IMG/VR virus record: IMGVR_UViG_3300031455_000100
Span: 1 to 32,358 of that record
DNA: 32,358 nucleotides
Strand: one strand, 5' to 3'
Origin: a virus
Of this stretch, positions 1 through 32,358 are shown piece by piece (positions within the stretch are counted from its first letter, which is position 1; each line of letters opens with the position of its first letter). The position numbers and the translations under genes are program-made. The notes under the pieces are model-generated. The model had not been told where the DNA came from, made no database searches, and saw only the letters and a program-made list of their open reading frames with translations.

Positions 1-612
1 GTCGGCCAGCGGAACTACTTCCGCTGGCCCCCCGGTATTCCTGACAAGGTAGGCCACACCAGATGACTCCGACGTCGCCGAAGCTTTGGAAATGGTGATA
101 GACGTCTCAGGCAAGTCGCCGTTGGTGTTGAGGATCGACCTCCCGATCCGCCTCCCTATGGCGAAATTGGTGTTCCCGTAGTGAAGGTATGCTTTCGTTC
201 CGTCTCCCGGCATCGTGCTGAAATTTGCGTTGGGAAGATCGGGTATCGGCCCGAGGTCTGCCCCGTCCCATGCCCGCGCCCTCCAGGCAGCATTTGTGAG
301 ACTTGACACCCTGTGAAGCAGTCGGTCGCGCAGGACGGTGGCCGCCTGTGGAGTCGTCGTGGACGCCAGGACTTGGGAAAGCCCCGAGGACTGGGCATGC
401 AGTTGATATGTGAAGGAACTGCCAACCCTGGTTGCGAACCTGTCTGCCGAAACCAAGGGGCCTCGGACCTGAGAATAGCCGGGAAGCTCCACAAGCCGAA
501 AGAACCCGTCGGCGCCTCGTTCTGCACGGAACACCCCGAGGCCGTTTATCGGCATGTAAAGGGAGCCCAGCGCGCTGGACGCCCTCTGTCTCATCAGGCG
601 CCGTGCCATCAT
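1..612 (-). CDS. Distal tail protein, unknown, cut by left edge
   Basis: An open frame of 204 codons starts at the ATG at 612 and runs off the left edge without a stop. The start overlaps the stop of the upstream gene as ATGA, so translation is probably coupled. The protein begins MMARRLMRQR and contains a Trp-rich stretch (NAAWRARAWDGADLG) and a later Gly/Asn-rich part (YGNTNFAIG) that could belong to a beta-rich tail or fibre protein. I recognise no family. Its place, last in view after tape measure and three tail genes, suggests a baseplate or fibre component. This frame explains the region better than the opposite and alternative frames, which give Arg/Pro-rich shadow products. Confidence 0.75.
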   Translation of the reverse strand, partial: MMARRLMRQRASSALGSLYMPINGLGVFRAERGADGFFRLVELPGYSQVRGPLVSADRFATRVGSSFTYQLHAQSSGLSQVLASTTTPQAATVLRDRLLHRVSSLTNAAWRARAWDGADLGPIPDLPNANFSTMPGDGTKAYLHYGNTNFAIGRRIGRSILNTNGDLPETSITISKASATSESSGVAYLVRNTGGPAEVVPLAD

Positions 613-1220
613 CCGAATCTGCTCCCGCCTTCGAATCCGAGGACGTCGTCCGACACGGGATCATGAACGAATGTGAAGACGTATCGCCCTTGCCAGCTGT
701 CAGGCGTCGAACCGTCCGGCGGCAGCACGTCGGGGGCCGCCCTGCCTTCCTCCCATTTCGCGCCTTCGATCACCGGGAACGGGGCGTCTTCCCCGACCGA
801 CACGATGAGCACGCATGACCACGACCGCATCCTCTCCGGAGAATCGGTGCGCACGGCACGAGGCTGTGGAAACTCGGCGTTGGGTATCGTGATCGTGGCT
901 GCTCCCTCCACTGCCACGCGCCAGATTTGAGCCGCGGTCGGATCGATGACGAGGCCCTCTCCCTCGCCGAGCGTCACGGCCACCAGGGTTTCGGTATATG
1001 CCCTGTGCTCGACGGCGTGGAGTTCGTGCCATCCGTGGTCCTCATGCCTCCGGACGGGCACCGGGAACCGGGGCGAGTTCGCGCCCTGAGGAGCCTCAGC
1101 AGGCGGCGATCCGGTCAGCGTCGGCTCCCCGGCATTCCGGCCCGCCGTGGACGGCTCCCTATGGCCCTGAGGTCGCGGCGGCTCCGCGGCTCTGCGAATG
1201 CCGCCAGTCAAGTCAGTCAT
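609..1220 (-). CDS. Hypothetical distal tail protein, 203 aa
   Basis: A 203-residue protein in the tail operon. The ATG at 1220 follows a GGGAGG ribosome site and overlaps the previous gene's end by 8 bases; its stop overlaps the next ATG. The first 60 residues are Pro/Arg/Ala rich and look disordered. The rest looks folded, with alternating hydrophobic segments (LIVSVGEDAPFPVIEGAKWEEG; RYVFTFVHDP). I recognise no family. Position between the large distal tail protein and a second unknown tail gene suggests a tail-tip or baseplate part, which is inference from order only. Confidence 0.75.
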   Translation of the reverse strand: MTDLTGGIRRAAEPPRPQGHREPSTAGRNAGEPTLTGSPPAEAPQGANSPRFPVPVRRHEDHGWHELHAVEHRAYTETLVAVTLGEGEGLVIDPTAAQIWRVAVEGAATITIPNAEFPQPRAVRTDSPERMRSWSCVLIVSVGEDAPFPVIEGAKWEEGRAAPDVLPPDGSTPDSWQGRYVFTFVHDPVSDDVLGFEGGSRFG

Positions 1221-3135
1221 CGCCGCCTCCCAAGTCGATCTGCCGTGGTCCCTCGAACGGAATCATCGCGTCGACGGCTGCCGTCATCAAGAACTCGTCG
1301 TCGGACGTCAGCGGCTCGAGGTCGAAGATGGCGATCGTCGGCACGTCGCCGAGCAGCCGTCCGGGATCGGTCTCGCGCGGGTCCGTCCTCGTCGGCGGCG
1401 AGTAGTCGTTGGCGTCGATGTAGGCAGCCTGTTCGGCGACGGTGTTCTCGACGCGGACGCGGATGATGCGGCCGGTCGCCATGGCACGGACCGGGAGACC
1501 GGACAGGTCCGGGATCGCGAGCCTGTCCCATGGCTCTCCGGTCTGGGACGCGGACCACGAACCGCCCGGAGCGGCGGTCGACTTATCGGAACCCAGAGCA
1601 GGCCTTATCGTGATACGTGCCACGTCCTCGGTCGCGCTGCCGTATAGCTCATACGAGCCGACCTTGCCCTCTACGGTCTCGTTTTCGATGGCCAGGTAGC
1701 CCGTGGGCACGGTAAGGCGCACGCGCATGCCCATGCGGAGTCCGGCTTCGACGGCGGCGTCGAGGGGCACCTCGAAGGTGACTTCGCCCCTCATAGCGTC
1801 GGCCAGCACGGCGCGCCCGCGGAACATGGCGGCAAGCAGGGTCTCGTGGCCTCTTGGCGACGTCAGGTAGCGGGACTTATGGACGCCGCCAAGGGGGCTG
1901 AGGTTTTCGGCGAGCGGCTCCCATACCTGAATCAGGGTCGGTGGGAACGTCGACATATTGAATTGGGTGACGTCCTGCCCCCATGAGGATTCGGACACGC
2001 CCGCGATGAGGCGCTTGTATGCCCAGCCGTGCATCTGGACGACATCGTCCACGGCGTAGAAGACCCCTGGCTGCCACGTCGGCGTCTCCGTGTCGACGGT
2101 CACGTCCTGGCAGTCGAGCGTGATCCTGTGAACGCCGCCGTTGCCGAGGGAGGTGTCCTGAACGCCGGAGGTCATGCGTATGGTGATGCGCTCATGGCGG
2201 CGCTGCTGGGCACTCCAGGACAGGCGCAGGTCGCCGTCGAACCAGGCGCGTTCGAAGCTGATCTCGCGGGCGACGGGCGCCTCAAGGTTGCTGTCGAGAA
2301 TGTAATTGTAGACGTCGCTGGAGCCGCTGAAAGGCCCGGCTTCGAGCGGTTCGTCCTCGGGGTAGACGCGGGTCAGCGACGAAGAGCGGACTTGGTATCC
2401 GTTGTCGTTGCCGATGCCGTCGCCTTCGCGCGGCCACCTGTTCAGGAAGTCGTCCGGGGTCAGCGTGGACGGCAACCCGCCGAATGCGTCGGTGACGTCG
2501 TCCCACGCGTCGATGCTGCCGGACAGGCGCTGCGTCCACTGCGCCGAGACCTCGATCTCGACGGTCGAGATCGGCGGCTCTCCGATCTCGCCGGAAAGCG
2601 AATCCTCATACCATTCCGTCCCGATGTCCCAGACCGGAAGGCCCACGCCGAAAATGTCGTGCAGGCTGCATTCGTGCGTGGCCGGGTGGAAATCGATGAC
2701 CGACGACAGGCCGTCGAGGATTTCGACCGGATCGTCCCGGTGCGCCGGATCGACGAGAACGCTGTCCCACCAGGGGCCGCTCTTCGTGGGCTGGAGGACC
2801 GCGTCCTGCGCAACCTGCCAGTCGCCGGGGCCGCACTTGAAGATGAGTTCGGCTTCTTCCGGATTGCCGCCGAGAGGGAGCGAATCCACCTTGCCGCGGG
2901 CGAGCAGGACCAGGGTGCCGTCGTGGCGCTCGTAGCTGAAAACGCCCCATCGCTTCCGCGACGGCCGCAGCATGCCACCCTCCGGCGGCTTGACCTTGAT
3001 TGTCAGGACCGCGAAGCCGTCCTCGCTGGGCTTGAGGCTCCACGTCTCGACTTCCTCGTCCTCGCGGCGGTGCGCCACGGGGTCGAATGCCTCGCCCTCG
3101 TCCACCCACGCGAAATAAGGATCGCCCCACGCCAT
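1213..3135 (-). CDS. Large distal tail protein (possible tail hub/baseplate)
   Basis: A 640-residue protein starting MAWGDPYFAWVDEGE, with an ATG placed after a strong GGAGGT site and only 2 bases after the previous stop. It is acidic, rich in Trp, Gly and Asp, with no signal peptide or membrane segment, as expected for a beta-rich virion protein. The segment around residues 400-530 has repeated short hydrophobic strands (MRVRLTVPTGYLAIENETVEGKVGSYELYG). It lies two genes downstream of the tape measure, where siphoviruses usually encode the distal tail and hub proteins. I do not recognise a named family, so hub or baseplate is an inference from gene order and size. Confidence 0.8.
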   Translation of the reverse strand: MAWGDPYFAWVDEGEAFDPVAHRREDEEVETWSLKPSEDGFAVLTIKVKPPEGGMLRPSRKRWGVFSYERHDGTLVLLARGKVDSLPLGGNPEEAELIFKCGPGDWQVAQDAVLQPTKSGPWWDSVLVDPAHRDDPVEILDGLSSVIDFHPATHECSLHDIFGVGLPVWDIGTEWYEDSLSGEIGEPPISTVEIEVSAQWTQRLSGSIDAWDDVTDAFGGLPSTLTPDDFLNRWPREGDGIGNDNGYQVRSSSLTRVYPEDEPLEAGPFSGSSDVYNYILDSNLEAPVAREISFERAWFDGDLRLSWSAQQRRHERITIRMTSGVQDTSLGNGGVHRITLDCQDVTVDTETPTWQPGVFYAVDDVVQMHGWAYKRLIAGVSESSWGQDVTQFNMSTFPPTLIQVWEPLAENLSPLGGVHKSRYLTSPRGHETLLAAMFRGRAVLADAMRGEVTFEVPLDAAVEAGLRMGMRVRLTVPTGYLAIENETVEGKVGSYELYGSATEDVARITIRPALGSDKSTAAPGGSWSASQTGEPWDRLAIPDLSGLPVRAMATGRIIRVRVENTVAEQAAYIDANDYSPPTRTDPRETDPGRLLGDVPTIAIFDLEPLTSDDEFLMTAAVDAMIPFEGPRQIDLGGGDD

Positions 3136-3137
3136 GG

Positions 3138-3623
3138 TCAGACCTCCTGAAGATTCAGGGTAGCCGAGACGACCTCACCGTATTCGTCGCGCTCGAGGTC
3201 CCAGCTTTCGACGAGGCATTCGAGGATCGGCCTGTAGACCACCCATGCCGCGCCCTCCGGAGCCACGGTCTCGCCCTCGCCGGACGGCAGCGTATAGCCC
3301 GCCGCGTCGCGCCAGACGATGGAGCCGAGGACGTGCGGACGCTCGAGGGAGACCGAGGCTTTTTGTTCAAGCTCCGCGGCGGAATGGACGGTGACCTCGT
3401 CGCCAGCCCAGAGACCGCCGAAAGCGGGTGGCCAGACGTCGCTGAAATTGATGCTGATGCGATACTTGCGCAGGCTCGGCCGCATGCGGGAGACGAGCCT
3501 TCCGTTCGCGAGGCGGCGCAGGCTGCCCGCGGCGATCGGTTCGATGGACTGCGTCAGGGCGCGGCCGCTGCCCGGGGCGATGCCGAGTTCTACGAGATCT
3601 AGGACGGTTTCGGTCGAGGACAT
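3138..3623 (-). CDS. Tail protein directly after tape measure, 161 aa
   Basis: A 161-residue protein immediately downstream of the tape measure gene (3-base gap). The ATG at 3623 follows GGAGGAGGT, the strongest ribosome site in the tail region. The body contains mixed strands (YRISINFSDVWPPAFGGLWAGDEVTVHS) and ends with VVSATLNLQEV. In many siphoviruses the gene next to the tape measure encodes the distal tail protein or its partner, so that role is likely, but I see no diagnostic motif. Codon use and base composition match the neighbours. Confidence 0.8.
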   Translation of the reverse strand: MSSTETVLDLVELGIAPGSGRALTQSIEPIAAGSLRRLANGRLVSRMRPSLRKYRISINFSDVWPPAFGGLWAGDEVTVHSAAELEQKASVSLERPHVLGSIVWRDAAGYTLPSGEGETVAPEGAAWVVYRPILECLVESWDLERDEYGEVVSATLNLQEV

Positions 3624-3626
3624 GGG

Positions 3627-6380
3627 TTACCTCCTCCAGCGGGGCGCGGGGCCGAGAGCCGCGCCGCCCGAGTTTCTGAAATCGCGGCGCAGAGACCGCA
3701 CCGCGTCGGCATCGGCGGCGAACTGGCCGCCTGCGCGCCGGCCGCCGATGCTCAGGTTGAACGGGGACATCGCGGGGCCGCTTCCGGCGGCGACGGGCAT
3801 GCCACCGCCCATCATCCCAGCGGGCAGGAGCAGGTTGTTGAGGGCGTGCACGAGGCCCTCGCCGTAGTGGCTCACGGCCCTTGCGTTGATGACGCCTTCA
3901 CCGTTCGAGAGCCACGCACGGATGCTGTCGCTGACCCCCGTTCCGGCGCCGCGGACGATGCCGCCGGACGCGAAGCCGGGAGCGTTGTCGGTGCCGCCCG
4001 AAGGCGCGTCCTCGCCGAAACCGAACCACCCTTTGACCTTGCCCCATGCGTTCTGGGCGCCGGATGCGACGCCGTCCCACAGCCCCTTGAACCATCCGGC
4101 GACGCTGTCGATCATGCCCTTGAAGAAGCCCGTGAACTCGCCCCAGATGCCCGTCACGGTGTCCCACACGGCCTGAGGTCTCGATGACATCCAGTCCCAG
4201 AAGCGGATGACATAGGCCCAGATTTCAGCGAACAGGCCGATGAACCAGTCCTTCAGCGCGTCCCACGTTCCGACGACGTTGTCGTATGCCCAGACCGCCC
4301 AGTCCCAGACGTTCGCGAAGAACTTCATGATGCGGTCCCAGATCCACTTGACCGAGGACCACATCATCGCCGCGAGCCACTTCGTGAGCTCGACGATCTC
4401 GTCCCACCAGAAGTAGACGGCGACGCCAAGGGCGACGATGGCCGCGATGATGCCCCAGACCACCGCGGTAGGCACGGCCAGCCACGCCGCGACAAGGGCA
4501 ACCGCAGGAATGATCATCTTCAGGAACACCCACCGGGCTATCGCCCAGAGGCCGCCGAGGGCACGCCAAAGACGTTTGGCGAACCCCCAGGCCAGCGAGA
4601 AGGCCTCCTTGAGAGCGTCGTAGAAACCGGTCACCCTGGCGATGAAAAGCAGGATTCCGAGCTGGGCGCCGTTGTCGAGGCCGAAGGCCTTGGCGAGCGT
4701 GTCCATCCAGCCGTAGACCTGCTCGGCGACCCATGAGACGACCGCCCATGCCGCGGCGAAGTCCGCCGTGAACTTCTCAACGCGCTCGGACCATTCGTCG
4801 TATTTCGCAGACAGCCACTCGCCCCACTCGTTGAAGCGCTCGAACGGGTTGCCCTGGGGGATCGCCTCGCCCGAGATCAGGGCCTTTACGGCCTCCGTCG
4901 CCCCGGCGATGAGGCGCACGATCTCGCCGGCCGCGGCGATGATCGCGTCCTTGTTGTCCACGATGACCTTCACGACGGTGCCGAAAGCCGTGCCCACGTC
5001 CGTCAGGATTTTCCCGACGTTCGCCGCCCAAGGCATTTCGGCCTCGTCGCCGTTGCCCTCGATACCCATGCGCAGGGATTCGAACGCCGTGCGGATGCTT
5101 TCGGCGAGGCCCGCCAGCGTCGGCAGGTCGGCCTCCGCTATGCCCATGGCGTGCGCGATCCCCCATGCCAGCGCGGCGGCGGCGGCAGCCGCGGCGACGA
5201 GCGTCGCGCGGACGTCGTTGAGCCACGGGGCGCGGGTCGCGTCCTTTCCGGACAGCATGTCGATCACGTCGGAGACGACGGCGCGCACGGTCCGGAAGAC
5301 CGGGACGAGGCGCCGGATCCATGTGCGCTCGATCCTGCCCGCGTCCCCGGTCATGGCGCGGAACAGGTCCGTGCCGATGCCGCTGATCTCCTTCATCGCG
5401 TTGGCCGTCCACTTCGCGATCCGGTCGCCGTTGCGCGCCAGGTAGGACGCGACCGCGTCGGAGTTCTCGGTCAGCACCGGGAGCACGCTTTCGGAGACGC
5501 GGAAAGCGATCCCGCGCAGCGCCTCGCCGACCTTGCGGTACTGCACGAGCAGGCCGCGGGCGGTCTTCGACTGCTGCTCGGTGACGACGGTGCCGAGGCG
5601 GTCGGCTTCGCGCGCGTATTCCTCGAGGCCTGCCGAACCGTTCTCGAGGATGGGCAGGAGCTTGGTCGCCGCGCCCCCGAAAATGTCGACGGCGGCCGAC
5701 GCGCGCAGCGTGTCCGAAGGCACCTTCGCCAGCGCGTCGGCGACCTCGTTCAGCATCTGCTCCGTCGTTTTGATCTGACCGTTCGAGTCCCTGACCGACA
5801 AGCCCAGCTGTTCGAAGGCCTTTCCGGCTTCGGATTCCGAATCCTTGGCCGCGTCCGTGATCCGGTCGCTCAGGTTCTTCAGGCCGCCCGACAGGGATTC
5901 GACGTCGCCGCCGAGAAGCCGGGTCGCCGTCGCGAGGCGGGAAAAGCGGTCGACGGGAACGCCCGCTGCGCGCGCCATGCGGCCTAGTTCGTCGATGGTG
6001 CGGCCCGTCCCGATCCCGAACGCGTTGACGGCGGCGACGGCGGCGGTGCCCACGGCCGCCACGCGTCCGGCGACGTTGGTAGCCGTGCGGCCCATGGCGA
6101 CGAGGGTAGAGACGGTCGAGCGCAGGACGGACAGAAGGCTCGAAGCAGCCGACCGGATCATGGTCAGGGAGCGCGTGCCGACCGAGCCGACGGTGCGGAA
6201 AGTCCGCTGCACGGTGGTCAGGGACGCGGTCATGCGAGCGCCGACGCGCGCGCCGGCTTCCGACATCTTCTTCGTCGTCGCCTCGAAGCGCTTCTGCATG
6301 TCGCCGAACGCGGTCTTGATCTCCTCGAGACCGTCGAACCGGAAGCGCGCGACTATCGTTGGACCCTTGTTCGCCGACAC
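3627..6380 (-). CDS. Tail tape measure protein
   Basis: A 917-residue protein, the longest gene here, sets tail length and sits in the tail tube before DNA ejection. Residues 20-60 look helical. Residues about 130-330 resemble the tape-measure core found in many siphovirus proteins (RTIDELGRMARAAGVPVDRFSRL, then LGGDVESLSGGLKNLSDRI and VDIFGGAATKLLPILENG). Residues about 621-656 are strongly hydrophobic and probably form the membrane-active segments, followed by a Trp-rich stretch. The C-terminus is Gly/Met rich. It starts at a GTG two bases after the chaperone-fusion stop, with AGGT and GGAG upstream. Gene order chaperones-tape measure-distal tail is canonical. Confidence 0.93.
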   Translation of the reverse strand: MSANKGPTIVARFRFDGLEEIKTAFGDMQKRFEATTKKMSEAGARVGARMTASLTTVQRTFRTVGSVGTRSLTMIRSAASSLLSVLRSTVSTLVAMGRTATNVAGRVAAVGTAAVAAVNAFGIGTGRTIDELGRMARAAGVPVDRFSRLATATRLLGGDVESLSGGLKNLSDRITDAAKDSESEAGKAFEQLGLSVRDSNGQIKTTEQMLNEVADALAKVPSDTLRASAAVDIFGGAATKLLPILENGSAGLEEYAREADRLGTVVTEQQSKTARGLLVQYRKVGEALRGIAFRVSESVLPVLTENSDAVASYLARNGDRIAKWTANAMKEISGIGTDLFRAMTGDAGRIERTWIRRLVPVFRTVRAVVSDVIDMLSGKDATRAPWLNDVRATLVAAAAAAAALAWGIAHAMGIAEADLPTLAGLAESIRTAFESLRMGIEGNGDEAEMPWAANVGKILTDVGTAFGTVVKVIVDNKDAIIAAAGEIVRLIAGATEAVKALISGEAIPQGNPFERFNEWGEWLSAKYDEWSERVEKFTADFAAAWAVVSWVAEQVYGWMDTLAKAFGLDNGAQLGILLFIARVTGFYDALKEAFSLAWGFAKRLWRALGGLWAIARWVFLKMIIPAVALVAAWLAVPTAVVWGIIAAIVALGVAVYFWWDEIVELTKWLAAMMWSSVKWIWDRIMKFFANVWDWAVWAYDNVVGTWDALKDWFIGLFAEIWAYVIRFWDWMSSRPQAVWDTVTGIWGEFTGFFKGMIDSVAGWFKGLWDGVASGAQNAWGKVKGWFGFGEDAPSGGTDNAPGFASGGIVRGAGTGVSDSIRAWLSNGEGVINARAVSHYGEGLVHALNNLLLPAGMMGGGMPVAAGSGPAMSPFNLSIGGRRAGGQFAADADAVRSLRRDFRNSGGAALGPAPRWRR

Positions 6381-6381
6381 G

Positions 6382-7202
6382 TTACCTGCTCCATCCCACG
6401 GCCTTCAGCGCCGCCTCGGACCGCGCTGCCTGCGCGTCGTCGGCAGGCGGGCGGTGCCGCTTATCGAGGGCATTGTCGCTGGAGGACTCGGTCTGGGTCG
6501 CCGCGATTTTGCGCTGGTCGGCGACGTATTTCTCGAGGTGCTTCTTGTCGCCGCGGGACGCGAGCAGGCCCGTCTGGAGGTCCACCAGGCGGCGGTTGGC
6601 AGCCAGGCGGTTATGGACGTCGAGGCGGTGGAATATCTGGCGCGGGGTCCAGTCCCAGGGGTCGCGGTAGCCCGCCTCCGCAAGAGACGCGCAGGCGTAA
6701 TCCAGCAGTTCGAAGAAGCCCATTCCGCTGCCGGGGGTCTCCCGTTCGACGGCGGACGGGTTGGCTACGCGGCTTCTGTGGTTTCGACCTGAAGGCCGAA
6801 CTTCGCCAGGAGCGGCATGACTTTTTTTTGGAGCGCGGGCCAGCCGTCCGGCATGGTGGCATCCACCACTCCGTCCGCGAGTCCGGCGATCTCCTCCGGC
6901 GGCATCGACGACACCCATGTGCGGTAGGTCGGGCGCGGGTCGTCAGTCGATCCCGGAGACGCTTCCAGTTCGGCGTCGTCCAGCAGCGACTCGACGATCA
7001 GGTCCCGAACGAAGCCGGGAGCCTCCCGCAGAAGGGCGCCGACGTTGACGCCCTTCTGCATGATCAGGTCCGTGACGCCTTCGTGCTCGACGACCTTCTC
7101 GGCGAAGCGGATCGCTCCGACGCCGCGGATGTAGAAGTCCTTGTCGTTGATCGTCCGCTTGTGCCTGCGGACGATGGCTTTCAGCGCTGCGAGGTTGCTC
7201 AT
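6382..7202 (-). CDS. Tail assembly chaperone fusion made by -1 frameshift (lambda G-T-like)
   Basis: Reading starts at the ATG at 7202 as the shorter chaperone. At the A8 run (6829 down to 6822) a slip of one base back moves into a frame open to the TAA at 6382, giving 127 residues plus 146 more, 273 in all. The extension continues SHAAPGEV and then holds a compact module (MGFFELLDYACASLAEAGYRDP, WDWTPRQIFHRLDVH) and a charged tail, typical of the part that recruits the tape measure. The extension frame has no good start of its own in a sensible place. In lambda the equivalent G-T product is needed in small amounts for tail assembly. The frameshift itself is inferred from the frames and the slippery run. 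Confidence 0.8.
6765..7202 (-). CDS. Tail assembly chaperone, short form (lambda G-like)
   Basis: A 145-residue protein between the tail tube and tape measure genes, the usual place for the major tail assembly chaperone. It starts MSNLAALKAIVRRHKRTIND and ends QVETTEAA. It is mostly helical and soluble, with no cysteine cluster or membrane segment. The ATG at 7202 lies 7 bases past the tube stop and has only a weak ribosome site (AAGGA is too far upstream), so translation may depend on coupling. The last 18 residues after the two Lys of the slippery run belong only to this non-shifted form. Confidence 0.85.
   Translation of the reverse strand: MSNLAALKAIVRRHKRTINDKDFYIRGVGAIRFAEKVVEHEGVTDLIMQKGVNVGALLREAPGFVRDLIVESLLDDAELEASPGSTDDPRPTYRTWVSSMPPEEIAGLADGVVDATMPDGWPALQKKVMPLLAKFGLQVETTEAA
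6821..6830 (-). promoter_or_regulatory. Programmed -1 frameshift site, A8 run
   Basis: On the coding strand the sequence is CAAAAAAAAG. In the chaperone frame it reads CAA AAA AAA G, which contains the ideal slippery heptamer A AAA AAA. Re-pairing one base back gives AAA AAA AGT and enters the downstream frame exactly. Frames were checked: chaperone codons start at positions equal to 2 modulo 3 and the extension at 0 modulo 3, matching a -1 shift on this strand. I have not modelled a downstream stimulatory structure. Confidence 0.8.
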
Positions 7203-7209
7203 GCTCGGA

Positions 7210-7998
7210 TCAATCCTTCAGGTCGATGAGAACGCCGGGGCCGTTCGCCGTGTCGAGGGCGGAACCGCCGATCTCGACGGGCGAGAAATCATCGTCGGAG
7301 ATGAACGGCACGTCGCCCGTGGGCGAGATGGTCGCGTCGTAGAGGTGGAGCACCGACGGCGTTCCGTGGCGGCCGACCTCGCGGACCATAAGCTCGACCC
7401 TGATGTCGATCTCGGATGCGACGCGGGCGGTCATGCGCTTGTCGGCGGCGGTGATCTCTGCGGCAGAGAACCCGATCGAGCCCGCGGTGCCTTCGGCGAC
7501 GCCTTCCGGCAGCGCGACGATCTGCACCATGCCGAGCGCGGCGTCCACGACGCGGAAGTGCGTGTTGAGCGTCATCGCCGGCGGGGTGTCTCCGGACGCA
7601 GTCACGGTGACGTTGCTGATGTCGAGTGCCTCGACCCAGTAGATTCCGCCAGTGCGCAGCGCCGTGACGGCGTAGGTCTGATCGACCGCGGCGACCTGCG
7701 TCAGGGCCTCGCGCTTGCCCAGCACCGAGACGGCGCGGACGAACGGAATCCACTGGTAGCAGGACATCGTGTAAGCCGAGTCGACTTCGTTGATGACCTC
7801 GATCGCCTTGGTGCGGACGGGCGAATTCTTGCGCTTCCTGTCGATCTTGGTCGGGGTGATCGTGAGGTTGAACGAGTCGACGTCACCGAACTGGAACCAG
7901 TCCTGGCTCGCGATGGAAGCCGGGTAGATGGGACGCGCGAGCACCTCTGCGCGCTTCATCTGGTAATGACCGGGGGACAGGGGCGAGTAGTTCGGCAT
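7210..7998 (-). CDS. Major tail tube protein
   Basis: A 262-residue protein starting MPNYSPLSPGHYQMKRAEVL. It lies directly upstream of the tail chaperone pair and downstream of the tail terminator gene, the usual place for the tube subunit. The ATG at 7998 has an AGGAGA site 8 bases upstream. The sequence is beta-rich with alternating polar strands (FNLTITPTKIDRKRKNSPVRTKAIEVINEVDSAYTMS) that resemble tube-protein strands, and a C-terminal acidic end (GVLIDLKD). Assignment rests on order, size and composition more than on a named motif. Confidence 0.75.
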   Translation of the reverse strand: MPNYSPLSPGHYQMKRAEVLARPIYPASIASQDWFQFGDVDSFNLTITPTKIDRKRKNSPVRTKAIEVINEVDSAYTMSCYQWIPFVRAVSVLGKREALTQVAAVDQTYAVTALRTGGIYWVEALDISNVTVTASGDTPPAMTLNTHFRVVDAALGMVQIVALPEGVAEGTAGSIGFSAAEITAADKRMTARVASEIDIRVELMVREVGRHGTPSVLHLYDATISPTGDVPFISDDDFSPVEIGGSALDTANGPGVLIDLKD

Positions 7999-8009
7999 CG
8001 TTGTGTCTC

Positions 8010-8510
8010 CTATCGGCCCGTGCGCCTTGCCGGGTCACCGTCGAGGGTCCGTATCTGGGCGAGCCACAGCATCTGCATCTCGCCTCTCACCGCTCCACGT
8101 TGGGCGACGAGCGAGGTCTGAGTCTCCGTCAAACGCAGGTCGTCGAGGGCGGCGTGGCCGTCAGCGTCTTCGAGGTATGGCTCAGACATCAGGGCCTGCT
8201 CGACGCGCATCGCGAGCCAGTCGAGGCGGTCCTCGAGGGTCGTCTCCGGTTCGGCGTCGTCGATCAGGGAAACGATGACGTCCACGATGCGGGTCTGCGG
8301 ACGGCGGCCCGGGCGGCCGCGGTCGTCGGCCTCGACCGTCACGTCACCCGTGGCGACGATCAGGCAGGGCCAGTGACGGGCGTCCGTGGGGACGGCGCGG
8401 GACACGTAGACGCGGCCTTCAAGCTCGGGGATCATGGCCGCGAGCCTGTCGGCGACGGCGGCGCGGATGCGGGACTTCGGAGTCTCGGGGATCGTGTCGG
8501 GCATCGGCAT
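8010..8510 (-). CDS. Tail terminator / tail completion protein (gpU-like)
   Basis: A 166-residue protein starting MPMPDTIPETPKSRIRAAVADRLAAMIPEL. An N-terminal helix (IRAAVADRLAAMI) is followed by strands and a conserved-looking segment WPCLIVATGDVTVEA and then DVIVSLIDD, a layout seen in proteins that cap the tail tube (lambda gpU and relatives). It overlaps the preceding head-tail gene as TGATG and precedes the tube gene by 11 bases, again as in lambda-like genomes. A second ATG two codons in is possible. Confidence 0.65.
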   Translation of the reverse strand: MPMPDTIPETPKSRIRAAVADRLAAMIPELEGRVYVSRAVPTDARHWPCLIVATGDVTVEADDRGRPGRRPQTRIVDVIVSLIDDAEPETTLEDRLDWLAMRVEQALMSEPYLEDADGHAALDDLRLTETQTSLVAQRGAVRGEMQMLWLAQIRTLDGDPARRTGR

Positions 8511-8869
8511 CAGCGGACCTCCTTGAGTTCGACGTGCACCATGGCCACGCCGTCCGGACGGATGCCGCCCTGGGAGACCCTGAAGCTCCGTCCGCGCACC
8601 TCGAAGAGGTCACCGGGGAGCAGCGCGGCGACCTCGGCGGCCGACAGCTTGATCACGGTGACCGGGTGCCAGGTGTCCCCGCCGCCGTATGCGCGGCCGA
8701 TGCTCTGGGCCTTCTCGCGCACGATGGCGCGCAGCGTGACGGGTTCCCCGGCCGACGGGGTCCAGACGACGGGCTCGCTGCCTCCGTAGGTCAGGATGTC
8801 GTCCGCGAGGCCTTCGAAGCCGGGGGCGGTCGTGATCAGGAAAGCGTCGCGGGGGTTCAGGGCGGGCAT
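8510..8869 (-). CDS. Head-tail joining protein (gpFII-like position)
   Basis: A 119-residue protein starting MPALNPRDAFLITTAPGFEGLADDILTYGG. It reads as a small beta-barrel protein: TVIKLSAAEVAALLPGDLFEVRGRSFRVSQGGIRPDGVAMVHVELKEV resembles head-tail attachment proteins, where a short helix is followed by paired strands ending in a V-E-L strand. Both ends overlap neighbours as TGATG. Location just before the tail terminator agrees with an attachment or stopper role. Family assignment is by resemblance, not by a diagnostic residue. Confidence 0.65.
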   Translation of the reverse strand: MPALNPRDAFLITTAPGFEGLADDILTYGGSEPVVWTPSAGEPVTLRAIVREKAQSIGRAYGGGDTWHPVTVIKLSAAEVAALLPGDLFEVRGRSFRVSQGGIRPDGVAMVHVELKEVR

Positions 8870-9072
8870 CAGTCTTCGCCGCCCTCGTCAGGCGCCACGG
8901 GCGGCTCGAAAGTCCCGTCCTCCTGGCGCGTCCAGCGAATCCACGCGTCGGCCGCGAGGCCTTCGCGGGGCACGTAGTCGTAGCCATCAGATGCGGGCGG
9001 GCAGCCGACGCAGGCGTTGACGACGCGGCCGTCAGAAGTGCGGACCTTCAGAAAAATATCGGTGCTCATCAT
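8869..9072 (-). CDS. Small hypothetical protein, 67 aa
   Basis: A 67-residue protein starting MMSTDIFLKVRTSDGRVVNACVGCPPASDG. It contains a CVGC pair but only two cysteines, so it is not a full zinc site by itself. It overlaps the adhesin-like gene's end by 4 bases (ATGATG) and the next gene as TGATG; a second in-frame ATG follows directly. The tight coupling at both ends argues that it is a real gene of the head-tail connector block. Function unknown. Confidence 0.7.
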   Translation of the reverse strand: MMSTDIFLKVRTSDGRVVNACVGCPPASDGYDYVPREGLAADAWIRWTRQEDGTFEPPVAPDEGGED

Positions 9073-10442
9073 GCGATCTCCCGGATACGGTAGAGGATGC
9101 GCACGCAGCCGTTGCCGCCCGTGCCTGCGGTGCCGGACCCCTTGGCTCCGCCGCCGCCGCCGGGGAACCCTCCTGCGCCGCCGTCACCGCCGCCGCCTGC
9201 GCCGAAGCTCCAGAACTTTCCGGCCACGGCGTTCTGCCCAGCGTCGGAGCCGGAGCCTCCGCTCGTGGATGTGTCTTCATAGCGAGCGCCCCCACTGCCG
9301 CCGTTCGGAAAGCGGCCGGACCCGACCGAGCCGCCGCCGCCGGGGCCAAGTTTAGACATCGGCATCGACGTCGAAAAAGTGTTGGCCTGGTCCCGCAGGT
9401 CGGGGAGATCGGCCATCGTCCTGGCGCGGTTGTACCAGGTGCTATCGTTGATGTTGCCGCTCGACGGGCAGCGGCTTCCGAGCGAGCGTACGATGTCTCC
9501 GAAGGAGGTGGTTCCGCCGTTCTGGCCGCTGACTCCGCCGGCTCCGATCGTCACCGCGACGGTGTCGGGGAGGTCCGACATGCGGACCTCGATCCAGTTC
9601 ACGAGGCCCGGATAGCCACCATATCCGGTCACGCCCGTGCCGACGTTGCCGCCGGATGCGCCGGAAACCGTCAGGATCAGCATCTCGACGTCTTCTGCCG
9701 TGACGCCGGGAGCCTCGGCCTGCATCTCGCTGAGGACGAAGTCTTTTTCCCAGGTCTCGGAAGACGAGAACTCTACGAAGGGTGCGAGCAGGATTCGTTC
9801 GCGGACGGGGGTGCCGGACGGGACGGGAGTGCCCGAAACAGTGGCCCTCATGGCCGCCTTCACCTGCCTGCGCAGTTCGTACAGGATCGGCGCGAGGGCC
9901 TGGCCTGAGTGCTCAACGTCCGTCGAGGACAGGCCCTCGCGCTCGGCGTAGGTGAGGAGGGCCTGCTCGTAGGGCGCGAAGCCGAGCGCCTCCGAGATCG
10001 GATTCAGGTCCGGAATCGAGACGACGCGCTGGAGAGTCGAAGACGTGGGCGTGAAGCCAAAAGCGAGCTCGACGTAGCCCTGCTCCGAGATGAAGGCGTA
10101 GGTTTCGACGCCATACGGCGAGAACACGGGGTTGAACGTGAACATCATCTCATCCAGCATGTGCTGGACCGTCGGCGCGCTGCCCGTGTACTCGTATTCG
10201 ACGGTCGCGGCGGGACTGCCCTGCAACGTCGCGCCGTCGAAAAGGTAGAGCTCAATCGTGTCGCCGACGGCGATGCCGATCGACTCGACGGACGCGTCGG
10301 GATCGACGGGAACGGAACCCGGAATCGTGACGAAGCTTGAGAGTATGCGCTGCTGGAGGACGGCGTTGACACGCCCCTCGAGCGCGGGGTCTACGCCGCC
10401 GCCTCCGCTGCCGCTGCCGGGAAAAGGGGTTGGGTTCATCAT
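9069..10442 (-). CDS. Glycine-rich tail adhesin-like protein, 457 aa
   Basis: The first ~20 residues hold a Gly-rich linker (GSGSGGGG), followed by a ~210-residue region of mixed strands, then a region around residues 220-360 (LILTVSGASGGNVGTGVTGYGGYPG, TVAVTIGAGG) and a C-terminal ~90 residues dominated by Gly runs (GPGGGGSVGSGRFPNGG, GAGGGGDGGAGG) ending CVRILYRIREIA. Gly-run modules with a closing hydrophobic strand are known from phage tail tip adhesins and so-called glycine-rich domain proteins, where the runs form a polyglycine sandwich that contacts the receptor. It is unusual that it lies between the head genes and the connectors rather than with the distal tail genes. Receptor binding is inference. 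Confidence 0.75.
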   Translation of the reverse strand: MMNPTPFPGSGSGGGGVDPALEGRVNAVLQQRILSSFVTIPGSVPVDPDASVESIGIAVGDTIELYLFDGATLQGSPAATVEYEYTGSAPTVQHMLDEMMFTFNPVFSPYGVETYAFISEQGYVELAFGFTPTSSTLQRVVSIPDLNPISEALGFAPYEQALLTYAEREGLSSTDVEHSGQALAPILYELRRQVKAAMRATVSGTPVPSGTPVRERILLAPFVEFSSSETWEKDFVLSEMQAEAPGVTAEDVEMLILTVSGASGGNVGTGVTGYGGYPGLVNWIEVRMSDLPDTVAVTIGAGGVSGQNGGTTSFGDIVRSLGSRCPSSGNINDSTWYNRARTMADLPDLRDQANTFSTSMPMSKLGPGGGGSVGSGRFPNGGSGGARYEDTSTSGGSGSDAGQNAVAGKFWSFGAGGGGDGGAGGFPGGGGGAKGSGTAGTGGNGCVRILYRIREIA

Positions 10443-10783
10443 CAGACGGTGACCTCCTGAATGCGGATGGCGATGTCGCCGGACGCGCCGTCAGGCAGCA
10501 GGGTGAACGTGCTGCCCGGGGCGACAGCGAGAGGGGTCGAAGCAGCGCTGACCGGGATCGAGTAATCCGCATCGGCGGGGCCGGACAGGCCGCCGTAAAA
10601 CATCAGGTGGCGGCCTGCGGCGGCGGGCATGATGTCGATGAAGATGAGGTTGGTGACCTCGCTGACCGTGTGCTCGGTCGGGCCGCCTACATCGTATGCG
10701 TAGACGCGGCCGGGATCAGGCGCCGGGCGGACTTCGACGATATCGACGGCGCCGAAATGGCTGGCGGCGGGCATCTTGGTCAT
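10442..10783 (-). CDS. Hypothetical virion-associated protein, 113 aa
   Basis: A 113-residue protein starting MTKMPAASHFGAVDIVEVRPAPDPGRVYAYDVGG. It reads as a beta-rich domain (NLIFIDIMPAAAGRHLMFYGGLSG; STFTLLPDGASGDIAIRIQEVTV). It is the first gene after the terminator at 10.85 kb and is coupled to the Gly-rich adhesin-like gene by a TGATG overlap, suggesting that the two products act together, for example as partner or base of the adhesin. A GGAG lies 9 bases before the ATG. No family recognised. Confidence 0.7.
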   Translation of the reverse strand: MTKMPAASHFGAVDIVEVRPAPDPGRVYAYDVGGPTEHTVSEVTNLIFIDIMPAAAGRHLMFYGGLSGPADADYSIPVSAASTPLAVAPGSTFTLLPDGASGDIAIRIQEVTV

Positions 10784-10832
10784 GGGGCGTCTCCGGAGAT
10801 CAGTGTTCCGGAATCATGGGCGGCGGCGGCCT

Positions 10833-10846
10833 TCTCAGTCTCCGTG
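10833..10846 (-). repeat. Copy 1 of a 14-base repeat
   Basis: The minus-strand sequence CACGGAGACTGAGA occurs here in the gap between two late genes, just past the terminator hairpin. The same 14 bases recur at 14206-14219 and 16094-16107, always in the transcribed orientation. Confidence 0.6.
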
Positions 10847-10850
10847 AATG

Positions 10851-10893
10851 CGAAAAGGCCGCCACCGGGACAGAAGCGGTGACGGCCTTTTCG
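10851..10893 (-). terminator. Intrinsic terminator between head and connector/tail genes
   Basis: Arms 10851-10866 and 10878-10893 pair as CGAAAAGGCCG...CGGCCTTTTCG with one internal mismatch and an 11-base loop, giving a GC-rich stem flanked by A and T runs. It can act on both strands; on the late (minus) strand the stem ends in TTTTCG. It sits in the 138-base gap between the 93-residue gene and the 113-residue gene, so it would lower transcription of connector and tail genes relative to head genes. Confidence 0.8.
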
Positions 10894-10921
10894 TGGCAGA
10901 CAGAGAGAGCGCCTGAGTCCG

Positions 10922-11203
10922 TCAGGCAGTCTGATCATCAGGCGCCGCGGCGCCTTCTTCAACACCCGCCGCCGAAATTTCTGCAGGCAGGTCCGCGTCG
11001 GAGACGTATTCGCCGACCTTCAGGCTGATGAGCTCGGCTTCGATCTTCGGATCGAGGTCCGCCAGGATCGTCTTCGAGCGGTAAAGCTGGGTGCCGATCT
11101 TGACGCTCGAGGTCAGCCTGACGGCGCGCTTCGTGTAGGTGGGCGGCTCCGGAGCCTTGGGTGCGGCGGGAGCCTTCGTGTTCTTCGCGGGAGCCTTGCT
11201 CAT
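10922..11203 (-). CDS. Small hypothetical protein downstream of capsid gene, 93 aa
   Basis: A 93-residue protein with an Ala/Pro/Lys-rich N-terminal 22 residues (MSKAPAKNTKAPAAPKAPEP) followed by a compact part (YTKRAVRLTSSVKIGTQLYRSKTILADLDPKIEAELISL) and an acidic tail. Its ATG at 11203 is preceded by AAAGGAAAG. The position after the capsid gene and before the terminator parallels lambda FI or head-tail connector genes, but the sequence gives no clear match. The core resembles small phage proteins with a short strand-helix fold. Function unknown. Confidence 0.75.
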   Translation of the reverse strand: MSKAPAKNTKAPAAPKAPEPPTYTKRAVRLTSSVKIGTQLYRSKTILADLDPKIEAELISLKVGEYVSDADLPAEISAAGVEEGAAAPDDQTA

Positions 11204-11222
11204 CGTCTTTCCTTTCGCGGGT

Positions 11223-11289
11223 GGGAAGGATACTTCCCGAACTCAATTCGAATTGACTTGCGGGCAACCTGTTACGGGTTGCCCGCAAG
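11223..11289 (-). promoter_or_regulatory. Three consecutive dyads after the capsid gene
   Basis: In the gap after the capsid stop there are, in transcription order, a perfect 13-bp stem (11257-11269 with 11277-11289, loop 7), a perfect 14-bp palindrome TCAATTCGAATTGA (11243-11256), and a 6-bp stem GGGAAG/CTTCCC (11223-11238, loop GATA). No T-tract follows the large stem, so it is more likely an RNA stability, processing or pausing element than a standard terminator. Confidence 0.55.
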
Positions 11290-11295
11290 GTGTCC

Positions 11296-12324
11296 TCAGA
11301 GGACCTTCATCGAGAACGATGCGTTCGGGCGGGTGGGAACCACGAGCGGAGCCGACTGCGTCATGATCCAGCGGTAGCCGGGATCGGGCTCAAGCCAGGA
11401 CTTCGGGAACATGGCGAGCGCCTGGATGCCCGCTTCCTCGTCGTGGATCGCGCCGAAGGCCTGCGTCCCCTGCATGTCGTCGCCGGCGGCGATGACCGTG
11501 CCGGGAGCCAGCACGGGCTTGGTCTCGCCCGTGTCCGGGTCCTCGTAGTATTCGGAGTAGACCCAGACCTCGAAGGATCCGAAGACGCCTCCGAACTGCG
11601 CGCCTGACGCGAGGTCCATGCCGCCGAACTCTGCCGTGTTGGAGCCTGCCGCCCTGCGGACGTCGAGGATTTCCATCACGCGCTTGTTCTTCTTGAACGC
11701 GCTCCACGCGACCGGGTCCATGCCGATCCTGTAGACCGAAGCCCCTTCCAGTTCGTGGACGAGCTCGATCGCGTCCTCGATGTCCTGGATCGGATCGGCG
11801 CCTGCCTCGTTCCACTTCGCGCCGGAAGCGATCGTGATCGACAGGTCGGCGTGGCGGCCGAAGTTGACGACCTTGGTCGCGTAGCCCTCGCCCTTCACCG
11901 TCACGGTGCCCGAGACCATCGCCTCGGCGGCCATGACGTTCAGCCGGCGGGTGATCGAGTCGGCGTGCTGGTAGAGGATCTGCGCGACGATGGCAGCCTT
12001 GCGCTGCGCGGCCGTCATCTGGCCGCCGCCGAGGTCCTCGCCCATCGCCCTGCGCAGGGCCTGTGCGGGCCTGACCGGGGTCTTCGGCTTGATGTAGGCG
12101 GGCTTGAAGGTGTTGGTTTCGAAGCCGTCGCGCTCGACGATCTTACCCTTGCTCTCGGGAGCCACGAACGGCGCGAGCCGCCTGCGGGCGATCTCGACGT
12201 CGAAGTGGATTTCTTCCGACTCCTCGGTCTGGACGAGCGGGAAGTAGGTGTTGAGCAGCCAGGGCTTCGGCCTCTTCAGAGACCTGAGGGCGCCCAGGAG
12301 AGCGTTCGTGCTGTAAAGGTCCAT
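11296..12324 (-). CDS. Major capsid protein (lambda E family)
   Basis: A 342-residue protein starting MDLYSTNALLGALRSLKRPKPWLLNTYFP, matching the lambda gpE family in length (lambda 341) and style: N-terminal helix, then the segment EEIHFDVEIARRRLAPFVAPESKG and the internal AMGEDLGGGQ region typical of this family. It assembles the icosahedral shell. It lies directly after the decoration protein gene, as in lambda (C-D-E order). The ATG at 12324 has a GGGAGG site. The downstream gap carries strong RNA dyads that may protect or terminate the abundant message. Confidence 0.93.
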   Translation of the reverse strand: MDLYSTNALLGALRSLKRPKPWLLNTYFPLVQTEESEEIHFDVEIARRRLAPFVAPESKGKIVERDGFETNTFKPAYIKPKTPVRPAQALRRAMGEDLGGGQMTAAQRKAAIVAQILYQHADSITRRLNVMAAEAMVSGTVTVKGEGYATKVVNFGRHADLSITIASGAKWNEAGADPIQDIEDAIELVHELEGASVYRIGMDPVAWSAFKKNKRVMEILDVRRAAGSNTAEFGGMDLASGAQFGGVFGSFEVWVYSEYYEDPDTGETKPVLAPGTVIAAGDDMQGTQAFGAIHDEEAGIQALAMFPKSWLEPDPGYRWIMTQSAPLVVPTRPNASFSMKVL

Positions 12325-12347
12325 CGTGTTGCCTCCCGTGACCCTGA

Positions 12348-12725
12348 TTAGTTGACGTAGATGCCGAGGCCGCGAAGCCCGTCACGCACCGAGGCAGCGG
12401 TGTGACCCGTGCCAAAGGTGAGGAAGCGGGATTCGAAATGCCCTGAAATGTAGACGATGGCAGCCTCGGCTCCGGCCGAAGCGTCCACGTTCTCCGCAAG
12501 CACGGCGACCGGAACCTGGGAACCGTCGGCGATCGGATCGGTGCCGTCGGTGGCGGCCGACAGGACGTATGCCCCGCCGGAAGTGACGCGCCCGAGGACC
12601 GCGCCGCGCTCGAGCGTCTGCCCCGCGGCGATGGTCACGCTCGCGGTGACGAGCGGATACTCCGACGCGTAGATTTCCTTCGGCGTGTAGCTGTCCTTGC
12701 GGAACGTAGGCTTGAAGACCTGCAT
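12348..12725 (-). CDS. Head decoration protein (lambda D family)
   Basis: A 125-residue protein starting MQVFKPTFRKDSYTPKEIYASEYPLVTASVTIAAGQTLERGAVLGRVT. The pattern of an extended N-terminal arm followed by A-G-Q-x-L-x-R-G-x-V-L-G strands is characteristic of lambda gpD-like cement proteins (usual length about 110-130). It binds at the three-fold axes of the expanded head and stabilises it. Gene order protease-decoration-capsid is the lambda order. The start has a good ribosome site in the 24-base gap. Confidence 0.9.
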   Translation of the reverse strand: MQVFKPTFRKDSYTPKEIYASEYPLVTASVTIAAGQTLERGAVLGRVTSGGAYVLSAATDGTDPIADGSQVPVAVLAENVDASAGAEAAIVYISGHFESRFLTFGTGHTAASVRDGLRGLGIYVN

Positions 12726-12749
12726 TGTCGTGTCCTTTCTGATGCCCGC

Positions 12750-13316
12750 TTAGTTCGCGAGTCCGATGAGTCTGGCTGCTTCGGCGATGGCCTGGGCGCC
12801 CTTGTCGGCTTCCGAAGCCTGCTTGCCCTTTCCGCTGCCGACGTCCGGGTTCTTCAGGGCCGACATCGCGGCCGCGAAGCCGCTGTCCCTGCCCTTGGCC
12901 GTCGTTCCGGAAGCCTTCGGAGAGGCCTTCAGGATCGAGGCGGCGGCCTTCGCAGACATCCCGGTGTTGAGCGCGAGGTGCTTGGCGAGAGATGAGCGGC
13001 CCTTGGCATGCGGCGAGTTCAGGATGGCGGCGATGCGTCCGCGCTCACCCTTGGCCTTCGCCTTGCCCTTCGGCTCGGCCTCGTCCTCGGCGGACTCGTC
13101 TTCGTCTTCGGAAGCCTCGTCCTCGTCGTCGCCCTCGGCGGTCTCGTCCTCGTCTTCCGACGCGGTCTCGTCCTCCTCCGAAGCGGACTCGTCTTCCTCT
13201 TCGGAAGCCTCGTCCTCCTCGTCCTCGGCGGCCTTGTTCTTGACCTTCTCGTCTTCCTCCTGAGCCTTCGCCAGGAGCCTCAGGGCCTTGACCGTGTTCG
13301 CGCCGAGAATGGGCAT
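12750..13316 (-). CDS. Probable nested scaffold protein (Nu3-like), in frame in the protease gene
   Basis: An in-frame ATG at 13316 (MPILGANTVKALRLLAKAQ) is preceded by CGGAGA 8 bases upstream. Translation from it would give 188 residues that contain exactly the post-protease region: a short helix, the acidic repeat and the Lys/Ala-rich C-terminal part. Lambda makes its scaffold Nu3 the same way, from an internal start in gene C. What is seen is the start codon, its ribosome site and the domain border; separate expression is inferred. Confidence 0.6.
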   Translation of the reverse strand: MPILGANTVKALRLLAKAQEEDEKVKNKAAEDEEDEASEEEDESASEEDETASEDEDETAEGDDEDEASEDEDESAEDEAEPKGKAKAKGERGRIAAILNSPHAKGRSSLAKHLALNTGMSAKAAASILKASPKASGTTAKGRDSGFAAAMSALKNPDVGSGKGKQASEADKGAQAIAEAARLIGLAN

Positions 13317-14159
13317 CGTGTCGTCTCCGTGTTCAGCGGCCGCTGAGGCCGATCCGTATTCCTCGATGACGTCATCCAGGGTCCCGATCCCGTCCGCGAG
13401 GCCTGCCTCGACGGCCGAGGCGCCGACCATGACGTCCCCTTGTCCGTAATCCTGGAGAACCTTCTTCTCTGAGACTCCGCGATTTCGCGCGACCGCCGCG
13501 ACGAAGACCTTGCCCAGCGCGTCCACGGTCGCCTGGATACGGGCAGCGCCCTCGTCGGTGGCCGGATCGCTGTTCTTCGCCGGGCTGACGCTGGAGATGA
13601 ATTCGTAGGTCTTGATGCCGATCTTCTGCTCGGCTGCGCTGTAGTCCCTCATCGCGGCGCGGCAGCCGATGGAGCCGACGCGGGCGGTCGAACTCACGAT
13701 GATGCGGTCGCATGCCGAGGCGACCCAGTAGGCCGCCGAGGCGCAGTCGCCCGTCGCATAAGCTATCAAGGGCTTCTGTCCGCGCAGGCGGTAGATGAGT
13801 TCGGCGAGGTCGGAGCATCCGGTGACGTCGCCCCCGGGGGAATCGACGTCGAGGACGACGGCGGTCACGGCCGGATCGGCGACGGCCTTCACGATGGATT
13901 CGTTGATCGCCTCGTAGGACCCGTAGCCGGAGAGCCAGCCCCAGAAATCGAGGTGGCGCATCAGAGGTCCGGACACCTGGATGACCGCGACGCCGTCGTG
14001 GTTCGAGGCCAGGTAGTTGCCCTCGATTTCCTTGCCGCGCTCTCGGGCGATGGCCTCGACGGAAACGGAGCGGTCGGCGGCGGACAGGAGCATCGACGCA
14101 AGCGCCGTCTCCTCCATTAGCCACGGCTTGCCGTAGTCCGTCTTCCCGAGTCGAAACAT
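12750..14159 (-). CDS. S49 (SppA/ClpP-fold) head maturation protease with scaffold-like C-terminus
   Basis: A 469-residue protein of the lambda gpC type. Residues ~45-275 are an S49 serine protease: the oxyanion-site motif VDSPGGDVTG near 105-114, probable nucleophile Ser141 in DCASAAYW, probable base Lys195 in SVSPAKNSD. From ~290 the sequence changes to a very acidic Glu/Asp/Ser repeat (residues about 297-365, EEDEDE-like), then a Lys/Ala-rich end about 365-469 (GRIAAILNSPHAKGRSSLAKHL) that resembles capsid scaffolding tails. It cuts scaffold and portal during head maturation. It follows the portal gene across a 62-base gap containing a 14-base repeat. Confidence 0.92.
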   Translation of the reverse strand: MFRLGKTDYGKPWLMEETALASMLLSAADRSVSVEAIARERGKEIEGNYLASNHDGVAVIQVSGPLMRHLDFWGWLSGYGSYEAINESIVKAVADPAVTAVVLDVDSPGGDVTGCSDLAELIYRLRGQKPLIAYATGDCASAAYWVASACDRIIVSSTARVGSIGCRAAMRDYSAAEQKIGIKTYEFISSVSPAKNSDPATDEGAARIQATVDALGKVFVAAVARNRGVSEKKVLQDYGQGDVMVGASAVEAGLADGIGTLDDVIEEYGSASAAAEHGDDTMPILGANTVKALRLLAKAQEEDEKVKNKAAEDEEDEASEEEDESASEEDETASEDEDETAEGDDEDEASEDEDESAEDEAEPKGKAKAKGERGRIAAILNSPHAKGRSSLAKHLALNTGMSAKAAASILKASPKASGTTAKGRDSGFAAAMSALKNPDVGSGKGKQASEADKGAQAIAEAARLIGLAN

Positions 14160-14205
14160 GCCGTCGTCTCCTGATCAGTGGGGTCAGGAAACCGCGGCAT
14201 GCGCG

Positions 14206-14219
14206 TCTCAGTCTCCGTG
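14206..14219 (-). repeat. Copy 2 of the 14-base repeat
   Basis: CACGGAGACTGAGA on the minus strand, immediately after the portal stop and 47 bases before the protease start. Together with the copy at 16094 the identity extends to 18 bases (GAACCACGGAGACTGAGA). Confidence 0.6.
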
Positions 14220-14221
14220 GT

Positions 14222-15766
14222 TCAGTCGGACTTGGTATCTTCCTGCGGCGCGATGGCGATGGTCTGCTGAAGAATGTTCAGGTCGAGGCCGAGGGACTTC
14301 ATGTATTCCTGCTCGGCGGCGCGCTGTTCCATCACCTCCTCCCAATCCTTGCCCTGGTCGGCGATCTCGTCCTCGTAGGTGCTGAGACCCACGGCGAGGC
14401 GGAGCTGCGAGGCCTGCGCTTCGCGGGCCGGGTCGAGCCAGCCCTTGCCGTCGAAAATCCAGCGGCAGCGCGACCATGCCTTGCGGCGCTCGTAGAAGCC
14501 GGGGGCCTGCACGTCGCCGAGCGCGACCGCTTCCTCGAGCCAGAGGTCGAAGACGATGTTCAGGAACTGGCTCTGGAGCCAGTAGCGGGCGGTGGCCGCC
14601 GTCTTCCACGACGACATGAAGGCCGCGCGGATGGACGAGTAGGACCCCTTGGTGAAGTCCTTCATCAGCATTTCGTAGGGCAGGTCGAAGCCCACGGCGA
14701 CGTGGCGCAGCACGTTGTCCACGAACGGACCGAAGGCGGTGTTGGGCCGCGCCGGAGCGTGCGAAGCAAAGCTGTCGCCGGGGAACAGCGGGATGACGGC
14801 GCCCGCCTTCATTTTCACGACGTATTCGGCGCGCTGCTTGATCAGGCTCTCGACGTCGCCGCCGAACAGGCCGAGCAGGCTTTCGTGGTCGAGGGCGGAC
14901 TCGGTGAAGGCCGCGACGATCGCGTTGGTGAGGGCCGCCTGCAGTTCGGCGCCCTTGTATTCCGACAGGAGCTTGAACTGGCTCATCATGGCGGCCATCG
15001 CCGACAGGCCGCGGTGCTGGTCAGGACGCTCCTTCTCGAAGGCGTGGATGAAGCGGAGCCGTCCCCAGTCCGTGCGCGCCGGCACGTATTCCCATTCATA
15101 GGGGCGCGTCGATCCGAAGAACGCGTCGCTCGGGTGCGCCTTCTGGATGTGGTATCCCTGCGGCGCGCCGAAGCTGTCGATCTCGATGCCCTGGCGCAGG
15201 GTCTCGGAGTCGGGCATCCAGTTCGGATTCGAAATCCTGTCGGGATCGATGAGATGCAGCGCCGTCCCGTAGCGCACTCCGGCGCGGCCGGGCAGGTATA
15301 CGGGCAGCGCCGTGCCCTCGCCGACGGTGATTTTCGTGCGATAAAAGAGGCGCGTGAGGTCCGACAGGTTGCCCTGCCGGGTCGCGTCGATGTCGGTGCT
15401 GTCCGCGTAGTCGTGGAAGCGGGAGCGCACGTCGCGCGCCCATGCGTCAGCTTCCTTCTTGGTCATCCCGAGGACCTTGTAGTCCGGCATCGGGCGCACG
15501 GCCGCCCCGGTGGCGACGACCATGTCGAGCTGGGCGTTGACGCCGGACTTGGCGACGGGTTCGTTGCGCGTGAGGTCGCGGGCGCGGGCGTCGATCTCGC
15601 CCTTCTCGGGGAGCAGGTCAGCGTCGGCCGAGCCGCGCGACGGGTTCCACCCGCGCATCTCGATGCCGTTCGACGCGGCCTTGTACGCCGTGTCCGACGA
15701 CGCAGTGATGGTCACGCGGCGCATCGGGTTGCCATTGGCGTCGAGGATGGGGGAGAGATCAGCCAT
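14222..15766 (-). CDS. Portal protein (lambda B family)
   Basis: A 514-residue protein close to the usual length of the family (lambda B 533). It begins MADLSPILDANGNPMRRVTITASSDTAYKAAS and contains the family's recognisable stretches: RDLTRNEPVAKSGVNAQLDMVVATG around residues 60-90, ALHLIDPDRISNPNW near 190-210, and AFGPFVDNVLRHVAVGFDLPYEMLMKDFT near 345-375. It forms the dodecameric ring through which DNA is packaged and to which the tail is joined. It starts 8 bases after the gpW-like gene. The C-terminal 60 residues are acidic and helical. Confidence 0.93.
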   Translation of the reverse strand: MADLSPILDANGNPMRRVTITASSDTAYKAASNGIEMRGWNPSRGSADADLLPEKGEIDARARDLTRNEPVAKSGVNAQLDMVVATGAAVRPMPDYKVLGMTKKEADAWARDVRSRFHDYADSTDIDATRQGNLSDLTRLFYRTKITVGEGTALPVYLPGRAGVRYGTALHLIDPDRISNPNWMPDSETLRQGIEIDSFGAPQGYHIQKAHPSDAFFGSTRPYEWEYVPARTDWGRLRFIHAFEKERPDQHRGLSAMAAMMSQFKLLSEYKGAELQAALTNAIVAAFTESALDHESLLGLFGGDVESLIKQRAEYVVKMKAGAVIPLFPGDSFASHAPARPNTAFGPFVDNVLRHVAVGFDLPYEMLMKDFTKGSYSSIRAAFMSSWKTAATARYWLQSQFLNIVFDLWLEEAVALGDVQAPGFYERRKAWSRCRWIFDGKGWLDPAREAQASQLRLAVGLSTYEDEIADQGKDWEEVMEQRAAEQEYMKSLGLDLNILQQTIAIAPQEDTKSD

Positions 15767-15774
15767 GCCTCACC

Positions 15775-16005
15775 TCACGCCAGATAGAACGGACGGCGGC
15801 CGCCGCGGCCTTCGGCACGGGCGATCTGGTCCTTGAGTTCGGCGACGTAAATCTTGAGCTGCGGGATCGAGGTCTGATGGAACTGCCTCTGGTGGTTCCC
15901 CTCCGCCGCGTAGGACAGCATCACGACCTTCTCGCCCATCACGAGCTTGTGGAGGGCGAGTTCCGCTTCGGCGAGACGCAGCTTCAGTGTCGGTAGGTCG
16001 CTCAT
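15775..16005 (-). CDS. Head-tail joining protein (gpW family)
   Basis: A 76-residue protein of the same small size as lambda gpW (68). It reads MSDLPTLKLRLAEAELALHK, then MGEKVVMLSYAAEGNHQRQFHQTSIPQLKIYVAELKDQI: a helix, a short beta hairpin and a second helix, which is the gpW fold. gpW-like proteins stabilise DNA in the filled head and prepare the site for tail attachment. Its ATG overlaps the terminase stop as TGATG. Between large terminase and portal is exactly the lambda W position. Confidence 0.88.
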   Translation of the reverse strand: MSDLPTLKLRLAEAELALHKLVMGEKVVMLSYAAEGNHQRQFHQTSIPQLKIYVAELKDQIARAEGRGGRRPFYLA

Positions 16006-18164
16006 CAGGCCTCGCTCAGGACTCTCGGCATGGGGACCACGCGCCGCTCCTGGCCCGTGATCGTGACGCCCTGATTAGAGGTCGGTGCGGGTCTCTCAGT
16101 CTCCGTGGTTCCCGCCGGGGACGGGATGACGAGCGGCTTCCGGGTTGCCGTGCCCACCGCCGCGACGGGCGCGCGCTGCGCCGGAGCGCCGCGTTTCCGC
16201 GCCCTCTCGGCCTCCCTGAGTTCAGCTTCCGCCTCCTCGATGGCGGCCTCCAGGCGCTCGAAGTCGCGGTCCTGGAAACGGTCCCACCCGTATAGGCTGG
16301 CTCCCGCCCGCGCGTAGTTATGGCAGTCCAGCACCTCCGCGCGGCGGCCCTCGATCCGGACCCACTTGTGCCCGGTGACGCGCCCGTTCTTGTCGCGCTC
16401 GACGACCTTGCGTTCCGACGTGATCTGCTTGGCGTGCTCGACGGTGAGGCCCTGCTTCGGGGCGTGCACCCAGCCGTAGGGAGCCTCGGTCGGAACCTCC
16501 GGACGGGGGATGCCGAGCGAGCCGACGAGTTCGGCCTTGAGGAGCGACACGCCTACGTATGCGATGCGCAGCGCGTTGACCCGCGTTTTCGTTCTCTTGC
16601 CCGATGCAGCGGACAGGGGTTCGGCCTGCACCTCGACCTTGAGCGGCTGATCGAGATGGTCGAGGCCGTCCACGCCCATGACGACCTGCTGGTTCTGGGT
16701 GCGCACCCACGGCTTCACGATCTCCGGCCAGGCGCTCGTATCGATGAAGAACCTGGTGATCCCGAACCGGACGCCAGCCGCGTTGGCGTAGGTGCGGTGC
16801 ACCGCGTCGGACACCTGCTGCCAGAGCGCCGGGCTCTGCACGTTGCCGTCGATCCGGAAGTGGTCGATGAGGAAGCGCTTCCTGTCGCGTCCCCATCCCC
16901 ATACCCCGATCTCGACGTGGTCCTGCCCGGGGTCGGCTCCCGCCGAAAGGAACAGGCAGCCCTTCGGGACCGTGCCCATGTCGTAGGGTTCCTCGCCCAC
17001 GTCGCCGCGGGTGTAGAAGGTTTCCCAATCGACTTTCTCGCTTACCTCGATGCTGGGCAGCGCGAGGACCGTGTTCCTGAACTCGGCGACCCCGGTCGGC
17101 GACTGGTAGCACTCCTCCCACTTCTTCGCGATCTCGTCCCAGCCCAGCCACCCGACCGGGCTGTAGAGCGCGGGCAGCCGATAGGACCGCACGCCGTCTT
17201 CGACTTCCGACAGGTCCTTGCGCGTCGGGATCCATTCGCCTTCGGCGAGCATGTCGGTCTTGTGCCGTTCCTCGATGCGGCCGGCGCATTCGGGGCACTC
17301 GTAATAGACCGTTTTCGGCTTGCCCCACGTCCACTTGAGTCCGCCCCTGTCGCGGCCCTCGAAGGCGAACTCGAAGACGATCTTCTCGCGGCAGTGCGGG
17401 CACGTCATGTGGTAGAGCCGCATGTCTCCGGCGAGGTAGTGCTTCCATATCTGGCTCGTCGCCTCGCTCGTGGTGGTCGAGGTGAGCAGGATTTTCCGCT
17501 TGTTGCGGAAGGTGCGCGTGCGGGCGATGGCGAGGTCGACGGGCGAACCCTGGCCGTCTAGGTCGAGCGGATACTCGTCCACCTCGTCGAGAGCCAGATA
17601 CTGGATCGGGGTGGACTTCAGGTCCGAGACAGACTGCGCCGACGCGAACAGGAGCATGCCGCCGACGAAGGTCTTGCGTAGCTGCAGGTCGTTGGTCAGC
17701 TTCTCGGCAATCGCCGGAGTGTTCCGGAACATCGGCCCGATGCGCTGCTCGGACACGATCTGCGCGGTGCCGACCTTGGGAAGGACGAACATGATCGGCC
17801 CGGGCGCGGACGAGGCCCAGTAGCCGATGCAGTTGTTCGAGGACTCGGTCTTCGACACCTGCGCCCCGGCCACGAGGGACTGCATCCACACAGGGCTCTT
17901 GGAGGACATGTTGTCCATAAACTCGCGCATGTAGGGCACGCGCGTCGTCTTCCAGTCGCCCGGTTCGGACGCGCCGACGCCTTCGAGCACGCGGTGCTCG
18001 TCCGCCCAGTCCGACACCAGCAGCCGTTCGTGGGGACGGTAGCCACGCACGAAGGCGGACGCCTCGACGTCGTCGGCGGTCGCGATGCCCGGGATGGGTC
18101 CGTCGAAGAGCGCCTGCAGTTCCGGCGAAGCCTCGAGGAGGTGGCGATCAGGATTCCTTGACAC
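16005..18164 (-). CDS. Terminase large subunit (lambda GpA family)
   Basis: A 719-residue packaging motor and nuclease. A Walker-A-like loop GAQVSKTE lies at residues 100-107 and Walker B LALDEVDEY at 190-198 (D193, E194). The middle has a Cys pair motif (CPHCREK near 232-238; CPECAGR later) as in GpA relatives. The nuclease half includes AGADPGQDHVEIGVWGWGRD and the late LDCHNYARAGASLYGW segment. It starts at a GTG with GAGGAGA 6 bases upstream and overlaps the small-subunit gene by 17 bases. The Pro/Thr-rich C-terminal tail includes copy 3 of the 14-base repeat. Confidence 0.94.
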   Translation of the reverse strand: MSRNPDRHLLEASPELQALFDGPIPGIATADDVEASAFVRGYRPHERLLVSDWADEHRVLEGVGASEPGDWKTTRVPYMREFMDNMSSKSPVWMQSLVAGAQVSKTESSNNCIGYWASSAPGPIMFVLPKVGTAQIVSEQRIGPMFRNTPAIAEKLTNDLQLRKTFVGGMLLFASAQSVSDLKSTPIQYLALDEVDEYPLDLDGQGSPVDLAIARTRTFRNKRKILLTSTTTSEATSQIWKHYLAGDMRLYHMTCPHCREKIVFEFAFEGRDRGGLKWTWGKPKTVYYECPECAGRIEERHKTDMLAEGEWIPTRKDLSEVEDGVRSYRLPALYSPVGWLGWDEIAKKWEECYQSPTGVAEFRNTVLALPSIEVSEKVDWETFYTRGDVGEEPYDMGTVPKGCLFLSAGADPGQDHVEIGVWGWGRDRKRFLIDHFRIDGNVQSPALWQQVSDAVHRTYANAAGVRFGITRFFIDTSAWPEIVKPWVRTQNQQVVMGVDGLDHLDQPLKVEVQAEPLSAASGKRTKTRVNALRIAYVGVSLLKAELVGSLGIPRPEVPTEAPYGWVHAPKQGLTVEHAKQITSERKVVERDKNGRVTGHKWVRIEGRRAEVLDCHNYARAGASLYGWDRFQDRDFERLEAAIEEAEAELREAERARKRGAPAQRAPVAAVGTATRKPLVIPSPAGTTETERPAPTSNQGVTITGQERRVVPMPRVLSEA
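16094..16107 (-). repeat. Copy 3 of the 14-base repeat
   Basis: CACGGAGACTGAGA on the minus strand inside the C-terminal tail codons of the large terminase gene, where it encodes T-E-T-E. Confidence 0.55.
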
Positions 18165-18747
18165 GCCGCTTCTCCTCGGCGGTCACCCTGTCCCGCAGGT
18201 GATCCTCGACGAACTCCTCGAGGACGATGCGCATCACGACCGGGTCGATGCCGTGCTTGGCGCCCAGGATCGCGGCCACCGCCGACGGACGGTTCTCCCA
18301 CGCGATCCGCTCGGCCGACCAGCGCTCCGCCGTCTTCACCTCGACGGCCGCCCGGTCGACCAGACGGCCGGCGGCCTGCTCGAACGCCAGGCGGTTCTTC
18401 AACGCAAGGTAGTTTTCCTTGAGCCGCTCCGCGTCCGCGTGGGACATGAGCGAGAAGCCAGCGGCGGCCATGATCGCGGCGGCCGCCTCGTCCGGCGTTA
18501 CCTGACAGTTGCCGTCCTCGCCGCCGTCGTGGGTAACGCCCGAGGGCGCGCGGGTAACGCCGTTACCCGGGTCGCCGAAGTTCCCGAATCCGCGGTCGCG
18601 CAGCACCGCCTTCGAGCGCTCCACGTCGACCTCGCCGCCGTCCGTAAATATTAGGAAACCCTGAGATTTCCACTTCGTGACGGTCTTGCGGGAAACGCCC
18701 GCGAGCTTCGCGAAGCCCGCCTGGTTCAGCGTCGCCGGAGCGGCCAT
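18148..18747 (-). CDS. Terminase small subunit (Nu1-like)
   Basis: A 199-residue DNA-recognition subunit of the packaging enzyme. The N-terminal 45 residues hold a winged helix-turn-helix of the Nu1 type (LNQAGFAKLAGVSRKTVTKW followed by SQGFLIFTDGGEVDVERSKAVL). A Gly-rich linker (GFGNFGDPGNGVT) is followed by long helices for oligomerisation and large-subunit contact. I chose the ATG at 18747 because GGGAGA lies 7-8 bases upstream; the GTG at 18777 gives 10 more residues but has a weak site. The linker codons coincide with a cluster of GTTACC repeats that may be the packaging signal. Confidence 0.88.
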   Translation of the reverse strand: MAAPATLNQAGFAKLAGVSRKTVTKWKSQGFLIFTDGGEVDVERSKAVLRDRGFGNFGDPGNGVTRAPSGVTHDGGEDGNCQVTPDEAAAAIMAAAGFSLMSHADAERLKENYLALKNRLAFEQAAGRLVDRAAVEVKTAERWSAERIAWENRPSAVAAILGAKHGIDPVVMRIVLEEFVEDHLRDRVTAEEKRRVKES

Positions 18748-18775
18748 GGCTTGTTCTCCCAAAGACGTGTTACCC
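18496..18775. other. Candidate packaging recognition site: GTTACC repeat cluster
   Basis: Within 280 bp there are five copies of GTTACC in either orientation: 18496-18502, 18531-18538, 18552-18559, 18561-18568 and 18769-18775. Four extend to CGTTACC or CGTTACCC, and two of them form a palindrome GGGTAACG-C-CGTTACCC. Elsewhere in the window the hexamer is rare. Most copies are inside the small terminase gene, where several phages place pac, and lambda places cosB R-sites next to it. Confidence 0.45.
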
Positions 18776-18829
18776 ACTTTTACAACCCCACGGCGAGAGC
18801 AGGTCGGCGCGCGCGAACCCTCCCGACGA

Positions 18830-18843
18830 TTTTGTCAACAAAA
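18830..18843. promoter_or_regulatory. Short dyad upstream of the small terminase gene
   Basis: TTTTGT-CA-ACAAAA forms 6-bp arms in an otherwise GC-rich gap. Read on the minus strand it contains TTGACA, a perfect -35 hexamer, but no matching -10 lies 17 bases downstream, so a sigma70 promoter is not supported. Confidence 0.3.
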
Positions 18844-18883
18844 GAACCTACCCCCAGGGGGGTCTATTGCTTCGACTTTCATA

Positions 18884-19459
18884 TCAATTGCCCACCTGCT
18901 TGAAGGCTTCGTCCACTCTTTTGCGTATTAGCCTTCGATCATATACAATCTTGTTGACCTCTTCTTTCAGATCGATGCGGGGACGGTGGCTGACACGGTC
19001 TGCGCGGAATGCAACCGCAAGTAGTGTGTCTCCGGGTATCCTGCGGAAGAAAGTCCGGACGCCCGAGGGAGCGTCAGCCCAGAAGCCGTCCCGGTCGGCC
19101 AGGCGCTTCAGGTAGAAGCGCGGCATGTTGCCGTACTTGTTCAGACGCGCCGCCCGCGACGGGATGACCTCGTCCGTGCTCGTGGAGCCCTCGAACGCGC
19201 TCTTGAGGTAGTCCCACTGGATCGGCTTGATCGCGACGGCGGCGGAATCGGTGTGTCCGCGCGCGCGGAAAAGCCGGAGACCGTTCTTCGTGAACGGGGT
19301 GGGCCTGTCGAGCTTCTCGTCGAAGGACTCCCTGATCCTGTCGAGGATGTCCTGACCGATGAAGTTCGAGGCCAGCGTGGCAGCCCGCCGGGCGCGCCTA
19401 GAGGTGGCGTCAACGCCCGGTGCGAAGTCCCTGAAATCCGCGGAAACCCTGATCGCCAT
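18884..19459 (-). CDS. Minor-tail/virion-morphogenesis-like protein, first gene of the late operon
   Basis: A 191-residue protein. It resembles a group of phage proteins with an N-terminal helix, a segment DEKLDRPTPFTKNGLRLFRA, an internal KSAFEG and the later LNKYGNMPR motif; those are usually annotated as minor tail or tail completion proteins. I prefer the ATG at 19459 because GGGAGG stands 5 bases before it; an upstream ATG at 19513 has no ribosome site and lies against a large dyad. It is unusual that a gene of this type stands upstream of the terminases. The C-terminal end is basic (DRRLIRKRVDEAFKQVGN). Function is inferred by resemblance only. Confidence 0.6.
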   Translation of the reverse strand: MAIRVSADFRDFAPGVDATSRRARRAATLASNFIGQDILDRIRESFDEKLDRPTPFTKNGLRLFRARGHTDSAAVAIKPIQWDYLKSAFEGSTSTDEVIPSRAARLNKYGNMPRFYLKRLADRDGFWADAPSGVRTFFRRIPGDTLLAVAFRADRVSHRPRIDLKEEVNKIVYDRRLIRKRVDEAFKQVGN

Positions 19460-19514
19460 GCCGCCCTCCCGATGCAGGATGATCGCGCCGGCGGCGGTCT
19501 GAGGCACCGTCATT

Positions 19515-19554
19515 CAGGTTGTCGGCAATGGCATCCAGGTTGCCGACAACCTGG
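19515..19554 (-). promoter_or_regulatory. Nested, mutually exclusive dyads before the late operon
   Basis: Arms 19515-19528 and 19540-19553 are a perfect 14-bp inverted repeat (CAGGTTGTCGGCAA, loop 11). The right arm is also half of a second perfect stem, CCAGGTTG/CAACCTGG at 19535-19542 and 19547-19554 with loop CCGA. In the transcript only one of the two can form at a time. It may be a repressor operator or an RNA switch controlling late genes. Confidence 0.55.
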
Positions 19555-19604
19555 AATAAGTTGCGCTAATCCGATTCAAAACTCTGGGAAACCGATTCAG
19601 ATTC
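19553..19604 (-). promoter_or_regulatory. Candidate late promoter with GANTC sites
   Basis: On the minus strand TTGAAT (19579-19574) and TATTCC (19558-19553) are spaced 15 bases, a mediocre sigma70-like pair. GANTC occurs at 19573-19577, overlapping the -35, and again at 19594-19598 and 19600-19604; CCGATTCA recurs 21 bases apart. It lies just downstream of a terminator and just upstream of the first late gene. Confidence 0.4.
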
Positions 19605-19610
19605 AGGGCG

Positions 19611-19643
19611 CGAAAAGACCGCCCGAGGTGGCCCCGGGCGGTC
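19611..19643 (-). terminator. Intrinsic terminator of the small-gene cluster
   Basis: A perfect 9-bp stem GACCGCCCG/CGGGCGGTC (19617-19625 and 19635-19643, loop 9) is followed on the minus strand by TTTT. It closes the four-gene cluster that ends at 19665 and insulates it from the late operon. Confidence 0.85.
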
Positions 19644-19664
19644 GTGGAAGGCGTCGCGATGGGG

Positions 19665-19829
19665 TCAGGGGCGGCGGCGGAGTCTGCGGACGAGCCACTC
19701 GATGCCGTCGACGACCAGCAGGGCGGCGATGCCACAGCCAAAACCGAAGAGCGCTCCCAGCCACCCGTGGGGACCAATCATGACGGCCCCCACGAGGGCG
19801 TACAGCAGCAGGAAGTTCCATCCAGTCAT
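19665..19829 (-). CDS. Small membrane protein, 54 aa
   Basis: A 54-residue protein, MTGWNFLLLYALVGAVMIG..., with two hydrophobic segments (about 4-19 and 24-41) separated by PHGW, and a basic end (LVRRLRRRP). This is the shape of a small two-pass inner-membrane protein. A GGAGAG site lies 6 bases before the ATG, and the ATG overlaps the previous stop (TGATG). Terminator follows directly. A holin-like role is possible but no lysin or spanin is next to it, so I leave the function open. Confidence 0.7.
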   Translation of the reverse strand: MTGWNFLLLYALVGAVMIGPHGWLGALFGFGCGIAALLVVDGIEWLVRRLRRRP

Positions 19830-19996
19830 CACCGTCTCTCCTTCGCGAACCGCTCGAGGTCCTTCAGCGCCTTCTCGGCCTCCGGAAGGAGAAGCGAGCC
19901 GATCCTCTCCTTGATGTCGGCGAGGCGCTCCTTCTCGCGCCGATGGTGTGCGCTGTAGGCCTCACGCAGGTCTTCTGCCGAGCGTATTTCGGTCAT
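19829..19996 (-). CDS. Small helical protein, 55 aa
   Basis: A 55-residue highly charged protein (MTEIRSAEDLREAYSAHHRR ... EKALKDLERFAKERR) that is predicted by eye to be almost entirely alpha-helical, with heptad-like Leu/Ile spacing suggesting a coiled coil. Both ends overlap neighbours as TGATG. No family recognised. Coupling to the small membrane protein suggests that they function together. Confidence 0.65.
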   Translation of the reverse strand: MTEIRSAEDLREAYSAHHRREKERLADIKERIGSLLLPEAEKALKDLERFAKERR

Positions 19997-20184
19997 CACC
20001 ACCCCATCTGACGCTTCAAGAGAACGTTCTGCCGCCGCGCCTGCGGGTTCCGGCTGCGCTTGACGTCCGCCTGCGTCACCGGGGGCGGCGTGGCCCCGGG
20101 AGACACCTTCGCCTTCTTCTCCTGCGCGATGACCTCAACGGTCTGCCGCAGCGCGTCGTAGTCGTATTCACTGGTCCTGTTCAT
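19996..20184 (-). CDS. Small basic hypothetical protein, 62 aa
   Basis: A 62-residue protein: an N-terminal helix (YDALRQTVEVIAQEKKAK), a Pro-rich linker (SPGATPPPVTQ) and a basic tail (KRSRNPQARRQNVLLKRQMGW). AGGAGG is placed 8 bases before the ATG at 20184. No motif recognised; the basic tail could bind nucleic acid. Member of the four-gene cluster ended by the terminator at 19.63 kb. Confidence 0.65.
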   Translation of the reverse strand: MNRTSEYDYDALRQTVEVIAQEKKAKVSPGATPPPVTQADVKRSRNPQARRQNVLLKRQMGW

Positions 20185-20196
20185 CTCTCATGCCTC

Positions 20197-20394
20197 CTAC
20201 ATCGCGATTGAAAAGCACTGCCCGGCCACCACGGCGCCGGGAAAGCCTGCGAGGATGCTCCTGACCTCCGCGATCGCGGACGCGCACGAAGCGGAGTCCG
20301 TGAAAGCCCCGAGAAGGTGCTCGCGGCAATCCGCGGTCTCCCCGGCTTCGGAACAGGTGAGGACGGCCGCGAACCAGAACATCTTGATGAACAT
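20197..20394 (-). CDS. Small cysteine-containing protein, possible exported, 65 aa
   Basis: I place the start at the ATG at 20394 (MFIKMFWFAAVLTCSEAGETADCREHLLG) because GGAGAG lies just upstream; a longer frame to 20442 has no site. The first 13 residues are hydrophobic with one Lys, like a short signal peptide or lipoprotein-like leader, followed by cysteines at about 14, 23, 36 and 59 that could form two disulfides. Small periplasmic proteins of this shape occur as phage accessory genes. Function unknown. It is the first gene of the cluster and diverges from the toxin-antitoxin promoter. Confidence 0.65.
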   Translation of the reverse strand: MFIKMFWFAAVLTCSEAGETADCREHLLGAFTDSASCASAIAEVRSILAGFPGAVVAGQCFSIAM

Positions 20395-20432
20395 GACCGT
20401 CTCTCCGGGTGATCCTAGAGATCGATGGTTCG

Positions 20433-20474
20433 GCGCCGGCACGCCTTATTCAACATCCATTAACCGCGCCGGCA
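20433..20474. repeat. Direct repeat of GCGCCGGCA, 33 bp apart
   Basis: Two perfect 9-base copies at 20433-20441 and 20466-20474 flank the AT-rich centre of the divergent gap between the small-gene cluster and the toxin-antitoxin operon. They may be regulatory sites for the leftward promoter. Confidence 0.3.
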
Positions 20475-20482
20475 GCGGTCCC

Positions 20483-20522
20483 TTGAGACATGGGTAACAT
20501 GATGCTACCTATGTGGTCTCAA
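20483..20522 (+). promoter_or_regulatory. Promoter and dyad operator of the AbiE-like operon
   Basis: TTGAGA (20483-20488) and TACCTA (20506-20511) are 17 bases apart and form a plausible promoter. Over it lies an inverted repeat ACATGGGTA/TACCTATGT (20488-20496 and 20506-20514, 8 of 9 matching), extended by TTGAGAC/GTCTCAA (20483-20489, 20516-20522). AbiEi antitoxins are known to autorepress by binding inverted repeats at their own promoter, so this is the likely operator. Confidence 0.65.
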
Positions 20523-20539
20523 CACAGGAGGGCACGGCT

Positions 20540-21157
20540 CTGAACACGGGACAGGATTTCGCGAACTGGCAGGATCGAAACGGGCTTCGGCGCTCTGACG
20601 CCGCGGGCATCGTTTACCTGCGCCACGCGGTCTCCGTGTCCCGCCTGCGCTCCGCCGAGACCGTGCATCCCCGCGTCGCCGCCCTTGCCGCCGTTTACGA
20701 GGCCGGCCGCTTCGTCTCCGACGACCTCGACGAGGTGGCGGAGACCCTGGGCTACGCCGACCTGTGCGCGGCGGTCCCGTTCTCGGTCGTCACCGGAGTG
20801 TCCGCGGCGACCCTGCGCGGCTGGACGACGGCGCACGTCAACGATCGTTTCGTCGCCCTCCCGCCGCACCCGGCGGCGCTGCGGCAGCCTGACCGGGTGC
20901 TGGCGCTGGCGTGTCCGGTGCTTCCCGATCACGTGGAGCTTCGCAGGGACGGCGCGGGTCGGTGGTATCGGCTCGCGGACCCGGTTCGCACCGTGGTCGA
21001 CACCGTCAGGGATGACGTCCGCCAGGGGCGTTTCCATGCCCGGGAGGTGGTCAATGCCGCGGTCGATGAGGGCGTGTCACCCGAGGCCCTGCTGGCCTAT
21101 GCGGCGCGCGTCGGCGAGCATGCCGTCACGAAGCTGAACGAATACCTCGACGCCTGA
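20540..21157 (+). CDS. AbiEi-like antitoxin of a type IV toxin-antitoxin system
   Basis: A 205-residue protein directly upstream of an AbiEii-type toxin gene. The C-terminal half has the feature style of AbiEi antitoxins (WYRLADPVRTVVDTVRDDV, then HAREVVNAAVDEGVSPEALLAYAARVG). The expected role is to block or reverse the toxin's effect without direct binding and to repress its own promoter. The start is a judgement: AGGAGG at 20526-20531 stands 8 bases before a CTG at 20540, whereas the GTG at 20513 overlaps the probable -10 and operator. No in-frame ATG exists near the N-terminus. The N-terminal winged-helix is not obvious, so the family call is moderate. Confidence 0.6.
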   Translation: MNTGQDFANWQDRNGLRRSDAAGIVYLRHAVSVSRLRSAETVHPRVAALAAVYEAGRFVSDDLDEVAETLGYADLCAAVPFSVVTGVSAATLRGWTTAHVNDRFVALPPHPAALRQPDRVLALACPVLPDHVELRRDGAGRWYRLADPVRTVVDTVRDDVRQGRFHAREVVNAAVDEGVSPEALLAYAARVGEHAVTKLNEYLDA

Positions 21158-21237
21158 TCCGTCGCCGCCGGCGGCGGGTTCCTTGCAAGCCGTCTCCCTA
21201 CTGTCGGGGTCTACCCATGACAGAGGGAGACAGGGAC

Positions 21238-22134
21238 ATGGACGGACAGAGGCTCACGGATTCACTCCGGAATCGATTCAAGGCTCAGGGCATCGGGACG
21301 CAGGAGACGTGGATCCGCTTCGCGATCGAGCGGCTCACGGTCAGGCTCGTGGCGGCCGACGAAGAGGAAAGGCTGCTCGTAAAGGGCGGCATGCTCTGGT
21401 GGCTCAAGGCGGCGCTGCGGGAGCACGCGAGGCCGACCACCGATCTCGACGTCCACGTGCACGCCAAGGACGGCCACGTGCTGTCATCGGAAGAGGTCGG
21501 AGACCTGTTCCGGACCGCCGCCACGCACGTGCAGGTCAACGACGGGTGCACCTTCGAAATCAAGCGGACGCATCCCCTGCGCCACACGGAAGACCACGAA
21601 GGGCTGCGCGTGCATGTCCGCTGCCGGATCGGCAAGACGGCCATCGATTTCCACGTGGACGTCGGTTTCGGCGGGCGCAGGCCTTCCTGGGCGACGAAAG
21701 TCAAGTTCGACTCGATGCACCCCGAACTCGAAGGCGTCACGATCCTCGCATACCCGCTCGAATACATGGTGGCTGACAAGGTGCATTCGATCTGGAAGCA
21801 TGCCGAGAAGAATACGAGGGTCAAAGACTTCAACGACCTTTTCGTCCTCGCGTCCATGCCCCTAGACGAAGACCGCCTCGCGGAAGCCGTCCGCGTCGTC
21901 TTCGAAGACCACGACGTCGCCGTTCCGGAGTCCGTAGACGCCCTCCCGGGCCTCGGGGCCGCCTACGCGATCCGCATGCAGGCCGACTGGCAGGAGTGGA
22001 CCGTCCGCGCCAACCGCGCTCACGCGATGCCCGCGGACTTCCGCGTGGTCGTGGGGAGGGTCAGGGAGATCGCGGCCCGGGCGCTCGAGGCCGGACACGG
22101 ATACGCGCCGCCGGCGCCGAGGTTCGCGGCCTGA
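21238..22134 (+). CDS. AbiEii-type nucleotidyltransferase toxin
   Basis: A 298-residue protein with the AbiEii nucleotidyltransferase hallmarks: LLVKGGMLWWLK at 47-57 (glycine motif), RPTTDLDVHV at 65-74 (catalytic Asp69, Asp71), IDFHVDV near 137-143 (third acidic site) and DKVHSIWKH...RVKDFNDLFVLA at 180-205 (K-D-x-x-D motif). Such toxins add nucleotides to tRNA or otherwise block growth, and AbiE systems can abort phage infection. I prefer the ATG at 21238 with AGGGAG upstream to the ATG seven codons earlier. Its stop abuts the stop of the convergent gene. Here it may stabilise the plasmid state or exclude other phages. Confidence 0.82.
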   Translation: MDGQRLTDSLRNRFKAQGIGTQETWIRFAIERLTVRLVAADEEERLLVKGGMLWWLKAALREHARPTTDLDVHVHAKDGHVLSSEEVGDLFRTAATHVQVNDGCTFEIKRTHPLRHTEDHEGLRVHVRCRIGKTAIDFHVDVGFGGRRPSWATKVKFDSMHPELEGVTILAYPLEYMVADKVHSIWKHAEKNTRVKDFNDLFVLASMPLDEDRLAEAVRVVFEDHDVAVPESVDALPGLGAAYAIRMQADWQEWTVRANRAHAMPADFRVVVGRVREIAARALEAGHGYAPPAPRFAA

Positions 22135-22141
22135 TCAGGCC
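22128..22141. promoter_or_regulatory. Palindrome over two abutting convergent stop codons
   Basis: GGCCTGATCAGGCC is a perfect 14-bp palindrome. The toxin stop TGA (22132-22134) and the convergent gene's TGA (22137-22135) touch each other inside it. A short bidirectional pausing element is possible; there is no T-tract. Confidence 0.4.
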
Positions 22142-22425
22142 TTCTTCGACTTCCTCTTCCGGCGGCGCTTCGGTGCCGCCGTTTTGCTTGATGTATCCGG
22201 ATACATATCCGCCGCCCGTGATGCACCCTGATACATCAGGACGCTGCCCGGGACGGCCTTCCGGTGGCCTTCGACGTGGAGCCGGACGATCTCGTCGAGA
22301 GACGGCTCAGGCGGCCGGGACCAGTGACGCCGCCACGTCTCCATGGCCTCGCCGACGGAGGTCAGGAAATCGCGCCCGAGCGCGTTCAGGCCCGTCCTCA
22401 GGGCTTCGGCTTCGGCGGGGCTCAT
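22135..22425 (-). CDS. Hypothetical protein with basic tail, 96 aa
   Basis: A 96-residue protein (MSPAEAEALRTGLNALGRDFLTSVGEAMETWRRHW...) with a helical N-terminal half and a strongly basic C-terminus (KRRRKRKSKKA) that suggests nucleic acid or membrane surface binding. Its ATG overlaps the zinc-ribbon gene's stop as ATGA. The 3' half is locally AT-richer and contains a 16-bp palindrome. No family recognised. Last gene of the six-gene accessory operon. Confidence 0.7.
   Translation of the reverse strand: MSPAEAEALRTGLNALGRDFLTSVGEAMETWRRHWSRPPEPSLDEIVRLHVEGHRKAVPGSVLMYQGASRAADMYPDTSSKTAAPKRRRKRKSKKA
22191..22206. repeat. 16-bp perfect palindrome within a coding region
   Basis: ATGTATCCGGATACAT is its own reverse complement. 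A second near palindrome CCTGATACATCAGG follows within 40 bp. Both lie in the 3' part of the 96-residue gene, in a stretch that is AT-richer than its surroundings. Confidence 0.45.
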
Positions 22426-22595
22426 GTCCAGTCCTCCGGGGTATCGTCGTCATACTCGTAATCGTGGTCCGGCACGCCCGCCTCGAACAGGCATTCCTCG
22501 CACGCGTGCCGGCCGTCATCCAGTTCGACGAGGCCACCGCGGGTGCTGCAGAAGTCGCAGCGGCTCGAATCCAGGTCGTTTTCGTCGCCCCGCAT
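22422..22595 (-). CDS. Small zinc-ribbon protein, 57 aa
   Basis: A 57-residue acidic protein with two Cys pairs, CDFC (residues 13-16) and CEEC (32-35), separated by 15 residues: a zinc-ribbon or knuckle. The tail is very acidic (DHDYEYDDDTPEDW). GAGGTGA provides the ribosome site for the ATG at 22595. Small two-pair zinc proteins are common among phage accessory genes and may bind host RNA polymerase or other proteins, but the partner cannot be told here. It is coupled to the following gene by ATGA. Confidence 0.75.
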   Translation of the reverse strand: MRGDENDLDSSRCDFCSTRGGLVELDDGRHACEECLFEAGVPDHDYEYDDDTPEDWT

Positions 22596-22599
22596 CGGA

Positions 22600-23019
22600 T
22601 CACCTCATATCCTGGCTGTTTTCGGCGTCGTCCGGACCGCCTTCGGGGTCGTCCCAGGCGAAATGGACGTAGCAGTAGTCGCGGTCGTGTTCTTCGGACC
22701 AGACGGCGGCCATGAGGTCGCCCCAGCCGCGCATCGAGGCCGCGAAATAATGTCCGTCGCTCAGGACCGGGACACCCTCTCCATCCTCGTCCTGATGCCA
22801 CTCGCCGCCCTTCCAGAGACGCCTGCGCAGGATTTCCGCGCGCAGGGCCTCGAGGTGGGGGTGCCACTCCGGATAGTAGCGCGCGAGGTAGTCCTTCCAG
22901 CGCTGCCCGGCCGATGTCATGTTGAAGAACCCGCCGAGGCCGCCGAGGTTCAGGGGGTCGAAGATGGAGTCGTCATCGGGACGGGCAGCCCGCCAGTGCG
23001 TCACGTGCAGGTCGGTCAT
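22600..23019 (-). CDS. Hypothetical protein, 139 aa
   Basis: A 139-residue acidic, Trp/Tyr-rich protein (MTDLHVTHWRAARPDDDSIFDPLNLGGLGGFF...). The start at 23019 is chosen for its ATGA overlap with the upstream stop and the GGAGGA before it; the longer frame upstream is Arg-rich shadow. Segments RWKDYLARYYPEWHPHLEALRAEILRRR and YFAASMRGWGDLMAAVWSEEH look like a mixed alpha/beta fold. No known family recognised. Confidence 0.7.
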   Translation of the reverse strand: MTDLHVTHWRAARPDDDSIFDPLNLGGLGGFFNMTSAGQRWKDYLARYYPEWHPHLEALRAEILRRRLWKGGEWHQDEDGEGVPVLSDGHYFAASMRGWGDLMAAVWSEEHDRDYCYVHFAWDDPEGGPDDAENSQDMR

Positions 23020-23372
23020 GTGCGGGGTCCTCCGGCGCGGGAGGGGTTCACCACCCGCGTGCCCTTGCCTCCGCCGCCCCGGGGCCAGCCGCGTGACCTC
23101 ACGACGGCCATGTCGACCATGCCCGTGTCCGCGAACATGACCTCGTCCGGCAGACTGGCCTTCACGCCCTCGATCCACTCGACGACGTCGTCCCCGCGGG
23201 ACTCGCGGATGTCGTCCGCGGGAATTCCGGTCACGTCCGCAAGCTTCTCGACGAGGGACTCATAACGGGTGTGAGCCTCTACGAGCACCTCGGCGGCGCC
23301 TTCCGGATTCGTCCGCGCGAGCATCTGAGCCGCGAGCCAGCCGAGCGTGTTCCTGTCATCCTGGGTCATCAT
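23016..23372 (-). CDS. Hypothetical protein, 118 aa
   Basis: A 118-residue protein: MMTQDDRNTLGWLAAQMLARTNPEGAAEVLVEAHTRYESLVEKLADVTGIPADDIRESRGDDVVEW. The N-terminal 85 residues are helical and acidic, the last 30 Gly/Arg/Lys-rich (WPRGGGGKGTRVVNPSRAGGP), like a flexible basic tail. Overlaps both neighbours as ATGA. No family recognised. Confidence 0.7.
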   Translation of the reverse strand: MMTQDDRNTLGWLAAQMLARTNPEGAAEVLVEAHTRYESLVEKLADVTGIPADDIRESRGDDVVEWIEGVKASLPDEVMFADTGMVDMAVVRSRGWPRGGGGKGTRVVNPSRAGGPRT

Positions 23373-23959
23373 GCGCGGCTCCAGTAGCCTTCCCAGAGCA
23401 GCCTCGCGAGTTCACGGCGGCGGCTGTCGGGATCCGTGATCCGGTAAGCCTCCGGCGTGTCGTCGATGTAGCTGACGACCATGTCTGCGACGCGGAGCCA
23501 GGTGTCGGAGTCGGCGACGTCTTCCTTCTCCTCGTCTTCGTCGGGCGGGCAGTCGGAGCAGCCCTCGCCCGGCGCGCAGGTGCAGTGGGCTACCGCCTTG
23601 ACCGCAGCCAGGTCAGCCTTCGCGCGGTCATATGCCCTGCGGGCTTCGGCGGGCGTCATCGCGCTGAAATCACCCGCGCTGCGCCGCTCGCCGTCCAGTC
23701 CCCACCGGGACTGCGTCAGGGCCTCCTTGATGATCGCCTCAAGCGCGTCCACGATCTCGCCCCTGACGTCGTTCGGGATGCTGCCGAGGACGGCGGGGAG
23801 CACTTCGCCGAAGCCGCCTCTCCCCATGTGCAGGTAGTCGATGACGCCCAGCGCGGCATGACGCGCCCACGGCGGCGGGTCGTCGTGGTCGTATTCGAAG
23901 TCCTTGTCGTAAGGGTAGTCCAGCGCGCCCTTCAGGGCCTTCTTCGCATCTTCGGTCAT
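23369..23959 (-). CDS. Hypothetical protein with Cys cluster, 196 aa
   Basis: A 196-residue protein starting MTEDAKKALKGALDYPYDKDFEYDHDDPPPW. The ATG at 23959 has GGAAGG 6 bases upstream and overlaps the previous stop as ATGA. A compact helical part (ARHAALGVIDYLHMGRGGFGEVLPAVLGSIPNDV) is followed by an Ala-rich helix and a cysteine cluster (CTCAPGEGCSDC), then an acidic run (DEDEEKEDVADSD). The four clustered cysteines could bind zinc. No family recognised. Confidence 0.7.
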   Translation of the reverse strand: MTEDAKKALKGALDYPYDKDFEYDHDDPPPWARHAALGVIDYLHMGRGGFGEVLPAVLGSIPNDVRGEIVDALEAIIKEALTQSRWGLDGERRSAGDFSAMTPAEARRAYDRAKADLAAVKAVAHCTCAPGEGCSDCPPDEDEEKEDVADSDTWLRVADMVVSYIDDTPEAYRITDPDSRRRELARLLWEGYWSRA

Positions 23960-24180
23960 CTCGTACCTTCCTTTCCGGACCGTGCGGCCCGCTTCTCTGC
24001 TTCGTAGGTTTCCGGCGCGACCCTGATGCGGCGCACCAGATAGGCCGTCTCGGCGACGGGAGCGTTGGCGATGGCCCGGATGATCGTGCGCAGCGCCACC
24101 GGGTCGTCCGCGATCTGGCGGGCGATGGCGCGGGCCATGTTCGTGCGGGTCTCGGGGGTGGCTTCGTAGTCGTCGGTCAT
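23956..24180 (-). CDS. Hypothetical protein, first of accessory operon, 74 aa
   Basis: A 74-residue helical protein (MTDDYEATPETRTNMARAIARQIADDPVALRTIIRAIANAPVAETAYLVRRIRVAPETYEAEKR) with alternating acidic and basic helices. AGGAGA stands 6 bases before the ATG at 24180. It heads a run of six genes connected by ATGA overlaps on the minus strand and diverges from the GcrA-like gene. No family recognised. Confidence 0.7.
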   Translation of the reverse strand: MTDDYEATPETRTNMARAIARQIADDPVALRTIIRAIANAPVAETAYLVRRIRVAPETYEAEKRAARSGKEGTR

Positions 24181-24314
24181 GCGGGTCTCCTGTCTCTGGA
24201 AAGAGAGTCACCCGGCGGCGTGCCGTGTTCAAATCGGGAGATTTCGCCGGCGGATTTGGTCGCGGCCGCCGGCGGGACAATCCTTGGAGTCTGGACAAGA
24301 CAGAGGAGGTCCCG
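24181..24314. promoter_or_regulatory. Divergent promoter region
   Basis: The 134-base gap separates the minus-strand accessory operon from the plus-strand GcrA-like gene. It contains a dyad AAATC-GGGA-GATTT around 24230-24244, two GANTC sites (24205-24209, 24287-24291), a minus-strand TTGAAC at the dyad edge without a convincing -10, and AGAGGAGG before the rightward ATG. Promoters for both directions are expected but I cannot fix their hexamers. Confidence 0.4.
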
Positions 24315-25373
24315 ATGAAACACATGAATCTCGCGCTGACGGTCGGAGCGGTCAGCATCAGCATCAGCATCCCGGTCGACGAGGCCGCTCAGCCGAAGCT
24401 CCGGATCGACGAGCAGCCGCTGCCGATCCCGGCGCCTGCCGTGCCGGAGCCGGAGCCGCAGGAAGACGTCGCCCCGGAGGTGAAGGACACCGGGTATTTC
24501 TGGACGGACGAGGAAGACGCCCTGCTGCGGAAGCTCTTCGAGGAGAACTTCACGCATTCCGGCATCGCACAGCGTATGGGCCGCAGCACGCAGGCCGTGA
24601 AGTTCCGTTGCCATAAGCTCGGACTGAAGAGCCAGGTCCGCACGGACTGGCCCGAGGACCGGGTGGAGACCATGCGGACCATGCTCGCCGAAGGGGCCAC
24701 GTTCAGGGACGTCGGGAAGGCGCTGGGCGTATCCGGGCAGGCCGTCCTCAAGCAGGCGGGCAAGCACGGCCTCAGGAGCCTGAACACTCGCGGCCGCAGG
24801 AAGAAGGCGTCGAAGCACGCCCCGGAACCCGAGCCGGCCGCGGCCTCTCCCCGCAAGTGGTCTCTGGAAGAGATCGCACGGCTGCGGTCTCTGATCGATG
24901 CCGGGGAGACGATGGACGCGATCGTCGAGGCGTTCCCGGCGCGGACGGAGAACGCCGTCAGGACCAAGATCAGCGACAGCGGATACCCCATGCCGATGCG
25001 CAGGGAGAGGTCTCTGACGGACGATGAGGCCTGCACCGCGTCTTCGGGATTGATCCGCTTCGCTGGATACGACTGCGGGAACCATCATCGCTGGACGGAC
25101 GAGGATGACGACGTCATCCGCGACATGGCGGCCGAGGGCTCTTCCGACAGTCAGATCGCCGAGGCGCTGGAGCGGGTCCCGCGCGTGGTCGCCAGGCGGC
25201 GCAGGAGCCTGAACGTCGCCGCAGGGGGCGGCAGGAAGGCGGACAGGATCACCGAACGGCCCTGTATCAGATGCCGGGGGCCGTTCGAGAGCGAGGGTAA
25301 GCATCACCGCATGTGCGACCGCTGCCGCCACATACCCGACAACGGCATGCCCGTCATGTCGGTCGCGGCCTGA
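24315..25373 (+). CDS. Multi-module GcrA/SANT-like regulator with zinc knuckle, 352 aa
   Basis: A 352-residue protein. After a Pro/Glu-rich lead (residues 1-58), four modules of about 43 residues follow the GcrA N-terminal pattern W-[ST]-x-x-E...L...I-A...L-G-R...A-V...LGL: residues 62-105 (FWTDEEDALLRKLFEENFTH..., best), 112-154, 182-223 and 260-300. A four-Cys knuckle ends it: C317, C320, C334, C337. GcrA binds GANTC-containing promoters with sigma70. Here, four modules could contact several sites. AGAGGAGG precedes the ATG. The next gene is a shorter paralogue. The DNA target is inferred. Confidence 0.75.
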   Translation: MKHMNLALTVGAVSISISIPVDEAAQPKLRIDEQPLPIPAPAVPEPEPQEDVAPEVKDTGYFWTDEEDALLRKLFEENFTHSGIAQRMGRSTQAVKFRCHKLGLKSQVRTDWPEDRVETMRTMLAEGATFRDVGKALGVSGQAVLKQAGKHGLRSLNTRGRRKKASKHAPEPEPAAASPRKWSLEEIARLRSLIDAGETMDAIVEAFPARTENAVRTKISDSGYPMPMRRERSLTDDEACTASSGLIRFAGYDCGNHHRWTDEDDDVIRDMAAEGSSDSQIAEALERVPRVVARRRRSLNVAAGGGRKADRITERPCIRCRGPFESEGKHHRMCDRCRHIPDNGMPVMSVAA

Positions 25374-25390
25374 GAGAGAGGAGAGAGACT

Positions 25391-25885
25391 ATGGGAAAGA
25401 CATTCACGGGATCCTCCGCCGCGGCGTGGGACGACATCCAGATGCAGGCGCTGCGTCAGCTTTTCGACGCGGGCCTGTCCGACTCCGAGATCGGCGCCAA
25501 GCTGACTCCGCCGAGGACGTGCGCGAGCGTGACGAACATGCGCCGGGTCATGGGCCTCGACGTCATCAACCGGGACCGGGACCGCTGGGACGGCCACGAG
25601 GCCGCCGATCTCGAACGCCTGTTCTTCGGCGGGGAGACCGACGCCGCCATCGCCGCGGCCCTCGGGCGGACCGTCTCGTCGGTCGCGTCCTACCGCCGGC
25701 GGCGCGGTCTCGTCCGCGAGAACGGGGGGACGGGCGGCGCGCCGAAGGCCACGGCGGGAAAAAAGACCCGGGCGTGCATGTGCTGCCGGATCCCGTTCCT
25801 GTCGGAAGGCGCCCACAACCGCCTGTGCGACCCGTGCCGGGACGGGGCCGAATCCGCCTACGGGTATCACGCCTACGCGGCGTGA
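25391..25885 (+). CDS. Shorter GcrA/SANT-like paralogue with zinc knuckle, 164 aa
   Basis: A 164-residue protein 17 bases after the previous gene. It has two helix-turn-helix-like modules (residues 13-56 AWDDIQMQALRQLFDAGLSDSEIGAKL... and 66-108 RWDGHEAADLERLFFGGETDAAIAAALGRTVSSV) and a zinc knuckle C129, C132, C146, C149. The knuckle region is nearly the same as in the larger neighbour (FxSEGxHxRxCDxC), so the pair arose by duplication with gain or loss of modules. AGGAGAGAG precedes the ATG at 25391. Terminator follows. Probably a DNA-binding regulator. Confidence 0.75.
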   Translation: MGKTFTGSSAAAWDDIQMQALRQLFDAGLSDSEIGAKLTPPRTCASVTNMRRVMGLDVINRDRDRWDGHEAADLERLFFGGETDAAIAAALGRTVSSVASYRRRRGLVRENGGTGGAPKATAGKKTRACMCCRIPFLSEGAHNRLCDPCRDGAESAYGYHAYAA

Positions 25886-25908
25886 ACGTCGCCCCTCGCA
25901 GGGTATCA

Positions 25909-25933
25909 GGGTCGCCTCCGGGCGGCCCTTTTT
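25909..25933 (+). terminator. Intrinsic terminator of the GcrA-like gene pair
   Basis: GGGTCGCC-TCCG-GGCGGCCC forms an 8-bp stem (one G-U pair; 25909-25916 and 25921-25928) followed by TTTTT, 24 bases after the stop codon at 25885. Confidence 0.88.
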
Positions 25934-25974
25934 CGTGGCCTCGGGACGGTCCCGCGTCTCTACGAGAACCTCCG

Positions 25975-26079
25975 GATTCCTGATTCTCAAACAGGGAGTA
26001 ATGGGGGGAATACGCACCGGGGGACTGACGAAAACCTTTCGAGATTCGAAACGTCTCCGAAGGATTCGAACTTCGAATC
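25975..26079. repeat. Cluster of GATTC/GATTCGAA elements between convergent genes
   Basis: Five GANTC sites lie in 105 bp: 25975, 25982, 26043, 26063 and 26075. Three are part of GATTCGAA, two in direct orientation 20 bp apart (26043-26050 and 26063-26070) and one inverted, so that 26063-26079 reads GATTCGAA-C-TTCGAATC, a perfect dyad. No gene fits between the terminator and 26099. Confidence 0.55.
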
Positions 26080-26098
26080 GACCCCGGGAGCGCCCCGA

Positions 26099-26437
26099 TC
26101 AGGACGTCAGTCCGGCCTTCCGGATGAGGTCGGAAATCACGCGGTCCCGCTGCCATCGGGTGGTCCGCCGCAGGAGGACGGAACGGACCCCGGCCTCGCC
26201 ATAGCCGTCCTCCACGAGCATGCGCCCGGCGGCCGCCAGTATGCCGTCGACGACCTCCCGGCGGACCGGGGTCATCCTGCCCGTGCGCATAAGGTGAGCC
26301 GAGTATGCCGTCACCGCGGCGGCCACGGCCACGTCCACGGCGCACCCCTCCGGCACCCCGTTCTCGGACAGCCTCCGCCGCCAGCGGCGCTGCCTGCGCT
26401 GCGCGTCCGCGTTCGATGGATCCGCTGGTCTCGGCAT
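26099..26437 (-). CDS. Hypothetical basic protein, 112 aa
   Basis: A 112-residue protein starting MPRPADPSNADAQRRQRRWRRRLSENGVPEG. The start at 26437 is preferred for GGGAGG 6 bases upstream over a longer form. The N-terminus is strongly basic; the following helical part (AVDVAVAAAVTAYSAHLMRTGRM..., then VVDGILAAAGRMLVEDGYGEAGVRSVLLRRTTRWQRD) could be a small DNA-binding domain. No family recognised. Transcribed with or after the next gene from the palindrome region. Confidence 0.65.
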   Translation of the reverse strand: MPRPADPSNADAQRRQRRWRRRLSENGVPEGCAVDVAVAAAVTAYSAHLMRTGRMTPVRREVVDGILAAAGRMLVEDGYGEAGVRSVLLRRTTRWQRDRVISDLIRKAGLTS

Positions 26438-26512
26438 CGTCGCCCTCCCGTCTCTACGAGACAGCAGAATCGGGCGTCGGCGTGCATGGTTCAAGAAATC
26501 GCCGCGGCCCTG

Positions 26513-26869
26513 TCAGACGCGGGCGAGCTTGGGCCTGAGGCGGCCGGTCCGCGCCTGGGTCTCCACGGTCATGGGGACGCCCGCCTTGCCCGGAAAGGCC
26601 CGCGTCAGGACCTTCCGGATTTCGGAAGCCCCGGGGCCGTCCGTGGCGAGGATCATGATCGCGGCGTCCGCCAGGAGCGTCCTGATGACGGCCGGGGTCG
26701 GCTCGAGGTCACCGGAATCCTGGGCGGCCTTCCGCTTCGCACGGGCGGCGCGGTTCGCCAGACGATGGTATTCGGCGCGATCCTCGGGGGACATGGCGGT
26801 GTATCCCCGGGACGCGGCGTCGCGTTCCCGGAGACGGTCGTGGAGCTTCAGGAGCAGGGTGTCATCCAT
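26513..26869 (-). CDS. Hypothetical protein, 118 aa
   Basis: A 118-residue protein starting MDDTLLLKLHDRLRERDAASRGYTAMSPEDRAEYHRLANRAARAKRKAAQDSGDLEP. Highly helical and charged, with a Lys/Arg-rich central part. GGAG stands 9 bases before the ATG at 26869. A longer frame to an upstream ATG has no ribosome site. An 18-bp palindrome 64 bases upstream is the likely operator. It lies between the GcrA-like pair and the origin, so a regulatory or replication-accessory job is possible, but nothing in the sequence proves it. Confidence 0.65.
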   Translation of the reverse strand: MDDTLLLKLHDRLRERDAASRGYTAMSPEDRAEYHRLANRAARAKRKAAQDSGDLEPTPAVIRTLLADAAIMILATDGPGASEIRKVLTRAFPGKAGVPMTVETQARTGRLRPKLARV

Positions 26870-26932
26870 GGTCGGGGTCTCCGGTCGGATTCTCATGCCC
26901 GATGATGTCCCGGTCGGCGGAATCCACAAAGC

Positions 26933-26950
26933 GTTTTATCGCGATAAAAC
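26933..26950. promoter_or_regulatory. 18-bp perfect palindrome, probable operator
   Basis: GTTTTATCGCGATAAAAC is a perfect palindrome in an AT-rich island 64 bases upstream of the 118-residue gene's ATG. The right half on the minus strand gives GATAAA, a -10-like hexamer, but no good -35 is at 16-18 bases. A dimeric repressor site is the simplest reading. Confidence 0.55.
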
Positions 26951-27204
26951 GGAAAAAGTTTTGATCCCGCCGGACCCGGGTTTCCCCGGGCGGTCATCTC
27001 GCACGGCTCCGATCGGAAAAACGGCTAGAACCGGGCTCGCGCTCCCCAGGCGATGACACCCTCACTCCCTGCGAAACCCACGGCCCCCAGCGGTCAGGAT
27101 TCGATGGTCTCCCCAGCGGACGGGTGACCGCTCTGCGAAGCGGATTCTTTTGCCCTGCTCAGCCCGCAGGGCCACGGCTCTTCGTCGCGACGGTCTCGAT
27201 GACG

Positions 27205-27257
27205 CGGATTCAATGCTCGAAACCCTGCGGATTCACAGGGCATGGACACCCGGATTC
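27205..27257 (+). repeat. Iterons: CGGATTC at 23-bp spacing
   Basis: CGGATTCa occurs at 27205, 27228 and 27251, exactly 23 bp apart (about two helical turns). A further CGGATTC is at 27141-27147 and a looser AGGATTC at 27097. Flanks are only weakly conserved (C/G-rich before). Each copy contains a GANTC methylation target. Such phasing is what Rep_3 initiators need for cooperative binding. Confidence 0.6.
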
Positions 27258-27360
27258 AGGGGTCTCTCTGGCGGTCACGGGGGTATTCGTAAAGAGAATT
27301 CCTTATTCCCACATTAAATCCGTTGACCAATCCAGACAGGATGCGGGAAACACCCGATTC

Positions 27361-27464
27361 TTTACGTGACAGATTTCCACGGAATCTTGTCACATAGACG
27401 TTTACGTGACGAAATCCCGGTCATGTCACTCAGTCTTATCGTGACATGATTCCGAACCTGTCAC
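27361..27464. repeat. Six alternating GTGAC elements before the Rep gene
   Basis: GTGAC cores occur at 27366-27370, 27406-27410 and 27441-27445 in direct orientation and as GTCAC at 27389-27393, 27425-27429 and 27460-27464, strictly alternating with 16-23 bp between neighbours. Longer consensus is about TTACGTGACAnGATTCC. Rep proteins often repress their own promoter through inverted copies of their iteron half-sites; these may also be part of the origin. Confidence 0.65.
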
Positions 27465-27530
27465 GAAGAGGGTTGACCCGATCCCGCCGGCGCCTGACCA
27501 TCGACGTATCGAGACAGGGAGACAGGCATC

Positions 27531-29246
27531 GTGGCGGTAGACAACGGGCATGTACGCAGAGGCAGGAAGCGGTCGAAGGGGAGCCAGCGAAAGGGCGTCC
27601 GGGCGGGCGACCTTCTGACGGAGATGATCGACCGACTGCCGGAAGGCACGAACCCGACAGTCGAGAAGTCGGTCCAGCTGATCGAGGGCGTCCGCATCGT
27701 CGGAGCCGACGACCTGACCGCGAAAGACCAGGCGCTCTACGAGGCCCTTCTGGCCGTCGCCCGGGACGGCGGGATCGACGCCGACGCCCATTCCTTCGCG
27801 CTCCGTGACGCGATGAACTACCTCAAGGCCGACCGGGTCGAGCAGGTCGCGCGCTCGCTAGAGCGCCTGACCCGAACGGTCGTGCGCTACACGTTCCGGG
27901 ACGAGCGGCGCCGGACCTACGGCTCCATGCCCCTGATCCTCGCCGAGATCGTCGAAGACCTCGAGGCCGGCACGGCCGTCGTGTCCTACGTCATCCCGGC
28001 CCCGGTCAAGCGGGCCGCGCTCTCGGCGAACTCATACACCTGGCTGGAGCTTCACGCCCTCGCGGATTTCTCCAGCCGTTACGCCGCCCGTCTCTACCAG
28101 CACCTCGCCGTCGACGCGGTCAAGGATCCGAGCGTCGTCAAGCCGTGGGTCGTCGAGCCGCTCGAACTCGCGCGCATGCTCGGCTATCCGCTCGAAGCGG
28201 ACGGCAGCCTGCACTACGGCTCGTTCAAGCGCCGCTGCCTCGTGCCTGCCATGCAGGACATCGCGGACCACGTGAAGCTCTTCACGGCCACGTGGAAGGC
28301 GGAGCGCGGTTCGGGCCGCGGCCGTCCCGTCACCCTGACATTCCGGGTCACCCCTGCCGAAAAGGCCTTCGAGGCCCACAAGGCCGCCCGCCTGACATAC
28401 TGGAAAGGCTTCCACGACCGCCCGGACCCGAACCATTCCCCCGAGGAACTCCCGTCGAAGCTGGCGATCGGCAGGGCGATCACGGCCACCGGGACCGACG
28501 AAGTGACCTCGTCAAACGGCTGGCGCGCCGCCCTCGACAGGGCGAAAGCCGACCCCCGTTCCTACGTGGCCCCCGGCATGACCGGGCAGGCGCTGCTCGA
28601 CGACCTCGACGACCGCGGCGCCGACATGGCTTTCGGGCGCTGGATTCAGGCATCCAAGGACACTCCGATCTCGATGGACCGGACGGCCGGGACCGCTCCC
28701 GCACAGCCCGTCATGCCCGAGCGCGAAAGGGTCGCCCGGCAGATCGCGCAGGACGCCGTCTGGCATCTCGAAGGCTGGATGGGAGACCCGTCGCGGGGCA
28801 TCCCCAGCCCGTGGAACGACGATCTGATCCGCGACCTGTGCGTCATCTACGCGGGGCCGTTCAAGTCGGTGGAACACCCCGAGGCCGGACCCGATGCACA
28901 CGCCGCCGTACCGCGCCTGTCCGCCGCCCTCGCGGTCCTGCGCAAGTCGTCGCCGGAGCACCGCCGCAGCGCCCTGAAAACCCTGTGCGAGGCCATCGCC
29001 GCGTGGGACATGGACCGCCTTGCCCGCGTGTCCGGCGGCATCATCGGCGGCGGCCCCAAGGCCTCGCCGGCCCCGGCCAGGACGCCGCCCAAGCGGACGT
29101 CCTACTTCTCGGGCACCCGCGAGGTCACCGAGCTGGATACCGGGGTCGACTCGCTCTACGGGATCGAGGACTTCGACGACCGGGACGTCTCGGACTTCGA
29201 CCCGCCGGAGCCGGACGCCTACATGCAACCTGTTGACGAGGACTAG
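27531..29246 (+). CDS. Replication initiator, Rep_3 family, with C-terminal extension
   Basis: A 571-residue plasmid-type initiator. Residues about 60-155 form the first winged helix (VEQVARSLERLTRTVVRYTF; SMPLILAEIVEDLE), and 165-275 the second, with the family's typical segments SSRYAARLYQHL, LELARMLGYP, FKRRCLVPAMQDI and GRPVTLTFRV. Rep_3 proteins usually end at about 250-350 residues; here about 290 more residues follow, acidic and with a helical core (ALAVLRKSSPEHRRSALKTLCEAIAAWD) and a disordered tail. Starts at a GTG with AGGGAG upstream. It melts the adjacent origin to start plasmid replication. This is the main evidence that the phage can persist as a plasmid. Confidence 0.9.
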   Translation: MAVDNGHVRRGRKRSKGSQRKGVRAGDLLTEMIDRLPEGTNPTVEKSVQLIEGVRIVGADDLTAKDQALYEALLAVARDGGIDADAHSFALRDAMNYLKADRVEQVARSLERLTRTVVRYTFRDERRRTYGSMPLILAEIVEDLEAGTAVVSYVIPAPVKRAALSANSYTWLELHALADFSSRYAARLYQHLAVDAVKDPSVVKPWVVEPLELARMLGYPLEADGSLHYGSFKRRCLVPAMQDIADHVKLFTATWKAERGSGRGRPVTLTFRVTPAEKAFEAHKAARLTYWKGFHDRPDPNHSPEELPSKLAIGRAITATGTDEVTSSNGWRAALDRAKADPRSYVAPGMTGQALLDDLDDRGADMAFGRWIQASKDTPISMDRTAGTAPAQPVMPERERVARQIAQDAVWHLEGWMGDPSRGIPSPWNDDLIRDLCVIYAGPFKSVEHPEAGPDAHAAVPRLSAALAVLRKSSPEHRRSALKTLCEAIAAWDMDRLARVSGGIIGGGPKASPAPARTPPKRTSYFSGTREVTELDTGVDSLYGIEDFDDRDVSDFDPPEPDAYMQPVDED

Positions 29247-29555
29247 CATACGCTGGGAGAGGCGAAGTCCAACGGCAGTCAATCCTCCGTAGCTTCCAGA
29301 CTCTCTTATGCCCGAATCCTTCCGATCGAACCCCGTTAACCCTGTCCAATATTGTTGGCAGCCCATTCCGAATCCTTCCGGAGACCGGCTGGACGTCCGT
29401 TTCGGATCCCTGTAGTCGACCCATCGCCGCCGGGGACACGCTTCCCGGCCGCCATCAGGAGCAACGTGTCATGAGCACCCTCGAACGAATTTGACCCGCC
29501 GCCGCGTGATCACTGCACGCCGGCGCCGCACATTCGTTTTACGAGGAGACCAGCC
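29247..29555 (+). other. Intergenic region with repeat, stem-loops and mini-ORF
   Basis: No normal-length gene fits. It holds a 13-base direct repeat CCGAATCCTTCCG at 29312-29324 and 29368-29380 (each with a GANTC site), a 6-bp stem GCCGGG/CCCGGC (29429-29449), a mini-ORF and a terminator-like hairpin close to the next gene. The Rep transcript probably ends or is attenuated here. Confidence 0.45.
29471..29540 (+). promoter_or_regulatory. Possible leader peptide and attenuator hairpin before the phosphoesterase gene
   Basis: AGGAG at 29457-29461 stands 9 bases before an ATG at 29471 that opens a 7-codon frame (MSTLERI, stop at 29492-29494). Around it an inverted repeat AACGAAT (29484-29490) / ATTCGTT (29532-29538) with an inner GC-rich stem precedes TTTT. 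This is the arrangement of a leader peptide and attenuator, but the leader has no telling codon run. Confidence 0.35.
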
Positions 29556-30341
29556 ATGACGAAGCTCTGGGTCCTTTCGGACCTCCATTTTGAACACGAG
29601 GACGTGCCGCCCGCGCTGGAAATCCCCGCGGATGCCGATGTCTGCGTCCTGCCCGGCGACCTTCTGAACCGGGGCGGGCAGAGGTCGTTGGACTACCTCG
29701 CCGCGCAGGTCGCACCGCACATGCCCGTGGTCTTCGTGCCGGGGAACCATGAGTATTACGGTTCGGGGATCGCGGAGGGGCGGCACCTCATGCGGTCGGC
29801 TCGGCTGCCGGGTGTCCATGTCCTTGACGACGCCCTATGCGTCATCGACGGGGTCCGGTTCGTCGGCGCTACGCTGTGGACCGATTTCCTGTTCGGCGGG
29901 AGCCGCGAGTGGAACGCGCATGCGGCTCAAGGACTGATGAACGACTACAAGGCCATCGCGCTTCAGAAGCGCCCGTGGAAGCGCCTGTCGCCGACCGATA
30001 CCGAGCGCATGCACTGGGCCTCGCGGCGCTTCATCGAAGACGCGCTGCGCATGCGTCACGACGGCCCGACCGTCGTCGTCACGCACCACGCTCCGCATCC
30101 GGGGTCGATCCACCCGCGCTATGAGGGTTCCGGTCTCAACGCCGCGTTCGTCTCGGACCTGACGGAGATGATCACCCATTTCGAGCCGGACCTCTGGCTC
30201 CACGGTCACGTGCATGACGGCGTGGATTACCACGTCGGCGGCACCCGGGTCGTGGCGAACCCGAAAGGCTACGGGAACGAGAACCCGGGCTTCGATCCGA
30301 AGTTCGTGATCGACCTCGCGGCGCCCGCGCCTCGACCCTGA
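29556..30341 (+). CDS. Calcineurin-like metallophosphoesterase
   Basis: A 261-residue two-metal phosphoesterase. Motifs are complete: SDLHFE (D9, H11), PGD (D35), GNHE (63-66), THH (176-178) and HGHVH (216-220). It hydrolyses phosphoesters using Mn or Fe/Zn; the actual substrate (protein phosphate, cyclic or diadenosine nucleotide, DNA) cannot be read from the sequence. The start has AGGAGA 8-9 bases upstream. No signal peptide, so cytoplasmic. It lies between Rep and the AAA+ protease gene, 55 bases before the latter, and is likely co-transcribed. Phages often carry such enzymes to counter nucleotide signals, which is only a suggestion. Confidence 0.9.
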   Translation: MTKLWVLSDLHFEHEDVPPALEIPADADVCVLPGDLLNRGGQRSLDYLAAQVAPHMPVVFVPGNHEYYGSGIAEGRHLMRSARLPGVHVLDDALCVIDGVRFVGATLWTDFLFGGSREWNAHAAQGLMNDYKAIALQKRPWKRLSPTDTERMHWASRRFIEDALRMRHDGPTVVVTHHAPHPGSIHPRYEGSGLNAAFVSDLTEMITHFEPDLWLHGHVHDGVDYHVGGTRVVANPKGYGNENPGFDPKFVIDLAAPAPRP

Positions 30342-30396
30342 CACCTGCGCCGGGATCGTCTCCCGGCGCACCCCCGATACCACTCCGTGAGTCGCG

Positions 30397-32358
30397 ATGT
30401 CCGCGGCCGGCGGAGCCATGCCGAAAGCCACCGCCATGCCGTTCAGTTTCAACAACGCTCCTGAGAAGAAAGCTCCGAACACCCCGCCGCCCGCGGTCCG
30501 CAAGTCCCTGCGGAAGACCGTCGCATGGATGAACGTCCGCGCCGCTTTCCGTCACCTGCCGTCGCTCTGGAACCAGGACGCGGCGGTCATCGTCGGAGTG
30601 GTCGTCCCGGAAGATGACGTCACGGCTTACTCTGACGTACTCGGAACGATCCTGCACTCCGACAGCGCGTCTTCGGACGTGCTTTCCGAGGACGGGAAAT
30701 GGACGCTCGAAGTCCAGCTCGCGGCGGCGATCCGCTCTGGCACGACGGCCCGGCTCGGCCTCGTCGTCAGTGACCGGGCAAAAATCCCGCCCCATTTCGC
30801 CGCCGTAGCGAACGCGATTGTCGACGTGCCGCCCCGGTGCACGAAGCGGCTTGCGGGCGCGGTCTGGCACCTCGTCGGCAAGCACGCCGCCGACGCAGAC
30901 ACCGACTGCCTGGCGGCACACGACACCGACGTGGTGTCGGCGCTCCTGCGCACGACCCGATGCCCGGCGAGGGCCGCTGCGGCGCTGCGCAAGCTCGCGG
31001 CAGACGCGCCACCACCCGCCGCACGGCCGTCCGGTCCGCGTCTCGAAGACCTCCATGGTTACGGGGAAGCACAGGCGTGGGGTCTCGATCTCGCCCGCGA
31101 CCTCGCCGACTGGCGGTCCGGAACGCTGCCTTGGGCGGACGTGGATCGGGGCGTCCTGCTGAGCGGTCCTCCAGGCACGGGCAAGACCACGTTCGCGGCA
31201 GCCCTCGCGCGGACCTGCGGCGCGCATTTCATCGCGGGGAGCTATGCAGCCTGGCAGTCTGCCGGGCATCTCGGGGATTTCCAGAGAGCCCTGCGCAAGG
31301 CCTTCGCGGACGCAAGGAAACACGCGCCGACGATCCTGCTGATCGACGAGATCGACGCTATCGGCAGCCGCGCGTCCGGGGACAGCCATGACCGGGAATA
31401 CAGCAACAAGGTCATCGCGAGTTTCCTGGAGGTGCTGGACGGCGCGGAGGGCCGTGAGGGCGTGGTCGTCGTAGGCTGTGCGAACCACCCGGATGACCTC
31501 GACCCGGCGCTTCGGCGGCCGGGGCGGCTCGACAGGCACATCGTCATCCCGGTTCCGGACGGCAAGGCCCGCCTCGGCATCCTGCGGCATCACCTGTCTG
31601 GCGCGCTCGCCGGGGAGGACCTGTCGGCCGTCGTCGACCTGACCGAGGACTGGACGGGCGCGGCGCTGGAGAAGCTCGTCCGCGACGCCCGGCGCCTTGC
31701 CCGGCGGCACCGCCGCGACATGACCGTCGGCGACATGCTCGAATGCCTGCCGTCGCGCGTCCCGGTGCCGGAAGAGGCCCGCTGGCGCATCGCCGTGCAC
31801 GAAGCCGGGCACGCCGTCGTCGGGCTTGAAACGGCGGGCGACGAGATCGTCTCGGTCGAGGTCGCCCGGATGCGGACGGCGGGCGACGAGCGGCTCCGGG
31901 CCTCGGTCACGTGGCGGGCAGACGAGGACGCTCTGCTCATCGCGCCGGCCGGCAGCTACCTCGACCGCATCGCGACGGTCCTGGGCGGCATGGCGGCGGA
32001 GCGCGTCGTTTTCGGTGACGCGTCGGACGGCTCCGGCGGCCCTGAGGAATCGGACTTGGCGAAAGCGACCCGCCTCGCGGCCGCTCTTGAAGGATCGCTG
32101 GGTCTCGGCGGAACCCTGACGCACCTTGCCACGCTCGACCAAGCACACCTGCTAGCGACGAAGGATTTCACCATCCGGAAGTCCGTCGAGGCAACGCTAC
32201 AGGAGTGCCTTAAGCGCGCCGAAGCCATCGTGACCGAACGCCGGGAGGACGTGCTCGCGGTCGCCCGGGCGGTAATGGAGCGCGAGAAGCTGACCGGGGA
32301 AGAGGTCCGGGAGATCGTCACCCGGCAGCCTCGGCTCCGGCTCGTCCCGGGTGGGTGA
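30397..32358 (+). CDS. Soluble FtsH-like AAA+ ATPase with M41 zinc peptidase domain
   Basis: A 653-residue protein. Residues 1-~215 hold a poorly conserved region that looks like a degenerate ATPase or adaptor domain. AAA+ core: Walker A GPPGTGKT 257-264, Walker B ILLIDEID 313-320, second region of homology with arginine fingers RRPGRLDR 373-380. Peptidase: HEAGH 468-472 and the third zinc ligand Asp553 in EESDLAKAT. All catalytic parts are present, but there is no transmembrane segment, unlike FtsH, so it should be cytoplasmic. Similar soluble AAA-M41 proteins exist in alphaproteobacteria. It may degrade a host or phage regulator. The stop codon is the last base of the window. Ribosome site before the ATG is weak (GTGAG). 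Confidence 0.88.
   Translation: MSAAGGAMPKATAMPFSFNNAPEKKAPNTPPPAVRKSLRKTVAWMNVRAAFRHLPSLWNQDAAVIVGVVVPEDDVTAYSDVLGTILHSDSASSDVLSEDGKWTLEVQLAAAIRSGTTARLGLVVSDRAKIPPHFAAVANAIVDVPPRCTKRLAGAVWHLVGKHAADADTDCLAAHDTDVVSALLRTTRCPARAAAALRKLAADAPPPAARPSGPRLEDLHGYGEAQAWGLDLARDLADWRSGTLPWADVDRGVLLSGPPGTGKTTFAAALARTCGAHFIAGSYAAWQSAGHLGDFQRALRKAFADARKHAPTILLIDEIDAIGSRASGDSHDREYSNKVIASFLEVLDGAEGREGVVVVGCANHPDDLDPALRRPGRLDRHIVIPVPDGKARLGILRHHLSGALAGEDLSAVVDLTEDWTGAALEKLVRDARRLARRHRRDMTVGDMLECLPSRVPVPEEARWRIAVHEAGHAVVGLETAGDEIVSVEVARMRTAGDERLRASVTWRADEDALLIAPAGSYLDRIATVLGGMAAERVVFGDASDGSGGPEESDLAKATRLAAALEGSLGLGGTLTHLATLDQAHLLATKDFTIRKSVEATLQECLKRAEAIVTERREDVLAVARAVMEREKLTGEEVREIVTRQPRLRLVPGG

Follow-up and report, generated by a model that had tools for sequence, protein, structure and literature searches.

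Two questions are raised by this locus: whether the gene-free DNA ahead of a rep gene serves as replication origin for a phage with a plasmid lifestyle, and whether its GANTC sites or some other repeat would be the sites to which the initiator binds. The window, i.e. the whole stretch of 32,358 nucleotides that was analysed, encodes a terminase, a portal, capsid E and a tape measure protein together with a Rep_3 initiator, as expected of a phage-plasmid. An earlier note had placed an origin here and had taken GANTC to be the core of its iterons. The origin part of that proposal is sound, given that the gap lies directly before a Rep_3 initiator of RepE fold on an element that also encodes phage structural proteins, and we consider the gap very probably a replication origin/control region. 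GANTC as the iteron core was not supported: inverted dyads are the stronger repeat, GANTC is present in 2 of their 6 half-sites, and its enrichment is not kept in eight related elements. Our preferred reading, to which we assign a probability of about three in four, is that 26930-27530 is an ordinary RepE/Rep_3-type origin/control region of a phage living as a plasmid, with Rep most likely bound to six dyad half-sites. It draws on computed results, namely the fold of Rep, the occurrence of the dyads nowhere else in 32 kb, their F-like geometry and the missing conservation of GANTC. An epigenetic explanation is thereby replaced by a simpler and testable one, consisting of a RepE-fold initiator and operator dyads of F type, carried by a phage-plasmid whose host is probably an alphaproteobacterium. 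The region and its initiator gene contain the following features:

26930-27530, no strand: intergenic region, very probably origin/control, between a small divergent gene and rep; gene order kept in relatives
27097-27258, plus strand: array A, five same-strand GGATTC copies at 27097, 27142, 27206, 27229 and 27252, with a GANTC in each
27280-27345, no strand: A+T-richer stretch between the two arrays, candidate DNA-unwinding element
27366-27393, no strand: dyad 1, GTGACA-N16-TGTCAC, half-units u1 (minus) and u2 (plus), with the GANTC at 27382 inside
27406-27429, no strand: dyad 2, GTGACG-N12-TGTCAC, half-units u3 (minus) and u4 (plus)
27441-27464, no strand: dyad 3, GTGACA-N12-TGTCAC, half-units u5 (minus) and u6 (plus), with the GANTC at 27448 inside
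27531-29246, plus strand: rep, Rep_3-family initiator with two winged helices, RepE-like by profiles and model

The initiator and RepE of the F plasmid

Rep matches PF01051 (Rep3_N) at 3.3e-6, above the cut-off, and PF21205 (Rep3_C) at 0.002, just below it. Its AlphaFold model was built from eight relatives, with the Shinella plasmid proteins excluded from the structure-prediction alignments, and is mostly above pLDDT 70 for residues 40-278 and poor for the last 190 residues. This model superimposes on RepE54 of mini-F with a Z score of 19.2 (216 of 221 residues, 2.9 A), followed by the pi protein of R6K (Z 16.4), the RepE dimer on operator DNA (2z9o; Z 11.2) and RctB (Z 9.9), and both winged helices 1 and 2 of a Rep_3 initiator are present. 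Calling the gap an origin is sound because the protein encoded directly downstream matches F RepE in its model.

For comparison, repE of the F plasmid is preceded by four TGTGACAA iterons (TGTGACAAATTGCCC) and, directly before the gene, by one operator GTGACA-N11-TGTCAC, the half-site TGTGACA being common to iterons and operator. The F operator is bound by RepE dimers, which leads to autoregulation (PMC13028717).

Inverted dyads directly upstream of rep

The strongest repeat of the gap, absent from the earlier note, is a set of GTGACA/TGTCAC inverted repeats within 27350-27475, a segment whose pairwise repeat excess, at five word sizes, was reached by none of 300 shuffles. The record as a whole holds six GTGACA/TGTCAC, five of them within 27366-27464, with one GTGACG among these five. 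The looser pattern GTGAC-N10-20-GTCAC is found three times in 32 kb, always within 27366-27464, as against an expectation of 0.33 (none of 100 shuffles reached three). The dyads resolve into six 19-bp half-units of strictly alternating orientation, which are also the six best matches in the window to a matrix derived from these same half-units (17.1-24.5 bits, the next best scoring 12.5). As putative inverted-repeat operators, the three have the form GTGAC-N14-18-GTCAC, and the last ends 66 bp before rep.

The dyads are likely the operator of Rep, because they carry the F half-site at nearly the same spacing and stand before a Rep of RepE fold. Rep would thus be expected to bind the six GTGACA half-sites of the three dyads (27366-27464); its dimers would repress rep, and its monomers, on the dyads or on other sites, might open the A+T-rich stretch at 27280-27345, the putative unwinding site. 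In 40-bp windows, A+T content reaches 55-65% at 27275-27305 against about 30-40% across most of the upstream gap. The locus shares with F RepE/oriS a two-winged-helix initiator, an inverted GTGACA operator directly before rep and an A+T-rich stretch upstream, but differs in having three operator dyads rather than one, in the missing direct GTGACA iterons, in that the DnaA box TTATCCACA was not found here, and in the long extra C-terminal part of Rep.

Some observations sit less comfortably with this reading. A search for direct GTGACA repeats before and after rep found none, and since every one of the 6 half-sites lies in a dyad, the initiation sites proper might be elsewhere, in array A or in something unseen. 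A sigma-70 promoter was not matched before rep, or elsewhere in the region, by a simple consensus. Moreover, Rep and RepE are just 13-14% identical, so that their common GTGACA half-site could be convergent. It is also conceivable in principle that the dyads are bound by a phage repressor other than Rep, since dyads of this sort are the usual sites of many dimeric repressors and the element encodes further HTH proteins; given that half-site and spacing match the operator of RepE, whose fold Rep has, and that the dyads lie directly before rep, we regard this as decidedly unlikely.

GANTC density and the GGATTC array

All eight GANTC positions reported earlier were recovered (27098, 27143, 27207, 27230, 27253, 27356, 27382 and 27448), and this stretch has the maximum GANTC density per 355 bp of the record. 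The former expectation of about one site was, however, overstated, as composition alone gives 1.4, and dinucleotide shuffles give 3.0 for the 355 bp and 4.6 for the gap 26930-27530. The excess has P=0.002 for the trimmed 355 bp, whose ends were picked at sites, and P=0.08 for the whole gap. When gene-free and coding DNA were compared over the whole element, as the earlier note had proposed, noncoding DNA was indeed enriched (24 sites in 2464 bp versus 78 in ~29,700 bp of coding sequence, about 2.7/kb; P=6e-7), but the origin gap (8 in 601 bp, 13.3/kb) was not significantly denser than the other noncoding DNA (16 in 1863 bp, 8.6/kb; P=0.21). Dinucleotide shuffles give 10.1 sites for that other noncoding DNA, and the noncoding excess over coding is largely a matter of base make-up. 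The GANTC sites in the gap are mostly the usual content of gene-free DNA of such composition. Avoidance of GANTC was likewise discarded as a signature of the host: the deficit in the whole record (104 versus 196 in whole-record shuffles) vanishes with synonymous-codon shuffling, where coding sequence has 78 sites versus 81.6, and is therefore a codon effect.

In the origin gap 7 of the 8 sites read GATTC on the plus strand, and five of them GGATTC, whereas elsewhere the four forms are evenly split. This bias points to a longer, asymmetric word and not to a methylase site as such. The copies at 27207, 27230 and 27253 are spaced by exactly 23 bp, as first described, and have the word CGGATTCA in common. 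GGATTC is present in 5 copies versus 0.5 in shuffles (P=3e-4 for that single word); 0.5% of shuffles have some 6-mer in five or more same-strand copies within 165 bp, and 1.6% have an equally spaced triple of a 7-mer. Outside an 8-bp core the 23-bp units have little likeness (P about 0.02-0.05 at word lengths of 14-20). Hexamer counts alone are weak, about a quarter of shuffles having some hexamer with five copies in the gap, and the analysis therefore relied on longer words and on the geometry of the dyads. Array A is thus a second, separate short array with moderate support, and may be a second Rep site, the site of another protein or a duplication remnant aided by chance.

Three explanations compete for array A or for the GANTC sites at large. 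One takes its direct CGGATTCA repeats for the true iterons of Rep monomers, the dyads being only an autoregulatory operator and GANTC accidental. The order array, A+T-rich stretch, dyads and rep would suit it, as would the direct repeats on one strand, the CGGAATC in 2 of the 6 dyad half-units, one base from CGGATTC, and the example of F with its direct iterons and inverted operator. Yet the TGTGACA that F iterons and operator have in common is missing from array A, its unit is conserved over just about 8 bp with copy spacings of 45, 64, 23 and 23, and no comparable GGATTC array was seen in relatives. We hold this possible, though rather doubtful. According to another, the GANTC sites of array A act in a promoter of rep or of an antisense RNA and respond to CcrM/GcrA, a role that has been proposed in repABC replicons. 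The element-wide noncoding enrichment and the presence of GANTC in promoters that control ori2 of Agrobacterium (PMC11514494) speak for it; the lack of a promoter-like match to the simple consensus in the region, and the base make-up behind most of the enrichment, speak against it and leave it quite unlikely. The third explanation is that Rep and/or the GcrA-like proteins bind iterons with a GANTC core and that CcrM methylation licenses initiation. The eight sites in 355 bp, the five same-strand GGATTC and the triple at 23-bp spacing speak for it; the density tests and strand asymmetry above weigh against it, and further evidence is given below.

Comparison with related replication modules

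A single-sequence query found no close Rep relatives in the phage, viral-contig or genome-contig sets. Relatives were instead found through the neighbouring FtsH-like AAA-M41 protein, and one Shinella plasmid through Rep itself. Eight related elements have the order small gene, gap, Rep_3 and AAA-M41: Shinella sumterensis NZ_CP132305, the IMG/VR elements L034-L039 and the Rhizobium MAG L018, some of them with the metallophosphoesterase (in L039 no copy of the small gene was found). In contrast to the window, their gaps each have their own repeat words and 1-4 GANTC, near expectation (1, 4, 4, 3, 2, 2, 1 and 3, or 20 versus 19.6 expected). The closest relative, L039, has a Rep of only 30% identity, and carries twice the word TCGGAACTTGTCAT, which resembles the window half-unit and is without GANTC. 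The L039 gap scores only modestly against the half-unit matrix (top match P=0.015, top four jointly P=0.21), which, with the low identity, tempers our preferred reading. Ahead of rep in L038 stand direct AAATCCCAT repeats together with an inverted dyad of AAATCCCATTTAA (13/13), the F layout built on a different word.

A general GANTC rule for Rep_3 origins was rejected. When Rep_3 genes were sampled class-wide from genomes around an alphaproteobacterial centre, the upstream regions of this small, mixed sample had 31 GANTC versus 22.4 expected, but the control word TCNGA had 34; because GANTC is no commoner than TCNGA and the sample is of this kind, we claim no such rule.

GcrA-like proteins, methylation and the probable host

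Two genes upstream of the origin bear on the proposed role of methylation:

24225-25373, plus strand: GcrA-like protein 1, with several Myb/HTH units followed by a Cys-rich finger at the C terminus
25313-25885, plus strand: GcrA-like protein 2, with HTH units and, at the C terminus, a finger as in protein 1

The GcrA protein combines an N-terminal HTH with a C-terminal sigma-interacting domain. The first protein matches Pfam GcrA at 5.8e-17 over positions 2-67 of 155 only, its best PHROG being a D5-like regulator, and the second over positions 2-30 of 155 only, below the curated cut-off, so that in both just the N-terminal helix-turn-helix of the GcrA architecture is matched. The argument made earlier from these proteins is weakened accordingly: the N-terminal HTH does match GcrA, while the proteins are multi-HTH chains ending in a zinc finger. 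The two genes are adjacent, their called frames overlap by 61 bp, and the common C-terminal Cys-rich (zinc) finger is phrog_13335. The gap that follows the second gene (25886-26098), between convergent genes, is the record's densest GANTC gap (5 in 213 bp) and holds the inverted words GATTCGAA/TTCGAATC.

In P1 and Vibrio chromosome 2, GATC sites are part of the iterons. The window resembles these as an iteron-type replicon, with the RctB fold a distant match, but its GANTC is neither conserved nor a constant part of the putative initiator site, being present in 2 of 6 half-units and in none of the L039 counterparts. The host is probably alphaproteobacterial, as the relatives of the module sit in alphaproteobacteria. 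Most alphaproteobacteria carry CcrM, and GANTC is over-represented in repABC loci, with Agrobacterium ori2 affected by CcrM (PMC11514494); phage GcrA homologues are already known from phiCbK (PMC3556154). With repABC replicons (Agrobacterium ori2, pTi) the window shares a GANTC-containing control region, the status of a secondary replicon and a probable alphaproteobacterial host. On the other hand, the RepC origin lies within repC, whereas here the initiator is a Rep_3 protein, the region lies upstream and there is no conserved GANTC excess. Furthermore, where PMC6090056 cites Pinto 2011, RepC-origin binding is reported as methylation-independent. Taken with the host and the repABC precedent on one side, and with the unconserved GANTC and the likeness to GcrA confined to the HTH on the other, licensing of initiation by methylation is in our estimate highly improbable. 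We likewise find it very doubtful that CcrM methylates the five CGGATTC-type repeats at 27097-27258 and that these, read by Rep or the multi-HTH GcrA-like proteins, act as a control array tying replication of the RepE-type phage-plasmid to the host cell cycle; none of the present findings calls for such control. A cell-cycle link in the probable alphaproteobacterial host is conceivable; the Rep sites give no indication of one.

Neighbouring genes of the replication module

The preferred RepE-like origin is flanked by the following features:

26513-26929, minus strand: small divergent gene, conserved beside the origin, with homologues in L004, L018, L019 and L034-L038
26932-26951, no strand: perfect 20-bp palindrome CGTTTTATCGCGATAAAACG adjoining the small gene, candidate operator or partition site
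29556-30341, plus strand: calcineurin-like metallophosphoesterase of the replication module (PF00149, 1e-15)
30397-32358, plus strand: FtsH-like AAA+/M41 peptidase (PF00004, 7.5e-34; PF01434, 5.5e-17), conserved downstream of rep

The small divergent protein has no match in Pfam, PHROG or PDB and is predicted to have an all-helical fold. Other palindromes occur at the matching place in relatives, e.g. TTCTACATGTAGAA twice in L037, and protein and palindrome are possibly a partition or regulatory pair. The metallophosphoesterase has a homologue in L034, and one is annotated beside the module in L004. The FtsH-like protein is 39% identical to one beside rep in Shinella L004 (3904-5913); such an AAA+ M41 protease, with its HEAGH motif, adjoins the Rep gene in nine elements (the window, L004 and L034-L039 included) and might control turnover of the initiator. 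The module common to the nine elements, made up of the small protein, Rep_3, metallophosphoesterase and FtsH-like protease, represents a little-described replicon type.

The last three letters of the record (32356-32358) are the stop codon of the AAA-M41 gene. A search of the record's ends found no terminal repeat, and an incomplete or circularly permuted element is therefore probable. No tRNA was found in the search for a tRNA or attachment site, and a terminase scan of viral contigs gave no matches. Within 20513-22134, an AbiEii-type nucleotidyltransferase gene (PADLOC 2e-50) follows an unmatched 214-aa gene, which may be its AbiEi-like partner. Finally, plasmid RHOApd of Rhodovastum atsumiense (L010), a 115-kb record marked linear, encodes a terminase, a portal and a protein of the same AAA family as the window, and is apparently a further alphaproteobacterial phage-plasmid.
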